64,000 nt of DNA from positions 248,001-312,000 of the forward strand of contig NZ_BEWP01000001.1 in NCBI RefSeq assembly GCF_002723995.1, given 5' to 3'. Shown piece by piece: positions 1-64,000 of this stretch; within the stretch, counting starts at the first letter, position 1, and each line of letters opens with the position of its first letter. This DNA comes from Gluconobacter kondonii (GTDB lineage Bacteria; Pseudomonadota; Alphaproteobacteria; Acetobacterales; Acetobacteraceae). The notes under the pieces are model-generated. The model was not told the origin of the DNA, made no database searches, and was given only the letters and a program-made list of their open reading frames with translations. A program made the translations under genes and the position numbers.

Positions 1-1018
1 CTTCACCCGCGACATCGACGACCCACGCACGATTCTCGACCTCGCCGACACCATCCAGTCTCCCGAACGTCTGCGCTTGCTGCTTCTGCTGACCATCGCC
101 GACATGCGCGCTGTCAGCCCGAAGGTCTGGAACGCCTGGAAAGCCACGCTTCTGCGCGAACTTTTCTCCCGCGTCGCCGAGGTTTTGGAAGGCGGACTGG
201 CCGCCACCGAGCGCGACAGCCGCGTCAACCATGCCCGCGACCTCGCCCGGGATGGCCTCACTGGCACGCTGCCTGAAAGCAGCATCGAACGCTTTCTGGA
301 ACTCGGCTATCCGAGCTACTGGCTTGGCTTCGACACCGATACCCAGATGCGCCACGCCCGCATGGTCCACGATTCGGACCGATATCGCTCTCCTGTGACG
401 GTCGAAGCCTTCCCGATCCCCGAACGCGGCGTTACCGAACTCACCGTCCTCTGCGCCGATCATCCGGGGCTGTTCTCACAAATTGCGGGGGCTCTCGCGG
501 TCGCCGGGGCCTCCATCGTGGACGCCCGTATTCACACGCTGAGCGACGGCATGGCGCTCGACACATTCTGGGTGCAGGACGGCGAAGGTTGCTCCTTCGA
601 GGAGCCTCACCAACTCGGGCGCCTCAACCGTCTCGTGGAACAGGCGCTTTCGGGCCGCCTCGACATCCGCAAGGGCATTGAAGACGCCAGCCATCACAGC
701 ACCTCGCGCCGGATGCGCGCCATTCACGTCCCGCCCCGCGTCGTCATCGACAACACGGCTTCGGACCGTCATACCGTCATCGAGGTCAACGGGCGCGACC
801 GCCCCGGCCTACTGCACGACATCACATCAACGCTTAGCAGCCAGTCCCTCCAGATTTCCTCGGCCCATATTACGACCTACGGCATGCGCGCCGTGGACGT
901 CTTCTATGTGCGGGACCTGTTGGGCCTGAAAATCACCGATCCGGTCCGCCTTGCCCGTCTGCGCGAAACCCTGCTGGCGTCCCTCACAAGCCCTCCGGTC
1001 ACCACTCACGCAAACTGA
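1..1018 (+). CDS. glnD: [Protein-PII] uridylyltransferase GlnD, C-terminal part
   Basis: The gene is cut by the left window edge; its frame is open from base 2 and about 338 residues are visible. GlnD uridylylates and deuridylylates PII proteins in response to glutamine. The visible part covers the end of the central helical region and two C-terminal ACT domains: one at about 428-570 (VLCADHPGLFSQIAGAL) and one at about 770-930 (EVNGRDRPGLLHDITSTL). Both carry the usual ACT D-x-PGL turn. The catalytic nucleotidyltransferase domain lies outside the window. The last 20 bases overlap, tail to tail, the end of the TPR gene on the other strand. The identification rests on the paired ACT domains at the C-terminus and the preceding helical segment. 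Confidence 0.93.
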   Translation, partial: FTRDIDDPRTILDLADTIQSPERLRLLLLLTIADMRAVSPKVWNAWKATLLRELFSRVAEVLEGGLAATERDSRVNHARDLARDGLTGTLPESSIERFLELGYPSYWLGFDTDTQMRHARMVHDSDRYRSPVTVEAFPIPERGVTELTVLCADHPGLFSQIAGALAVAGASIVDARIHTLSDGMALDTFWVQDGEGCSFEEPHQLGRLNRLVEQALSGRLDIRKGIEDASHHSTSRRMRAIHVPPRVVIDNTASDRHTVIEVNGRDRPGLLHDITSTLSSQSLQISSAHITTYGMRAVDVFYVRDLLGLKITDPVRLARLRETLLASLTSPPVTTHAN

Positions 1019-2681
1019 GCGCCGCTGCCACGTCCTCCAGCACAACCGACCATCCTTCAGCGATGCCCGCTCCGGCGGGAGGGCGGAACTGACGGACATC
1101 GCGGTACCAGTTCACATCTTTCCAGCGCCAGTCCCCGCCTTCACGGTTCAGCAGCCAGAGCGGACGCCCCAATGCTCCTGCCATATGCGCCACGAGCGTA
1201 TCCACACTGATCACCAGCGCACATCGCCCCACTTCCCGCGCCAGATCTTCAGAAGTTTCAAGCGATACGCGCTCCATCCATTCCGGCGCATCGCCGGGCT
1301 GAAGCGCCACAAACCGTATCCCCAAAACCTGTCGCAAAGCCTCTAGGCATCTGCTCGGAACCGAGCGCCTGCGATCAAAGCGGTAAGACGGATTTCCCGA
1401 CCAGCAAAGTCCGATGCGCCCTGCTTCAAGCGTTTCTTCAACCGCAAGATAGGGATCAGTAGAAGGCGGCGCTTCAAGCCCCAGAACAGCAGGCAGACTT
1501 AACAGGCTGATCTCCGCCGCCACAGGCCCTTCCGCGGGCAGAATCCGCTCCTGATCCAGTTCTGGCATCAGTCTCGCCAGCGCCGCCGCACGGAACCGCA
1601 GGCGCAACGGACGGAGCCGCGCCGCCTGTATCAGAAACCGCAGGAACTGGACCTCGTCGCCCAGTCCCTGCTCCCCCAGGACCGCAACAGGCACCTCTCC
1701 CGCCGAGCCATCCCATTGCGGACTGTCCGAAACCGCTCCCAGAAGCGAGCGGCGGCTTTCAAAGTCCCGCCAGCCTTCCGCAAACCGTCCCTGTCCCAAT
1801 AAAACGGTCGACCGGTTGAAGCGCGCCCGTTCGGCTTCTTCTCCCGATTCACGCGCCATAATCATTTGGAACAGAGCCTCCGCATCCTCCCGCCGCCCGA
1901 TTTCCATCAGGATCGTGCCAAGGCTGTTGGCAATCCGCGCATCCGAAGGGCGCAACTCCAGCGCCCGGCCTAACGTGCAGCGCGCCGCCGCAAGCTCGCC
2001 CCGCGCCATCTGCACAAGACCCAAACTGTTAAGAGTCTCCGCAGTCTCAGCTCCGAGTTTGCAGGCTCGCAACAGAACCTCCCCTGCCTCATCGAAAGCA
2101 TTTCCAGCGAAAAGGGCAGCCCCCAGATTGGCCAGTGCTGCGCCGTCACCGGGCCTGTCGCGCACGACCTGTCGGAACTCCCCGACCGCCTGCATCACCA
2201 AACCGTCATCCAGAAAAAGTTCCCCGAGTCGGGTTCTCACATTACTTTTATCCGCCAGCAGAGCCGCTGCTTTCTGCAAAGCCTTCCTCGCATCTTCCCG
2301 ACGCCCCAAAACCACCAACGCCTCTGCCAGAGCAACATGGGCGTTTGGATCGAAAGGCTGTAACAATACAGCCACCTGCAATGCGGCTCTTGCTGCCTCG
2401 GAATGTCCCTGTTCGAGCAAGGCAAACCCTAATGTTATATGCATTCTTGCTTTGCGATCGGGAGAAACATCTGGTTTCTGCAACGCGCGGCCCAATAATG
2501 CGATCGCCGTGGCATTCTGCCCGTGCGCGCGGGCCAGACACGCCATGCCGTGCAGAGCATCCGGCTGCCCCGGCTGAACAGCCAGAATGGCTCGGAAACC
2601 TGCTTCTGCGTCCAAAAAGTTTCCTTTATTGAAACAAAAAAAAGCAGCTTCGGTCGGATCGGAGGAAAACGGAATCGTCAT
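999..2681 (-). CDS. TPR-repeat protein with glycosyltransferase-9-like C-terminus
   Basis: A 560-aa cytoplasmic protein with no signal peptide. Roughly residues 20-290 are tetratricopeptide repeats (patterns such as NSLGLVQMARGELAAARCTL and ANSLGTILMEIGRREDAEAL). From about residue 390 the sequence turns into a GT9-like fold: GLCWSGNPSYRFDRRRSVP, then VISVDTLVAHMAGALGRPLW and a tryptophan-rich segment. This TPR plus GT9-like pairing occurs in proteobacterial proteins thought to glycosylate cell-surface or flagellar proteins, but the substrate cannot be told here. I chose the ATG at 2681; a GTG at 2708 is also possible. It converges on glnD with a 20-base overlap. The domain architecture is clear; the function is inferred. 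Confidence 0.8.
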   Translation of the reverse strand: MTIPFSSDPTEAAFFCFNKGNFLDAEAGFRAILAVQPGQPDALHGMACLARAHGQNATAIALLGRALQKPDVSPDRKARMHITLGFALLEQGHSEAARAALQVAVLLQPFDPNAHVALAEALVVLGRREDARKALQKAAALLADKSNVRTRLGELFLDDGLVMQAVGEFRQVVRDRPGDGAALANLGAALFAGNAFDEAGEVLLRACKLGAETAETLNSLGLVQMARGELAAARCTLGRALELRPSDARIANSLGTILMEIGRREDAEALFQMIMARESGEEAERARFNRSTVLLGQGRFAEGWRDFESRRSLLGAVSDSPQWDGSAGEVPVAVLGEQGLGDEVQFLRFLIQAARLRPLRLRFRAAALARLMPELDQERILPAEGPVAAEISLLSLPAVLGLEAPPSTDPYLAVEETLEAGRIGLCWSGNPSYRFDRRRSVPSRCLEALRQVLGIRFVALQPGDAPEWMERVSLETSEDLAREVGRCALVISVDTLVAHMAGALGRPLWLLNREGGDWRWKDVNWYRDVRQFRPPAGAGIAEGWSVVLEDVAAALSLREW

Positions 2682-2796
2682 CAACTTTTCGTGATCTGAA
2701 ATATACACAAAATCCAGAAGGATGGTGTTAACGAAGTTTTCACACTTCTTTCGCCAATACTATAAATCCGAGACAGAAGCAGGGGTTTTGTAAGCA

Positions 2797-3159
2797 ATGC
2801 ATCTTGAGCAACGAACCGGCCCTGTGCCGGGCCTGGTGTACGCGACTGTTCGGCAAGGAATGACAACACGTACATTCCCCATTGAGGTTCGTCGCACCGC
2901 TTCCGGACATTATATTTCCCGCATGCCCGACAATCGTTGGTCAATTGAGTGTCTGACTATCGAAGCCGCCCTGCTTATGCACGCTGCAGTCCTCTTCCCG
3001 ATTGAGCAGGAACTCTCTCCGTGGCTTTCCAACCCCAAGCCTGCTCCCTCCGCAATCCGTCACGCTGCCGGACCGATCAAGAGTCCTATTGCCGATGGGC
3101 AGGGCACCTATCAAAAAGCCCCAAAAAGTCTCAAGCCAAAAACCGAAGTGAGCTCCTAA
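2797..3159 (+). CDS. Small hypothetical protein
   Basis: A 120-aa open frame that I do not recognise. It has no signal peptide or membrane segment. Its first 75 residues look like a compact mixed fold (TRTFPIEVRRTASGHYISRM); the tail is Pro/Lys/Ser-rich and probably disordered. It lies alone between the divergent TPR gene and the MRJP-like gene. A CAGGGG stretch lies about 13 bases before the ATG, a poor ribosome-binding distance. The reverse frame across the same DNA (2941-3414) looks less protein-like. It is probably a real gene but the evidence is limited to the open frame and its composition. Confidence 0.5.
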   Translation: MHLEQRTGPVPGLVYATVRQGMTTRTFPIEVRRTASGHYISRMPDNRWSIECLTIEAALLMHAAVLFPIEQELSPWLSNPKPAPSAIRHAAGPIKSPIADGQGTYQKAPKSLKPKTEVSS

Positions 3160-3170
3160 GTCCACTTCAT

Positions 3171-3194
3171 CCTTGCCAAACAGCTCTGGCAAGG
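3171..3194. other. Perfect 8-bp inverted repeat between two genes
   Basis: CCTTGCCA and TGGCAAGG are separated by 8 bases, between the small hypothetical gene and the MRJP-like gene. There is no T-run, so it is not a classic intrinsic terminator. The right arm holds the only AAGG near the start at 3208, so the hairpin could mask ribosome binding. Function unknown. Confidence 0.4.
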
Positions 3195-3207
3195 CAATGT
3201 CAGTCTT

Positions 3208-4191
3208 ATGAAAACCCGTCTCCTGCACGTCGCCGCCGCAACAGGGCTGGCGGCACTGGCCTTGAGCGCCTCTCCCGCCAGAGCGGATCACCCCTGGCAG
3301 GCTTCTCCCACTCAGGCTTCCATCACAGCCGACGCAGCACTCCCCGGCCTTCGATCCACCGTGCTGCTTGCAGGTAAGAACGGAACCTATCTCGCTCTCG
3401 ATGCCAGCGGACATCCCGTCCGGATCGACGCCACCAACACGCCGACTCCCTTGTCCGGCCCCGACGTTCCCACTGAGCAGCTGACCGCGCTCGCGACCTC
3501 AGGCGACGATTTGTGGGGTCTTTCGACAGAGAAAACTCCCACCCTCATCCGCATGTCCTCGGACGGATCGGCCCAGTCCCGCCTCTCGCTGAACGGTGCC
3601 ACGATTGCGGGCAGCAATCTTGTCGCGCTTCAGGTTCACGGCACGCAGGCCTATCTGGCCGACGAAGGCAAACCTGCTCTCGTCGCGGTTGATCTCAAGA
3701 CTGGCAACGCAAAGCGTTTCCTGTCCTATGACCCCTCCCTCACCGGGCGTCATCCGCTCCTGCGCGCCGGTCAGCCCCGGATGGGACCAGACGGACGCCC
3801 CATTGCGGGTGGCAATGTGCGCTTCCTGCTTCTGGACGCAAAAGGCCAGTGGCTGTTCTATCAGCCCGCCTGCGGCCCGATGTCCCGCATCGACACCGCT
3901 CTGCTGACCGACACGGAATTCACCCCCGTCGAGCAGCTTGACGGCATTACTGAATGGCGGACAACCCCTGGCATTGGCGGCGAAACCCTGACGCCGGACA
4001 ACATATTTTACCTCTCCGACATTACCGTCGGCAGCATCCTGAAATTCGGCACTGACCGTATTCCTCTGCGGATCCTCACAGACCCGCGTCTCTATAATGC
4101 AGGCGCGCCCGCAGTCTCCGACAGCCACCAGATGGCCGTACTCGCCACGGAAGATGGCAAAACGCACATTCTTCGCATCGCCTTGCCCTGA
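3208..4191 (+). CDS. Secreted major royal jelly protein (Yellow/MRJP)-family protein
   Basis: A 327-aa protein with a clear Sec signal peptide (about residues 1-26, cut after SPARA), so it is probably periplasmic. The body reads as a beta-propeller of the MRJP/Yellow type. The stretch YLADEGKPALVAVDLKTGNA followed by a ...FLSYDPS... segment matches the family pattern, as does YLSDITVGSILKF near the end. In bacteria such proteins are usually unassigned; some related propellers are lactonase-like, but no catalytic residues can be named here. The ATG at 3208 begins directly with the signal peptide. thrC follows 23 bases downstream on the same strand. The family call is fairly confident; the function is unknown. 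Confidence 0.75.
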   Translation: MKTRLLHVAAATGLAALALSASPARADHPWQASPTQASITADAALPGLRSTVLLAGKNGTYLALDASGHPVRIDATNTPTPLSGPDVPTEQLTALATSGDDLWGLSTEKTPTLIRMSSDGSAQSRLSLNGATIAGSNLVALQVHGTQAYLADEGKPALVAVDLKTGNAKRFLSYDPSLTGRHPLLRAGQPRMGPDGRPIAGGNVRFLLLDAKGQWLFYQPACGPMSRIDTALLTDTEFTPVEQLDGITEWRTTPGIGGETLTPDNIFYLSDITVGSILKFGTDRIPLRILTDPRLYNAGAPAVSDSHQMAVLATEDGKTHILRIALP

Positions 4192-4214
4192 CAGGACGTG
4201 ATATAAAATCCCCC

Positions 4215-5615
4215 ATGCGCTACCGATCGACCCGCGGCGAGCTGACCGCTGACGCCCCGAATTTCTCTGACATCCTTCTCGCTGGCCTTGCGGGAGACGG
4301 CGGTCTCTACATGCCGGAGAACTGGCCGAAGATCAGCCCGCAGACCCTGCGTGAATGGCGCGCGCTCTCCTATCCGGATCTCGCTGCAGAAGTCATCGCC
4401 CTCTTCACGGAAGGCGCAATCGACGTCGACACCCTGCGCCACATGACGCGGGACGCCTATGCCGGTTTCGACCATGCCGCCGTCGTCCCGCTGGTTGAAG
4501 TCGAGCAGGACCTCTACTCCCTCGAACTGTTCCACGGCCCCACGCTCGCCTTTAAAGACATGGCGATGCAGATGCTCGGCCGCCTGTTCGATCATGTCCT
4601 GACCCAGCGCAACCGCCATGTCACGATCGTCGGCGCGACCTCCGGCGACACTGGCTCGGCCGCCATCGAGGCCTGCCGTGGCCGCGAACGCCTCTCCGTC
4701 GTCATCCTGCATCCCAAGGGCCGCACTTCTGACGTCCAGCGCCGCCAGATGACGACCGTTCAGGACGACAACATCCTCAACATTGCCGTCGAAGGCAATT
4801 TCGATACCTGTCAGGATCTGGTCAAGGCGATGTTCGCTGACCATGCTTTCCGCGACGAAGTCTCGCTTTCAGCCGTCAATTCCATCAACTGGGCCCGCAT
4901 CGCCGCCCAGATCCCGTATTATGTCCGCGCGGCTCTCGCTCTTGGCGCACCGGACCGCGAAGTCTCGTTCTCGGTTCCGACCGGCAATTTCGGCAATGTC
5001 CTCGCCGCATGGGCCGCAAAGCAGATGGGTCTTCCCATCAAAAAGCTCTGCATCGGCTCGAACCGCAACGACATTCTGACGCGCTTCGTCATCGACAACG
5101 ACATGAGCGTGCGTACTGTCGAACCGAGCCTATCGCCGTCAATGGACATTCAGGTTTCGTCCAATTTCGAACGCCTGCTGTTCGAACTGCTGGATCGCAA
5201 TTCCACGCGTTGCGCCGCCATCATGCGCGAATTCCGCGAGACCGGCCGCATGGCTGTCCCGCATGACGCCTGGACCCGTATGAAGGACGTCTTCGAAGGC
5301 ATGACCCTCACTGACGAACAGACCAGCGAAGCCATGCGCCTGTTCTACAACGAGAGTCTCTATCTCGCGGACCCGCATAGTGCGATCGGCCTCGCCGTCG
5401 GCAAGCGCTTTCAGGAACCCGGCATCCCCATGGTTGCGGCTGCCACGGCTCATCCTGCCAAGTTCCCGGATGCCGTCACCGCTGCTACAGGCATTCATCC
5501 CAAACTGCCGCCGCACCTGTCCGACCTGTTCGAGCGCACCGAGCGTTACGAGTGCATGGACAGTCAGATCGCTGGTCTTCAGGACGCTGTCCGCGCTCAT
5601 ATCAAACGCGCCTGA
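4215..5615 (+). CDS. thrC: Threonine synthase
   Basis: Converts O-phospho-L-homoserine to L-threonine using pyridoxal phosphate. The 466-aa length is normal for the long proteobacterial type. The N-terminus MRYRSTRG is typical, the PLP lysine lies in HGPTLAFKDMAMQML (K114), and the phosphate-binding segment GATSGDTGSAAIEACRGR follows. The conserved SVPTGNFGNVLAA motif is also present. A GC-rich hairpin with no T-run follows the stop before the M16 peptidase gene. No thr operon leader is visible upstream. Confidence 0.97.
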   Translation: MRYRSTRGELTADAPNFSDILLAGLAGDGGLYMPENWPKISPQTLREWRALSYPDLAAEVIALFTEGAIDVDTLRHMTRDAYAGFDHAAVVPLVEVEQDLYSLELFHGPTLAFKDMAMQMLGRLFDHVLTQRNRHVTIVGATSGDTGSAAIEACRGRERLSVVILHPKGRTSDVQRRQMTTVQDDNILNIAVEGNFDTCQDLVKAMFADHAFRDEVSLSAVNSINWARIAAQIPYYVRAALALGAPDREVSFSVPTGNFGNVLAAWAAKQMGLPIKKLCIGSNRNDILTRFVIDNDMSVRTVEPSLSPSMDIQVSSNFERLLFELLDRNSTRCAAIMREFRETGRMAVPHDAWTRMKDVFEGMTLTDEQTSEAMRLFYNESLYLADPHSAIGLAVGKRFQEPGIPMVAAATAHPAKFPDAVTAATGIHPKLPPHLSDLFERTERYECMDSQIAGLQDAVRAHIKRA

Positions 5616-5678
5616 TCTTCAGAAAAACACAGGCTCTCCATCCGGGGAGCCTGCCTTCCTTCGACATTACGGAACCTC

Positions 5679-6944
5679 ATGCCCGATACGATTGAAGTCA
5701 CCAGACTCGATAACGGCCTGACCATCATCACCGAACGGATGGACCGCGTTGAAACCGTGTCTTTCGGAGCTTACGTCTCCATCGGCACACGCGACGAGAC
5801 CGCCGCCAATAACGGTGTCTCTCACTTCCTCGAACACATGGCCTTCAAGGGCACCGAGCGTCGTTCCGCCGCGCAGATCGCAGAAGACATCGAGAATGTG
5901 GGCGGCTACATCAACGCCTACACGGCCCGCGAAACCACGGCCTATTACGTCAAGCTTCTCAAGAACGATCTGGCTCTGGGCGTGGACATCATCGGCGACA
6001 TCCTGACCCACAGCACGTTCCTCGATGCCGAAATCGAGCGCGAACGCGGCGTGATCCTGCAGGAAATCGGTCAGGCCAACGACACCCCCGACGACATTAT
6101 TTTCGACCAGTTTCAGGAACGCGCCTTCCCCGAACAGCCGATGGGCCGCCCCACACTGGGCTCGGAAGACCTCGTGTCGAGCATGACGCGCGACACGCTC
6201 ATGTCCTACATGCGCGAGCACTACACGACCCACAACATCACGATCGCTGCTGCCGGGCACCTGCACCATCAGGACGTTGTGGACTTGGTGAAGGAGCATT
6301 TCCGCGACCTGCCATCCCATCAGACGCCCCGCCCCCGCGCCGCGGCCTATGAGGGCGGTGAACTCCGGACGACGCGAGAACTGGATCAGGCCCATCTCGT
6401 CATGGGCTTCCCCTCGGTCAGCTACCTGCACCCCGACCATTACGCAGTCATGATCCTCTCGACCCTGCTTGGCGGCGGTATGTCTTCGCGCCTGTTTCAG
6501 GAAATCCGTGAGCGGCGCGGGCTGGTTTACAGCGTCTATTCCTTCGCATCTCCTTTCAGCGACAGCGGCCTGTTCGGCCTCTATGCTGGCACGGGCGAGG
6601 ATCAGGCCGCCGAACTTGTCCCCGTCATGATCGACGAACTCAAGCGTCTTCAGGACGGGCTGAGCGAAGCGGAAGTATCCCGCGCCCGCGCCCAGCTCAA
6701 ATCCTCGCTCCTGATGTCGCTGGAAAGCACTGGCAGCCGCTGTGAACAGCTTGCCCGCCAGATTCAGGTCCATAACCGCCCGATCCCGACCTCCGAGACC
6801 GTCGCGAAAATCGACGCCGTAACAGAAGCCGACATCCTGCGCGTCGCCCAGACCATTTTCTCCGGCACGCCGACCTTCACCGCGATCGGCCCCGTCGGCA
6901 CCATGCCCTCTCTGGAGGACATCACAGCAAGGCTTGCCGCATGA
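5679..6944 (+). CDS. M16 family zinc metallopeptidase (processing-peptidase-like)
   Basis: A 421-aa pitrilysin-family peptidase resembling the bacterial ancestor of the mitochondrial processing peptidase beta subunit. The inverted zinc motif HFLEH lies at residues 49-53 with the third ligand glutamate near residue 129 (RGVILQEI), so it should be active. The glycine-rich segment LLGGGMSSRLFQEIRE of the second half is conserved. There is no signal peptide, implying a cytoplasmic peptidase. Its stop codon overlaps the pmbA start (ATGA), so the two are probably translated together. Confidence 0.93.
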   Translation: MPDTIEVTRLDNGLTIITERMDRVETVSFGAYVSIGTRDETAANNGVSHFLEHMAFKGTERRSAAQIAEDIENVGGYINAYTARETTAYYVKLLKNDLALGVDIIGDILTHSTFLDAEIERERGVILQEIGQANDTPDDIIFDQFQERAFPEQPMGRPTLGSEDLVSSMTRDTLMSYMREHYTTHNITIAAAGHLHHQDVVDLVKEHFRDLPSHQTPRPRAAAYEGGELRTTRELDQAHLVMGFPSVSYLHPDHYAVMILSTLLGGGMSSRLFQEIRERRGLVYSVYSFASPFSDSGLFGLYAGTGEDQAAELVPVMIDELKRLQDGLSEAEVSRARAQLKSSLLMSLESTGSRCEQLARQIQVHNRPIPTSETVAKIDAVTEADILRVAQTIFSGTPTFTAIGPVGTMPSLEDITARLAA

Positions 6945-8272
6945 CCACAACGCCCGTCGAAGCCCTCCTCGCTGCTGCCCGCCGCCACGGCGCAGATCAC
7001 GCGGATGCCATTTTCATCCGTGACGAATCTGAATCCGCCCTGATCCGCAAAGGCGTTCCCGAAGGCATCGAGCGCTCCGAAAGCGTCGCGCTCGGGCTGC
7101 GTGTCTTTCGCGGCAAACGGGCCGCCACGGTTTCGACAAGCGTTCTGAACGAGGCCGAATTCGACCGTCTGGCCGAACAGGCCTGCGCCATGGCTCTCGT
7201 CATTCCCGAAGACCAGTATGCCGGACTGGCCGAATCCGCCCTTCTCGAACGTTTCGATGCCGCCGGACTGGATCTCGAATGCAGTTCCTCGCCCAGCATG
7301 GACGACCTGCTCGCCCGCGCCCGTGAAGCCGAGGACATCGCACTGTCTTTTGCAGGCATCACCAACACCAACGGCGCCTCCGCCGGGCACGGCCGGACCT
7401 CGGTCGCACTCGGTACTTCGGCAGGGTTCTTCGGCGCTTATAGCCGCACTGCACATTCCACCAGCGCCAGCGTTCTTGCTGGCGAAGGGGCAACGATGCA
7501 GCGCGACTATGCCTATCGCAGTGCCGTGCATCTGGAAGACCTCGAAAGCCCGACCGTCATCGGCCGTGAAGCCGCCGAACGGGCACTGGCGCGCCTCAAT
7601 CCCGGCCGTCCTCGTACCGGCATTTACAGTGTCATCTACGACCCGCGCGTCTCGGCATCGCTGCTCGGCCATCTGGTCGGTGCCATCAACGGCGCGGCCA
7701 TTGCACGCGGAACGTCCTTCCTCAAAGACAGCCTCGGAAAGCAGATCCTCTCCGCAGGCCTGACCGTCCATGATGATCCGCGCCGCATCCGGGGGGCAGC
7801 GTCCCGTCCGTTCGATGCCGAAGGCTGTGCCGCCCTGCCGCTGGACCTGATCGCAGATGGCGTTCTCCAGACATGGTTGCTCGATTCCCGCAGCGGTCGC
7901 CAGCTCGGTCTGCCTACAAATGGCCGTGCCAGCCGTGGGGTCGCCTCTCCGCCTTCCCCAAGTGTGACAAATCTTCATCTCGCAGCCGGAACCCTTTCTT
8001 CCGACGCCCTGCGTTCCGATATCAGTGAAGGGATCCTGATCACCGAACTCATGGGCTCATCGGTCAACATGCTGACTGGCGATTACAGCCGTGGGGCTTC
8101 CGGTTTCATGATCCGCAACGGCGAGATTGCCGAACCCGTTGCCGAACTCACGGTTGCGGGCAATCTGAAAGACATGTTTGCCCGCATGGTTCCGGGCAGT
8201 GATCTGATGTTCCGGCAAAGCGTGAATGCGCCCAGCATCCGGATCGACGGCATGAACATTGCAGGACTTTGA
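6941..8272 (+). CDS. pmbA: TldD/PmbA-family metallopeptidase subunit PmbA
   Basis: A 443-aa member of the PmbA (TldE) branch. In Enterobacteria TldD and TldE form a heterodimeric peptidase that trims microcin B17 and CcdA. Typical segments are GLRVFRGKRAATVSTS near residue 48, TGIYSVIYDPRVSASLLGHL mid-protein, and GILITELMGSSVNMLTGDYS near the C-terminus. The HExxxH metal motif belongs to the TldD partner and is not expected here; no tldD gene is in the window. It overlaps the M16 gene by 4 bases and the Tim44-domain gene by 1 base, suggesting one transcript. Confidence 0.92.
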   Translation: MTTTPVEALLAAARRHGADHADAIFIRDESESALIRKGVPEGIERSESVALGLRVFRGKRAATVSTSVLNEAEFDRLAEQACAMALVIPEDQYAGLAESALLERFDAAGLDLECSSSPSMDDLLARAREAEDIALSFAGITNTNGASAGHGRTSVALGTSAGFFGAYSRTAHSTSASVLAGEGATMQRDYAYRSAVHLEDLESPTVIGREAAERALARLNPGRPRTGIYSVIYDPRVSASLLGHLVGAINGAAIARGTSFLKDSLGKQILSAGLTVHDDPRRIRGAASRPFDAEGCAALPLDLIADGVLQTWLLDSRSGRQLGLPTNGRASRGVASPPSPSVTNLHLAAGTLSSDALRSDISEGILITELMGSSVNMLTGDYSRGASGFMIRNGEIAEPVAELTVAGNLKDMFARMVPGSDLMFRQSVNAPSIRIDGMNIAGL

Positions 8273-9216
8273 TGCGTAATTTTCGACTTCTCCCCATCGC
8301 CTTCGCGGTCTTCTGCCTTCTTGGAACGGCAGATGCCCGTCCGGGTGGAGGCAGCTCCATTGGAAGCCGCGGCTCCCATACCTGGAGCGCTCCGCCGCGC
8401 ACGTCCATCACGCCCGGCTGGGCGCGCCCGATGGACCAGTCCGCAACCCCGCGTCCCTCGCCCAATTACGGCGGCGCACCCGGCTATGCCGCTCCGGCCC
8501 GTCCGATGCCGGGTTACGGTGCTCCGGCTTACAGACCGTCCTATCCCGTGCGTCATCCGTTCCTGAGCGGCTTTGCGGGCGGCTTTCTGGGCGCGGGGCT
8601 TTTCGGTCTCCTCAGCGGTCACGGCATGATGGGCGGCATGACAGGTGGAACGTCGTTCTTCGGCTTCCTGTTTCAGGTTCTGATTATCGGCGGCCTGATC
8701 GCTTTTGTGCTGCGTCTGTTCGGTAATCGCCGTCAGAGCCAGATGGGAGGCGGTTCCAGAGGAATGTCCGCAGGAGCCTCACCTTTCGGCAATAACGGCG
8801 GCAGCACACCCGTGACGCTCACAAACGACGACTATACGAGCTTCCAGAGGCTTCTGCTCGACATTCAGGCGGCCTGGAGCGCACAGAACATGCGCGCGCT
8901 TGCCAGCATGGCCACTCCGGAAATGACGGGCTATTTCAACGCACAACTTTCCGAACTCGCCAGCCGTGGCGCACGGAACATCGTGTCCAACGTACAGTTC
9001 CAGCGCGGTGATCTCTCCGAAGCCTGGCGTGAAGGCAATCTGACCTACGCCACCGTCGCCATGCGCTACGCCATGACAGACGTTACGACTGACTCCATGG
9101 GCAATGTCATCGACGGCAGCTCCACCGAAGCTGTAACCGTAACGGAACTCTGGACCTTCGTTCGGGCTGATGGACGGGGCAACTGGATCCTCTCCGCCAT
9201 CCAGCAGGCTGGCTGA
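8272..9216 (+). CDS. Tim44-domain inner-membrane protein
   Basis: A 314-aa protein. A signal or anchor segment (residues 1-22, ending TADA) is followed by a Gly/Pro/Ser-rich linker. A glycine-rich region and hydrophobic helix come next (about residues 100-155, FLFQVLIIGGLIAFVLRLFG). The C-terminal Tim44-like domain runs from about residue 180 (DDYTSFQRLLLDIQAAWSAQ) to WTFVRADGRGNWILSAIQQ. Bacterial Tim44-domain proteins of this layout are common in alphaproteobacteria; their role at the membrane is not well defined. I chose the ATG at 8272 over a TTG one codon earlier. The start overlaps the pmbA stop. A strong terminator follows. Confidence 0.88.
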   Translation: MRNFRLLPIAFAVFCLLGTADARPGGGSSIGSRGSHTWSAPPRTSITPGWARPMDQSATPRPSPNYGGAPGYAAPARPMPGYGAPAYRPSYPVRHPFLSGFAGGFLGAGLFGLLSGHGMMGGMTGGTSFFGFLFQVLIIGGLIAFVLRLFGNRRQSQMGGGSRGMSAGASPFGNNGGSTPVTLTNDDYTSFQRLLLDIQAAWSAQNMRALASMATPEMTGYFNAQLSELASRGARNIVSNVQFQRGDLSEAWREGNLTYATVAMRYAMTDVTTDSMGNVIDGSSTEAVTVTELWTFVRADGRGNWILSAIQQAG

Positions 9217-9237
9217 AAAGCGCCTCAAACGCAAAAA

Positions 9238-9267
9238 GGCCCGGAGCAAAACTCCGGGCCTTTTTTT
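9238..9267. terminator. Bidirectional intrinsic terminator
   Basis: A perfect 9-bp GC-rich stem (GGCCCGGAG / CTCCGGGCC) with a 5-base loop, preceded by AAAAA and followed by TTTTTTT. It sits between the rightward Tim44 gene and the end of the leftward ctaB operon and can serve both. Confidence 0.9.
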
Positions 9268-9283
9268 ATTGCCTCAACGTTTC

Positions 9284-9406
9284 TTAAAGTCGCGCCAGCG
9301 TAATCACATAAAAAATCACCGCCAGCAGCACCACACCGCTGACAATCCCCGTAATCCGGCTCAGCCGCCGCTTGCGGGCAAGATCAATATCCGTCGTCAT
9401 GGTCAT
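9284..9406 (-). CDS. CoxF-like 40-aa membrane peptide
   Basis: A 40-aa open frame, MTMTTDIDLARKRRLSRITG followed by one hydrophobic helix (IVSGVVLLAVIFYVITLARL). Its ATG overlaps the ctaB stop as ATGA, which strongly suggests coupled translation. A basic RKRR patch before a single transmembrane helix, directly after ctaB, is the layout of CoxF, a small oxidase-assembly protein encoded after ctaB in alphaproteobacterial cta operons. The match is by pattern and position only. A second ATG two codons in (9400) could also be used. The terminator at 9238-9267 closes the operon. Confidence 0.75.
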   Translation of the reverse strand: MTMTTDIDLARKRRLSRITGIVSGVVLLAVIFYVITLARL

Positions 9407-10353
9407 CCGATCAGAACCCGGTCAACAAGAAGCCCGCAGAACAGCAGGAACAGATAAGCCAGCGAGTAACGAAATGCGAAGCGCGCGGGCTTATCCTTTG
9501 TCAGGCTCACGCCTGTTGCATCCTGCTTGTCCATCAGCACACGAAACGCGCAGAGAATGAAGCCCAGATCCAGCAGGCTGGTCACGATCGTATAGGTCAG
9601 CCCGACTTCATGAACAAACGTCGGCAGCAGCGATACTGCGGTGAGAATGAACGTGTAGATCAGGATCTGCCACCGCGTATGACGCGCGCCTTTCACGACC
9701 GGCAGCATTGGAATGCCAGCCTTGTCGTAATCCTTGCAGGCATAAAGCGACAGCGACCAGAAATGCGGCGGCGTCCACAGGAACACGATCGCAAACATCG
9801 CGACCGGCAGAACCGCCATGGAATTCATGCTCGCAGCCCAGCCGATCATCGGCGGGAACGCGCCCGCAGCCCCACCGATTACGATGTTCTGCGGCGTGCT
9901 CCGCTTGAGCCACATCGTGTAGATGACGCTGTAGAAAAAGATCGAAAACGCCAGAATTCCGGCTGCCAGCGCATTCGTCGCAAGCCAGAGCACAACGACA
10001 GACAGAACCGACAGCACGATCCCGTAAACCAGCGCCGCCTGTTCCGGCATCCGCCCGTCCGGGATAGGCCGCACGACCGTCCGCTTCATAATCGCGTCGA
10101 TGTCGCGGTCGTACCACATATTGATGGCGCCTGCGGCCCCCGCCCCGATGCAGATGCACAGGATGGTAATCAGTCCGATAGGAATGGACGGCCAACGCGG
10201 CGCCACGGCCATGCCTGCAGCCCCGGTAAACACCACCAGTGAAATCACACGCGGTTTAAGAAGTGCCAACCACTCGCGCAGGGACGGATCATTATCCTTC
10301 CCCGGAACGGAAAAAACCCCCGAAGGGGCCAGAGGTGTCGCCGTATCGCTCAT
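9403..10353 (-). CDS. ctaB: Heme O synthase (protoheme IX farnesyltransferase)
   Basis: A 316-aa polytopic membrane enzyme that adds the farnesyl chain to protoheme, giving heme O. The prenyl-diphosphate binding motif is NMWYDRDIDAIMKRT (about residues 78-92), and the second conserved loop is LWTPPHFWSLSLYACKDYDKAGIPMLP. Around eight transmembrane helices are apparent. It overlaps the COX1-like gene upstream (ATGA at 10350-10353) and the CoxF-like peptide downstream (ATGA at 9403-9406). Gluconobacter is known to respire with a bo3 ubiquinol oxidase, which needs heme O, so the gene is expected to be essential for that enzyme. The cyo genes are not in this window. Confidence 0.96.
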   Translation of the reverse strand: MSDTATPLAPSGVFSVPGKDNDPSLREWLALLKPRVISLVVFTGAAGMAVAPRWPSIPIGLITILCICIGAGAAGAINMWYDRDIDAIMKRTVVRPIPDGRMPEQAALVYGIVLSVLSVVVLWLATNALAAGILAFSIFFYSVIYTMWLKRSTPQNIVIGGAAGAFPPMIGWAASMNSMAVLPVAMFAIVFLWTPPHFWSLSLYACKDYDKAGIPMLPVVKGARHTRWQILIYTFILTAVSLLPTFVHEVGLTYTIVTSLLDLGFILCAFRVLMDKQDATGVSLTKDKPARFAFRYSLAYLFLLFCGLLVDRVLIG

Positions 10354-11528
10354 GCCGAGACCCGGGCACGCCCGGTCTCCCTCAACAGGAACAGCCCCAC
10401 CAGCCCAAAGGCTAGCAGACTGACACCCATCAGAATCTCACCATAGATCATCACGCCCGGCACGATCGAACAGAACGCACCCACCAGCATGAGACCCGCA
10501 TGGACCCGACTCAGCAAAGAAGGAATACGACCGGGGAGAAGCCTCTCAACCCAGGCATAGAACCCGCCACACAGCGCCATGATCCCACCAAATGCCACGG
10601 CCGTATGGTCGCCTGAATGGCCCGGCAGAGCATCAGACAGCCATCCCGCCGCAAACAGCAGAATGCTGCCAATCGCCCACAGCGCAGTTCCATCCAGATC
10701 GCGCTTCTGCTGCCACACATCCTGGCACAGCGCCCCAATCAGCACCACCGACGGCACGATCTGCGTCACCAGCATAAGACTGGCCCCTACCCCGGATGCT
10801 AAAGACCCATACAGTCCGTCCATCCAGAGCAGCGGCCCACCAACCCCCATCACGCCAAACACATAAGGCGCAACCGTCCAGGACGCCCTGCCACGGGCAG
10901 ACCGTGACAGAAGGGCCGACGTAACCAGCCCGAGTGCTGGAGTCAGCATCAGTGCCATTTCAGGCAGATGGAGCGTTTCGATGAGAGCGTCGGTGGTCAG
11001 TCCGTCCATCATGCCGCGCGTCACGACAGCGGCCAGAACCGGTGCCACCAGAACGACGCTGCATGCCGTTGCGAGAAGCGACCATGCCAACGGTGCCATG
11101 TCCCTGAAACGGCAGGTCCGTCCTTCAAGACAGGTGGTAATCACATCAGTCGCTACGGCCAGAATACCAGCAGACCAGAGGAGCATCGCGACGAAAGGCA
11201 GGAGGGGCAGAAGGACAACACCTGCCGAAAGAAAACCGAACCCCGCCAGCGTCAGTCCGCGAAGTACTGTCCGGTCAGTCCCGAGCGCTGCCGGCAATAG
11301 CCACTGCCCAAACCCGCCCAGCGCAGCAGGACACATGACGAAGAAAGTCATGAGAATACCGTGACAGAAGGCCTGTCCGCTGGTGGGATGTGTCTGGAGA
11401 ATTGGCAGGGCCAGCGACCCACCCAGCAGGCCCGCAAACAGGGCCAGCAGAATGAAGGATGTTCCGACTCGGCGGCTTGAGCGGTCCGAGCCAGTATCCG
11501 GAGCAGTATCGACGGCCTGATAAATCAT
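10350..11528 (-). CDS. Degenerate heme-copper oxidase subunit I (COX1) homologue lacking the binuclear centre
   Basis: A 392-aa protein with about 12 transmembrane helices that can be aligned by eye along the whole of COX1. Helix II reads HGILMTFFVMCPAALGGFGQ, matching the COX1 helix with low-spin heme ligand H56. Further matches are DVITT..., WSLLAT...PVLAA, LWAIGSILLF and, in helix X, HTAVAFGGIMALCGGFYAW, which keeps the second low-spin heme ligand, H308. The CuB site is gone: HPEVY has become LPEMA (L188, A192; the proton-channel Glu is kept at E190) and the HH pair has become D237-G238. The high-spin heme ligand is G306. I chose the ATG at 11528; a GTG at 11594 would add 22 residues. It cannot be a normal oxidase but the frame is intact and overlaps ctaB. 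It may be a low-spin heme membrane protein. Confidence 0.82.
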   Translation of the reverse strand: MIYQAVDTAPDTGSDRSSRRVGTSFILLALFAGLLGGSLALPILQTHPTSGQAFCHGILMTFFVMCPAALGGFGQWLLPAALGTDRTVLRGLTLAGFGFLSAGVVLLPLLPFVAMLLWSAGILAVATDVITTCLEGRTCRFRDMAPLAWSLLATACSVVLVAPVLAAVVTRGMMDGLTTDALIETLHLPEMALMLTPALGLVTSALLSRSARGRASWTVAPYVFGVMGVGGPLLWMDGLYGSLASGVGASLMLVTQIVPSVVLIGALCQDVWQQKRDLDGTALWAIGSILLFAAGWLSDALPGHSGDHTAVAFGGIMALCGGFYAWVERLLPGRIPSLLSRVHAGLMLVGAFCSIVPGVMIYGEILMGVSLLAFGLVGLFLLRETGRARVSA

Positions 11529-11615
11529 GATCGCGTAGTCGGTCCCTGAACGTAGGAATACCGCAGCGAGCGTCGGAATACTCGGCGCCGACACACGTGC
11601 GGAACCAAACGCCGA

Positions 11616-12296
11616 TCAGGCGACCAGGGCTGCTGCGTCGCTTTTACTCTCGCATTGCGGCAATGTCACGAGTGTAAACAGCCCCGCTGGCGGAACCGGC
11701 GTCAGCGTTGCACGACGCAGGTCTTCGGGCGGCAGAAGCGACTCAATGGCGAAATCCGGATGCCAGCCCAGCGAGCGGGACGCCCGGGCCATGCCACGCT
11801 CCACCGACAGACGCACACCACCGGTCGCCAGAAAATGATTCACGAACAGGATGTGCCCACCCGGCTTCACGACGCGCTTGAGCTCGGTCAGCAAGCGGTC
11901 AGGATGCGGGACGACGGAGGCTACGAACATCGCTACCGCAATATCAAAGCTGTCATCTTCGAACGTTGTGGCTTCCGCATCCATTTCCAGCAGATCGTCC
12001 ACATTCGTCAGATGCTCCTGAAGCACCCGCATCCGTGCACGCTCCAGCATGTCTTCGGAAAGATCGATTCCCGTAATGCGTTTGCTCTGGGAGTAGGACG
12101 GCAGGGCAAGTCCCGTTCCGACACCGACTTCCAGAACCCTCTCTCCTGGCAGAGCATTGACCGCAGCCACTGCTCTCTTACGCCCGTAACCCGAAATACC
12201 GCCAAAAACAGTATCATAAACACGGGCCCAACGACGATAAGCCGTTTTGACGGCTTCCGCGTCCAGTGCCGAACGCGGGGAAAGGGTTGAGGACAT
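11616..12296 (-). CDS. pmtA: Phosphatidylethanolamine N-methyltransferase
   Basis: A 226-aa class I SAM-dependent methyltransferase of the PmtA type, which methylates phosphatidylethanolamine stepwise to phosphatidylcholine. The SAM motif I is VLEVGVGTG (residues 54-62), followed by GIDLSEDMLERAR and the motif DSFDIAVAMFVASVVPHP. The YDTVFGG segment near the N-terminus is typical of PmtA. An AAGAAGG element precedes the ATG. Phosphatidylcholine is a known membrane lipid of acetic acid bacteria. Methyltransferases of menaquinone or ubiquinone synthesis are the main alternative, but the PmtA-specific segments favour this call. Confidence 0.85.
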   Translation of the reverse strand: MSSTLSPRSALDAEAVKTAYRRWARVYDTVFGGISGYGRKRAVAAVNALPGERVLEVGVGTGLALPSYSQSKRITGIDLSEDMLERARMRVLQEHLTNVDDLLEMDAEATTFEDDSFDIAVAMFVASVVPHPDRLLTELKRVVKPGGHILFVNHFLATGGVRLSVERGMARASRSLGWHPDFAIESLLPPEDLRRATLTPVPPAGLFTLVTLPQCESKSDAAALVA

Positions 12297-12459
12297 TGTG
12301 ATATGCGACCTTCTTTGTCTGCTCGGCCTTCACAGGCCAGAGCTATCCAGAACATGTTCAATTCGCACCTTCTTGCCCTCCCCGATAGGCATCTGGCAAG
12401 ACACGCAGTGTGCATGGCGTTTCAAGCCCATGTTTTCGACGGGGCCAAGGAGGACAAAC

Positions 12460-12660
12460 ATGCTGGTCTATTATCTTGTGGCGCTTACTTTCGTGATTTG
12501 GGGCACCCTCTATTTCCTGTATTTCCGCGTGCAGCTTCGGGACTGGTTCGGCAATCGTTTCGGTCGGGACAGCAAAGCCAGAATGGAGGAAATCCTGCCG
12601 GATGAACCCCGAATGTCCCTCACCTACACGTCGCCCTCAGAGGATGGACCGCAGCGATAG
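12460..12660 (+). CDS. 66-aa single-span membrane protein
   Basis: A small frame with an excellent ribosome-binding site: AAGGAGG lies 6 bases before the ATG at 12460, which decides the start within a longer open frame. The product has one N-terminal hydrophobic helix (about residues 2-22, MLVYYLVALTFVIWGTLYFL) and a basic then acidic cytoplasmic tail (RDWFGNRFGRDSKARMEEIL). I do not recognise the family. It is divergent from pmtA and converges on gshB. Its size and layout suggest a membrane-associated accessory peptide, but no partner can be named. Confidence 0.7.
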   Translation: MLVYYLVALTFVIWGTLYFLYFRVQLRDWFGNRFGRDSKARMEEILPDEPRMSLTYTSPSEDGPQR

Positions 12661-12686
12661 TTCCCTTTTTTCCCAACCGAACCTTA

Positions 12687-13667
12687 TCACGACGCCCGAA
12701 CACGTCCTTCGATTGCATCCCAGATCAGCCCCGCGCTGTTGATGCCGTCAAAACGGTCCAGCTCCTGCAGACCCGTGGGTGACGTGACGTTGATTTCTGT
12801 CAACCAGTTCCCGATCACGTCGATTCCTGTGAAAATCAGCCCATGGTCGCGCAGATATGGTCCGATCGACTCACAGATTTCCCGATCACGCGCCGTCAGC
12901 TCCACACTCATCGCCCGGCCGCCGACATGCATGTTCGAGCGCGCCTCTCCCGTTGCCGGAACCCGGTTGATCGCGCCGATCGGCTCGCCATCCACCAGAA
13001 TGATACGCTTGTCCCCCTGACGCACGGCTGGCTCGTAACGCTGGATCATGAGCGGTTCACGCGAACGTGCGAAATGCATCTCCAGCAGCGCGCCCAGATT
13101 TTCATCATCCGGCTTGATCCGGAAAATCCCTGCCCCACCATTGCCGAACAGCGGCTTGACGATCAGGTCGTGATATTTTTCGCGGAACGCCAGAATTTCG
13201 CGCGTATCCCATGTCACGAGCGTCGGGGGCATCAGATGCGGAAAATGCGTCACCAGCAGCTTTTCCGGCGCGTTCCGCACCGCTACCGGATCGTTCACCA
13301 CAAGCGAGCGTCCCTCGCCCACACCATGCACGTGCTCGAGCATATGCGTGGCCGTGATGTAGCCCATGTCGAACGGCGGATCCTGACGCATCAGGATCAC
13401 ATCCGTCTGCCCCAGATCCAGAACCTGCTCTTCGCCGAACGTCGCATGATTGCCACGCTCGCGCCGTACTTCAACCGGCCGTGCCCGCGCCTGAACACGC
13501 CCGCCACGTCCCTGTCCTTCGACAAGGCTCAGCGTCGTCACCGGATAGACCCACAGCTCATAGCCGCGCGCCTGAGCCTCAAGCATCATCGCAAACGTGG
13601 AGTCGCCATCAATATTGACGGACTCCAAGGGGTCCATCTGAACAGCAACGCGAAGAGAACGGGACAT
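12687..13667 (-). CDS. gshB: Glutathione synthetase
   Basis: Joins gamma-glutamylcysteine and glycine with ATP to give glutathione. The 326-aa length fits the bacterial type. The ATP-grasp fold is visible: N-terminal [20 protein letters not shown], then [20 protein letters not shown], the ATP-binding segment [16 protein letters not shown], and the end [26 protein letters not shown] element lies 7 bases before the ATG. The gene stands alone between the 66-aa protein and greB. A glyoxalase that uses glutathione (gloA) is encoded at 51825-52214. Confidence 0.97.
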
Positions 13668-13762
13668 CAGGAAACTCCGGTCCGGGGAAATGGGAGTGGA
13701 ATAGTCTGTGTAAACGCAGGTCGTATTTTTTCAAAGCCACGCCCCTACCGTGCGCCCAAACG

Positions 13763-14266
13763 TCAGGCCGCTACCGCCACGGGATAGGAGATCTTCAGGA
13801 TTTCGATCTCAACCGGCCCGCGCGGCGTCTGCAACATCGCCACGTCCCCGACCCGCGTTCGCATCAGCGCCCGCGCTACTGGCGAGATCAGACTGACCTC
13901 GCCGCGCGCTAGATCGGACTCGTCCACACCGAGGATTGTCACCGTGTGCTCGACGTCATCTTCGTCCACATAGGTCACGGTCGCACCGAAAAACACACGG
14001 TCCCGCGTGGTCTGCCCTGCGGGATCGACAATCACCGCATTTTCCAGACGCTTACCCAGAAACCGCATCCGCCGGTCGATTTCCCGCAACCTGCGCTTGC
14101 CATACTGATAGTCGGCGTTCTCCGAACGATCGCCATTGCTGGCTGCCCAGGACACGATCTCCACAATGCGTGGCCGTTCCTTCTGCGCCAACTCCTTCAG
14201 TTCAGCCCGCATCACAGCTGCCCCTTTCGGCGACAGATAATGCGACAGCGGCGTTTTCTCAGCCAT
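13763..14266 (-). CDS. greB: Transcription elongation factor GreB
   Basis: A 167-aa Gre factor that rescues stalled RNA polymerase by stimulating transcript cleavage. The coiled-coil tip with its essential acidic residues appears in GDRSENADYQYGKRRLREID, and this spelling is characteristic of GreB. The C-terminal globular domain includes FFGATVTYVDEDDVEHTVTI and SPVARALMRTRVGD. I set the start at the ATG at 14266, one base after the uvrB stop; the open frame continues upstream but enters uvrB. It is probably cotranscribed with uvrB. Confidence 0.93.
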   Translation of the reverse strand: MAEKTPLSHYLSPKGAAVMRAELKELAQKERPRIVEIVSWAASNGDRSENADYQYGKRRLREIDRRMRFLGKRLENAVIVDPAGQTTRDRVFFGATVTYVDEDDVEHTVTILGVDESDLARGEVSLISPVARALMRTRVGDVAMLQTPRGPVEIEILKISYPVAVAA

Positions 14267-14267
14267 C

Positions 14268-16484
<2,217 letters not shown>

Positions 16485-16650
16485 CGCAAGATGGGAAACC
16501 GCGCGACACAGGGCAAGAGGCATCTGCACAGAGGCCCTTCCGGACAACATTCCGCCCGCATATCTTTATGACATTTTATTGCTGAAAGGGATGGAGAGAC
16601 TCGCCGTCCGGCGCTATCAACACCCATGTCTCTTTGAAGGAAAAACCGTC

Positions 16651-17064
16651 ATGGACGTCCAAACGATCGAACAGACCTACATCCAGCTCCAGCAGCAGGC
16701 CCAGCAAACCGCGCAGGCGCTTCAGGCTCTTGGCTCAAAAATGCAGGCTTCTGTCCAGAGCGGCGACCTGCAGGCCCGCGAATGGTCTTTGGACCTCCGC
16801 GAACTCGCCCTAGCGTTTCAGGCCGAACAGCAGCAGGTCACGAACCTCCTGCAACAGATCCACGCAGCCCTTTCGAGCATTCAACCCGACTACGGCGTAC
16901 AAGCCGCTTATCAGGCTCCGACGCAACAAAGTCCCGTAAAGCCAGTTCAGGTCGTTCCCGACAATAATTTCGTCTCGAACATCCTCAACTCCGGCTTCGC
17001 CCGCTCCGTCGAAGCTGGTGCAGGCTTCAGCATTGGCAACGACCTCATCAAGGAAATATTCTGA
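16651..17064 (+). CDS. Hypothetical Gln-rich coiled-coil protein
   Basis: A 137-aa protein I do not recognise. Residues 1-75 are glutamine- and alanine-rich with heptad-like spacing (TYIQLQQQAQQTAQALQALG), suggesting a long helix or coiled coil. A Pro/Gln/Val linker follows, then a conserved-looking tail (NNFVSNILNSGFARSVEAGA ... IKEIF). There is no signal peptide. AAGG lies 10 bases before the ATG at 16651, which sets the start inside a longer frame. It is divergent from uvrB and followed by a markedly AT-rich region. Confidence 0.65.
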   Translation: MDVQTIEQTYIQLQQQAQQTAQALQALGSKMQASVQSGDLQAREWSLDLRELALAFQAEQQQVTNLLQQIHAALSSIQPDYGVQAAYQAPTQQSPVKPVQVVPDNNFVSNILNSGFARSVEAGAGFSIGNDLIKEIF

Positions 17065-17380
17065 TTTTCCGTATATTCTAACGCCATATATTGCAAAAAT
17101 CCAAATCAGACCTGAATTTCTACCGGTGCAGGCTTTATATATCGCATATATAAATAATTTTACCAATATTTCCACATATAATTAATTATAAATACCAAAT
17201 ATCCTATATTTATATTATGAGAATTATCTTTTTATCAGATAATTACATTTTTATATTTTAAAGAAACAATTCGTTTCGTATGTGATGTATTTGCCGACCC
17301 GGCAGGAATTATGACTTATTGTTTAATAAACATATTGAAGTGTTTCAATTCGATGACATAGCGTGAATTCCAGAATTTTC
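17065..17380. other. AT-rich intergenic region with three palindromes
   Basis: No gene is visible in these 316 bases. The composition, roughly three-quarters A/T by eye, contrasts sharply with the GC-rich neighbours. Three inverted repeats are spaced about 40-50 bases apart: TTTATATA/TATATAAA around TCGCA (17134-17154), the perfect palindrome TATAATTAATTATA (17177-17190), and AATTATCT/AGATAATT around a 7-base loop (17222-17244). The region lies directly upstream of a TonB-dependent receptor and probably holds its promoter and regulatory sites. Confidence 0.6.
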
Positions 17381-19816
17381 ATGAACAGGAACTGGAACCC
17401 GCTCGTGCAGTCAGCCTTGGGACGATATCTTTTATCCGGTGTCGCATTGATCGGCCTTCTGGTCAGCCCGACGCGGGCCGCCAGCACCACGCACAAAACA
17501 CACCCGCATCACGCAAACCACGCAAAGACCACCACGCCTGCACACCGCGCACTCCCGGCCCACAAACATGCAACAGTGGCATCCGGCACTGAAGACATGA
17601 CGGTTCATGCGCAGCGCAGAGGCTCGCATAGTGCGGTGGAAGTCGTCACACGAGAAACAATGGATCATTTCGTCGCCGGCACAAGCCCGATGCAGATCCT
17701 TGCTCTGACGACACCCGGCGCAAACTTTGCCTCCGATGATGCTTTCGGACTCGATACAGTCGCCAATACCCTCTATGTCCGCGGCTTCAATCAAACCCAG
17801 CTCGGTGTCTCGCTCGACGGAATCCCGATGGGCGGACAGGGCTTCCACAACTGGAACGGCCTCGGTGTCGACCAGATGGAAATTCAGGAAAACATCACCA
17901 GCCTGACCATGTCTCAGGGCGCAGGCGCACTGGACACGCCGTCAGCGCAGACGCTCGGCGGGGCCATTACCTTTACTACTGCGGACCCTTCCGACAAGGC
18001 AGGCGGTCAGATCAGTCAGCTTTTCGGCAGTTATAACGGCTTCAGAACTTTCGGCCGTGTGGATAGTGGCAAGCTGAATTCCAGCGGTACCAAATTTTAC
18101 GCCGCCTATGCCCGGACCGATCAGGATCTCTGGAAAGGCTATGGCGATCAGCAGGAACAGCAGGCCAATTTCAAACTGGTCCAGCCCGTTGGCGATCACG
18201 GTAAAATCACGGCAGTTTTCGACTATTCAAACTTTGAACAGTACAATTATCTCAGCCTAACCAAAAACATGTGGCAGAAGATGGGCCGCAATACGACCTA
18301 TCTGAAACCCAACTACGCCCTCGCCAAAGAATACGCCTATTACGCCCAGAATGGCGGCGTCCCGGCTGGTCTTGAGGGCGTTCTGTCCAACGACGAAATC
18401 GGCGATTACGCTTACGACGGCACCCAGACCCAGCGGAACTATCTCTCCGCCATCACGGGTGAGTTCCAGCTGTTCCCCAACGTCACATCCAAGACAATCG
18501 CTTATGCCCACGTCTCGAACGGTGATTACAGCGCCACCAACCCGTTCCTGACCTCCCCGACCTCACAGGTTCCAATGGCGATGGAAACCGGTCATCCCGA
18601 CGTCCGACGCCTGGGTTTCGTCCAGAATTTTGATATCCATGCCGGTCATAACAACGATATCAAAACCGGCATCTGGTACGAAAACGATCGCTTTAACTAT
18701 CCGATGATGATGTATGAAGACGGCGTTGATACACCGCATTCCTCCATCTCCAACTTCAAGAACGGAACCACCTGGTGGGCAGATTCCTTTAACACCAATA
18801 CGTTTCAGTATTATTTGCAGGACACATATCAGATTATCCCGGGCATGACCGTTGAAGCTGGCTTCCGCTCCCTGCTGCAAACGACGCATGGCGGAACCAG
18901 CGTCGACAACACAAGCACGCTGTCCTCATGGGGCGTCTATTACAGCCATCCTGCTTCCGGCGATCTGACGGCAGCGAACGCGTTCCTTCCGCATTTTAAT
19001 TTCGACTATCACTTCCTGAATCAGCACGAAGTCTATTTCGATATTGCTGAAAACATGCGCGCTTATGATTACTCCGCCCAGAGTTCCAGCGGATCGCCCT
19101 GGTCCGGTCTTGGAAGCGCGGCCAACCCTGCACAAACCGTCTTTGACGAGAACAAGAAATCCCTGCGCCCGGAGCGGACCTGGAACTATGTGGTCGGCTA
19201 CCGTTTCAACTCCCACTTCTTCTCCGGAAGTGCCGATTTCTACCATACCGATTATTATAACCGCCTTGCCGCCATCACCAGCGGATCAACCGGCAACACC
19301 TACAGTTCATTCATGAATGTGGGGCGTGAAACCATGAACGGCGCAGACGTCGCAGGAACATTCCGCCCGCTGCCCGGTCTGGCCATCACCAACAGCTTCA
19401 GCTGGAACGATGCCACCTACGAAGACACGCATCTGCCGTATAACGGCGGTTACGTCAGCATCAAGGGCAAGCAGCAGGTCTACTACCCGAAGTTCATGTA
19501 TAAGGCTGACGTGAGCTACACATGGCATCGCGCAACCTTCAACTTCAACACGACGTACACCAGCGCACGTCAGATGACCTATACCAACGATGAGCAGATT
19601 CCCGCTTACTGGACATCAAACCTCAACGTTGCCTACGATTTCGGCAAGGTCGGCTTCGCCCAGAACCTGAAGACGTCCTTTGGCATCACCAATCTCTACA
19701 ATCAGAACTATATTGGTGGCGTTTACGGCGCAGCCTCGGTTGCTGGCGATGACAACGCAAACCTGTTTGTCGCAGCGCCGCGCGAATTCTTCGGAACGAT
19801 TGCAGCACAGTTCTAA
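17381..19816 (+). CDS. TonB-dependent outer-membrane receptor with His-rich N-terminus
   Basis: About 811 aa. A signal peptide (SGVALIGLLVSPTRAAS) is followed by a histidine-rich linker with eight His between roughly residues 38 and 63. The plug domain then shows VANTLYVRGFNQTQLGVSLD and an SAQTLGGAITFTT segment. The 22-strand barrel fills the rest, ending in the aromatic residue F that outer-membrane proteins use for assembly. The overall type is that of siderophore or metal-chelate receptors, but the substrate cannot be read from the sequence. The start is either the ATG at 17381 or a GTG at 17363. No tonB, exbBD, fecIR or siderophore genes are nearby. A strong terminator follows. Confidence 0.9.
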   Translation: MNRNWNPLVQSALGRYLLSGVALIGLLVSPTRAASTTHKTHPHHANHAKTTTPAHRALPAHKHATVASGTEDMTVHAQRRGSHSAVEVVTRETMDHFVAGTSPMQILALTTPGANFASDDAFGLDTVANTLYVRGFNQTQLGVSLDGIPMGGQGFHNWNGLGVDQMEIQENITSLTMSQGAGALDTPSAQTLGGAITFTTADPSDKAGGQISQLFGSYNGFRTFGRVDSGKLNSSGTKFYAAYARTDQDLWKGYGDQQEQQANFKLVQPVGDHGKITAVFDYSNFEQYNYLSLTKNMWQKMGRNTTYLKPNYALAKEYAYYAQNGGVPAGLEGVLSNDEIGDYAYDGTQTQRNYLSAITGEFQLFPNVTSKTIAYAHVSNGDYSATNPFLTSPTSQVPMAMETGHPDVRRLGFVQNFDIHAGHNNDIKTGIWYENDRFNYPMMMYEDGVDTPHSSISNFKNGTTWWADSFNTNTFQYYLQDTYQIIPGMTVEAGFRSLLQTTHGGTSVDNTSTLSSWGVYYSHPASGDLTAANAFLPHFNFDYHFLNQHEVYFDIAENMRAYDYSAQSSSGSPWSGLGSAANPAQTVFDENKKSLRPERTWNYVVGYRFNSHFFSGSADFYHTDYYNRLAAITSGSTGNTYSSFMNVGRETMNGADVAGTFRPLPGLAITNSFSWNDATYEDTHLPYNGGYVSIKGKQQVYYPKFMYKADVSYTWHRATFNFNTTYTSARQMTYTNDEQIPAYWTSNLNVAYDFGKVGFAQNLKTSFGITNLYNQNYIGGVYGAASVAGDDNANLFVAAPREFFGTIAAQF

Positions 19817-19844
19817 GCCGTTATCAGCACCCCAGAAACAAAAA

Positions 19845-19876
19845 GGGCGCTTCCTTTGCAGGAAGCGCCCCTTTTC
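19845..19876. terminator. Bidirectional intrinsic terminator
   Basis: A perfect 10-bp stem (GGGCGCTTCC / GGAAGCGCCC) with a 6-base loop, preceded by AAAA and followed by CTTTT. It separates the convergent TonB-dependent receptor and AarF-like genes. Confidence 0.88.
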
Positions 19877-19887
19877 AACTGAACCTT

Positions 19888-21249
19888 TTAAAGTGAAGAC
19901 AGCGCCGGAGGAACCTTCGCTTTCTCCAGAGCCTCTTTCTGACGCGCGGCCAGAACATTCACATCGAAGCCCTCGATCAGTTCCTCAAACATATTGTGCC
20001 AGTTCAACCGCGCCTCCAGACGCAGGAACGCGCTGCCCAGCCCGATCGCGGACCGGTCCATCAACACGAACTCACGCGGCAGCTTCACACCGCCCGTGCG
20101 CTTGAGACCGTCATAGACTTTCTCAAGAACCTGACGCGCTTCCGCTGGATCGTTGCTTTCCTGCATGGAGCAGACGCGGTCTGTCATGAGTGGACGGTAG
20201 AAGAACCGCGCCCATTCATTCAGAACACCCGCCGTTTCACGCGAGATCCCGACAAAACCCCACTTGCTGTAGGCATGGAACGCCAGTTCTTCGTTATTCT
20301 CACGCAGCGCCGTGAACAGGTCGATGATCCCTTCCACAAAGCGCGGTGAGAAAATCCGAACAGCCCCGAAATCCAGCAGGTTCAGGCCGTAGTCATCCCG
20401 TACGGTGAAATTGCCCATATGCGGGTCACCGTGAATGACACCGTAGCGATAGACCGGCGTATACCAGGCTTTGAACAGTGCCGTCGCCATCGCATTGCGA
20501 TCTTCCAACGGCAGGTTTTCGCCCAGAACGGCCCGCATGCTTCGGCCGCTCACCCAGTCCATCGTCAGCAACCGCCCTGTGGACAGTTCCTCGACCGGAG
20601 CAGGAACCGTGACCTCGGGCGTTTCGGAAAGCATATCCCGATACAGCCGCAAATGGCTCGCTTCCCGCCGGTAATCCAGTTCCTCGCGCAATCTGTCCGC
20701 GAGTTCGGTGTAAACCTCGTCCTGACGGATCGTCGTCTCGAACTGCTTGTAAATGCCGAGTGCGGCCCGGAACTGCCGCAGATCCGAATCCACAGCCGCC
20801 TGCATGTCCGGATACTGCAATTTGCACGCTACCTCGCGCCCATCGACCAGACGCGCCCGATGCACCTGCCCAAGCGACGCCGCCGCGACGGCTTCGTGGC
20901 TGAAGGAGCGGAAATGCTTTTCCCACCCCGCCCCAAGCTCTGCCTGCATGCGACGGCGCACGAAGCTCCAGCCCATCGGCGGCGCGTTGGACTGCAAATG
21001 CGCCAGTTCTTCAGCATATTCGTCCGGAAGCGCGCCGGGAATGGTGGAGAGAAGCTGGGCCGCTTTCATCAGCGGCCCCTTGAGGTTTCCCAACGCCGAC
21101 TTCAGGCCCTCTGCATGAACGCCCTTGTCCGTCTTGAAGCCCAGACGGTTCCCCGCCATCCGCGCCGCAATACCGCCGACCGCGCCGGAAGTCCGCGCCA
21201 TGCGACGCAGTTCCCCCATAAGGCCGGTGTTGTCGAGATCCCTCGCCAT
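19888..21249 (-). CDS. ABC1/AarF/UbiB-family atypical kinase
   Basis: A 453-aa UbiB-type protein kinase-like ATPase. The family's nucleotide-gating K-x-x-Q signature appears as KAAQ within GPLMKAAQLLSTIPGALPDE. The lysine region is VACKLQYPDMQAAVDSDLRQ, the catalytic loop is VIHGDPHMGNFTV, and the metal motif is LLDFGAVRIF. Family members act in ubiquinone synthesis or lipid transport at the membrane; this protein lacks the two C-terminal transmembrane helices of E. coli UbiB and resembles the Coq8/ABC1-type branch. The ATG is preceded by GAGGAG. It lies 8 bases after pepF on the same strand. Confidence 0.87.
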   Translation of the reverse strand: MARDLDNTGLMGELRRMARTSGAVGGIAARMAGNRLGFKTDKGVHAEGLKSALGNLKGPLMKAAQLLSTIPGALPDEYAEELAHLQSNAPPMGWSFVRRRMQAELGAGWEKHFRSFSHEAVAAASLGQVHRARLVDGREVACKLQYPDMQAAVDSDLRQFRAALGIYKQFETTIRQDEVYTELADRLREELDYRREASHLRLYRDMLSETPEVTVPAPVEELSTGRLLTMDWVSGRSMRAVLGENLPLEDRNAMATALFKAWYTPVYRYGVIHGDPHMGNFTVRDDYGLNLLDFGAVRIFSPRFVEGIIDLFTALRENNEELAFHAYSKWGFVGISRETAGVLNEWARFFYRPLMTDRVCSMQESNDPAEARQVLEKVYDGLKRTGGVKLPREFVLMDRSAIGLGSAFLRLEARLNWHNMFEELIEGFDVNVLAARQKEALEKAKVPPALSSL

Positions 21250-21257
21250 GATGCTCC

Positions 21258-23072
21258 TCAGTCCTCCTGCTCGAGCTGATCGATCAGCCCCGAGATCACA
21301 TCCAGTCCTTTACGCCAGAAACCCGGATCTGTCGCATCAAGTCCGAACGGCGCGAGCAGTTCCTTGTGGCGCAGCGTTCCACCGGCTTCGAGCATGGTGC
21401 GGTATTTCGCAGCAAAACCCTCAGGTTTTTCCTGATAAACGCCATAGAGCGCATTCACCAGACAGTCCCCGAAAGCATACGCATAAACATAGAACGGGGA
21501 ATGCACGAAATGCGGAATGTAAGACCAGTACAGGTCATAATCTGGTGTGAAGTGGAACACGGGCCCCAGACTCCGCACCTGAACTTCCCGCCAGATTTCT
21601 CCCAGACGCTCCGGCGAAAGCTCACCCTTCGCCCGCTCGTCATGGACCTTCACTTCGAACTGATAGAACGCGATCTGTCGGACGACCGTGTTCAGCATGT
21701 CCTCGACCTTCGCCGCCAGCATGTGACGACGACGCTTCGGATCACTCTCCGCATCCAGCAGGGACTGGAACGTCAGCATCTCGCCAAATACCGATGCCGT
21801 CTCGGCCAGCGTCAGGGGCGTATCGGCATTCAGATAGCCCTGTTTTTTCCCGGCCAGCGTCTGATGCACGCCATGCCCCAGTTCATGCGCCAGCGTCATG
21901 ACGTCACGCGGCTGCCCGCGATAATTCATCAGAATATACGGATGCACGGACGGGACGCAGGAATGGGAGAATGCCCCCGAGGACTTCCCGGCCACAGGGG
22001 CCGCATCAATCCACGGATTGGTCAGGAAGTTCTGGACAATGTCCCCCAGAGCCGGATCGAACCCGGCATAGGCCGTCCGCACGATCTCCTTGCCCTGCTC
22101 CCAGTCGATCTGGCGCGTCTCCACACCCGGCAGCGGGGCATTGCGGTCCCAGTGCTCCAGCGTCTCCAGCCCGAGCCACTTCGCCTTGAGCGCATAATAC
22201 CGGTGCGCCAGACGCGGATAGGCCTCGTCCACCGCGCCTACCAACGCGTCGACAACCTCGTCTTCGACCATGTTCGCCAGATTGCGCGAACTCGTCGGAC
22301 GCGGATAGCCGCGCAGCTTATCCCCGATCGCCTTGTCCTTGGCGAGCGTATTGGTAATCATCGTCAGCAGACGCGAATTCTCGCCCAGAACCGCACTGAT
22401 CTGCTGCGCCGCAGCCTCGCGCTTCGCACGATCCGCATTCGTCAGCAGATTGAACGCCTCGCCCAGCGGCTTGTCCTCGCCGTCGATCGTGACACTCAGC
22501 GTCGCCATGGTCTCATCGAACAGCCGGTTCCAGGCATTGCGTCCCGTCACCGACTTGTCCATCAGCACCTGCTCGACCTCATCGGAGAGCTGATAGGGCC
22601 GGTACATCCGCAGATCCCGCAGATACGCATCCCATTTACGCATCTCCGGCGCCTCGCAGATCCGCGCCAGATCCTCGTCCGCGATCCGGTTCAGTTCCAG
22701 CGTGAAGAACATCAGATCGGAGGCCACCTCCGTCATCCGCTCCTGCACGCCCTGCGCGAACCGCCCCCAGACCGGATCAGTCGTATGCGCTGCAAAGCCG
22801 AGGCTGGAGAACGACCCGATCTTCCCGAGACCTTCCTCGATCGCCTCATATTCGGCAAAGGCCGCAGCGAGTTCCGCCCCGCTCAGACTGCCCAGACGCC
22901 CTTTATAAGTCTCGCAGAAACGGCGTGCCTCTCCTGCCCAGCGATCGAAATCCGTCGCCAGAACCGGATCTTCCGGGGAAGCATAGAGATCGGACAGGTC
23001 CCAGCGGGGCGGCATCTGCTCCCCGGAGGACGAATTGGGCGTGCCGTCAGCGGCAGAAAAGAGCATGGTCAT
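21258..23072 (-). CDS. pepF: Oligoendopeptidase F (M3B metallopeptidase)
   Basis: A 604-aa cytoplasmic zinc peptidase that degrades oligopeptides. The HExxH motif is in LAHELGHGVHQTL (near residue 393), and the third zinc ligand region is LTLAETASVFGEMLTFQSLL. The N-terminal M3-type helical domain begins at WDLSDLYASPEDP. The C-terminal segment YWSYIPHFVHSPFYVYAYAF is typical of the family. The AarF-like gene follows closely, so they may share a transcript. The upstream region faces the acyltransferase promoter. Confidence 0.95.
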   Translation of the reverse strand: MTMLFSAADGTPNSSSGEQMPPRWDLSDLYASPEDPVLATDFDRWAGEARRFCETYKGRLGSLSGAELAAAFAEYEAIEEGLGKIGSFSSLGFAAHTTDPVWGRFAQGVQERMTEVASDLMFFTLELNRIADEDLARICEAPEMRKWDAYLRDLRMYRPYQLSDEVEQVLMDKSVTGRNAWNRLFDETMATLSVTIDGEDKPLGEAFNLLTNADRAKREAAAQQISAVLGENSRLLTMITNTLAKDKAIGDKLRGYPRPTSSRNLANMVEDEVVDALVGAVDEAYPRLAHRYYALKAKWLGLETLEHWDRNAPLPGVETRQIDWEQGKEIVRTAYAGFDPALGDIVQNFLTNPWIDAAPVAGKSSGAFSHSCVPSVHPYILMNYRGQPRDVMTLAHELGHGVHQTLAGKKQGYLNADTPLTLAETASVFGEMLTFQSLLDAESDPKRRRHMLAAKVEDMLNTVVRQIAFYQFEVKVHDERAKGELSPERLGEIWREVQVRSLGPVFHFTPDYDLYWSYIPHFVHSPFYVYAYAFGDCLVNALYGVYQEKPEGFAAKYRTMLEAGGTLRHKELLAPFGLDATDPGFWRKGLDVISGLIDQLEQED

Positions 23073-23189
23073 AACCTGACCTTAGAGCCACAATCCCAGC
23101 CGTCAAACGGGATGTTGATGACAAATCCGTAGTGTAAAAACACCGTCAGACCCCGACAAAGCCCCTAACCCCGGATCTTCCGCCACTTC

Positions 23190-24323
23190 ATGCGAAAATA
23201 CCCCCCCCAGGCATTTGAGCCCCTGACATCCTTTGAAAATCTTCAGAAGCGAATCGCAGGGCCGGATCTGGTGCGCTCAGTTGCCATTCTCGACGTTCTC
23301 ATTTGCCATGACGGAATCATGTTCTCATCCTGGTGGCACAAGGATCTTCCGTTCCATCTGGCGGTGCTCGGTTTTTATGGCGTGATGCTGTTCTTTGTGC
23401 TCAGCGGCTTCCTGATTGGGACCATCATGCTGGATCTGTTGGAACGCAAAATCTCAGCAAAAGGCTGGGCCATTTTCCTCATACGCCGATGGATGCGCAC
23501 CCTTCCGGCTTATTATGCGTGGCTGTTCGCACTGTTAATTCCGCTCGCCTATTTCGGCCCCTACGGCGTGACATGGGAGGAAGCCAAGCGCGTCCTGCCC
23601 TGGTTCCTGACCCTGACGCAAAATCTGGGCTGGCCCATGGTCTCGAACTGGTACGACGCCACATGGTCGCTCTGCGTAGAAGAGTGGTTCTACATCGCCT
23701 TCCCGGCGCTTCTACTCACACTCCTCGCCTGCCGCCTGAAACCGAATCTGGCCTTCGGAACTGCTCTTGCAGTCTTCTTCATCGTCCCGCTCTGCTGGCG
23801 CCTCTCTCTCCCCACAAACGTCAACTGGAACGAAGTCACCAGCAAGATCGTTCTTTGCCGCTTCGACTCCATCGCATGGGGCATTGCCGCAGCCTGGTTG
23901 TATCGATGCAAGCCCGCAGTCACCCGCTACAGCGCGTATCTCGCAGCATTGGGCACCGTCATCGTGCTCACAGTCTGGTGGCGCAACACCGGAGACAACG
24001 CGCTCTGGCCGTCGCGCTTTGGTGCCATGGGATCATTTGATGTCGTAGGCTTCGGTTATGCGCTCTGCATGCCCGCAATGATGCGTCTGCGAACGCTGCC
24101 TCCCCTGATCGGTCCGGCGGTTCGTAGCCTCAGTACCCACAGTTATGGGCTTTATCTGTGCCATCTCCCGCTGGTGATGATGGCGAGCGACCTCCAGGCC
24201 CGCTACAGCCTCGGTCGTCGGCACGCCGTGATCCTTACGATCCTCACCACAATCGGAGGCGCGATACTGTCATGGCATCTTGTGGAACGCCCCTGCCTGA
24301 AACTCCGTCCCAGACAGGGGTAG
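23190..24323 (+). CDS. Membrane acyltransferase (acyltransferase-3/OafA-like)
   Basis: A 377-aa integral-membrane protein with about ten helices. It belongs to the acyltransferase-3 family, which acetylates O-antigen, exopolysaccharide or other surface sugars. Typical features are an early RSVAILDVLICHDG segment carrying the conserved His, FYGVMLFFVLSGFLIG, RRWMRTLPAYYAW, and WSLCVEEWFYIAFP. The start region has no good ribosome-binding site. A run of eight C begins at the fourth codon (23201-23208), which could slip and shift the frame. Its end lies 9 bases from the convergent gltB end. Confidence 0.88.
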   Translation: MRKYPPQAFEPLTSFENLQKRIAGPDLVRSVAILDVLICHDGIMFSSWWHKDLPFHLAVLGFYGVMLFFVLSGFLIGTIMLDLLERKISAKGWAIFLIRRWMRTLPAYYAWLFALLIPLAYFGPYGVTWEEAKRVLPWFLTLTQNLGWPMVSNWYDATWSLCVEEWFYIAFPALLLTLLACRLKPNLAFGTALAVFFIVPLCWRLSLPTNVNWNEVTSKIVLCRFDSIAWGIAAAWLYRCKPAVTRYSAYLAALGTVIVLTVWWRNTGDNALWPSRFGAMGSFDVVGFGYALCMPAMMRLRTLPPLIGPAVRSLSTHSYGLYLCHLPLVMMASDLQARYSLGRRHAVILTILTTIGGAILSWHLVERPCLKLRPRQG

Positions 24324-24332
24324 AACGCTTGT

Positions 24333-27300
24333 TCAGGCCGAAAGCTGCGACAGGTCTTCCTGAACATAGCCGATGATCCGCGCATAATCGCGCGGCACGA
24401 CATGCCAGAAGCGCTCCAGCGTCCGTTCCCAGCAGTGCAGCAGATCCTCGGCATAGGTGCTGCCCGTCTCCGCTACATGACGTTCCACGAGCGCGCGCAA
24501 TTCCTGATCCCAGCGGCTGCCAGCCTGCACGCGGCTCCACATGACCGTATCAGGGTTGATCTGCGCCTCGAACCGTCCCTTCACGTCCAGCACATAAGCC
24601 ATGCCCCCCGTGAAACCGGCGCCGAAATTGTCGCCTGTCTCTCCAAGGATCACGACTGTGCCGCCGGTCATGTATTCGCAGCCATTCGAACCACAGCCCT
24701 CGACCACGGCCGTCGCACCCGAGTTGCGGACAGCAAAACGCTCGCCCGCCTGCCCGGCCGCAAACAGCGTCCCCGCCGTCGCGCCGTATAGCACCGTATT
24801 GCCGATGATCGCGCTCTGCTCGGACGCCCACTGCGCCGCCGGTGACTTGCGGACAACGATCGTCGCGCCCGAAAGCCCCTTGCCGACATAGTCGTTGGCA
24901 TCGCCCTCGACCTCGATCTTGAGTCCCTGCACGCCGAATGCGCCCAGCGACTGCCCGGCAGACCCGCGCAACGACAGCGTGAGCTGGCCTTCCGGAAGCT
25001 CCTTCATGCCGAATTTGCGCGTAATCAGCCCCGAAACCCGCGTACCGATCGCACGATGGGTGTTCTGCACGGTGTAATGCAGGTGCAGCTTTTCGCGACG
25101 CTCGAACAGCGCGGTCGCATCCGGAATGATCTGCCCATCCAACGTCTCCGGCACTTCGTTACGCCCTTCACGGGTGCAGTAACGCGCATGCTCGCCCGGA
25201 TCGGCCTGAACCAGCAGGGAGTTTAGATCCAGATCATCCAGATAATCCGCGCCACGCGACACCTGACGCAGCATATCCGTCCGTCCGATCACCTCTTCAA
25301 GCGACCGCACGCCGAGATCTGCCAGAATATGCCGTATGTCTTCCGCAATCAGCGTGAACAGGTTGATGACCTTCTCCGGCGATCCCCCGAACTTCTCGCG
25401 CAGCTTCTCGTCCTGCACACACACGCCCACCGGACAGGTGTTGGAATGGCACTGGCGCACCATGATGCAGCCCATCGCGACCAATGCTGCCGTGCCTATA
25501 CCGAATTCTTCGGCACCCAACATTGCCGCCATGACAACGTCACGCCCCGTCTTGATGCCGCCATCCGTCCGCAGCACCAGTCGATGACGCAACCGGTTCA
25601 GCATCAGCACCTGATGCGCTTCGGAAAGCCCCATCTCCCACGGCAGACCCGCATAATGGATCGAAGACTGCGGGCTGGCACCTGTCCCGCCCGAATGGCC
25701 AGAAATCAGGATCGCATCCGCCTTGGCTTTCGCCACACCGGCCGCAATCGTGCCAATGCCCGTCCGCGCCACCAGCTTGACCGTGACGGTCGCCGTCGGA
25801 TTGATCTGCTTGAGATCGTAAATGAGCTGCGCCAGATCCTCGATCGAATAGATATCGTGATGCGGCGGCGGCGAAATCAGTGTGACCCCCGGCGTCGCAT
25901 GACGCAGACGCCCGATCAGTTCCGTGACTTTGAAGCCCGGAAGCTGCCCGCCCTCGCCGGGTTTCGCACCCTGCGCCATCTTGATCTCGATCTCGCGGCA
26001 GTCGTTCAGATACTGCGCCGTCACGCCAAAACGCCCGGACGCCACCTGCTTGATGGCCGAAGACGCATTGTCCCCGTTCGGACGCGGCTTTGAACGCTCG
26101 GCATCCTCGCCACCTTCACCGGAATCGGACTTCGCGCCGATCCGGTTCATGGCAATCGCCAGCGTCTCATGCGCCTCGGGGCTGAGCGCGCCGAGCGAAA
26201 TTCCCGGCGCCACCAGACGACGACGGATCTGCGTGATACTCTCCACCTCATCCACCGGAACCGGCGCATGAATCGGCTTGAAATCCAGCAGATCGCGCAG
26301 CGCCACCGGCGGCATCTGACGCACCGCATCCGCATAACGCCGGTACAACGTGAAGCTGTTCGCCGTGACCGCGCTCTGGAGCATGTGCACAAGTTGGCCG
26401 GAGAACGCATGCGTCTCACCCTGACGGCGCAGTTTGTAGCGTCCACCGACCGGAAGTGCCTCGACCTTCCGGTTCCACGCCGCCGCATGGGCACCAAGAA
26501 TGTTGCGGGCAATGCCTGGCAGACCGATCCCCGAAATCCGCGACGGCATGCCCGGGAAGAACTCTGCCACCAGCGCGCGGGACAGTCCGATCGCCTCGAA
26601 ATTATACCCGCCACGATAGGCCGAAATGATCGAAATGCCCGACTTGGACATGATCTTCAGCAGACCCTTGTCCACGGCCTTGCGATAGCGCTCCATCGCC
26701 TCACGCAGCGACAGCTTGCCGAACAGACCACGCCGCAGCCGGTCCGCCACACAATGCTGCGCCAGAGCCGGGTTCACCGTCGTCGCACCCACGCCAATCG
26801 TCACGGCAATTGCATGAACATCAATCGCCCCAGACGTCCGCACGTTCAGCGACGTGAACGTCCGCAGCGAATTGCGCACCAGATGGATATGCACGGCTGC
26901 TGTGGCGAGGATCATCGGGATTGCAACCCGCGCCGCATCCGTATTGTCATCCGTCAGGAACAGATGCGTGCACCCGCCGCGAACATGATCCTCCGCCTGC
27001 ACGCGGATGGACGCAATAGCAGCCCGCAGACCTTCCTCGCCCTCTTCGGCAGGGAAGGTGCAGTCGATCACGCCCGCGTTCTCGCCGCAGACCTTTCGCA
27101 ATTCGTCGAACTCACCGATCGTCAGGACCGGGCTCGGCAGCTGCAACAGGTCGCACTGCTCCGGTGCCTGATCGAGAATATTCCCCAGATTACCCAGCCG
27201 CGTAATCAGGCTCATCACCCGCGTCTCACGCAGGGAATCAATCGGCGGATTCGTTACCTGACTGAACCCCTGACGGAAATAATGCGCCAGCCCACGATAG

Positions 27301-28853
27301 ATCTGCGACAGCACCTGAAGCGGCGTATCATCGCCCATGGAGCCCAGAGCCTCAGCCGCCGTCTCGACCATCGGGTGCAGGATCGTCTCCAGCTCCTCAT
27401 GCGTCAGACTGACCGCCATCTGATGCCGCCGCAGCACATCGGGGTCCAACGCCTCGGGTTCCACAACATCGCGCACGATCGGCTCGATGTCGCGGATCCG
27501 CTTCACCCAGCCCTGAAAATCCTGACGCGAGGCCAGCATTTCGAGCAGTTCTTCAGACTGGTAAAGCCGCCCTTCCTTCAGATCGAGCGCCAGCGTCTGC
27601 CCCGGGCCAAGCCGTCCACGACTTTTGACCCGCGCATCCGGCACCCGAACCATCCCGGTCTCGGAGCCCACGATGAGCAGCCCGTCCTGCGTGATGCTGT
27701 AGCGCAGCGGCCGTAGCCCGGCGCGATCCAGCCCAGCCACGACCCAGCGTCCATCCGTCGCACACAAAGCCGCCGGACCATCCCAAGGCTCGATCACCGC
27801 ATTGCAGTACCGGAACAGCGCGCGCGCCGCGTCGGACATCGCCGAGTTCGCGCCGCCAGAGGCCGGCACCAGCATCGTCTTCGCCATCGGCGCATCACGC
27901 CCGGCGAAGGTCAGCAGTTCGAATACATTGTCCAGAACCGCCGTATCGGAACCCGCAGCCTGCACCACAGGCTTCAGATCCGCCATGTACGGGTCCAGAT
28001 CCGGATGGGCGAGCCGCGTTTCGTGCGAACGCATCCAGTTCGTATTGCCCGAAATCGTGTTGATCTCGCCGTTATGCGCCACCTTGCGGAACGGCTGGGC
28101 GAGTTTCCATGTCGGGAACGTGTTGGTCGAATACCGCTGGTGATAGATCGCAAACCGCGAAACGAACCGTTCATCCAGCAGATCCGGATAGAAATCGGTC
28201 AGGTTCTCGGCAAGGAACATACCCTTGTAGATTACCGAACGGCAGGACATCGAACACACATACAGATCAACCTGCTGTGCCGTCGCCTGCTTCTCGATCC
28301 GCCGACGCAGCACATACAGGTCGCGCTCGAACTCGTCCTCGGACCGGCCAAGCCGGTTGCGGATCATGATTTGCTCGATTTCCGGCCGAGTCTGGTTGGC
28401 CTTCTCGCCAATGCACGCCGTATCGATCGGCACCTGACGCCAGCCATAGATCCCGTAACCGAAGTTCAGGATCTCCGTCTCGATGATCTGTCGGCCCCGC
28501 TCCTGCGATCCCAGATCAGTCTTGGGCAGGAACACCATGCCCACCGCAATGCGACCGTCGATCGTATCGTCGCTGGAGCTGTTATGGATCGCCTCGGCAA
28601 AGAAATCCTGCGGGATCTCGACATGAATGCCCGCACCATCGCCGGTCTTGCCATCGGCATCGACCGCACCGCGATGCCAGATATTGCCCAGCGCCTCGAC
28701 GCTCGCCAGCACCACGCTGCGCGACGGCTTGCCATCCAGTGACGCGACCAGACCCACACCGCAGGAATCGCGCTCCTGCGACGGGTCATACAGCCCCTTC
28801 AGCCGTTCGACGTTCTCGGCATACTCGCGGATGAAATCGTTATTGTGTGTCAT
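24333..28853 (-). CDS. gltB: Glutamate synthase (NADPH) large chain
   Basis: A 1506-aa enzyme that transfers the glutamine amide to 2-oxoglutarate. The class II amidotransferase nucleophile cysteine is C31 in RDSCGVGLVASLDG. This implies an N-terminal propeptide of about 30 residues, as is known in the family. The FMN-binding synthase domain includes AILISGHSGGTGASPQSSIH. The 3Fe-4S cysteines lie in CIMVRQCHSNTCPVGVC (near residue 1130), and the C-terminal GXGXG domain carries repeated glycine motifs (GNTVLYGATAGTLFAAG). Its ATG overlaps the gltD stop, so gltD is transcribed first, the reverse of the E. coli order. Confidence 0.98.
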   Translation of the reverse strand: MTHNNDFIREYAENVERLKGLYDPSQERDSCGVGLVASLDGKPSRSVVLASVEALGNIWHRGAVDADGKTGDGAGIHVEIPQDFFAEAIHNSSSDDTIDGRIAVGMVFLPKTDLGSQERGRQIIETEILNFGYGIYGWRQVPIDTACIGEKANQTRPEIEQIMIRNRLGRSEDEFERDLYVLRRRIEKQATAQQVDLYVCSMSCRSVIYKGMFLAENLTDFYPDLLDERFVSRFAIYHQRYSTNTFPTWKLAQPFRKVAHNGEINTISGNTNWMRSHETRLAHPDLDPYMADLKPVVQAAGSDTAVLDNVFELLTFAGRDAPMAKTMLVPASGGANSAMSDAARALFRYCNAVIEPWDGPAALCATDGRWVVAGLDRAGLRPLRYSITQDGLLIVGSETGMVRVPDARVKSRGRLGPGQTLALDLKEGRLYQSEELLEMLASRQDFQGWVKRIRDIEPIVRDVVEPEALDPDVLRRHQMAVSLTHEELETILHPMVETAAEALGSMGDDTPLQVLSQIYRGLAHYFRQGFSQVTNPPIDSLRETRVMSLITRLGNLGNILDQAPEQCDLLQLPSPVLTIGEFDELRKVCGENAGVIDCTFPAEEGEEGLRAAIASIRVQAEDHVRGGCTHLFLTDDNTDAARVAIPMILATAAVHIHLVRNSLRTFTSLNVRTSGAIDVHAIAVTIGVGATTVNPALAQHCVADRLRRGLFGKLSLREAMERYRKAVDKGLLKIMSKSGISIISAYRGGYNFEAIGLSRALVAEFFPGMPSRISGIGLPGIARNILGAHAAAWNRKVEALPVGGRYKLRRQGETHAFSGQLVHMLQSAVTANSFTLYRRYADAVRQMPPVALRDLLDFKPIHAPVPVDEVESITQIRRRLVAPGISLGALSPEAHETLAIAMNRIGAKSDSGEGGEDAERSKPRPNGDNASSAIKQVASGRFGVTAQYLNDCREIEIKMAQGAKPGEGGQLPGFKVTELIGRLRHATPGVTLISPPPHHDIYSIEDLAQLIYDLKQINPTATVTVKLVARTGIGTIAAGVAKAKADAILISGHSGGTGASPQSSIHYAGLPWEMGLSEAHQVLMLNRLRHRLVLRTDGGIKTGRDVVMAAMLGAEEFGIGTAALVAMGCIMVRQCHSNTCPVGVCVQDEKLREKFGGSPEKVINLFTLIAEDIRHILADLGVRSLEEVIGRTDMLRQVSRGADYLDDLDLNSLLVQADPGEHARYCTREGRNEVPETLDGQIIPDATALFERREKLHLHYTVQNTHRAIGTRVSGLITRKFGMKELPEGQLTLSLRGSAGQSLGAFGVQGLKIEVEGDANDYVGKGLSGATIVVRKSPAAQWASEQSAIIGNTVLYGATAGTLFAAGQAGERFAVRNSGATAVVEGCGSNGCEYMTGGTVVILGETGDNFGAGFTGGMAYVLDVKGRFEAQINPDTVMWSRVQAGSRWDQELRALVERHVAETGSTYAEDLLHCWERTLERFWHVVPRDYARIIGYVQEDLSQLSA

Positions 28854-30289
28854 CCCGCGGCCTCCAGAGAACCGGTTACTGTTTCAGTCAGATGATGATG
28901 GATCGCATCGGCCGCATCCCGGCCATCCTTGATCGCCCAGACGACAAGGCTCGCACCGCGCACGATGTCGCCGCCAGCGAACACACCCGGCAGGCTCGTC
29001 TCAAAGCCCCCCGGCGGCACCGTCAGCGTGCCCCAGCGCGTCACGGCCAGATCGGGTGCGTTGAACTGTTCCGGCAGATCCTCTGGATCGAAGCCCAGAG
29101 CCTTAATGACCAGATCACCCTCGATCACGTCATGTTGCCCCGTGCCCTCGATGGACCGACGGCCCGACGCATCTGGCGACCCCAGACGCATCTTCAGCAC
29201 GCGTACGCCCGACACACTGCCATCGCCCAAAAACGCTTCCGGCGAACCCAGCCATTCGAACTGCACGCCTTCTTCCTCGGCATTGTAAACTTCCTGCCGC
29301 GACCCCGGCATGTTCGCCCGGTCCCGACGATAAACGCACGTCACACGCTCGGCACCCTGACGGATCGACGTGCGCACGCAGTCCATGGCCGTGTCGCCAC
29401 CACCAATCACCACGACCCGACGCCCCTTCGCATGAAGCGCTGCATCTTCGCCCGGATCTTCGTCATAGCCCCGACGGTTGGACGCTGTCAGGAAGTCGAT
29501 CGCATCCACCACGCCCTCAAGCCCTGCCCCCGGCACCTTCACATCACGCGAGCGATACACACCCGTCGCAAGGAACACCGCGTCATGCTGCGCCCGCAGG
29601 TCCTCAAGCGCCGTCTCGCCTTCGCCCGAGCCAACTGGTGTAGAGAGATGAAACACGATCCCCTGCTCTTCCAGCAGCGCATGACGGCGTGCCACCACAT
29701 GCTTTTCCAGCTTGAAGCTCGGAATGCCGTAAGTCAGCAACCCGCCCACACGGTCCTGACGCTCATAGACATGAACTTCATAACCCTGCGCCCGCAACCG
29801 CTCCGCACAGGCCAGACCCGCCGGACCGGAGCCCACGATCCCGACACTCAGCCCAAGCTCCCGGTCCGGAAGTGCGGGCTTCACCCAGCCCTGCTCAAAC
29901 GCGTTTTCCGTGATGAACCGCTCGACAGCGCCGATCGTGACGCTCTCGAAGCCCTTGTTGATGACGCAGTTGCCTTCGCACAGCCGGTCCTGCGGACAGA
30001 TGCGCCCGCAGATCTCCGGAAACGTATTCGTCGCGGACGACATCTCATACGCTTCCTCAAGCCGGTCTTCCGCCGTCAGCTTCAGCCAGTCGGGGATGTT
30101 GTTCCCCAACGGACAATGCACGGAGCAGAACGGAATCCCGCACTGCGAACACCGCGACGCCTGCTCTTCCGCCCGGCTGCGCGCGAACCCACGGTAAATC
30201 TCCCCGAAATCCTGACGGCGTTCGGCCGCGTCCCGCTTCTCGGGAAGCACCTGGGGGTGGGTGACGAACTGCAACATCCGTTCGGCCAT
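28850..30289 (-). CDS. gltD: Glutamate synthase small chain
   Basis: The 479-aa FAD- and NADPH-binding subunit that feeds electrons to GltB. The N-terminus carries the cysteine clusters for 4Fe-4S centres (CSQCGIPFCSVHCPLGNNIP and CGRICPQDRLCEGNCV). Two Rossmann motifs follow: FAD at VGIVGSGPAGLACAERL and NADPH at VVVIGGGDTAMDCVRTS. I set the start at the ATG at 30289, which has CAGGAG 9 bases upstream, in preference to a TTG at 30307. It forms an operon with gltB through an ATGA overlap. A palindrome lies 66-80 bases upstream of the start. Confidence 0.97.
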   Translation of the reverse strand: MAERMLQFVTHPQVLPEKRDAAERRQDFGEIYRGFARSRAEEQASRCSQCGIPFCSVHCPLGNNIPDWLKLTAEDRLEEAYEMSSATNTFPEICGRICPQDRLCEGNCVINKGFESVTIGAVERFITENAFEQGWVKPALPDRELGLSVGIVGSGPAGLACAERLRAQGYEVHVYERQDRVGGLLTYGIPSFKLEKHVVARRHALLEEQGIVFHLSTPVGSGEGETALEDLRAQHDAVFLATGVYRSRDVKVPGAGLEGVVDAIDFLTASNRRGYDEDPGEDAALHAKGRRVVVIGGGDTAMDCVRTSIRQGAERVTCVYRRDRANMPGSRQEVYNAEEEGVQFEWLGSPEAFLGDGSVSGVRVLKMRLGSPDASGRRSIEGTGQHDVIEGDLVIKALGFDPEDLPEQFNAPDLAVTRWGTLTVPPGGFETSLPGVFAGGDIVRGASLVVWAIKDGRDAADAIHHHLTETVTGSLEAAG

Positions 30290-30354
30290 GCGTCGTGTCT
30301 CCTGCAAACATGCGAGTGAGAATGCAGCTATTCCGTCACTTTATTCAATAACAG

Positions 30355-30369
30355 TCAGCAATGCTGACC
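30355..30369. promoter_or_regulatory. Palindrome upstream of gltDB
   Basis: GTCAGC-AAT-GCTGAC is a perfect 6-bp inverted repeat with a 3-base spacer, 66-80 bases before the gltD start. It is well placed for a dimeric regulator, but I cannot name one. Confidence 0.35.
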
Positions 30370-30444
30370 TTTCGTGCGAAATGACCCATCTTCTTGTCGT
30401 ATGAGCCATTTTTCACACAGATTTTTAGGCCCGAAACGGATCAA

Positions 30445-31404
30445 TCACTTTCGGAAGCGCCGCCAGCTCTCACAAACACTCCCCTTCAGATAGTCTGGAA
30501 CGATACTCCGCATCGCCGCAGGCCTGATCCCAAGCGCTTGAAGATCGACCGCTCCCTGCTGCACCACATTGTCCACGCCCATCATCGCAACCTGATCGCG
30601 CGTCAGCAGATGTCCCGGCAGCGCTTCAAGAACATCCGCCTCCAGTTTCGCCACCCATCCCGGCACAGACACCAGAATCCGATGACGCCCCGACGCCTCC
30701 AGAACGAACGCCATCAAGTCCTTCATACTCAGAACATCCGGCCCGCCTACTTCGACAGTCAGACCTTCATGGCCCGGTTCAGTCAGTGTGACGATCGCCC
30801 GCGCCACGTCGCCTACATAGACCGGCTGAAAAAGCGTCTTGGGCGCAAACACCGGCAGAACCGGCGAGAGCTTCGCAATCAGCGCGAACATGTTGAAGAA
30901 ACTGTCCTGCGGCCCGAAAATCACCGAAGGCCGCAACAGAACCGCCTCGGGAAAAACCTCCCGCACCACATGCTCGGCCGCCCCCTTGCTGCGCCCGTAA
31001 TTCCCCGGCGACGCCAGAGACGCGCCGATGGCAGACATATGCAGGTACTGCCCCACGCCCTCACGCCGTGCCACGAGCGCCGCCAGCCGCGCCCCTTCCA
31101 CATTGACCCGATGCATCGCCTGCACGTCCGGCGACATGATGGACACCAGATTGATGCCCACATCAGCCCCGGCAAACACACGCTCCAACGCAGCTGCGTC
31201 ATTTACGGATGCCTTGATGAACTCCACACGCCCGTCACCCGGAAACCGCGCCAGTCCCTGATCGTCCTCCGGGTTTCGGCTCCCCACCCGCACGACGTGC
31301 CCCAGGGCCACGAGCCGTCCGACAAGTTCGCGCCCGACAAAGCCTCCTCCTCCCAGAACCGCCACAACCCTTGGACTGCGGCCTGTTCCCTCTCCATTCG
31401 ACAT
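30445..31404 (-). CDS. NDUFA9-like NAD(P)-binding complex I assembly-type protein
   Basis: About 319 aa with a short-chain dehydrogenase/epimerase fold of the atypical type related to mitochondrial complex I subunit NDUFA9. The nucleotide loop is VVAVLGGGGFVGRELVGRL. The catalytic-region motif appears as YGRSKGAAEHVV, followed by LLRPSVIFGPQDSFFNMFA, a segment characteristic of this family. In alphaproteobacteria such proteins are often encoded apart from nuo genes; none are nearby here. I chose the ATG at 31404; ATGs at 31431 and 31437 are alternatives. It is divergent from the tRNA-Leu promoter. An enzymatic role as a sugar epimerase cannot be excluded. Confidence 0.82.
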   Translation of the reverse strand: MSNGEGTGRSPRVVAVLGGGGFVGRELVGRLVALGHVVRVGSRNPEDDQGLARFPGDGRVEFIKASVNDAAALERVFAGADVGINLVSIMSPDVQAMHRVNVEGARLAALVARREGVGQYLHMSAIGASLASPGNYGRSKGAAEHVVREVFPEAVLLRPSVIFGPQDSFFNMFALIAKLSPVLPVFAPKTLFQPVYVGDVARAIVTLTEPGHEGLTVEVGGPDVLSMKDLMAFVLEASGRHRILVSVPGWVAKLEADVLEALPGHLLTRDQVAMMGVDNVVQQGAVDLQALGIRPAAMRSIVPDYLKGSVCESWRRFRK

Positions 31405-31455
31405 CCCGTCCACGGAAAAATTTCTACGCATTTGCATTTTTCTTTCAGTTGGCTG

Positions 31456-31484
31456 TTGACGCCCCATACGTGGAGGGGTAAACG
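31456..31484 (+). promoter_or_regulatory. Sigma-70-type promoter for tRNA-Leu
   Basis: TTGACG (31456-31461) and TAAACG (31479-31484) are separated by exactly 17 bases and lie about 57 bases before the tRNA. The -35 match is strong and the -10 match is moderate. It may also drive the RNase D gene that follows the tRNA. Confidence 0.5.
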
Positions 31485-31540
31485 CCTCTTCACCGAGCCG
31501 GGATGCTTCAGGAAACTGAAAAAACTCCGGTGCTTTCTGA

Positions 31541-31627
31541 GCCCAGATGGCGGAATTGGTAGACGCGCAGGTTTCAGGTACCTGTGTCCGAAAGGACGTG
31601 GAAGTTCGAGTCTTCTTCTGGGCACCA
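31541..31627 (+). tRNA. tRNA-Leu (anticodon CAG)
   Basis: An 87-base class II tRNA with encoded CCA. The acceptor stem is GCCCAGA/TCTGGGC, with D stem GCG/CGC and anticodon stem CAGGT/ACCTG around loop TTCAGGT. The anticodon at loop positions 3-5 is CAG, which reads CUG. A long variable arm (GTCC/GGAC) and the T loop TTCGAGT support leucine. It is followed 62 bases later by the RNase D gene. Confidence 0.96.
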
Positions 31628-31689
31628 CAGACGATCAGGCGATAAATCGCCTCGATCCTCTGGTGATCAAAAAAATTTGGTGACGACAA

Positions 31690-32334
31690 ATGAGTTCGCA
31701 AGACGCCATCCATCTTCATGACGGCGATCTGCCGGATGACTTTGATCTTGGCCCTGTCGTTGCCATCGATACCGAGACCATGGGTCTCAATCCCCATCGT
31801 GACCGCCTCTGCCTCGTCCAGCTCTCAGCCGGCGATGGCGAAGCCCATCTTGTGCAGATCAAACCGGTCTCCATGGGCGGCCGGGGCTATGACTGCCCGA
31901 ACCTTAAAGCGCTCCTGACAGACGATTCCGTCACCAAGCTGATGCATTACGCACGCTTTGACGTCGCAGTCCTGCAGAACGCCTTCAATATTACGATCCC
32001 ATCTGTCATCTGCACCAAAATCGCCGCCCGGCTGGTCTATACCTTCACGGACCGTCACGGACTGGCCTATCTGTGCCGGGACCTCCTCGGCGTCGAAATC
32101 TCCAAACACCAGCAGAGCTCTGACTGGGGCGCCGAGACCCTCACCCCCGACCAGCTTCGCTATGCCGCATCGGACGTGCTGCATCTTCACGCATTGTGGG
32201 ATAAGCTCGAAGCCATGCTGATCCGTGAAAACCGCCGCGACCTCGCGCAATCCTGCTACGATTTCCTTCCGGCCCGCTGCCGCCTCGACCTGCTGGGCTA
32301 CGACGAGTCCGACATTTTCTCGCACCGCGCCTGA
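31690..32334 (+). CDS. rnd: Ribonuclease D-type 3'-5' exonuclease
   Basis: A 214-aa short RNase D-like protein consisting of the exonuclease domain only; the HRDC domains of E. coli RNase D are absent, as is common in alphaproteobacteria. All five DEDDy residues are visible: D27 and E29 (AIDTETMGL), D91 (YARFDVAVL), and Y158 and D162 (YAASDVLHL). It should trim RNA 3' ends, including tRNA precursors. It lies 62 bases after a tRNA-Leu gene on the same strand, with a small hairpin (AGGCGAT/ATCGCCT, 31637-31652) between them and no obvious terminator. kdsD follows 18 bases on. Confidence 0.92.
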   Translation: MSSQDAIHLHDGDLPDDFDLGPVVAIDTETMGLNPHRDRLCLVQLSAGDGEAHLVQIKPVSMGGRGYDCPNLKALLTDDSVTKLMHYARFDVAVLQNAFNITIPSVICTKIAARLVYTFTDRHGLAYLCRDLLGVEISKHQQSSDWGAETLTPDQLRYAASDVLHLHALWDKLEAMLIRENRRDLAQSCYDFLPARCRLDLLGYDESDIFSHRA

Positions 32335-32352
32335 ATTCCGGCTCGACTGATC

Positions 32353-33351
32353 ATGCACCGCCCGTCGCCCGGTTTTTCCCGCACCGCTCTGGAATCGGCC
32401 CTCCAAACCGTCTCCATCGAACGCAAAGGGCTGGAAGCGCTCGAACAGGCTCTCTCTGGCCCGCTCGGAATTGCGTTCAGCGAAGCCGTTGACCGCATCG
32501 CAGAAAGTCGCGCGCGTCTGATCGTGACCGGAATCGGGAAATCCGGCCATATTGCCCGCAAAATTCAGGCAACCCTCGCCTCTACCGGCACACCGTCGTT
32601 GTTTCTGCACCCCGCTGAAGCCGCACATGGCGATCTTGGGATGGTGGCGCCCGGCGATCTGATCCTCGCTTTCTCCAATTCGGGCGAAACCGCAGAACTT
32701 GCCGCGATTCTGGCCTATGCCGCGCGACAGAATCACTGCGTGATCGCCGTTACCGCCGTCGGCACCTCCGCCCTCGCCCGTGCCGCACAGATCCCACTGG
32801 TCCTGCCCACCAGCGCAGAAGCCTGCCCGATGGGCTTAGCGCCGACGACGAGCACTCTGCTGCAACTGGCTCTGGGCGACGCACTCGCCATTGCCTTGCT
32901 GGAAAAGCGCGGTTTCACCGCCCGCGATTTCGGCGCTTTTCACCCTGGCGGCCTTCTCGGCGCGCGCCTCCGCCCGATCAGCGACCTCATGCATACCGGC
33001 GACGCCCTGCCTCTCGGACAGGGCAGCCTCCCGCTCCGCTCCGTCATTCTCGAGATGACACGCAAGTCATTCGGGTGCATGGGTGTCATTGATGACAATG
33101 GTGAACTTCAGGGCCTCATCACAGACGCCGATCTGCGCCGCGCCCTCTCCGGCGACCTCGACGCGACCACGGCCGCGGACGTCATGAACCCCGCCCCCGT
33201 TACGGCAAGTGCCGACACGCTGGCACAGGACGTGCTGCATCTTATGAATCAGCGCGAACGCCCCATCACCAGCCTCTTCATCGTGGACACGGCACACCGC
33301 CCTGTGGGAATCGTCCATATTCACGACCTCCTGCGAAGCGGCCTGTCATGA
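32353..33351 (+). CDS. kdsD: Arabinose-5-phosphate isomerase
   Basis: Interconverts ribulose 5-phosphate and arabinose 5-phosphate, the first step to Kdo of the LPS inner core. The 332-aa length is normal. An N-terminal SIS domain (about residues 40-175) contains LIVTGIGKSGHIARKIQATL, FLHPAEAAHGDLGMV and LAFSNSGETAEL. Two CBS domains follow (about residues 205-330), with a GVIDDNGELQGLITDADLRR segment. Its stop overlaps the lptC start (ATGA), placing Kdo synthesis and LPS transport in one operon. Confidence 0.96.
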   Translation: MHRPSPGFSRTALESALQTVSIERKGLEALEQALSGPLGIAFSEAVDRIAESRARLIVTGIGKSGHIARKIQATLASTGTPSLFLHPAEAAHGDLGMVAPGDLILAFSNSGETAELAAILAYAARQNHCVIAVTAVGTSALARAAQIPLVLPTSAEACPMGLAPTTSTLLQLALGDALAIALLEKRGFTARDFGAFHPGGLLGARLRPISDLMHTGDALPLGQGSLPLRSVILEMTRKSFGCMGVIDDNGELQGLITDADLRRALSGDLDATTAADVMNPAPVTASADTLAQDVLHLMNQRERPITSLFIVDTAHRPVGIVHIHDLLRSGLS

Positions 33352-34124
33352 GCGACCCCACGCCCGATAATGGCGAGCACCGTATCCGCCGGGAAGATTT
33401 CGACCCCAACCGGACAGAGAGCCTCGCCCGGCTCGATAATCTGCGCCGCGCGGCCTTCCAGCGGATCCGCCAAGCTCCCAACGCTCAGGAACTCGCCCGA
33501 CGCCGCTCGCTTCTGGGATTCGCAAAATGGGCACTGCCGGGGCTGGCTCTCGTCCTCCTCAGTTCCATCGCGGCCTGGCCCGAGATTTCCCATCTCATGA
33601 ACCAGAACCGAGCAGCCCTGAAGGAAATGGCCCGACTGCGCGTAGAAAGCGGCAATATGGAACAGGCCACCTATCGCGGTCTCGACGCCCACGACCATCT
33701 TTACATGATTACAGCCCGCACCACCCACCAGCAGGGCCCGGATCGCGTGGACCTGGTCGATCCGGTTGCCGACATCCAGCTTTCGGGCAATTCCTGGGCA
33801 CATATCAAGGCTGATCGCGGCGTCTATATGCAGCACGAACAGACGCTCGATCTTGACGACAATGTCGTGCTCTACCGCGACGATGGTTTTCTCCTGAATG
33901 GCCCCTCGGCCGATCTGGACCTCAAGGCGGACGTCATCGCCTCGCGGGACTGGGTCCATGCGGAAGGTCCGTTCGGAACGCAGGATGCCCAAGGCTATTT
34001 TCTGGACCAGCATGCGGGTATCATGCAGTTTACGGGACCCGGACTGACGGTCCGCAACGATGACAACGGCCCTCCGAGTGCGGCGGCCCGCCTGCACCTG
34101 CAAGGACTGAAGACAGAGAAATGA
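33348..34124 (+). CDS. lptC: LPS export periplasmic bridge protein LptC
   Basis: A 258-aa protein with a cytoplasmic N-terminal extension of about 50 residues and one transmembrane helix (ALPGLALVLLSSIAAWPEIS, around residues 63-82). A periplasmic beta-jellyroll LptC domain follows. The latter part contains GVYMQHEQTLDLDDNVVLYR, a characteristic LptC/LptA-type repeat. LptC links the LptB2FG transporter to LptA. It overlaps kdsD and lptA by 4 bases on each side. The long cytoplasmic N-terminus is longer than in E. coli. Confidence 0.88.
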   Translation: MSDPTPDNGEHRIRREDFDPNRTESLARLDNLRRAAFQRIRQAPNAQELARRRSLLGFAKWALPGLALVLLSSIAAWPEISHLMNQNRAALKEMARLRVESGNMEQATYRGLDAHDHLYMITARTTHQQGPDRVDLVDPVADIQLSGNSWAHIKADRGVYMQHEQTLDLDDNVVLYRDDGFLLNGPSADLDLKADVIASRDWVHAEGPFGTQDAQGYFLDQHAGIMQFTGPGLTVRNDDNGPPSAAARLHLQGLKTEK

Positions 34125-35080
34125 CCCGCCGTTCCGCAGCCTTCCTTCCCTTCCTGATCGCCCTTCCTCTGGCTCTTCCTTCCGCTCCTGCCTATGCAGA
34201 CGGGCTGGACATGTCCCACGGGGAAGCCGTGCAGCTTTTCTGGAAAAAGGAAGAAGTCTACGACCGCAATGCTCAGACCGTGACACTCACGGGCGGAGCG
34301 CGGGCCGTGCGCGGGGATACGACCGTCGATGCGGATACGCTGATCGGATATCTGCGCAAGAAAGCGCCTGTTCCCGGACAGCCCGCTCCTGCGCCGACAC
34401 CGGCCGACGGCAAAAGCGCCAGCAGCAATGATCCGATGGGCGGTTCGCTGGAACTGTACCGGATCGAGGCGCGCGGCAATGTCCATATCTACAACCAGAC
34501 CGATCAGGGCTGGGGCGATCATGCGCTGTACGACATGGATCAGGGCGTCATGGTCATGACCGGCAAGCATCTGAAGCTGACGACGCCGCAGGACGTTCTG
34601 ACGTCCCGCGACGTCATGGAATATCACGCCAAGACGCGCATGTCGGTTGGCCGGGGCGATGCGACCGTCACAACCAATGACGGCAAGCAGGTCAAGGCAG
34701 ATGTGCTCGTCTCATTCAGCAAACCTAACGATGCGCCTGCTCCTGGGCAATCTGCAAAACCGGGACAGGCGGCCGCAGATTCGTCCAACCCGATGGGTGG
34801 CGGTTCCTCGAAGCTCGACCGGGCCTATGGCTGGGGGCATGTTGTTCTGCGGACACCGACCCAGACCGCTACGGGCGATCGTGGCGTCTATGTTTTCGAT
34901 ACCCAGATCGCCCGCCTGATCGGCCATGTGCATGTCACGCAGGGGCAGAACCAGAACAATGGCTCGCAGGCCATCGTGAACATGAAGACCGGCATCGCAA
35001 CCATGCTGCCGGGCACGGATTCCCCTATTCAGGGGCTCGTCGTGCCAAACGAGGCCAACAGCAGCCAGGCACCCAAGTGA
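34121..35080 (+). CDS. lptA: LPS transport periplasmic protein LptA with low-complexity inserts
   Basis: A 319-aa OstA-like protein with a signal peptide (cut after PAYA, about residue 26). The LptA fold is seen in VTLTGGARAVRGDTTVDADT, KTRMSVGRGDATVTTNDGKQ and DRGVYVFDTQIARLIGHVHV. It is longer than E. coli LptA (about 185 aa) because of two Pro/Gly/Ala-rich inserts, each ending in a PMGG motif (SNDPMGGS and SSNPMGGGSS). LptA forms the periplasmic bridge for LPS. It overlaps lptC by 4 bases and lptB by 4 bases through a GTGA. Confidence 0.88.
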   Translation: MTRRSAAFLPFLIALPLALPSAPAYADGLDMSHGEAVQLFWKKEEVYDRNAQTVTLTGGARAVRGDTTVDADTLIGYLRKKAPVPGQPAPAPTPADGKSASSNDPMGGSLELYRIEARGNVHIYNQTDQGWGDHALYDMDQGVMVMTGKHLKLTTPQDVLTSRDVMEYHAKTRMSVGRGDATVTTNDGKQVKADVLVSFSKPNDAPAPGQSAKPGQAAADSSNPMGGGSSKLDRAYGWGHVVLRTPTQTATGDRGVYVFDTQIARLIGHVHVTQGQNQNNGSQAIVNMKTGIATMLPGTDSPIQGLVVPNEANSSQAPK

Positions 35081-35832
35081 CAGACAGCCATATCCCCTCT
35101 CAGCCGCCCGCAACCGGTCTGGTCGCAAGCGGTATCGGCAAATCTTACAAGAAGCGCGCCGTCGTCAAAAACGTCTCGCTTCAGGTGCAGCGCGGCGAGG
35201 CAGTCGGCCTCCTCGGCCCAAACGGTGCAGGTAAAACGACCAGCTTTTACATGATCGTTGGTCTCGTTCAGCCCGATACCGGCACCATCACGCTGGATGG
35301 CGCCGACATCACGCAGCTTCCGATGTATCGCCGCGCGCGCCTCGGTGTTGGCTACCTGCCGCAGGAAGCCAGTATTTTCCGTGGCCTGAATGTCGAGCAA
35401 AACATCATGGCCGCCCTTGAGGTCGTCGAGCCCGATCCGGAAAAGCGGGACCTGATGCTCAATGGCCTTCTGGCGGAATTCGGCATCACCCATCTGCGCC
35501 GCTCTCCTTCGCTCGCCCTGTCCGGCGGTGAGCGTCGTCGTCTGGAAATTGCCCGTGCGCTGGCCAGTCAGCCGAACTACATCCTGCTCGACGAACCGCT
35601 CGCCGGCATTGATCCGATCGCCGTCGGAGAAATCCGCGATCTTGTTTCGCATCTGAAAGATCGTGGCATCGGCGTGCTGATTACGGACCATAACGTCCGC
35701 GAAACGCTCGAAGTCATCGACCGCGCCTATATCATGCACGGTGGACAGGTGCTGATGGAAGGTACGCCCGAAGCCATCGTTGCGAACGAAGATGTCCGCC
35801 GGGTCTATCTCGGAGAGAATTTCTCGCTGTAA
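35077..35832 (+). CDS. lptB: LPS export ABC transporter ATP-binding protein LptB
   Basis: A 251-aa ABC ATPase that powers LPS extraction. Walker A is GPNGAGKT (residues 47-54), the signature is LSGGERRRLEIARAL, and Walker B is ILLDEPLAGIDP, the usual LptB spelling. The switch histidine is in ITDHNVRETLEVIDRAY. The start is a GTG overlapping the lptA stop (GTGA). rpoN follows after 9 bases, as in many proteobacteria. Confidence 0.97.
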   Translation: MTDSHIPSQPPATGLVASGIGKSYKKRAVVKNVSLQVQRGEAVGLLGPNGAGKTTSFYMIVGLVQPDTGTITLDGADITQLPMYRRARLGVGYLPQEASIFRGLNVEQNIMAALEVVEPDPEKRDLMLNGLLAEFGITHLRRSPSLALSGGERRRLEIARALASQPNYILLDEPLAGIDPIAVGEIRDLVSHLKDRGIGVLITDHNVRETLEVIDRAYIMHGGQVLMEGTPEAIVANEDVRRVYLGENFSL

Positions 35833-35841
35833 CATGCCGGG

Positions 35842-37158
35842 ATGCTTGTCCCGGGTCTGATCCAGCGTCAGTCGCAGTCTCTCGTCATGACGCCCCAGCT
35901 GCGTCAGGCGATTGCCCTGCTGCAATACACGCAGATCGATCTCGCCCAGCATCTGCGACAGGTCTGCGAAACCAATCCGCTTCTCATTCTGGAGCCCGGC
36001 GACACAGCGCCCGAAGCTGCATCGTCTTCGGAAGAGTTTCACGACGACGACCCGGACCGCTTCACCACGACCTCTGATCGCCCGGAAGCCGCAGCCCCGC
36101 TTCCATCTGCCCGGGACGATCTGATCCTCCAGATTCGCCTCTTTTTTCGTGCGGACGAACAAGATGCGGCACTGCATCTTCTGGACAGTCTGGATGAAAG
36201 CGGCCGCCTTCCCGTTTCGGTAGCGGATCTTGCAGGCAACCTCCGTATGGAGGCGACAAAGCTCGAAGCGATCCGTCAGAGTCTCATGCATTTTGAACCT
36301 GTCGGGCTTTTCGCCAGATCGCTTGAAGAATGTCTGGCCGCGCAACTCCGCGTCCGCAATCGCCTTGATCCCGCGATGCAGGTTTTACTCGACAATCTGG
36401 ACCTCCTCGCACGGCGGGACTGGCGCAGGCTGCGCGAGAAATGCGCTCTTGAGCAGGACGATCTGCTGGAGATGCTCGCCGAGATTCAGGCGCTCGACCC
36501 GCGTCCCGGCCTGACTCTGCCGCCGCCTGAACCACCTATCGAACCCGATCTAATCGTCCGGCCCAACGGCGCTGGCTTCCGTCTGACCCTCAACACGCGC
36601 CTGCTGCCGAAACTCCGCTTTGATGACATGATGCGCGGACAGCTTGATGGGAGCACGGACGCTGGTAAGGCACTCCTTGCCTGTGCGGCAGAGGCCACGG
36701 CTCTGATCCGCGCGCTAGATAGCCGCAAGCAATCCCTGCTCACGGTTGGCCGCGCCATTGTGCAGCATCAGGCCGATTTCCTGCGCAATGGCCCGAGCGC
36801 TCTGCGCCCGCTGACCATGCACGACATCGCCGAGCGCACGGAACTGCACGAAAGCACCATCAGTCGCATCGTGAGCAGCAAATATATCGACACGCCACAG
36901 GGTACCGTCCCGCTCAAGCTGTTTTTCTCCACAGCCCTGACGTCCGAAGACGGCACGTCCCAGAGCGCTCACGCGATCCAGCATCGTCTTCAGGCGCTCG
37001 TCTCGGCGGAAGGGGACAATGTTCTGTCCGACGATGCCCTGACGACCCTTCTGCAAAAAGAAGGCTTCTCCATTCAACGCCGCACCGTTGCGAAATATCG
37101 TGAGGGGCTTGGCATTGCGAAGTCCAGCCAGCGCAAACGACTGCGGCGCACGTCCTGA
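35842..37158 (+). CDS. rpoN: RNA polymerase sigma-54 factor
   Basis: A 438-aa sigma-54 factor. The Gln/Leu-rich activator-interaction region begins at residue 7 (QRQSQSLVMTPQLRQAIALL). The core-binding and DNA-binding regions follow (HDIAERTELHESTISRIVSS), and the RpoN box is TVAKYREGLGIAKSSQRKR near the end. It is shorter than E. coli RpoN (477 aa), mainly in the acidic region II. It sits in the common position after lptB. The usual hpf and ptsN neighbours are absent here. Confidence 0.96.
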   Translation: MLVPGLIQRQSQSLVMTPQLRQAIALLQYTQIDLAQHLRQVCETNPLLILEPGDTAPEAASSSEEFHDDDPDRFTTTSDRPEAAAPLPSARDDLILQIRLFFRADEQDAALHLLDSLDESGRLPVSVADLAGNLRMEATKLEAIRQSLMHFEPVGLFARSLEECLAAQLRVRNRLDPAMQVLLDNLDLLARRDWRRLREKCALEQDDLLEMLAEIQALDPRPGLTLPPPEPPIEPDLIVRPNGAGFRLTLNTRLLPKLRFDDMMRGQLDGSTDAGKALLACAAEATALIRALDSRKQSLLTVGRAIVQHQADFLRNGPSALRPLTMHDIAERTELHESTISRIVSSKYIDTPQGTVPLKLFFSTALTSEDGTSQSAHAIQHRLQALVSAEGDNVLSDDALTTLLQKEGFSIQRRTVAKYREGLGIAKSSQRKRLRRTS

Positions 37159-37218
37159 CACTTCAAACAGAACTGCAAAGCTTTGACAGGCTGGCAGGAC
37201 TTCCCTTACGGAGCCTGA

Positions 37219-38553
37219 ATGTCTCGCGTTTCGCTGCCGCTCACTGAAATCCCCTGGAGACCTCCCGAACAGGCACTTTCTGCCATGAAGGCTGCCCCCT
37301 GGGCCGCGTTTCTCGATAGCGGAGGCCCGGACACTGACGAACGTGCTCGCTGGTCCTTTGTGTGTCTGTCTCCTGTTGAAACCCTCGACTGGCAGGGGGA
37401 AAGCCTACGTAGGAACGGTGTGTCTGTAGAGGGCGATGTCTGGGTGCATCTGCGCGATATGGCCGCTGCCGTCCCCCGTTACTCAAAAGCGGAGGGCATC
37501 ATTCCCTTTACGGGCGGGGTGATCGGGATGGTAAGCTACGAAGCAGGCATGGCGCTTGAAAACGTCCCGTCCCGTCATGTCTCTTCTGCGCCAAAACTGG
37601 TGGCGGCCTCCTTTACGGATGTATTGGCGTTCGACCGGCATGAAGAACGCTGCTGGTGGATCAGCCAGACTGGAAACCCGGTCCCTGATCTGACCCAACC
37701 CGTCGTCCGCTCCACAGCACCTTTCCTGCGCTTTGCACCTGAGCAGTCCCGAGATGTCTGGACAGACGCGGTTCGCAGCATCGTCGACTTCATTCGGGCC
37801 GGGGATATTTTTCAGGCCAATCTGACCATGCGTTGGGTTGCAGAATGTGCTGACGATTTCGATGAACTGGCTGCCTATCGGACGTTGGGGCAGACCTCGC
37901 CCGCCCCGTTCGGGGCCTATCTGAAAACACCAGATTTTTCGCTGCTCAGTGCTTCTGTGGAACGGTTCATTTCACTCTCGCGGGATGGGCTGATCGAGAC
38001 GCGTCCCATCAAAGGCACCATTGCCCTTGGGCACACTCTGGAAGACACAATCCGGAACAGCCGGACACTGGCTGCGGACGAAAAAGAGCTTGCCGAAAAC
38101 CTGATGATTACGGATCTGATGCGGAACGATATTGGTCGTGTCTCGCAGATCGGCTCCGTCCGTGTTCCGCAACTCTCGAAGGTTGAGCAGTTTCCCCACG
38201 TCCTGCATTTGGTCTCAGCTGTTCAGGGGCAACTCCGTCCCGAACTGGACGCCATTGATCTGCTTCAGGCCACGCTTCCGCCGGGTTCCGTTACGGGGGC
38301 ACCGAAAAAACGGGCCATGGAGATCATCGACCTGTTGGAAGCCTCGGCCCGTGGAGCCTATTGCGGCAGCCTGTTCCGGATCGGAAATGATGGTGCGATG
38401 GACAGTTCCGTCATCATCCGCAGTCTGGCGAGATCGGGCGATACCGTCTCCGTCGGCGCAGGGGGCGGCATTACCGTGCTGTCCGATCCGATCCGGGAAT
38501 ATGAGGAGATGCTTCTGAAAGTCGCCCCGATCCTGAAGGCGTTTGAAGCATGA
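37219..38553 (+). CDS. pabB: Aminodeoxychorismate synthase component I
   Basis: Aminates chorismate to 4-amino-4-deoxychorismate for folate synthesis. It is 444 aa with the anthranilate synthase I fold. The lysine of PIKGT (K265) marks PabB; TrpE has alanine there. Other conserved segments are ENLMITDLMRNDIGRVSQIG and LPPGSVTGAPKKRAMEII. GGAG lies 5 bases before the ATG. Its stop overlaps pabC by ATGA, so substrate and product enzymes are cotranslated. The glutaminase partner pabA is not nearby. Confidence 0.94.
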   Translation: MSRVSLPLTEIPWRPPEQALSAMKAAPWAAFLDSGGPDTDERARWSFVCLSPVETLDWQGESLRRNGVSVEGDVWVHLRDMAAAVPRYSKAEGIIPFTGGVIGMVSYEAGMALENVPSRHVSSAPKLVAASFTDVLAFDRHEERCWWISQTGNPVPDLTQPVVRSTAPFLRFAPEQSRDVWTDAVRSIVDFIRAGDIFQANLTMRWVAECADDFDELAAYRTLGQTSPAPFGAYLKTPDFSLLSASVERFISLSRDGLIETRPIKGTIALGHTLEDTIRNSRTLAADEKELAENLMITDLMRNDIGRVSQIGSVRVPQLSKVEQFPHVLHLVSAVQGQLRPELDAIDLLQATLPPGSVTGAPKKRAMEIIDLLEASARGAYCGSLFRIGNDGAMDSSVIIRSLARSGDTVSVGAGGGITVLSDPIREYEEMLLKVAPILKAFEA

Positions 38554-39356
38554 GCGCTATAGTCTGGCTCAATGGGCGCCTTCTGGACATTGCAGATGCC
38601 CATATTGCCCCGAATGACCGGGGTTTTCTGCTCTCCGATGGTCTGTTTGAAACAATCCGCGTTGCTAACGGACAAACGCCTCACCTGGCACGGCATCTGG
38701 CACGACTTGAAGAAGGGTGCGCGATCCTTCGCCTACCTTCGCCGGACCGGACGCTACTGACACAGGCCATATCCGACCTGCTCCATGCTACGAATCTGTC
38801 AGACGGATCTCTGCGCCTGACGGTCACGCGCGGCACCGGACCGCGTGGCCTTGTGCCACCCGCCACGCCGCATCCGACAGTTCTCATTCAGGGCACGGCT
38901 TCTACAATGAGTGTGCCTGCTCCGGTCCGGCTGGGTCTCAGCCGCTACCGGCGGGACGGAGCCTCTCCACTGGCGCGTGTCAAATCGCTGGCCTGTCTGC
39001 TCTCCGTTATGAGCCGCATGGAAGCCGTCGCAGCAGAACTGGACGATGCGCTTCTTCTGGGAACGACAGGGGCCGTTGCTGAAGCCAGTGCTGCGAACAT
39101 CCTGTTTTTGCGGGAGGGGCGTTTGCAAACGCCTCTAATCGCTGACGGCGCCCTGCCGGGAACGTCCCGCGCCCGACTTCTGGACGGCGGCTTCTGCATG
39201 GAAGGCCGCCTTCTGCCGCAAGACATCAAAACGGTGACGGGGGCTTGGCTGGTCAATGCGTTGTCACTAACCGCCGTTTCAGGCATCGACAGCCATGATC
39301 TGTCCCTGCACGCAGAACTGGACCGTCGATTGAGAGCGTTTCTGTTCTCTGCCTGA
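38550..39356 (+). CDS. pabC: Aminodeoxychorismate lyase (class IV aminotransferase fold)
   Basis: A 268-aa PLP enzyme of the class IV aminotransferase fold, expected to release pyruvate and give 4-aminobenzoate. The N-terminus IAPNDRGFLLSDGLFETIRV is typical. The PLP lysine is in ARVKSLACLLSVMSRMEA, and AVAEASAANILFLREGRLQT follows. On sequence alone D-amino acid or branched-chain transaminase activity is possible, but the ATGA overlap with pabB argues for PabC. It converges on ridA. Confidence 0.88.
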   Translation: MSAIVWLNGRLLDIADAHIAPNDRGFLLSDGLFETIRVANGQTPHLARHLARLEEGCAILRLPSPDRTLLTQAISDLLHATNLSDGSLRLTVTRGTGPRGLVPPATPHPTVLIQGTASTMSVPAPVRLGLSRYRRDGASPLARVKSLACLLSVMSRMEAVAAELDDALLLGTTGAVAEASAANILFLREGRLQTPLIADGALPGTSRARLLDGGFCMEGRLLPQDIKTVTGAWLVNALSLTAVSGIDSHDLSLHAELDRRLRAFLFSA

Positions 39357-39376
39357 ACCTCCCCCGCTGACTGCTC

Positions 39377-39739
39377 TTATTTCAGCGCGGCAATCGCTGT
39401 CATTTCGACGCGCCATTCCGGAACGGCCAGCTTTGCTTCAACGGTGGCGCGGGCCGGTTTGCTGTCCGTATCCAGCCAAGCATCCCAGGCCCGGTTCATC
39501 GCCCCGATTTCCGCAATATCCGTCAGGAAGATCTGCACCGACAGGATCCGGCTCTTATCCGTTCCCAGCGAGGCCAGAAGCGCGTCGATCTGGCGCAGGA
39601 TATCAACCGTCTGGCCTTCCGTATCGAGGGTGGCGTCGTCCGCGACCTGACCGGCCAGATAGGCTAGTCCGTTATGGACGACGACGCCTGCAAGGCGCTG
39701 TTCTTCAAGGTGACGGGAAATATCGGCGTTTTTGCTCAC
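39377..39739 (-). CDS. RidA-family (YjgF/YER057c/UK114) protein
   Basis: A 120-aa member of the Rid family, whose best known members deaminate reactive enamine and imine intermediates from PLP enzymes. The conserved arginine lies in KPARATVEAKLAVPEW. The N-terminal part GLAYLAGQVADDATLDTEGQ is typical of the larger Rid branches rather than strict RidA. The start is a GTG with AAGG 9 bases upstream. It converges on pabC and follows the DUF1150 gene. Confidence 0.88.
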   Translation of the reverse strand: MSKNADISRHLEEQRLAGVVVHNGLAYLAGQVADDATLDTEGQTVDILRQIDALLASLGTDKSRILSVQIFLTDIAEIGAMNRAWDAWLDTDSKPARATVEAKLAVPEWRVEMTAIAALK

Positions 39740-39762
39740 GGTTGCGGACCTTATGAAAGAGG

Positions 39763-40014
39763 TTACTGAAGAAGCGTCGGGATCATTTCATGCTCAAGGA
39801 TAGCGTCGAGTGCGCTTTCCTCGTCTTCCGCAACGGCCATGGGTGTGCCGTCGGCAGCATGGATGGCCACGAGCATTTCACCCTCATGCATGACGGATCT
39901 GACATAGGCGAGGCGGGACATACCCAGCGTCAGTAACTGCGGCCCCGTGATGCGGCGCAGATCCGCAGGGAGTTTTTCGTCCGAACGATCACCGTTTTCG
40001 AAGGGATTGTTCAA
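39763..40014 (-). CDS. DUF1150 family protein
   Basis: An 83-aa protein with a typical alphaproteobacterial DUF1150 sequence: LRRITGPQLLTLGMSRLAYV followed by MAVAEDEESALDAILEHEMI. This small family is usually encoded next to an Hsp20 gene, as here (83 bases downstream of hsp20 on the same strand). Its function is unknown. The association suggests expression together with the small heat-shock protein. Confidence 0.88.
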   Translation of the reverse strand: MNNPFENGDRSDEKLPADLRRITGPQLLTLGMSRLAYVRSVMHEGEMLVAIHAADGTPMAVAEDEESALDAILEHEMIPTLLQ

Positions 40015-40097
40015 TTCAGGTTCCTTTTGGAGCCGCAGCGGCTTCTGCCACTCGGCTTTGGGTTCAGTCTGTAAAAATTGTAAGCGCGCGACCGGCC

Positions 40098-40610
40098 TTA
40101 TTCGTCGTCGATATCGCGCGCAGGACGCGTCGTGCGCCGGGTCTTCACGACGGGCGGCACCACTTCGTGGTGAACCGTCGGAGCCGGTGCCGGGCTTCGC
40201 CGCCCCTGCGAAATCGCAATCCGCTTGACCCGAACTTCGGGCTCTGGACGCAGAAGATCGATATGCAGCAGGCCGTTATCAAGCCACGCTCCGCCGATTT
40301 CGATGCCTTCTGCCAGTACGAAGGCTTTGTGGAACTGCCGCGCCGCAATGCCGCGATGCAGAAAAATGCGCCCCTGACTGTCATCGGTCTGACGCCCGCG
40401 AATCACAAGCTGGTTGTCTTCCTGCGTGATCTGAAGGTCGTCCATGACAAAGCCCGCAACCGCCAGCGTAATCCGCAGGGCCGTGGAGCTGAGCTGCTCG
40501 ATATTATAGGGGGGATAGCCGTCGGACGTCGATTTGGCAGCACGCTCAAGCATCTGCTCGAGGTGATCGAAGCCGAGAAACATCGGGGACGTGAACAGGC
40601 GACCGGACAT
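40098..40610 (-). CDS. Small heat-shock protein Hsp20 (IbpA-like)
   Basis: A 170-aa alpha-crystallin-type chaperone that binds unfolding proteins. The alpha-crystallin domain covers about residues 35-125, with YNIEQLSSTALRITLAVAGF and the conserved IAARQFHKAFVLAEGIEIGG. The C-terminal tail is basic and proline-rich. I set the start at the ATG at 40610, 10 bases after GGAGGAGG; the frame extends further upstream but the ribosome-binding site is decisive. The leader holds a hairpin that hides this site, and an RpoH-like promoter lies before it. Confidence 0.93.
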   Translation of the reverse strand: MSGRLFTSPMFLGFDHLEQMLERAAKSTSDGYPPYNIEQLSSTALRITLAVAGFVMDDLQITQEDNQLVIRGRQTDDSQGRIFLHRGIAARQFHKAFVLAEGIEIGGAWLDNGLLHIDLLRPEPEVRVKRIAISQGRRSPAPAPTVHHEVVPPVVKTRRTTRPARDIDDE

Positions 40611-40619
40611 AGGGCGAGA

Positions 40620-40676
40620 GCCTCCTCCATGAGCGAGACGTAAAACAGAGCCAGTCCCATTCTGCGGCAACTGGCT
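40620..40676 (-). promoter_or_regulatory. ROSE-like RNA thermometer in the hsp20 leader
   Basis: On the minus strand, GTCTCGCT pairs with AGGAGGC around a 5-base loop (40620-40639). A bulged G opposes the Shine-Dalgarno, giving the UYGCU/AGGA pairing seen in ROSE elements. A second stem (AGCCAGT/ACTGGCT, 40649-40676) lies upstream, so the leader folds as two hairpins and the site is masked until heated. Confidence 0.6.
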
Positions 40677-40685
40677 GGTCCTACG

Positions 40686-40713
40686 ATATGGTGACCACCC
40701 CTAGGGATGCAAG
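40686..40713 (-). promoter_or_regulatory. Heat-shock (RpoH-type) promoter for hsp20
   Basis: On the minus strand, CTTGCA (40708-40713) and CCATAT (40686-40691) are separated by 16 bases (18 from the end of CTTG). This fits the heat-shock sigma pattern CTTG-N17-18-CYTAT closely. The predicted start near 40679 puts both leader hairpins in the transcript. Confidence 0.5.
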
Positions 40714-40800
40714 CTCTGCTCCCGACCAAGCGCATGCAAAACCGACGTTCATGGCATGTTACACTGGCATTTGACGCCCGCGCTCGCTACATCGCAGGGC

Positions 40801-41355
40801 ATGAGCGAATTCGATTTCCTGTCCGGCATCGACGATGTGCCCCCTACCCCGATCCTGATCGCCCCCCAGCCCGTGCTGCGGGAGGTCGCCCGTGAGGTCC
40901 GCCCCGAGGATATCGCCTTTATCCGCGATCAGCTTCCGGGCATGTTTTCCGCCATGTACAAGGCCCCCGGCATCGGCCTCGCCGCGCCGCAGGTCGGTCT
41001 TGGCATGCGCTTTGCTCTGGTGGACGTGGCCGAGGAAGACGCGCCGCGTGAGCCCATGCTGCTGATCAATCCGGAAATCGTTACGGATTCAGAGCAGATG
41101 GCGGCTCGCGAGGAAGGCTGCCTTTCGTTGCCGAACCAGTATGCCGAAGTCGTCCGCCCCGAATCGATCCGTGTGCGCTATCGCAACCTCGCGGGAGAGA
41201 CGATCGAGCGTGATGCATCCGGCCTGCTCGCCACCTGCATCCAGCATGAGATGGACCATCTCGACGGCATCCTGTTCGTCGATCACCTCTCGACGCTCAA
41301 GCGCAACATGATCATGCGTCGCCTGGCCAAAGAGCAGAAGCTCGGAAGGCGCTGA
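40801..41355 (+). CDS. def: Peptide deformylase
   Basis: Removes the formyl group from nascent proteins. It is 184 aa from the ATG at 40801. All three family motifs are present: GIGLAAPQVG (residues 57-66), EEGCLSLP with metal ligand C107, and QHEMDHLDG with H149, E150 and H153. The C-terminus is basic. An upstream extension of the open frame (to 40756) lacks homology and was rejected. fmt begins 6 bases after the stop, so the formylation and deformylation enzymes share an operon with truA. Confidence 0.97.
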   Translation: MSEFDFLSGIDDVPPTPILIAPQPVLREVAREVRPEDIAFIRDQLPGMFSAMYKAPGIGLAAPQVGLGMRFALVDVAEEDAPREPMLLINPEIVTDSEQMAAREEGCLSLPNQYAEVVRPESIRVRYRNLAGETIERDASGLLATCIQHEMDHLDGILFVDHLSTLKRNMIMRRLAKEQKLGRR

Positions 41356-41361
41356 CCCACA

Positions 41362-42276
41362 ATGCGGCTGATTTTCATGGGAACGCCGGACTTCTCGGTC
41401 CCGGCGCTGCACGCTTTGCTCGACGCTGGTCACGAGGTGGTTGCGGTCTACACCCAACCGCCGCGTCCGGCAGGTCGTGGCAAGGCGCTTCGTCGCTCGC
41501 CGGTTCATGAAGCCGCTGAAGCCGCCGGGATCGAAGTGCGGACGCCCGCCCGCGTTCGTCGGGACACGACGGAGCACGCCGCTTTTGCTGCCCTGAATGC
41601 CGACGCCGCCGTGGTCGCCGCCTATGGCCTCATTCTGCCCAAAGAGATGCTGGACGCCCCGCGTCTGGGGTGTCTGAACATCCATGCCAGCCTTCTGCCG
41701 CGCTGGCGTGGGGCCTCGCCCATCCAGTCCTCCATCCTCGCAGACGACACCCAAAGCGGCGTTTCCATTATGCAGATGGATGAGGGCCTCGACACCGGCG
41801 CGGTTCTGCTGGTGGAGGCTACGCCCATTAGCGCGACCGATACCGCCAGCACACTGCATGACCGTTTGTCGGAGATCGGCGGCCGTCTGGTCGTTCGTGC
41901 GCTGGCCGAGCGTCCGACACCCGTGCCGCAGCCCACAGACGGCGTGACCTATGCCGAACGCCTGACCCGCGATAATGGCCGTATCGACTGGACGCGCACG
42001 GCAGCCGAGATCGATCGCCAGATCCGCGGCCTCACGCCTTGGCCCGGCGCATTTACGACGCTTGACGGTATAGTGCTGAAAATCGGCACGGCCACTCCGC
42101 TGCCGGACGCAGTCCCCAACGCCTCCCCCGGCACCACGCTCGACGACGCTTTGACGATCGCCTGTGGCACCGGTGCGATTCGCATCGACCGCGTTCAGAA
42201 GCCGGGGCGCAGCATGATGTCCGCCGCCGATTTCCTGCGCGGTCAGCCCGTGCCGAAAGGGATGGGACTTGTCTGA
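41362..42276 (+). CDS. fmt: Methionyl-tRNA formyltransferase
   Basis: A 304-aa enzyme that formylates initiator Met-tRNA with 10-formyl-tetrahydrofolate. The N-terminus MRLIFMGTPDFSVPALHALL is typical. The catalytic segment LNIHASLLPRWRGASPIQSS holds the conserved Asn, His and the SLLPRWRGA loop; the catalytic Asp follows in ISIMQMDEGLDTG-like context (SIMQMDEGLDTGAVL). The C-terminal OB-fold domain starts near residue 210. It lies between def and truA, overlapping the latter. Confidence 0.97.
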   Translation: MRLIFMGTPDFSVPALHALLDAGHEVVAVYTQPPRPAGRGKALRRSPVHEAAEAAGIEVRTPARVRRDTTEHAAFAALNADAAVVAAYGLILPKEMLDAPRLGCLNIHASLLPRWRGASPIQSSILADDTQSGVSIMQMDEGLDTGAVLLVEATPISATDTASTLHDRLSEIGGRLVVRALAERPTPVPQPTDGVTYAERLTRDNGRIDWTRTAAEIDRQIRGLTPWPGAFTTLDGIVLKIGTATPLPDAVPNASPGTTLDDALTIACGTGAIRIDRVQKPGRSMMSAADFLRGQPVPKGMGLV

Positions 42277-43078
42277 CGTACAGGCTCAGGACCATGAGCC
42301 TTCTGGCCTGAACCGCTGGGCTTTACGCATCGAATATGACGGCACCGGCTATCTGGGCTGGCAGAAGCAGAATGACGGCGTCTCCATTCAGAGCCTGATC
42401 GAAGCTGCCGCCTCGAAACTGGTCCGTAATCGTCCCGTGCCCAGCATCACTGCCGGACGCACGGATGCAGGCGTCCATGCCGCTGGAATGGTCATCCATC
42501 TCGACTTCCCGGATGACGCCCCGATCGACGCCCGCCAGATCCGCGACGGTATGGGATATCATCTCAAGCCCCACCGCGTTGTCGTGCTGGAAGCCGCGCA
42601 AGTCGGGCCGGAATGGAATGCGCGTTTCTCCGCCACATGGCGCAGCTACCGCTACACAATCCTCAACCGCCCTGCCCGTCCGGGTCTGATGGAAAACCGG
42701 GTGTGGCACATCAAGCGCCCGCTGAGTGTGGATCTCATGCAGCAGGCCGCGAACCATCTTCTCGGCCCGCATGATTTTACATCATTCCGCGCTGTCGCCT
42801 GTCAGGCCAGAAGCCCAATCCGCACGCTGGATATTCTGACCATCCGTCGCGAGGGCGAACTGGTCATGATCGACACGAAGGCGCGCTCCTTCCTGCATCA
42901 TCAGGTCCGCAACATGGCCGGAACCCTGATGATGATCGGCGCGGGTCTGTGGCCGGTCGAAAAAATGATTGAGATTCTGGAAGCGAAAGACCGCTGCGCC
43001 GCAGGACAGACGGCCCCGCCGGAAGGGCTCTGTCTGATGGATGTCGGCTATCCCGACAATCCGTTCAGCAGGACCTAA
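42269..43078 (+). CDS. truA: tRNA pseudouridine(38-40) synthase
   Basis: A 269-aa pseudouridine synthase acting in the anticodon arm. The catalytic aspartate is in AGRTDAGVHAAGMVIHLDF, and the N-terminal strand is LRIEYDGTGYLGWQ. The C-terminal SFLHHQVRNMAGTLMMIGAG is conserved. No ATG lies in frame before the conserved region. The start is a TTG at 42269, inside the last codons of fmt (8-base overlap) with an upstream AAAGGGA. It ends with a 4-base convergent overlap with the next gene. Confidence 0.95.
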   Translation: MSDVQAQDHEPSGLNRWALRIEYDGTGYLGWQKQNDGVSIQSLIEAAASKLVRNRPVPSITAGRTDAGVHAAGMVIHLDFPDDAPIDARQIRDGMGYHLKPHRVVVLEAAQVGPEWNARFSATWRSYRYTILNRPARPGLMENRVWHIKRPLSVDLMQQAANHLLGPHDFTSFRAVACQARSPIRTLDILTIRREGELVMIDTKARSFLHHQVRNMAGTLMMIGAGLWPVEKMIEILEAKDRCAAGQTAPPEGLCLMDVGYPDNPFSRT

Positions 43079-43698
43079 AATGAGATCCCGAGCAGATCCA
43101 CCATCGCATTGTAATGCGGCGGCAGAAGCCACAGAACCCAGAGGAATGCGGCAACCGGCAGGGTCTGAAGAAGCGTCATGACAAAAGCCTGCCACCCCGT
43201 CGTCAGAAGCCCGACTTTCGTAACGTACCAGGTCAGCCACAGCGTATAGAGCTGTGCTCCGAAGGCGAGGCCTGCCAGCGCCTGACTGGAGACCGCAGCC
43301 CCCGGAATTACGAGATGCAGCACACCCTGCGCCACAATAAGCATGACCAGCGGTAGCCAGCCACACCATAAAGAAGCGGTTGCGTAGCGCGTCCACAGCC
43401 CCTTCCGGCTCAGAAAAACCGCGTAAAGCTCTGACACCACAAGCTGCAAAAGCGTACAGACCAGCGGCACCACCGCCCGTACCAGCCCCATGACCCGTTC
43501 GGCAGGAGGCAGCATAAAGGCCATCCACACACCGATGAGCGCCAGCGCGATCGTGGGTGCCAAAGCCGCGAACAACGCACCTGCTCCCGGAGCGAAGCAG
43601 TTGATCCCTTCGGAGCGCCCGCGCCCCAGAAGCCACACGCCCAGCGGGATGGCCATGTTCCCGGAGGGAGGAAACGAACCCTGCCGTCCGGAATTCAC
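43075..43698 (-). CDS. Hypothetical multi-span membrane protein coupled to dapE
   Basis: A 207-aa protein with about five hydrophobic helices (for example ALFAALAPTIALALIGVWMA and FVMTLLQTLPVAAFLWVLWL). I do not recognise it with confidence; it has some look of Yip1-type membrane proteins. The start is probably the GTG at 43698, which overlaps the dapE stop as GTGA; an ATG at 43656 is an alternative. It is the last gene of the dapD-dapE run and meets truA tail to tail. Confidence 0.7.
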   Translation of the reverse strand: MNSGRQGSFPPSGNMAIPLGVWLLGRGRSEGINCFAPGAGALFAALAPTIALALIGVWMAFMLPPAERVMGLVRAVVPLVCTLLQLVVSELYAVFLSRKGLWTRYATASLWCGWLPLVMLIVAQGVLHLVIPGAAVSSQALAGLAFGAQLYTLWLTWYVTKVGLLTTGWQAFVMTLLQTLPVAAFLWVLWLLPPHYNAMVDLLGISF

Positions 43699-44840
43699 AG
43701 CCCGTATCCTTCCATGAACGTCAGATAGATCCGCGTCAGATCCTCCAGCGTTTCAAGTCCCACATGCTCGTCCCGTTTGTGCATGGTCGCCCCCACAAGA
43801 CCGAACTCCGCAACCTCGCAATAGCGCGAAATGAAGCGTGCATCGGACGTGCCGCCGCCGGTATCGAGCCGGGGCGTACGCCCCGTCACCTGACGCACGG
43901 CATCCGACAGGCACGTTACGGCCTCTCCGGGCTGCGTCAGAAAAGCCTCACCGCTGATGGACACTTGCACATCCGCTGAAGGTGCGTGACGCCGGACAAC
44001 ATCCTCGATCCACGCCATTAAAGCGGCCCCGGTGTGCAGGTCATTGAAACGGATGTTCAGCCGCCCGAGGGCCTGCGCCGGAATAATATTGGTCGCGGGA
44101 TTGCCCACATCGATGCTCGTGACCTGAAGCGAAGACGGGTCAAACCATTCGCTGCCCGTATCCAGTTCCCGCGCCGTCAGTTCGGAAAGCGCTGCCAGAA
44201 GACGATGAACCGGGTTATCCGCCAGATGCGGATACGCCACATGCCCCTGAATGCCCTGAACAGTCACGACGGCATTCATGCTGCCACGCCGGCCGATCTT
44301 GATGACATCGCCCAGAGCTTCGGGATTCGTGGGTTCACCCAGCAGGCAGAAATCCGGGAGTTCTTCACGTTCCGCCAGCCATTCGATGACTGGCTTTGTC
44401 CCGAAATGCGCGGGGCCCTCTTCATCTCCCGTAATCAACAGGGAGATGGAGCCCTTCAGCGGCCCCTGCTTCAGACGCCGGGCCACGGCGGCCACGAAAC
44501 AGGCCACGCCGCCCTTCATGTCCGCAATGCCGCGTCCATAAAGCCGACCGTCCTGAACCACAGCCGCAAACGGATCATGCGCCCAGCCTTCGCCGGGCGG
44601 CACGACATCCGTATGTCCCGCAAAGCAGAGCACGGGATGTCCCGACCCTAGCCGGGCATACAGATTGGGCGTCGGGGCCTCCGCGGGGCCGAAAGGAAGA
44701 TGGACTGTCTCAAAACCCATCCCCTCCAGCACACCTGCCAGAAGCGCCTGCGCGCCTCCATCGGCCGGGGTCACGGATGGGCAACGCAGCAGATCCCGCG
44801 CCAGTGTCACGGGGTCTGTCGGCAGGTGTGATCCGCTCAC
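43695..44840 (-). CDS. dapE: Succinyl-diaminopimelate desuccinylase
   Basis: A 381-aa M20-family zinc hydrolase of the lysine and diaminopimelate pathway; its product feeds peptidoglycan. The metal site is visible in LCFAGHTDVVPPG (His and Asp), GIADMKGGVACFVAA and the catalytic glutamate pair in LLITGDEEGPAHFGT. The start is a GTG 5 bases after the dapD stop. dapD is directly upstream, so successive enzymes of the succinylase branch are cotranscribed. Confidence 0.95.
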   Translation of the reverse strand: MSGSHLPTDPVTLARDLLRCPSVTPADGGAQALLAGVLEGMGFETVHLPFGPAEAPTPNLYARLGSGHPVLCFAGHTDVVPPGEGWAHDPFAAVVQDGRLYGRGIADMKGGVACFVAAVARRLKQGPLKGSISLLITGDEEGPAHFGTKPVIEWLAEREELPDFCLLGEPTNPEALGDVIKIGRRGSMNAVVTVQGIQGHVAYPHLADNPVHRLLAALSELTARELDTGSEWFDPSSLQVTSIDVGNPATNIIPAQALGRLNIRFNDLHTGAALMAWIEDVVRRHAPSADVQVSISGEAFLTQPGEAVTCLSDAVRQVTGRTPRLDTGGGTSDARFISRYCEVAEFGLVGATMHKRDEHVGLETLEDLTRIYLTFMEGYGL

Positions 44841-44845
44841 GACAC

Positions 44846-45676
44846 TCAGTCGCGTAAAAGGTCGTTGATGGATGTCTTGGAGCGCGTCCGCTCATCCACA
44901 CGCTTGACGATCACCGCACAGGCCAGCGACGGCATGCCCGGCTCTTTCGGCGGCAGCGTGCCCGGAATAACGACGGAATAGGCCGGGACGCGGCCCATGA
45001 AAATCTCGCCGGTCGCACGGTCCACGATCTTGGTGGACGCGCCAAGGAATACACCCATCGACAGAACGGAGCCCTTCTCGACCACGACGCCTTCGGCCAC
45101 TTCAGACCGCGCACCGATGAAGCAGTCGTCCTCAATGATGACCGGAGCGGCCTGCAACGGCTCCAGAACGCCGCCGATCCCTGCACCACCGCTGATGTGG
45201 CAATTCTTGCCGATCTGGGCGCAGGAGCCGACTGTCGCCCAAGTATCGATCATTGTGCCGCTGTCGACGCGTGCGCCTACGTTCACGAAGCTCGGCATCA
45301 GCACCACATTCGGCGCAATGAAGGCGGAACGACGCACGATCGCACCCGGAACAGCACGGAAACCGGCTTCTGCGAAACGGAACTGGTCCCAGCCGTCAAA
45401 CTTCAGGGGGACCTTATCGAAGGCCGGTTCGCCGCCGCAACCGCGTTCCATGACGCGGCTATCGTTCAGACGGAACGAGAGCAGGACAGCCTTCTTCAAC
45501 CATTCGTGAACAACCCAGCCATTTTCGGAAGGCTCGGCGACCCGCAGAGTTCCGGCATCAAGCCCGGACAGGGCTTTTTCCACGACGTCTCGGTCTTCAC
45601 CTTCCGTACGGGCGCTGAGAGTCGTACGACGCTCCCACAGGGCTTCGATGGCAGTACGAAGAGGTGCATTCGGCAT
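44846..45676 (-). CDS. dapD: Tetrahydrodipicolinate N-succinyltransferase
   Basis: A 276-aa left-handed beta-helix enzyme that succinylates tetrahydrodipicolinate. Hexapeptide repeats run through the middle ([40 protein letters not shown]). The C-terminus ends with the conserved [21 protein letters not shown] set the start at the ATG at 45676, which gives the standard length; the frame is open for 38 codons upstream without homology. dapE follows after 5 bases. Confidence 0.96.
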
Positions 45677-45865
45677 CAGGTCGGTCCGGTCAGAAAAGCA
45701 GAAATTCGCCGGAACATGCGGTTCCAGACGGTGCATGTCAACGGATCTTTGCCTCCGTTTCCGACCCGCACACATTCGTACGTTGTTCATGACTTCTTAA
45801 CCTGCCAAGCTTATGAAAACCGAGGGCTTTGACTGGCTGGCCCGACCAAGAGCTTTCTGCGGGAT

Positions 45866-47227
45866 ATGTCACCCTTGCCTGATATGCGTTCCTTGATGTC
45901 CCAGTTCATGAATACGTCTGCGTCCGACAGGACTCCGCAGGAACTGCGGAACATGCTGGCCTCCACGCTGGAAAGCCGGGAGCGATGGCGTTCCCTGCTG
46001 TATCAGGCTGTGGATATTGTTTTCGAGACCGATAGTCGCGGCCGGATCATTCTCATTTCTCCGGATACCTGGCTCGGACAACCGACCACGGCCCTGATCG
46101 GACATCCCTTCAGCGCATTATGCGACTCTGTAGATATTCTACAGCCTCATGCAGGAACGCCCGCTTCCATCACACCCCCACAAGGCCCTCCTCTAACCGT
46201 CATCCTGTCCTCCTGTCCGTTTCATGATGACAAAGGGCGGGTTACCGGAACACGCGGCACACTCACGGCGGTTTCGGCGCCTCTTTCCAGCCTTACAAAC
46301 GAAGCCGCCCCTCTTCCCGAACACGACGGAATTGCCATTCTTGCCGCCGTAACGACGGCTCTCCGCAAAGCCATTGTACCCCGGCTCGCTGCCGCTGCCG
46401 CCATGGAGGCTCTGCTTGAACCTCTCGCTGCCGAAGGTGCCCTTCTGGACACGACGACTCCTAATACGCCCCTGTACAGTTCTTCAGGTCTGACAGACGA
46501 CATTCAGGCCGTTCTCTCTGCAAGCCTTGCGCAAACAGGAACTATCGTTTTCAGAGCCGGCACACGTTATGCCATGATCTGCCGAGAAAACATTCGCAGC
46601 CTCGAACAGATGTGTCTGATTGTCTGGCGTGCCACGCCATGGTCATCTCAGGAGAGGCAACTCTGTCAGGCCGTCTGTTCCCTGTTGGCAGGCTTCTGGG
46701 AGCTGGACAGCATTCACCGCCGGATCCTGCTCGACTCCGACTATGATATTTCGTCCAATCTGTTGAACTGGCAGGGTTTGAAAGCAGAAATAGAACGCCG
46801 CACCCGCCGCCTGGATCAGGAGGTCATGCCTGCAACCCTGATTATTGCGCGCGTCCCCGGCCTGACAGAACTGTCAAAAACACGTGGGTTTGAAGCTGGC
46901 GAAGAGGCCCTCAAACAATGCGTGGCACTGCTCCGCAAGGCGGTCCGTCCAACGGATGCGATCGGGCGTATCAGTAATAATATTTTCGGACTTTGGATGG
47001 ATGGTGGAGACCGCTTCGCAGCCGCCGAACGGGCCGAACGCATGACAGCACACGGTATTCCCATTCTGATCGATCCTCCCGTCCATCTTCCGCTGCAACT
47101 CGGGCTCGTCTCCCGCGAAGCCAATGCCGAGGAAACACCTGAAACTCTGCTGGAACGCGGGATGCTAGCGTTACGGGAAGGTGTGGTCGAAAACAGAAAA
47201 TGGCGCTTCTCACACGAAGCGCCATAA
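45866..47227 (+). CDS. PAS protein with degenerate GGDEF domain
   Basis: A 453-aa cytoplasmic protein. A PAS-like domain lies at about residues 45-135 (LLYQAVDIVFETDSRGRIIL, then FHDDKGRVTGTRGTLTAV). A GAF-like middle region follows. From about residue 290 there is a GGDEF-type fold (LLNWQGLKAEIERRTRRLDQ; RPTDAIGRISNNIFGLWMDG). The active-site GGDEF signature has become SNNIF, so diguanylate cyclase activity is not expected. Such proteins often act as sensors or scaffolds. There is no response-regulator or EAL domain. The final codons form one arm of a hairpin. Domain calls are by eye. Confidence 0.78.
   Translation: MSPLPDMRSLMSQFMNTSASDRTPQELRNMLASTLESRERWRSLLYQAVDIVFETDSRGRIILISPDTWLGQPTTALIGHPFSALCDSVDILQPHAGTPASITPPQGPPLTVILSSCPFHDDKGRVTGTRGTLTAVSAPLSSLTNEAAPLPEHDGIAILAAVTTALRKAIVPRLAAAAAMEALLEPLAAEGALLDTTTPNTPLYSSSGLTDDIQAVLSASLAQTGTIVFRAGTRYAMICRENIRSLEQMCLIVWRATPWSSQERQLCQAVCSLLAGFWELDSIHRRILLDSDYDISSNLLNWQGLKAEIERRTRRLDQEVMPATLIIARVPGLTELSKTRGFEAGEEALKQCVALLRKAVRPTDAIGRISNNIFGLWMDGGDRFAAAERAERMTAHGIPILIDPPVHLPLQLGLVSREANAEETPETLLERGMLALREGVVENRKWRFSHEAP
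47200..47225 (-). terminator. Intrinsic terminator for argB overlapping the opposite gene's end
   Basis: A perfect 10-bp stem (ATGGCGCTTC / GAAGCGCCAT) with a 6-base loop. Read leftward it is followed by TTTTCTGTTTTC, a good T-rich tail for the argB transcript. Read rightward the tail is weak. The stem covers the last codons of the PAS gene. Confidence 0.65.
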
Positions 47228-47255
47228 TCCTTGACCCAACTAACTGTCAGGCCGA

Positions 47256-48191
47256 TTAAGCCTTGATGAGCGTTCCGGGCCCTGCTCGCGTGAAAAGCTC
47301 CAGCAGACAGCTATGCGGCACCCGACCGTCCAGAATGACGGCAGCTTTCGCGCCTTTGCGAACGGCTTCAAGGCAGGTTTCGACCTTCGGAATCATGCCT
47401 CCTGAAATCGAACCGTCAGCAATCCGGCGCAGAGCCTCTTCAGCACTCAGTTCCTCAATCAGCTTGCCGTTCTCATCCAACACACCCGGAACATCCGTCA
47501 GCATCAACAGACGCGAGGCATGGACCGCACCGGCGATTGCACCTGCTGCCGTATCGGCGTTGATGTTATAGGTTTCTCCGTCCGCACCCACGCCAACCGG
47601 GGCAATCACGGGAATCAGCCCGGCTCCGAGCAGCGCATAGAGAACCCGCGGATCAATCTTTTCCGGCTGCCCGACGAAACCGAGATCAATAACCTTTTCG
47701 ATCTCACTGTCTGGATCGCGCTTTGTCCGTGTGAGGCGCCGTGCCTGAATCAGGCCGCCATCCTTGCCAGAGATACCAACGGCAAGCGCTCCGGCACGAT
47801 TGATCAGCTCAGCAACCTGTTTGTTGACGCTGCCTGACAGCACCATCTCAATCACATCGACCATTTGTTGGTCCGTGACCCGGAGACCGTCGATAAACTC
47901 GGAGCGGATTTTCAGACGATCCAGCATCGCACTGATCTGCGGCCCGCCACCATGCACCACGATCGGGTTGATCCCGACCAGCTTGAGCAGCGCGATATCA
48001 TAGCCGAACGCATGCGCCAGCTTGCCCTCACCCATGGCATGACCGCCATATTTAACGACAATCGTATCCCCGGCATAACGCCGCAGGAACGGCAGCGCAC
48101 TCGACAGGATGGCTGCCTGTGCCTGCGCTTCTTCCGCGTTCACGACCGGCGGCACGTCCGGCAGTTTGGAGCTGTGGGTCTTGCTGGTCAT
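47256..48191 (-). CDS. argB: Acetylglutamate kinase
   Basis: A 311-aa amino acid kinase that phosphorylates N-acetylglutamate in arginine synthesis. The N-terminal extension [20 protein letters not shown] precedes [20 protein letters not shown]. The substrate loop is [20 protein letters not shown], and the C-terminal conserved part is [20 protein letters not shown]. The extension and overall length fit the arginine-sensitive hexameric type. The start overlaps the ysxC stop (ATGA). Confidence 0.97.
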
Positions 48192-48871
48192 GATCCGGAC
48201 TGTCCTTCCCCTGACGTCTCGAGTGGCACGGCAAAACGGGCTATTTCTGCCCGAAGATCCTCGATCCCGAAACCGGTCTCGCTGCTCGTGGAGATGATGC
48301 GCGGATAGGCGGCGGCATGCTTGAGCGCCAACGCTTCGACTTCAGCGGTCTTTGCTGCAAGCGCCTTGGGTCGTACCTGATCGCACTTGGTGAGCACGAT
48401 CTGGAACACCACGGCAGCACGATCCAGCAATTCCATGACATCCTTGTCGGACGCCTTGAGCTCGATCCGCGCATCCAGAAGCAGAATGACCCGCTCCAGC
48501 GTGGTGCGTCCCCGAAGATAGGCGAACATCATGTCCTGCCAGTCTTCCTTGACTGACTTCGCAGCCTTGGCAAACCCGTAACCCGGCATATCCACAAGGG
48601 AGATCCGGTCAGCGAGATTGAAGAAATTGAGCTGCTTGGTCCGCCCCGGCTCGGAAGAGGCTCGTGCCAGCGCACGACGCCCCGTCAGCGCATTGATGAG
48701 GCTCGATTTGCCAACATTGGAGCGTCCGGCAAAAGCCACTTCGGGCCGACCGATGGGAGGAAGTTGGTCGATCCTCTGCGATCCGAAGAAGAATTCACAT
48801 TCTCCCGCGAACAGAAGCCGTCCATCCTCGATCTGGGCCTCGGTCGGAGGCCCGGGTATTTCTTTCATCAT
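48188..48871 (-). CDS. ysxC: Ribosome biogenesis GTPase YsxC/EngB
   Basis: A 227-aa GTPase needed for large-subunit assembly and cell division in other bacteria. The G1 motif is [14 protein letters not shown], the G3 region [10 protein letters not shown] and G4 TKCDQ. The N-terminal [20 protein letters not shown] is typical. It starts 3 bases after the yidC stop and overlaps argB. The yidC-ysxC-argB run is a common alphaproteobacterial arrangement. Confidence 0.96.
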
Positions 48872-48874
48872 GCC

Positions 48875-50593
48875 TCAGGTCCGGGACACCGGAACGGGGA
48901 GAGCGGTCCGGCGCTGTATGAACATCTGCTGCGCGACCGTCAGCAGGTTGTTCCATGTGTAGTAGACCAGAAGGCTGGCCGGGAAGCCGGACATGAAGAA
49001 CACATAAGCCAGCGGCATGAACTGCATCACGCGTGCCTGCGCCGGATCAAGACTTGCCGTCGAACTGGTCTGGCGCTGCAGCAGCCAGAACGTCAGGCCG
49101 AGCGCCGCACCCCAGATGCTGACATGCAGAAATGAAGAATAATGCGTCGGATCGAAGGGCAGCAGGCCGAACAGGTTAAAGACGTTCGTCGGATCCGGCA
49201 TCGACAGATCGCGGATCCAGCCGAAGAAGGGCGCATGACGGGCATCAATGCTGATGTTCAGGATTTTGTAGAGGCAAAAGAAGATCGGAGCCTGGATCAG
49301 CATCGGCAGACAGCCGCTGGCCGGGCTGACCTTTTCTTCACGATACAACGCCATGACCTTCTGGTTCATGGCCATCGGATCGTCCTTGTTCTTCTCCCGG
49401 ATTTCCTTGACCTTGGGTGCCAGCAGACGCATCCGCGCCGAAGACTGGGCCGCCTTGGAGGCCAGCGGGAAGAGAACGATCTTAACGATCAGCGTCAGCG
49501 CCATCAGCGCGAGACCGAAATTGCCGATATGCAGATACAACCAGTGCAGAAGCGTCAGCAGCGGACGGGTCAGGAAGCTGAACCAGCCGAAGTCGATCGC
49601 CTTGTCCAGATCAGGAATCCCAAGCTGCTTGCTGTAAGCCTGCAACAGGCTGAGGACCTTGGCCCCGGCGAAAACATGACTTTTCTCGGTGATGGAGCCG
49701 TTCGGCATGATCTGCTGGGGAGCCTGTGTGGACATCCCAACCTGATAGGATGCCGGCGCACCCGGGACGTAAGCGAAGCTCGCCGTAACGGGCGTGCCGT
49801 CCGCAGGAGCCACGGCCGTCAGCCAGAACTTGTCACTGATACCATCCCAGCCACTTGTCCCCGTCGAGGACCAGGAGACATGGTCCGGATGGTCGGCGCC
49901 CTTGCGCAGGTTCTTATAGCTCTCGTCCTGCATCCGGCCACCGACGACCGCGATCGGACCTTCATGCGCGGTGAAAGCCCCTTCCGGCGCGTCATAGTCC
50001 CGCTGGACGCGCTGGAACGGAACAAGCGCCACGGGCTGCCCGGAGTGGTTCTCGACCGTCTGGTTGACCGCAAACATGTAGTGGTCGTCCAGCCCGATCT
50101 GGATGGAGAACACCAACCCCTGCCCGTTATCCCAGTGCAGCGTCACCGGATGGTCCGGCGTCAGCGTCTCGTCCGTGCTGTCCCAGACCGTATTTAGGTC
50201 CGGCACGCGTGCGTTGGAGCCGGGAGCATTCGTCCAGCCGATGACAACGAAATTCGGATGGGCACTTCCCGCCTTGTCCAGCAACCGCACGAGCGGGCTG
50301 TTTTTGGCAAGCATCTCGCGATATTTCGTGAGGATCAGATCATCCAGAACAGCGCCCTTCAGATTGACGGATCCCTGCACGTCCGGCCCGGATAGTGGGA
50401 TACGCCGTGCGGCAACCTGCGTCTCCGCAGATGTTTCAGGCGCAGCAGCAGGAGCGCTGGACTGAACCTGCGCAGCGGGCGCATGAGGGACGGAATGGGG
50501 ATCGTCCTGATGGGGCTTCGGCATGAAATAGTCGAAACCGATCAGAATAAGGGCCGAGAGAAGTGTGGCCGCAATAATGCGCTTGATGTCCAT
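48875..50593 (-). CDS. yidC: Membrane protein insertase YidC
   Basis: A 572-aa inner-membrane insertase. The first transmembrane helix is at residues 4-24 (RIIAATLLSALILIGFDYFM). A large periplasmic beta-sandwich domain follows (about residues 60-330), then the conserved five-helix core, with NFGLALMALTLIVKIVLFPL and the segment SPASGCLPMLIQAPIFFCLY. The start is the ATG at 50593; the upstream in-frame extension lacks homology. It belongs to the rpmH-rnpA-yidD-yidC-ysxC order. Confidence 0.97.
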   Translation of the reverse strand: MDIKRIIAATLLSALILIGFDYFMPKPHQDDPHSVPHAPAAQVQSSAPAAAPETSAETQVAARRIPLSGPDVQGSVNLKGAVLDDLILTKYREMLAKNSPLVRLLDKAGSAHPNFVVIGWTNAPGSNARVPDLNTVWDSTDETLTPDHPVTLHWDNGQGLVFSIQIGLDDHYMFAVNQTVENHSGQPVALVPFQRVQRDYDAPEGAFTAHEGPIAVVGGRMQDESYKNLRKGADHPDHVSWSSTGTSGWDGISDKFWLTAVAPADGTPVTASFAYVPGAPASYQVGMSTQAPQQIMPNGSITEKSHVFAGAKVLSLLQAYSKQLGIPDLDKAIDFGWFSFLTRPLLTLLHWLYLHIGNFGLALMALTLIVKIVLFPLASKAAQSSARMRLLAPKVKEIREKNKDDPMAMNQKVMALYREEKVSPASGCLPMLIQAPIFFCLYKILNISIDARHAPFFGWIRDLSMPDPTNVFNLFGLLPFDPTHYSSFLHVSIWGAALGLTFWLLQRQTSSTASLDPAQARVMQFMPLAYVFFMSGFPASLLVYYTWNNLLTVAQQMFIQRRTALPVPVSRT

Positions 50594-50683
50594 CGGGCGG
50601 ATGCCGGTCTTTCGTCTCACTGAATGGGGCTTGCGCTTCAAGTGGCCGAAAACCGCATCCAAAACAATAGGTGGCGGGTGTTT

Positions 50684-50935
50684 TTAATGCCGGTGTGGCT
50701 TTGGAGGCAGATCCGTACCCCCTTCCGACCAGGGATGGCAGCGCCCGATCCGGCGCATGGCCAGCCAGCCACCACGAATGGGGCCATGCTCGCGGATCAC
50801 CGTCAGCGCGTAAGTGCTGCATGTCGGATCGAACCGGCAGTTGGTGCCGATAAATGGACTGATGAAGAGCTTGTAGGCGTCAATGAGCGACAGCATCAGG
50901 ACCGTGACGGTTTTCCTGATGAGGGACGCAATCAT
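50684..50935 (-). CDS. yidD: Membrane protein insertion efficiency factor YidD
   Basis: An 83-aa protein with an N-terminal hydrophobic or amphipathic segment and the cysteine- and proline-rich YidD core: [20 protein letters not shown], then [20 protein letters not shown]. It helps YidC-dependent insertion. Its ATG overlaps the rnpA stop (ATGA). A 90-base gap separates it from yidC. Confidence 0.95.
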
Positions 50936-51348
50936 TTCGCCCGATTCCGGGCGTGGTTGAAATTTCCAGAAGGTTTTTCCCGGAAATTGGCATCCAGACC
51001 TTTGCGAAGGGCCTGCCGCAGATCGTCTTTGAGGAGGGAGAACTCGCGCCCCCGGGTCTTGTCCCGCCCGATGAGGACGAAATCGCCGGAAGGCAGGCCG
51101 TCTTCCCGTGCGACGAGGCGAAGAGCCTCGCGGAGACGACGGCGGGTGCGGTTACGGATGACAGAATTACCGACTTTTTTCGTGACCGTGAAACCAACGC
51201 GGGTTTCGGTCGCTGTGTCATCCGGCAGGATCTGCACAACCATACCGGGAGTGGCGACCTTGCGCCCTTTCCCGGCTACACGCAGAAACTGCGGCCGTTT
51301 TTTAAGACGGCTCGGTGTATGGGTCGTACCGATCTGGGTCGAACTCAG
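50932..51348 (-). CDS. rnpA: Ribonuclease P protein component, non-canonical start likely
   Basis: The protein cofactor of RNase P. The RNR signature region is [20 protein letters not shown], followed by RLREALRL. The first ATG in frame (51243) would give only 103 aa and would remove the conserved N-terminal strand, which reads [20 protein letters not shown] just upstream. Between a TAG near 51415 and this ATG there is no ATG, GTG or TTG. I propose a CTG start at 51348, overlapping the rpmH stop as CTGA (138 aa); ATC at 51333 is another possibility. yidD overlaps the end. The gene identity is secure; the start is inferred. Confidence 0.85.
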
Positions 51349-51479
51349 GCGGAGAGCTTCTTGCGACCCTTGGTGCGACGGTTGGCCAGTACGCGGCGGC
51401 CGCCGACGGTTTCGCTACGCGTACGGAAACCGTGACGACGCTTGCGAACCAGCTTGGAGGGTTGATACGTGCGCTTCAT
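51345..51479 (-). CDS. rpmH: 50S ribosomal protein L34
   Basis: The complete 44-aa L34, starting [20 protein letters not shown] and ending GRKKLSA. The start at 51479 is fixed by homology and by AAGGA about 10 bases upstream; the open frame extends further upstream. It is the first gene of the rpmH-rnpA-yidD-yidC-ysxC-argB run. Confidence 0.98.
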
Positions 51480-51625
51480 GACGTTGATCCTTAAAAACCA
51501 GGCGGACGCCTCAACTGCTGGACATCCGCGTCGATCGGGCGCACGAAACGCCCGGTGATTGAGACCCGGGCTTGTAAGCACGCAGGCCCTTCATGTCAAT
51601 GCCAGAGCTACAGGAACTTGAACCT

Positions 51626-51841
51626 ATGACCGAGTCCAGCAACACCCCGCTTTCTGGCACAGCGTTTCAGGACGCCGCCACCTTTCGCCACGACTTGCGC
51701 AACGCTCTGGCCCCTGCCCTGCTCTGTGCCGATATTCTCAGCAACCACAAGGACGGGACCGTCCAGCAAAACGCACAAACCATTATCGAGGCACTGGAAA
51801 AAGCCCTGAAGCTTCTGAAAAACTCTACTTTTTCTCGATAA
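51626..51841 (+). CDS. 71-aa histidine-kinase DHp-like mini-protein
   Basis: A small protein whose core FRHDLRNALAPALLCADIL looks like the H-box of a histidine kinase dimerisation domain, with H22 in the phospho-acceptor position. A second helix follows (NAQTIIEALEKALKLLKNS). There is no ATPase domain, no sensor and no receiver nearby. AGGAA lies 9 bases before the ATG at 51626; earlier ATGs at 51593 and 51599 have weaker sites. It could be a phosphotransfer protein, a kinase inhibitor or a relic. Its last 17 bases overlap the end of gloA on the other strand. Confidence 0.65.
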   Translation: MTESSNTPLSGTAFQDAATFRHDLRNALAPALLCADILSNHKDGTVQQNAQTIIEALEKALKLLKNSTFSR

Positions 51842-52214
51842 GCTCGATTTTATAGCCGTCGGGGTCTTCAACAAAGGCGATGATGATCGTTCCGAATTTC
51901 AGCGGCCCGGCCTCTCGCGTCACTTTGCCGCCACCGATACGGACCGTTTCAACAAGAGCTGCCACGTCCGGAACGCCAATCGCGAAATGTCCGAAGCCGG
52001 TTCCGACTTCGTAGTCGGATTCCTGATCCCAGTTATAGGTGAGTTCGATTTCGGCCTGCCCGTGTTCGTTATCATCGAATCCGATGAAAACAAGCGTGTA
52101 GCGCCCTTCCCGGACCTCCTTGCGACGAAGCTCCTTCATGCCAAGGAGCTTGTAGAATGCCAGACTCCGGTCGATATCCCGGATTCTCACCATCGTATGC
52201 AGAAACGTACTCAT
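51825..52214 (-). CDS. gloA: Lactoylglutathione lyase (glyoxalase I)
   Basis: A 129-aa metalloenzyme that isomerises the methylglyoxal-glutathione adduct. Metal ligands appear in FLHTMVRIRDIDRSLAFYK (His), AEIELTYNW (Glu), GFGHFAIGVPD (His) and GYKIELIEKK (Glu). The ATG at 52214 has AAGGAC upstream and overlaps the lpxI stop; a GTG precedes it by one codon. Methylglyoxal can arise during the sugar oxidation typical of these bacteria. gshB in the same window supplies the glutathione. Confidence 0.95.
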   Translation of the reverse strand: MSTFLHTMVRIRDIDRSLAFYKLLGMKELRRKEVREGRYTLVFIGFDDNEHGQAEIELTYNWDQESDYEVGTGFGHFAIGVPDVAALVETVRIGGGKVTREAGPLKFGTIIIAFVEDPDGYKIELIEKK

Positions 52215-53056
52215 CACTTGTCCTTCAGATCTTCCGGTGTCAGCCCATACAGAAACAGCCCGTAACGATCCGCCAGCTTCACGCAGCCGTCAGGGTCCGT
52301 CATGAGCGTTACTCCCGGCTGGAACGCAACGCCCCGCAATCCGTTCCGGGCTGCGTTTTCCAGTGTCTCCGGCCCGATCGTCGGCATATCCGCTCGAAGA
52401 TCCTGTCCGGTTTTGGGCATCTTTACCAGAACGCCACCACTTCCTGCCTGCATCAGGCGTCCGCAGCGCCCCAGCATAGCGTCGGTGCCCTCCAGAGCCT
52501 CGACCGCCAAAACAAGCCCGTTCTGGACCACACATCCCTGACCGATATCAAGGACAGCCATCGCTTTGAGGACATCGACGCCACGCGCAATGTCCTGTCG
52601 GGCCTGTGCGTCAGGCAGAACACGTCCCAGTGTCCCTGAACGACCCGTAGCATGTTCGAGAAATTCGTGCGCGCCCCGGACAAGAAATCCTTCTTCGCCC
52701 AGGACACGGACGATTGCGCCGAGAAGCCCGTCATCGCCGGAAAAAATCGCCCGCCCGAGACGTGCTAGAATGCGCGCGCCCTCAGCGTCGGGACGCAGAT
52801 CCCGCCATGCAGGGCGACGGACCGGTCCGATCAGGACCAGTTCGCGACAGTTGTTTTTCTTGAGAGCGCCGAGAATATCGCCTGCAGCAGCAAGGCGAAT
52901 GATCTCGTGCGGGTAAGGATCAAGCAGCCCGCGATCGGCGAAATCACGGAAGCCAATGACGAAAACCTTGCGCCCCTTGGCAATGGCAGCAGCGGCGACC
53001 TGCGAGGGGAGCGGTCCCGAGCCAGCCAGAATGCCGATGCAGCCCCGATCGCCCAC
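52214..53056 (-). CDS. lpxI: UDP-2,3-diacylglucosamine pyrophosphatase LpxI
   Basis: A 280-aa DUF1009-family enzyme that hydrolyses UDP-2,3-diacylglucosamine to lipid X in lipid A synthesis; it replaces LpxH in alphaproteobacteria. Typical segments are GILAGSGPLPSQVAAAAIAK at the start, VLIGPVRRPAWRDLRPD, DDGLLGAIVRVLGEEGF, and the C-terminal MPTIGPETLENAARNGLRGV. The start is a GTG two bases after the lpxA stop. lpxB, which commonly follows, is missing from this place. Confidence 0.95.
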   Translation of the reverse strand: MGDRGCIGILAGSGPLPSQVAAAAIAKGRKVFVIGFRDFADRGLLDPYPHEIIRLAAAGDILGALKKNNCRELVLIGPVRRPAWRDLRPDAEGARILARLGRAIFSGDDGLLGAIVRVLGEEGFLVRGAHEFLEHATGRSGTLGRVLPDAQARQDIARGVDVLKAMAVLDIGQGCVVQNGLVLAVEALEGTDAMLGRCGRLMQAGSGGVLVKMPKTGQDLRADMPTIGPETLENAARNGLRGVAFQPGVTLMTDPDGCVKLADRYGLFLYGLTPEDLKDK

Positions 53057-53058
53057 GC

Positions 53059-53916
53059 TCAGGCGCCTTCGGTTTCGGACTGCCCTTCCTGACGCGCAAC
53101 CCGTGTCAGGCCACGACGACTTGGCGCTTCCATGAAGTCCAGCATCTCAGCAATGCGCGGGAGATGCCCGTATTCTGCCCTGACTTCAGCAATACGGCTT
53201 TCAAGAACAGCTTCCGTCGCAGCATGACGAGGGTAAAGCGTGCGGAACGCACGGCGCATAGCCTGCATTTCCTCAGGACCAACGCCCGAACGTTTCAGGC
53301 CGATCCAGTTCAACCCGACCAGACGAGCGCGATTGCCCAGAACGCTTCCGTAAGGAATGACGTCCATTTCCACACCGCAGACGCCACCGACGACAGCCCC
53401 GCGCCCGATGCGGACGAACTGGTGCAATGCCGCCGATCCCATAACCTTGGCATCATCATCGATCTCAACATGGCCGCCCATGACGACGTTGTTGACGATG
53501 ATGACACGGTCGCCGAGGACGCAGTCATGCGCCACATGGGAGTTGGCCATGATCAGACAGTTAGCGCCGATGCGCGTAAGAGCATGACCCTGCGCCGTAC
53601 CACGATGGATCGTCACATTTTCACGGATGACCGTATTGGCGCCCACTTCGCAGAGTGTGGGTTCGCCAGCATATTTCAGATCCTGTGGGGCAAGGCCGAT
53701 CGTCACGAACGGATAGACTTCCACGTTTTCGCGCAGGGTCGTGTATCCATCCACAATGACTGATGCGTGCAGACAGACCCCGTCACCAATGGTCACGTTG
53801 GGGCCAACCAGACACCAGGGACCGATACGCACGTTTTCGCCGATGCGCGCACGCGGATCAACGAGAGCGGTCGCATGGATTTCGGCGGTTTCGGGACGCT
53901 TCCCTGCCATCTGCAT
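53059..53916 (-). CDS. lpxA: UDP-N-acetylglucosamine acyltransferase LpxA
   Basis: The first enzyme of lipid A synthesis, about 285 aa. A left-handed beta-helix of hexapeptide repeats (IGPWCLVGPNVTIGDGVCLH) is followed by the family's C-terminal helical domain. The catalytic His region is IMANSHVAHDCVLGDRVII, and VGLNWIGLKRSGVGPEEM is diagnostic of LpxA. The start is uncertain: ATG at 53916, ATG at 53910, or TTG at 53925 overlapping the fabZ stop. lpxI follows after two bases. Confidence 0.96.
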   Translation of the reverse strand: MQMAGKRPETAEIHATALVDPRARIGENVRIGPWCLVGPNVTIGDGVCLHASVIVDGYTTLRENVEVYPFVTIGLAPQDLKYAGEPTLCEVGANTVIRENVTIHRGTAQGHALTRIGANCLIMANSHVAHDCVLGDRVIIVNNVVMGGHVEIDDDAKVMGSAALHQFVRIGRGAVVGGVCGVEMDVIPYGSVLGNRARLVGLNWIGLKRSGVGPEEMQAMRRAFRTLYPRHAATEAVLESRIAEVRAEYGHLPRIAEMLDFMEAPSRRGLTRVARQEGQSETEGA

Positions 53917-53921
53917 CAACG

Positions 53922-54431
53922 TCAACCCATGATCATTGCACTGAAGGTCGCTTCGGCCATGGCCACGCCATCAACGCGGGCCACACCTTTGAACTTCCAG
54001 ACATTGGCGCGGGAACGCTCCTTGTCCACATGAATGCGGAGTTGGTCTCCGGGGCCAACAGGGCGGCGGAACTTCGCGTTTTCGATCGTCATGAAATAGA
54101 CCAGCTTACCTTCAAAGGCTTCCCCCAAAGTCATCACAACCAGCGTAGCTGCGGTCTGAGCCATGGCTTCCACGATGAGGACGCCCGGCATGACGGGATG
54201 AGAAGGGAAATGCCCCTGAAAGAACGGTTCGTTGACCGTCACGTTCTTGATGCCGATGGCGGACTGCCCGGCATGGATCTCGACCATCTTGTCGATCAGC
54301 AGGAACGGATACCGATGTGGGATCGACTGCATGATCTTGAGAATGTCGATGCTCTGCGGAAGCTGATGGCCTGCAGCGGCGGCGTCTGTCGCGGGAGTCA
54401 TCTGTTCGGCTGGAGCGTCCACTCGGTCCAT
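53922..54431 (-). CDS. fabZ: 3-hydroxyacyl-ACP dehydratase FabZ
   Basis: A 169-aa hot-dog-fold dehydratase of fatty-acid synthesis. The catalytic His is in [20 protein letters not shown], which also carries the conserved Glu; the N-terminal [20 protein letters not shown] is typical. About 25 extra N-terminal residues are predicted from the ATG at 54431; an ATG at 54401 would shorten this. It sits between lpxD and lpxA, so lipid A and fatty-acid synthesis share the operon. Confidence 0.96.
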
Positions 54432-54543
54432 CGTTTCACCATGCCCTTCAAGCGGTGTTGTCTGTCAATTGCTACCCAGTGGCAGCGCGAATGGCTTCCC
54501 TTAGCAAACCTGAGGGGGAGTTACCATCCGCGCCACAGAGCGG

Positions 54544-55593
54544 CTAGTCACTGCTTTTGCGGGAAAGCTTCCGCAAGGTGGCGACATTCCGGAAAAACTC
54601 GCGGAACGGCATTGCAGGGCTACCGATAACGTCGGCACCTGCATCCACGTCCGACATGACGCCACACTGGGCGCCAATCCGGGCTTTGGAACCAATCTTG
54701 ATATGCCCGATCAGACCGGCCTGGGCGGCAATAGTGACAAAATCACCCAGTTCCGTGGAACCGGAAATCCCCGCCTGCGACACCACGATGCAGCACCGTC
54801 CCAGACGGGCATTATGTCCGATCTGTACAAGGTTATCGATGCGGGTGCCTGCACCGATCAGGGTGTCCCGCATGGACCCGCGATCAATCGTGGAATTGGC
54901 GCCGACTTCCACGCCGTCTTCGAGAACGACCAAACCGAGCTGTGGAACGGTTTCAAATCCTTCCGGCCCGACGGCGAACCCGAAACCATCCTGTCCAATA
55001 CGGACGCCGGGATAGAGTGTAACGCGATCGCCGATACGCGCATGAGAAATGGCGGCATTTGCACCGATACGGCACCGCGAACCGATTTCAACACTCTGAC
55101 CGATGCTGACATGACTAGCCACGATGGTGTCACGACCAATACGGACTCCGCTTCCGATAACGGCAAAGGGACCGATTTCGACATTCTCGCCAATCTCTGC
55201 ATCATCTGCAACGCAGGCTGTTGGATGGCGGATTCCGGTGGACTTGGGATCAGGATGAAACAATGTGGCGACACGGGCCCAGGCGAGGTAAGGCGCCTTG
55301 CAGACCAGTCCAGCCGTATCCGGCGGCAGCTTGTCGGAAAACGCTGGCGACAGAATGACAGCACCCGCTTTCGTTTCGGCCAGAAGCGGCAGGTACCGAC
55401 GATTATCGAGAAAGCTGACCTCGTCGGGTCCAGCCACATGCAGGGGAGCCACGCCCCGAAACGCTGCTACATTTTTGCCTGAGGCTGACGCAACGATCTC
55501 GCTACCAGAGGCCTCAGCCAGTTGTTCCAGACCAAAAGGTCCGGAACGCTGGAAAAAACGGCTATCGCCGGGACGGGTCTCGTTTGTTGTCAT
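54544..55593 (-). CDS. lpxD: UDP-3-O-acylglucosamine N-acyltransferase LpxD
   Basis: The third lipid A enzyme, about 349 aa. An N-terminal uridine-binding domain (GPFGLEQLAEASGSEIVASA) precedes a long left-handed beta-helix (IGENVEIGPFAVIGSGVRIG). The catalytic His is in NLVQIGHNARLGRCCIVVSQ, and PAMPFREFFRNVATLRKLSR closes the protein. The ATG at 55593 was chosen; a GTG at 55608 is also in frame. A 112-base gap without a gene separates it from fabZ. Confidence 0.95.
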   Translation of the reverse strand: MTTNETRPGDSRFFQRSGPFGLEQLAEASGSEIVASASGKNVAAFRGVAPLHVAGPDEVSFLDNRRYLPLLAETKAGAVILSPAFSDKLPPDTAGLVCKAPYLAWARVATLFHPDPKSTGIRHPTACVADDAEIGENVEIGPFAVIGSGVRIGRDTIVASHVSIGQSVEIGSRCRIGANAAISHARIGDRVTLYPGVRIGQDGFGFAVGPEGFETVPQLGLVVLEDGVEVGANSTIDRGSMRDTLIGAGTRIDNLVQIGHNARLGRCCIVVSQAGISGSTELGDFVTIAAQAGLIGHIKIGSKARIGAQCGVMSDVDAGADVIGSPAMPFREFFRNVATLRKLSRKSSD

Positions 55594-55613
55594 CTCAGAC
55601 ACGGTCACTCGCT

Positions 55614-56534
55614 TCAGTGATGCTGACGAAGAACGGACTCGCTCGGTGCAGAGGCAGGAGCCTGCTGGGGCTGTGCACCCTGAGCCTGTGGTCCCTGTGC
55701 CTGTCGCTGTTCGTCAGCGGTCGTCGGCATCTTGCCAGAACGAGCGAGTTGCTCAGGGTCCACACCGTCGCCGGGGATGAAGACATGCGGCAACGCCTTG
55801 TTGAGTTGCGCACCCACTTCCTCGGTAATGTCCTGACCACCGACATGCAGTACGACCTGCTCGGCATGCAGGATCAGGTTCATGTTATGCGCGGCTGCAA
55901 CGGCGGCGATGATGCCGTTGGGCTCTTCCAATTCGCGCTCGATCTGGTGCATGGCGACCTGAGCCGCTTCCTGAATAATCCGGGCCTGACCGCCGAAATC
56001 ATGCTGGTCCTTGGCGCGACGTTCCTGAAGGTGACGCTCCCGCAACTGGATCTGATCGGATGTCAGGGTCCGGGCCTGAGCCTGCAGTTTTTGCTGCTCG
56101 CCACGCCATGCAGCCTCTTCACGCTGGACGGCCTGCGCCAGACGGTCCCGACGCGCACCCAGAACCTGCTGGATTTCCTGCCATGCACTGGAAATCTGCA
56201 TGACGGCCTGAACATTGATCACGCCGATAACGGCAGCCGGAGGCGGAGCACCCTTGGCAATGCTCGGAGGCGCCGGAATCGGAGGCAGAGGCAGGACGGG
56301 AGGAGCCTGCTGCTGATCGGACGGAGCGGCTTCTTCTTCCTCTTCGGGAGCCGCTTCGGGAACGCGACGCTGGACAGGGCGCGGCGGCGGAGCATCAGGA
56401 TGAGCGGCTTTGGGAACGAACCAGCCACCATTGCCGCCAGCAGCCTGAGCGTGGGCGCCCGGAGTAGAGACAAAAAGGGACGCGGCCAGAAGCGCACCAA
56501 CCGAAACTGTGCGCATCAGGGAATTGAGGGTCAT
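55614..56534 (-). CDS. OmpH/Skp-family periplasmic chaperone with long low-complexity ends
   Basis: A 306-aa protein with a signal peptide (cut after GAHA, about residue 27). AGAGGTGG precedes the ATG at 56534 and decides the start. The Skp-like core begins at GVINVQAVMQISSAWQEIQQ and continues as a long charged helix (RRDRLAQAVQREEAAWRGEQ). Before it lies a Pro/Glu-rich stretch with a run of acidic residues; after it comes a Gln/Pro/Ala-rich tail. E. coli Skp is about 160 aa, so both ends are additions. It lies next to bamA, as expected for an outer-membrane protein chaperone. Confidence 0.87.
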   Translation of the reverse strand: MTLNSLMRTVSVGALLAASLFVSTPGAHAQAAGGNGGWFVPKAAHPDAPPPRPVQRRVPEAAPEEEEEAAPSDQQQAPPVLPLPPIPAPPSIAKGAPPPAAVIGVINVQAVMQISSAWQEIQQVLGARRDRLAQAVQREEAAWRGEQQKLQAQARTLTSDQIQLRERHLQERRAKDQHDFGGQARIIQEAAQVAMHQIERELEEPNGIIAAVAAAHNMNLILHAEQVVLHVGGQDITEEVGAQLNKALPHVFIPGDGVDPEQLARSGKMPTTADEQRQAQGPQAQGAQPQQAPASAPSESVLRQHH

Positions 56535-56587
56535 GACCACCTCTTGGCAAGGGGTTGGAAAACAGGATGGCAAAAGGTTCGCGCAGA

Positions 56588-59056
56588 TCAGAACTGCTGG
56601 CCGAAACCAAAACGCAGCGGATACAGACGGTCGCCATGTTCTTTGCGGATCGGCACGGCGCCATCGATGTTGACGAGGCCAAATGGGCTCTTCCACGACA
56701 CACCAAGACCGCCGGAAACACGCGGGATCAGATTGTCACCGGTGATCGGGGTATAGTTATCCCCGTCATTCGTACGGTTCGTGTAAAGATGCTTGACGCG
56801 CACACCCGCGAGACTACCGGCATCAATGAAGCCACGACCGGAAATCCCGAGATCGTCCCCCATAGGCAGCGGGAAGTTAAGCTGTGCGGAGGCCGTATAC
56901 ATGAAACGACCACCCAGAAGATCTTCCTGTCCCTGAGCCGGAATATAAACGCCGTTGATTTTAAGATGGCCTGAACGCGGTCCGACGCCACCCTGAAGGA
57001 AGCCTCGCAGGTTTTGACCACCGAGATAGAAGTTATCGATGATGTTGCGGTTCCCGTTAGAACTCCAGTCGCCCATGTAGCCGACGCCACCCTTGAACTG
57101 GAACGTCCAATCATGGTTTCCGGTCAGGTCATCGAGCGGAAGGTAATAGGCACCGTCAGCCTTAACGCGGGCATATTTGGAGTTGCCACCCAGACCTGCG
57201 AAATCGCCACCAACCTTAAACATATAGCCGGAATGCGGCTTTGCCCGTTGGTCACGACGATCATAGGTTATGGACGTGCTGAGCTGTGACAACAACGACC
57301 AGCCAGCAGACTGCTGGACATAGATCGATGGCACCCACTGGATCAGGCTTGGATCTTCTGCCACGGCAGAAGCATCGTAGAAATTACCGACCTGACGATC
57401 GACAAGAGTATAGTTCCAAGACTGCGACAGGTAGCGGTTATAAGCATAGCCCAGACGCAGGCTCATGCCGTACTGGGATTCCTTATAGCTCTGATACGTC
57501 TGATAGTTGTTCTGAATGAAGTAGAAATCTGCACCTGCCACGAGATTGCGGTTCAGGAAGTACGGATCCGTGATCGAGATGTCGGCCTGTTTTTCGTAAT
57601 AGGCGACTGTTCCCGAAATACCAGCATCCACACCCGTTCCGAGCAGGTTATGCTGTTTGATCGAGGCGTTACCGAGAATGCCGACGTCCGTTGAATAACC
57701 ACCACCCAGCGAGAATTCGCCAGTCGGCTTTTCGACCACGTTTGCGGATACGTTGACGCGGTCGGGCGCGGAGCCTTGCGTCTGATCAACGGAAACGGAG
57801 CTGAAATAACCCAGATCCTGAAGACCCAGCTTGGAATATTTGCGATCGAACGGGGTATACGGGTCCCCTTCCGCCATCGGCAGGTTCCGGCGGATTACGT
57901 CGTCATGAGTGATGGTGTTGCCGTTGATGTCGATACGCTCGACATACACATGCGGGCCTTCTGTAACGTCGAACAGCAGGTCAACAACATGCTTTTCTGG
58001 ATTCCGGGCAATTTCCGAACGGACCATGGCGAATGGATGGCCTGAAGCCTGCAGCCATTCCTGCATGTTCTTCGTATTGTTCTGGATAGCCGTGCCATCA
58101 TAGATCTGATGCGGAAACAGCTCGACATGCGGACGGAGCATCTCGGGCGTCACATGCCTCACGCTGGAGCGGACATCCATTTTACCCAGACGATAACGGT
58201 CACCTTCGTGAACAGTGAAGGTGATGTAGAAAGACTTGTGATCTGGAGCGAGTTCACCCGTCGCATCGACCATGTGAAAATCTACAAAGCCATTGTGCAG
58301 GTAGAAACGGCGCAGCAGCTCTGCATCGTATTTGATACGTTCTGGATTATATTCATCCGATGATGAGAAGAACCGGTACCAGTTCGACTCTTTGGACGAG
58401 ATAACCTGCGCAAGCCGTGCTTCGCTGAAGGCATGATTGCCGACGAAGACGATCTTCTTGATCAGTGTCTGCTGCGCTTCGTTGATGTTGAACACCACAT
58501 CAACGCGATTATGGGACAGCTTGACAATTTGTGGCGTGACGGTCGCGCCAAAGCGAGCCTTACCGGCATACTGGTTCAGGATCTTCTGGCGGTCGGCCGC
58601 TGTGGTTTCCGCCGAGAACACCGCGCGAGGACGCAGGCTGATTTCCTTACGGAGATCCTCGTCTTTCAGCGCATGATTGCCTTCGAACACGATGCGATTG
58701 ACGATCGGGTTCTCGACGAGATCCACGAGCAGCGTATTGCCATCGCGGTGTAGCGTGACGTCCTTGAACAGGCCGGTAGCGTAAAGCGTCTTCAGAGAAC
58801 GGTCGAGGTCGTCCTGATTGAACGTATCACCCGGCTGGGCGACCATGTAGGACAGCACCGTGCTCGTCTCGATCCGGGTGTTTCCCTTGACCGAGATCGC
58901 CTGGATGATGTTTCCGCCGGGGGCTGATGCCGGGGCCTGATGACGAACGGAACGCGCCTGAGCTGTTCCGAGGACGACCGGCAGCAGACAGGCTGATGCA
59001 AGAAGCATCAGACGCGTGTTCGAAGACCGGGAACCTCTTGACCGTGATCCTGACAA
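56588..59056 (-). CDS. bamA: Outer-membrane protein assembly factor BamA
   Basis: About 822 aa: a signal peptide (LMLLASACLLPVVLGTAQA), five POTRA domains (first IQAISVKGNTRIETSTVLSY) and a 16-strand barrel ending in F. The RGF motif appears as SGRGFIDAGSL near the C-terminus, and the region GGLGVSWKSPFGLVNIDGA is conserved. No ATG fits well. I chose a TTG at 59056 because AAGGA lies 10 bases upstream and gives a standard signal peptide; an ATG at 59008 would shorten the signal sequence. It sits between rseP and the OmpH gene. Confidence 0.95.
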   Translation of the reverse strand: MSGSRSRGSRSSNTRLMLLASACLLPVVLGTAQARSVRHQAPASAPGGNIIQAISVKGNTRIETSTVLSYMVAQPGDTFNQDDLDRSLKTLYATGLFKDVTLHRDGNTLLVDLVENPIVNRIVFEGNHALKDEDLRKEISLRPRAVFSAETTAADRQKILNQYAGKARFGATVTPQIVKLSHNRVDVVFNINEAQQTLIKKIVFVGNHAFSEARLAQVISSKESNWYRFFSSSDEYNPERIKYDAELLRRFYLHNGFVDFHMVDATGELAPDHKSFYITFTVHEGDRYRLGKMDVRSSVRHVTPEMLRPHVELFPHQIYDGTAIQNNTKNMQEWLQASGHPFAMVRSEIARNPEKHVVDLLFDVTEGPHVYVERIDINGNTITHDDVIRRNLPMAEGDPYTPFDRKYSKLGLQDLGYFSSVSVDQTQGSAPDRVNVSANVVEKPTGEFSLGGGYSTDVGILGNASIKQHNLLGTGVDAGISGTVAYYEKQADISITDPYFLNRNLVAGADFYFIQNNYQTYQSYKESQYGMSLRLGYAYNRYLSQSWNYTLVDRQVGNFYDASAVAEDPSLIQWVPSIYVQQSAGWSLLSQLSTSITYDRRDQRAKPHSGYMFKVGGDFAGLGGNSKYARVKADGAYYLPLDDLTGNHDWTFQFKGGVGYMGDWSSNGNRNIIDNFYLGGQNLRGFLQGGVGPRSGHLKINGVYIPAQGQEDLLGGRFMYTASAQLNFPLPMGDDLGISGRGFIDAGSLAGVRVKHLYTNRTNDGDNYTPITGDNLIPRVSGGLGVSWKSPFGLVNIDGAVPIRKEHGDRLYPLRFGFGQQF

Positions 59057-59188
59057 ACCGGCTTTCCTTGTAACATATTTTTTGCAGGCGACTGACACGT
59101 TACGCCACTGGCCGAGGTATCCGATAACCCCTGCCCCGCGCAAGATGCCCTGACGTGTTCAACTGTATCACAAGTCTTTTCAGAATAT

Positions 59189-60289
59189 TTAGCTTACTGC
59201 GTGAAAGATCCAGTGAAACAGTCCGATATTGGTCAGATCGTTGAATGTCGAAAAGAGGAAAAGAGCGCCGATCAGCGCCATTCCGACCTGCATGCTGATC
59301 TCCTGGACCCGGCGCGAAACCGGGCGGCCGCGAACGAGTTCGCAGGCATAAAAGACCAAACGGCCACCATCGAGCACTGGAATTGGAAAGAGATTGATCA
59401 AACCAAGATTGATCGAAAGCAGCGCCATAAAGGAAATGATGCTGGCCAGACCGTAGCTGGCGACCTGTCCCGAGAGCTGTGCGATGCGAATCGTACCTCC
59501 CAGTTCCCTCGCACTTCGCTGACCGCTGACGATCTGCCAGACGCCCTGCAACGTCATGACCGATTTGTCCCAGGTTTCCTCGATGCCCATGATGAACGCC
59601 GAAGGAAGCGAAACGGGATGTCCACGGGAAATGCCAAACGCAATTCCAAGGCTGCCCATCTCGTGGCCGCCGCTTTTCACGGTATCGAACGTGACGGGCA
59701 GGCTGAGATCCTCAGTCCCGCGATGGATGCCGAGCACGGTCTGCTGCCCCGGATGAGAGGCAACATTGGCCATCACATCTTCGGCTCCGAGGATGTGGGT
59801 CTCGCCAATCCGGGTAATCACATCGCCCGGTTTGACGCCTGCATGATCCGCAGGACTTCCCACGACAACCTGCGAGACATCACCGCGAATCTCTGGCTTG
59901 CCGATGACTGCGAACAGCACCGTGAACGCCAGAATGGCGAAGAGGAAATTGAAGACTGGCCCCATCAGAATAACGATGGCCCGTGATCCCACCGGCTTGT
60001 CGTGGAACGTCCGCCCCGGAATCCACGCGGCCTTTTGTTCTTCGGTCGCGTCTTCGGGGCCTTCAAACCCGTGCGGTTTGACGAAGCCACCCAGAGGAAT
60101 GGCACTGATGCGCCACTCGGTACCGGACTTGTCATGCCAGCGATAGAGTGCAGGGCCGAAGCCGATCGAAAACGTATCGACCTTCACGCCACGCCAGCGC
60201 GCCGCCAGATAATGCCCGAGTTCGTGGATGAAAACGAGAATGCCCAGAATCAGGACATAGGCCAGAATGGTCCGCAGAAGATCATGCAT
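59189..60289 (-). CDS. rseP: Site-2 membrane metalloprotease RseP
   Basis: A 366-aa intramembrane zinc protease that cleaves anti-sigma factors and signal peptide remnants. The HExxH motif is HELGH at residues 22-26 in the first helix. A PDZ domain follows (VVVGSPADHAGVKPGDVITR). The second active-site motif is NLFPIPVLDGGRLVFY near the C-terminus. Four transmembrane segments are apparent. Its start overlaps the dxr end by 8 bases; bamA follows. Confidence 0.97.
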   Translation of the reverse strand: MHDLLRTILAYVLILGILVFIHELGHYLAARWRGVKVDTFSIGFGPALYRWHDKSGTEWRISAIPLGGFVKPHGFEGPEDATEEQKAAWIPGRTFHDKPVGSRAIVILMGPVFNFLFAILAFTVLFAVIGKPEIRGDVSQVVVGSPADHAGVKPGDVITRIGETHILGAEDVMANVASHPGQQTVLGIHRGTEDLSLPVTFDTVKSGGHEMGSLGIAFGISRGHPVSLPSAFIMGIEETWDKSVMTLQGVWQIVSGQRSARELGGTIRIAQLSGQVASYGLASIISFMALLSINLGLINLFPIPVLDGGRLVFYACELVRGRPVSRRVQEISMQVGMALIGALFLFSTFNDLTNIGLFHWIFHAVS

Positions 60290-61508
60290 TCAGAGCGGCC
60301 TCGCTGAGGTGGTTTCGCAGATGTCCGCTGGTCCGCAGGATATGAGCCTCGGCAAGCTCCCGCCCTCGCGCATCCCAGTGCAGGACGTCATCCAGACTTT
60401 TGAGCTCGGGATTTTCAGTCATGGCCTGAAGGGCAGCATCGATCGTCTCGCCAATACCGAGGAATCCGATACGGCGGTTCAGAAAGGCCTCGACGGCGAC
60501 TTCGTTGGCAGCAGAAAACACGGCTGGGGCCGCGCCGCCTGCTCGCAGAACCTGTCGGGCAAGGCGAAGCGGGGCAAACCGCACTTCATCTGGCGCCTCA
60601 AACTCCAGACGGCCATAGGCGGCCAGATCCAGACGTCCGCAAGGCGTCTCCATCCGCTTGGGCCAAGCGAGCGTGTGGGCAATGGGAATACGCATATCGG
60701 CAGAGCCCATCTGCGAGACGAGACTGCCATCCCGGAACTGCACGAGACCATGCACGACAGACTGCGGATGAACCAGAACGTCGATCCGGTCTTCGGTCAG
60801 ACCAAACAGACGTGCGGCTTCGATGACTTCCAGACCTTTGTTGGCCATGGACGCCGAATCGATCGTGATTTTGGCGCCCATCGACCATGTCGGATGCTTC
60901 AGAGCCTTTTCCGGGGTGGCTGCACGCATGTCTTCAAGCGTCGATTGACGGAACGGGCCGCCGGACGCCGTCAGGATAATCTTTTCAACGGTTTCCATAT
61001 CGCAGCCACCCAGAGACTGGGCGATGGCGTTATGTTCCGAATCGACGGGCAGAAGGGTGGCTTTAGCTTCGGAGACGGCACGCAGCATGACATCCCCCGC
61101 ACAGACGAGCGCTTCCTTGTTAGCGAGCGCCACGGCATGTCCGTTGCGAACGGAGGCCAGTGTGGGCTCCAGACCCGCTGCGCCCGTAATCGCAGCCATG
61201 GTCCAGTCGGCTTCCATGGCACCGGCTTCGATCACGGCCTGACGACCGGCCGCAGTCCGGATGCCAGTGCCTGCAAGCAGGGATTTCAGTTCATCGTGAC
61301 GGCTTTCGTCATGTAGGACGGCCACTTCAGCATTCAAAAGACGTGCCTGCTCGGCCAGAAGAGCCGCGTTGCAGCCTCCGACCAGCGCCCGGACCTCGAT
61401 CTCATCCGGGATCCGCGCGAGGAGATCGACTGTGGAGGTTCCGATACTGCCGGTGCTGCCCAGCACTGTGATGCGACGGCGTGTGGACCGTGCAGAACCG
61501 TCAGTCAT
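60282..61508 (-). CDS. dxr: 1-deoxy-D-xylulose 5-phosphate reductoisomerase
   Basis: The second enzyme of the MEP isoprenoid pathway, 408 aa. The NADPH-binding loop is LGSTGSIGTSTVDLL (residues 16-30). The substrate region includes LPVDSEHNAIAQSLGG and the catalytic loop KIILTASGGPFR. MGAKITIDSASMANKGLEVI is the metal-binding segment. I set the start at the ATG at 61508, inside the cdsA end (8-base overlap). The pathway also supplies the precursor for UppS. Confidence 0.97.
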   Translation of the reverse strand: MTDGSARSTRRRITVLGSTGSIGTSTVDLLARIPDEIEVRALVGGCNAALLAEQARLLNAEVAVLHDESRHDELKSLLAGTGIRTAAGRQAVIEAGAMEADWTMAAITGAAGLEPTLASVRNGHAVALANKEALVCAGDVMLRAVSEAKATLLPVDSEHNAIAQSLGGCDMETVEKIILTASGGPFRQSTLEDMRAATPEKALKHPTWSMGAKITIDSASMANKGLEVIEAARLFGLTEDRIDVLVHPQSVVHGLVQFRDGSLVSQMGSADMRIPIAHTLAWPKRMETPCGRLDLAAYGRLEFEAPDEVRFAPLRLARQVLRAGGAAPAVFSAANEVAVEAFLNRRIGFLGIGETIDAALQAMTENPELKSLDDVLHWDARGRELAEAHILRTSGHLRNHLSEAALNA

Positions 61509-62331
61509 GCGAAGAACTCCCGTAAGAAGTAGGTAAATGTGCAGGAAGGATGGACCAAAAAGGCTGCGTTGCCACCGCAAGCGATAACAGTGCCGCGGCA
61601 GGAGCCGCAGCAAGAAGGCCGTCAAAGCGGTCTAGAAGGCCGCCATGCCCGGGGATGAGGCGTCCTGAGTCTTTCACGCCCAACCGACGTTTGGCCGCGC
61701 TTTCCAGAAGATCCCCGCTTTGGGAAAAAATTCCCAAAACCGCACCGCAGATCAGACCGCCGATTTGCGTTCCCGGCACAGCCAGCCACGCAACAAGCCC
61801 ACCTGCCAGAGACGCTCCAAGAAGCCCTCCGATCGCGCCGGAGCGGGTTTTGCCCGGAGAGATGGACGGAGCCAGCTTCGGGCCACCAAAAACACGACCT
61901 GTCAGATACGCGAAGCTGTCGCTGGCAATCACGACGGACAGAACGAAAAGAACGGACGCCATCCCAAAAGGCAGATGACGTAGCCACAGAAGCGACAGGC
62001 CCCCGACAATGGCGATTATGACAGGAACGCTAGCAGGAAAGCCAAAAATCAGCGTGGGCCAGATCATCCAGAAGGCGGTGCTCCACTCCCCTTTCAGGGC
62101 AGCAAGGCCAGCAATCACGGGCCAGGCGAGCAGCAGACCGCCTCGCCACGTTTTCAGAGGTTGGCGAATGAGCGTCTCGCCCTCCCAGACCAGACCGAAC
62201 ATCGCCAGCAGGATCAGGGCATCATAGACCAGACCACCGCGCCAGATGCAGAAAGCCGCAATCGGCACGAGGACCGCGGCCGATAGAAGACGCAATCTCA
62301 GATCGGACCAGCGTGCTGAAGCACTGCTCAT
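61501..62331 (-). CDS. cdsA: Phosphatidate cytidylyltransferase
   Basis: A 276-aa membrane enzyme making CDP-diacylglycerol for phospholipids. It has about seven hydrophobic helices. The family signature lies near residues 210-235: SAAKRRLGVKDSGRLIPGHG, followed by GLLDRFDGL. The ATG overlaps the uppS stop (ATGA), and its end overlaps the dxr start. The enzyme supports the same phospholipid pathway as pmtA. Confidence 0.96.
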   Translation of the reverse strand: MSSASARWSDLRLRLLSAAVLVPIAAFCIWRGGLVYDALILLAMFGLVWEGETLIRQPLKTWRGGLLLAWPVIAGLAALKGEWSTAFWMIWPTLIFGFPASVPVIIAIVGGLSLLWLRHLPFGMASVLFVLSVVIASDSFAYLTGRVFGGPKLAPSISPGKTRSGAIGGLLGASLAGGLVAWLAVPGTQIGGLICGAVLGIFSQSGDLLESAAKRRLGVKDSGRLIPGHGGLLDRFDGLLAAAPAAALLSLAVATQPFWSILPAHLPTSYGSSSHD

Positions 62332-63095
62332 GCGGGGCGTCCACCAAATCTGCGCTGACGACCGGCAAAACGTGACAGGGCATCCAGAAATTCTGACTCA
62401 CCAAAATCGGGCCAGAGCACATCCATAAAAATCAGCTCGGCATACGCACTCTGCCAGAGCAGGAAATTGGACAGCCGGCATTCGCCGCTGGTCCGGATTA
62501 CCAGATCGGGATCAGGCATATCTGCTGTCTGAAGCGCATCATGAAGCGTGTTTTCAGTGATGCTGTCAGGTGTAATCCGGCCTGCAACAGCATCTTCAGC
62601 GAGACGGCGGGCGGCCTGTACGATTTCCGCACGTCCTCCATAGGACAACGCGAGCGTGAGGGTCAGCGTCGTGTTGTGAAGCGTGAGGGTTTCAGCGCGA
62701 CGGAGTTCTTCCCGCAGAGGCCCTTCGAACCGCTCCGGTTCGCCGATGATCCGCAGTCTGACACCCTGCGCATGAAGTTCGTTGATCTTGTGGCGCAGAT
62801 AAAAGCGCAGCAGAGCCGTCAGATCCCCGACTTCTTTCGTCGAACGCCGCCAGTTCTCGGAAGAAAATGCATAGAGCGTGAGGTAACGCACACCCTGCTG
62901 GATAGCCGCACGGACGCATTTCTGCACGGATTCCGCACCCTGGCGGTGTCCTGCGATCACCGGGAGTCTGCGCGCACGTGCCCAGCGGCCGTTTCCATCC
63001 ATGATCACAGCGACATGGACGGGAACAGCGTTCGCTCCTCCCCCGGCGGGAGAGGAGACCGTGCCTTCAGAGCGGGGAAAAGATCCTAAGGGCAA
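62328..63095 (-). CDS. uppS: Undecaprenyl diphosphate synthase
   Basis: A 255-aa cis-prenyltransferase that makes the lipid carrier for peptidoglycan and LPS. The catalytic segment is HVAVIMDGNGRWARARRLPV, then GHRQGAESVQKCVRAAIQQG. The C-terminal DLVIRTSGECRLSNFLLWQS is conserved. The only start codon before the catalytic region is a TTG at 63095, 8 bases after the frr stop. The 27-residue N-terminal extension is Gly/Ser/Pro-rich. cdsA follows by ATGA overlap. Confidence 0.96.
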   Translation of the reverse strand: MPLGSFPRSEGTVSSPAGGGANAVPVHVAVIMDGNGRWARARRLPVIAGHRQGAESVQKCVRAAIQQGVRYLTLYAFSSENWRRSTKEVGDLTALLRFYLRHKINELHAQGVRLRIIGEPERFEGPLREELRRAETLTLHNTTLTLTLALSYGGRAEIVQAARRLAEDAVAGRITPDSITENTLHDALQTADMPDPDLVIRTSGECRLSNFLLWQSAYAELIFMDVLWPDFGESEFLDALSRFAGRQRRFGGRPA

Positions 63096-63103
63096 ATGCG
63101 CAA

Positions 63104-63670
63104 TCAGACCTGTTTGATCTCGCGTTCTTTGTCCGCGAAGATATCGTCCACTTTCTTGATGTACTGGTCCGTCAGCTTCTGAATGGCATCCGTCCAGGTT
63201 TTCATATCGTCCTGACTGATCTCGCTCTTCTTTTCCAGCGCTTTGGTCTGCTCCATACCGTCGCGACGTACGCCACGGACGGAAATCTTACCGTTCTCGG
63301 TATAGCGGGCAGCGGCACGGGCGAGTTCGTTACGGCGCTCTTCGGTCAGGGCCGGAATGGGCACGCGGACTGTTTGGCCGTCCGTGGACGGGTTGAGGCC
63401 GAGACCACTGTCGCGGATGGCACGCTCGACGGCACCAACGACCGTGCGGTCCCAGACGGAAACCGTCAGCATCCGGGCCTCAGGAACGGCGATGGAGCCG
63501 ACCTGTGACAGCGGCACCTCGGAGCCGTAGGCTTCGACGCGAACCGGCTCCAGCAGGTTTGGGCTGGCACGGCCCGAACGCAGGCCGGAAAGGTCGCGGC
63601 GCAGGCTTTCGATCGCACCGTCCATACGGCGGGTCAGATCGGCGATGAGGTCATTCAGGTCAGCAGGCAT
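63104..63670 (-). CDS. frr: Ribosome recycling factor
   Basis: A 188-aa protein that, with EF-G, splits ribosomes after termination. Typical segments are [40 protein letters not shown] and the C-terminal three-helix bundle ([20 protein letters not shown]). AAGGAA lies about 8 bases before the ATG. pyrH is 68 bases upstream on the same strand and uppS follows closely. Confidence 0.98.
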
Positions 63671-63738
63671 GAGCTGTTCCTTTCAGTTCGACGTTGGTCT
63701 CAGGACAAAGCCTGAAGATTTCGTTGAAAATGCGAAGA

Positions 63739-64000
63739 TCAGTCCGCTTCGATAATCTTGGTGAAACGCCCTTCCCCACGCATGACCGCGCTAAAAGAGC
63801 CAGGAGCATGCATGTTGAAAACCACGATGGGCAATCTGTTTTCGCGGGCCAGACTGATGGCCGCAGCGTCCATGACGTTCAGATCGCGGGCGAGAACTTC
63901 GAGATAGGTCAGGCGGTCGTAACGCTGGGCATCCGGGTTACGGCGCGGATCGGCGGAATAAACGCCATCCACCTGCGTCCCCTTGAAGAGCGCGTCACAT
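63739..64000 (-). CDS. pyrH: Uridylate kinase, C-terminal part
   Basis: The gene enters from the right window edge; about 86 C-terminal residues are visible. UMP kinase makes UDP. The visible segments [20 protein letters not shown] and [16 protein letters not shown] are diagnostic of PyrH, and the protein ends [10 protein letters not shown]. It heads the pyrH-frr-uppS-cdsA-dxr-rseP-bamA order. The N-terminal nucleotide-binding half lies outside the window. Confidence 0.96.

Follow-up and report, generated by a model that had tools for sequence, protein, structure and literature searches.

The window, a stretch of 64,000 nt of Gluconobacter kondonii (assembly GCF_002723995.1, contig NZ_BEWP01000001.1, positions 248,001-312,000, forward strand), carries on its minus strand a gene for a COX1-like protein at 10350..11528, which codes for 392 aa from an ATG, with 12 long membrane helices predicted. 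An in-frame GTG at 11594 would add 22 residues (11529-11594) and give 414 aa; the ATG at 11528 is the likelier start, because the starts of close relatives fall near there. Upstream lies a methyltransferase gene (11616..12296, minus strand), whose best NCBIfam match, PmtA, stays below its cut-off. Downstream is ctaB, coding for heme O synthase (9403..10353, minus strand), which matches NCBIfam NF003349 at 328.7 bits against a cut-off of 246 and is the sole strong ctaB match in this genome. The stop codon of the COX1-like gene and the start codon of ctaB overlap in a four-base ATGA (10350..10353, minus strand).

The COX1-like protein matches the heme-copper oxidase subunit I family (PF00115) at 50.8 bits, above the Pfam gathering cut-off of 34.8, and reaches 37 bits with the cytochrome c oxidase subunit I equivalog TIGR02891, far below the 670.75 required. 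The structure model has the 12-helix COX1 fold, as the earlier note had claimed, with low confidence around the two histidines discussed below (mean 49-59 over residues 41-60, and 62 over residues 301-310).

Carriers of the gene and the residues they keep

In the family, 270 of the 299 genomes searched gave a match with E no worse than 0.001, mostly ordinary COX1 as judged by frame size. Sixty-eight genomes from 21 genera were taken, by eye, as carriers of the COX1-like gene (E 4.3e-10 or better, near full-length match, frame below 530 aa), with the exception of G042, whose open frame of 751 aa contains a normal COX1-like member. A match cut by a contig end (G009) was kept among the 68, and one of 96 residues (G285) was excluded. 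Weaker matches were assumed to be ordinary COX1, a cut that misses some members such as G214, one more carrier beyond the 68 recovered by a family profile search. Among the matches listed outside the family in 289 class-wide genomes, all frames had at least 521 aa, the size of ordinary COX1.

Residues were read in 58 of the 68 carriers, the window's own included (L002, a duplicate of L003, was dropped), and compared with 18 true COX1 from this family, each containing HPEVY and 15 of them partial, two shorter pieces (L101, L117) being excluded; a position needed at least 8 of these 18 sequences to be called invariant in true COX1. A further 34 loci come from named organisms (Gluconobacter, Neokomagataea, Saccharibacter, Bombella and unclassified Acetobacteraceae), and the named neighbours of the window, at 96% identity, are G. 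cerevisiae and G. cadivus.

Identity to the window protein falls to about 20% among the members, and the 234 positions invariant in true COX1 are retained in a median of 9 of the 58 COX1-like proteins. Just four of the 234 persist in 58/58, and the same four are the invariant columns of an alignment of the family alone (n=58): H56 in helix II (codon 11361..11363), W149 in helix V (11082..11084), W235 in helix VII, the Trp of the COX1 motif WAHHM (10824..10826), and H308 in helix X (10605..10607), all on the minus strand. H56 and H308 hold the positions of the two axial ligands of the low-spin heme, and both are present in every protein, as in functional heme-copper oxidases. The other COX1-invariant histidines in the list are kept in at most 20/58. 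Alignment artefact was rejected as a source of this pattern, the two histidines staying paired in COX1-guided MAFFT, family-only MAFFT and hhalign.

The oxygen-reducing centre is lost. On the minus strand of the window, L188 (10965..10967) replaces the CuB His of HPEVY (His 0/58) and D237-G238 (10815..10820) the CuB His-His pair (His 20/58 and 7/58), no protein having two of the three CuB histidines; A192 (10953..10955) stands for the cross-linked Tyr (Tyr 0/58), G306 (10611..10613) for the high-spin heme His (His 1/58) and L263 (10740..10742) for the K-channel Lys (Lys 0/58). By these losses the protein differs from A1-type heme-copper oxidase subunit I (PF00115; CtaD), which it resembles in homology, 12-helix fold, low-spin ligand pair and gene order before ctaB. 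The Arg pair of the helix XI-XII loop, which we take to hold the heme propionates in COX1, is also gone (0/58), and this counts against a heme role. A newly gained residue, W118 (codon 11175..11177 of the window), is near-invariant (Trp 52/58), whereas 15 of 17 true COX1 covering that position carry Ala.

The earlier note had described low-spin histidines selectively retained in a protein without its oxygen-reducing centre, and both parts of that observation are confirmed across the 58 sequences. It had also listed the proton-channel Glu as kept, which is correct for the window protein (E190) but is not a family trait (28/58). We consider it probable that the COX1-like protein binds heme.

Among 13 Gluconobacter (the window and 12 others), the COX1-like gene has a median dN/dS of 0.082 (maximum 0.154), about 2.7 times that of ctaB (0.030), and the medians of the methyltransferase and glutathione synthetase genes are 0.027 and 0.031. 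The gene is therefore constrained, although less so than its neighbours. A wider set of 155 close pairs (dN <0.12) gave a similar median of 0.086 (maximum 0.19), whereas values from distant pairs (up to 0.84) were disregarded, as saturation affects their synonymous sites. No internal stop occurs in any of the 68 matches. A pseudogene is rejected by the open frames, the dN/dS and the invariant columns, in line with the earlier note, and none of the outcomes that it had named beforehand as refuting it (histidines not conserved, dN/dS around 1, a fold other than COX1) was seen. The relaxed ratio would nevertheless suit a slowly decaying relic whose stop codon and ribosome traffic feed ctaB translation, as would the absence of the gene from one genome (G001) and the reading of the Acetobacter gene as a loss of function by mutation, reportedly made in Matsutani 2014. 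Such decay is improbable, given frames that stay open, a dN/dS well below 1 and two histidines that remain invariant where overall identity has fallen so far.

Gene order and descent of the locus

ctaB follows the COX1-like gene on the same strand in 92/92 loci (the 58 plus the 34 of named organisms), and the link with heme O synthase proposed in the earlier note is thereby borne out. The two genes overlap by four bases in 59 loci and by one base with the upstream stop in 2, and in the remaining 31 a possible ctaB start lies at most 12 bases after, at, or before the upstream stop. In all 28 long loci (12-19 kb) the COX1-like gene sits between the methyltransferase gene and ctaB, and the same two neighbours are found in the 34 loci of named organisms, over shorter flanks. 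Around the gene in the 28 long loci, of which L039 and L055 have one flank short, there is no match to COX2, COX3, ctaG or SURF1; the lack of an adjoining COX2 or COX3 gene is a further difference from A1-type CtaD.

Of three true aa3 loci in the family, two (L057, L064) have a homologous methyltransferase gene upstream of COX2-COX1-ctaB. Because the methyltransferase/ctaB order of the COX1-like loci matches that of these true aa3 loci, the COX1-like gene likely represents an in-place remnant of an A1-type operon. In a ctaB tree, the genes beside the COX1-like gene form one clade (support 0.75) nested among the other ctaB of the family, and the ctaB of G001 is sister to that clade by topology; a few genes labelled in the tree as belonging to an aa3 operon (L111, L113, L116) have no adjoining COX1.

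In every one of the 68 genomes a single ctaB match is strong (E 4e-120 or better) and any others are weak (7e-8 or worse), so that no second heme O synthase is seen in them. By coordinates, the strong match adjoins the COX1-like gene in 67 of the 68; in G009 the two lie on different contigs. As a separate observation, G013 carries just past its intact ctaB a ctaB-like piece of 47 residues interrupted by three in-frame TGA codons (G013:C1:1446335-1446472), possibly a broken second copy.

This neighbourhood by itself proves no partnership, since the old operon, too, had ctaB behind COX1, an order found with true COX1 in the aa3 operons of the family. Alternatively, the protein could act on its own as an electron-carrying b-type cytochrome, fed for instance by quinol or a periplasmic dehydrogenase, and owe its place before ctaB only to inheritance of ctaDB. 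A single bis-His heme within the COX1 fold is indeed the electron-entry site of bo3 and aa3. We hold this to be rather unlikely, because the missing COX2, COX3, ctaG and SURF1 matches leave no known electron donor subunit, and ctaB has been kept while other genes of the old operon were shed.

Oxidases and heme A in genomes with and without the gene

All 68 genomes carry a full-size PF00115 protein, whose gene in the window genome adjoins a CyoA-like one. The search for heme A synthase gave nothing in 33 of the 68, the window genome among these, and home-made heme A is therefore impossible as a cofactor in those 33, where we exclude it. Five carriers were examined for a real aa3 oxidase, and 5/5 have an A2-type COX1 (YSHPAVY) with COX2 and COX3 matches; this agrees with PMC10715153, which places the end of A1-type COX at the acetous clade and reports A2-type COX for some acetous taxa. 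The idea that the gene is confined to genomes without real aa3 is rejected by these five. Their A2-type loci (L166-L170) have no ctaB match within 15-16 kb, and the single strong ctaB match of each genome sits beside the COX1-like gene. Elsewhere, two PF00115 matches with one internal TAG (G126:C1:787601-788944 and G073:C40:2220-3578) possibly represent broken or misassembled oxidase genes.

Two genomes keep ctaB without the COX1-like gene. In G001 the locus reads UvrB-GreA-GSHS-methyltransferase-ctaB-Tim44-PmbA, with a cyoB-size gene present elsewhere, and G179 likewise has a cyoB-size gene, its methyltransferase-ctaB pair coming without a COX1-like gene beside ctaB. CtaB and bo3 thus do not always need the COX1-like protein. 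Together with the activity of A. pasteurianus ctaB stated in print, and reportedly demonstrated in E. coli, these absences mean that the protein would be an aid and not a necessity. About 68 bases separate the methyltransferase and ctaB matches in G001 (L162, ~9000-9068), which may reflect a natural deletion or a separate loss.

Other genomes lack more. Four small ones (G029, G116, G066, G070) lack the COX1-like gene, ctaB and a cyoB-size oxidase, a joint absence that is just suggestive because they were picked among genomes without a match. G210, also small and of genus g31, lacks the COX1-like gene, ctaB and any PF00115 match, whereas six other g31 genomes taken have the gene. Of these five small genomes, three keep a single PF00115 match, whose frame of 785-833 aa we take to have the size of quinol NO reductase, and two have none. 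Among 44 further genomes, 29 of which had been picked for giving no match in the initial search, so that absence of the gene there is not independent, 15 have no ctaB match; several are incomplete and some have other oxidase genes. Both histidines are kept in the six g31 genomes read (L038, L042-L045, L056). Genus g31 has heme A synthase, and among the PF00115 matches listed none is of A1/A2 strength besides the cyoB-size one; in this it resembles A. pasteurianus as described, whose ctaB and ctaA are functional (PMC6915089).

A possible heme-holding partner of CtaB

The gene itself is not new. In A. pasteurianus, PMC5158111 gives ctaB as APT_01774 and ctaD as APT_01775, and section 16 of PMC10715153, which cites Matsutani 2014, describes a 'deranged COX1-like protein' of Acetobacter, clustered with ctaB and said to lack all metal cofactor-binding residues. 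The window gene is of that kind, adjoining ctaB in an acetic acid bacterium like the Acetobacter one, and very probably belongs to the same orthologous group, the Acetobacter gene being compared by its published description. The difference is in the ligands: the low-spin pair is kept in 58/58, which contradicts the published loss of 'all' metal-binding residues. The literature searched, to which Matsutani 2014 does not belong, yielded no printed account of this retained pair, and the searched text of G. oxydans RNAseq and knockout papers holds nothing on the COX1-like gene. As far as this literature goes, the gene, its decay and its link to CtaB were already known, and the preserved heme site is new.

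The same section of PMC10715153 suggests that the deranged protein is a structural stabiliser of CtaB, which here would mean a protein without heme whose His pair is kept for packing only. The constant pairing with ctaB over 92 loci and the great variability of the rest of the protein would agree with this. We find it unlikely all the same, as packing leaves unexplained why both axial ligands are absolute when other invariant histidines are not, and the published premise holds for 0/58 sequences. Still less probable is a heme sensor or assembly regulator, whose heme occupancy would set CtaB or oxidase activity: it draws on the same data, and overlapping genes would suit a fixed stoichiometry, but nothing specific favours it, and no extra domain in the COX1-like protein has a Pfam match above its cut-off.

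The retained heme pair, and the position of the gene directly before the one that makes heme O, make a heme-holding helper probable, rather than junk. A CtaB partner holding heme B or O fits best, because only this pair is kept, the gene overlaps ctaB and it persists without heme A. Our preferred reading, to which we give a probability of roughly 0.45, is that of a bis-His heme B/O membrane protein, formerly an A1-type subunit I, made in step with CtaB and serving it. It would descend in place from A1-type cytochrome c oxidase subunit I, pared down to a single bis-His heme holder as the rest of the oxidase was lost. The putative heme would sit between H56 in helix II and H308 in helix X, and would be B or O, with heme A ruled out in genomes that lack its synthase. 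The overlapping genes suggest translational coupling, by which the protein may be made in step with CtaB. It would most likely work beside CtaB, either feeding heme B to it or storing new heme O for the bo3 oxidase; heme type, CtaB contact and direction of transfer are what we infer here. When COX1 is assembled, its helix II/X pair receives heme within the membrane, and the proposed hand-over would resemble how apo-subunit I once received heme.

This has partial parallels. The CtaA-CtaB complex of heme A synthesis (PMC9145763) would be analogous, with a heme-handling membrane protein as CtaB partner, presumably passing heme O; CtaA, however, is an enzyme of another family, while the partner proposed here is a former oxidase subunit. 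SURF1, whose role the same text relates to heme A insertion into subunit I, is likewise proposed to hand over heme in oxidase assembly, but it is another kind of protein, with a match in the true aa3 operon L058 and none beside the COX1-like gene. The interpretation given in the earlier note is supported in part: constraint, the bis-His pair, the fold and the ctaB link bear it out, and the new role is putative.

Delivery of heme O and heme B to membrane oxidases is poorly understood, and a COX1 remnant that keeps only the heme-receiving pair and is tied to ctaB would offer a direct genetic handle on it, in industrial bacteria. The published view, in which the gene is a remnant devoid of metal ligands, is corrected, and the protein clearly exemplifies an enzyme reduced to one putative cofactor site and retained by selection. 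More tentatively, a heme-copper oxidase subunit may have become, in acetic acid bacteria, a one-heme 'pseudo-oxidase' that carries or presents heme B or O to the only heme O synthase, an assembly acceptor turned heme chaperone.
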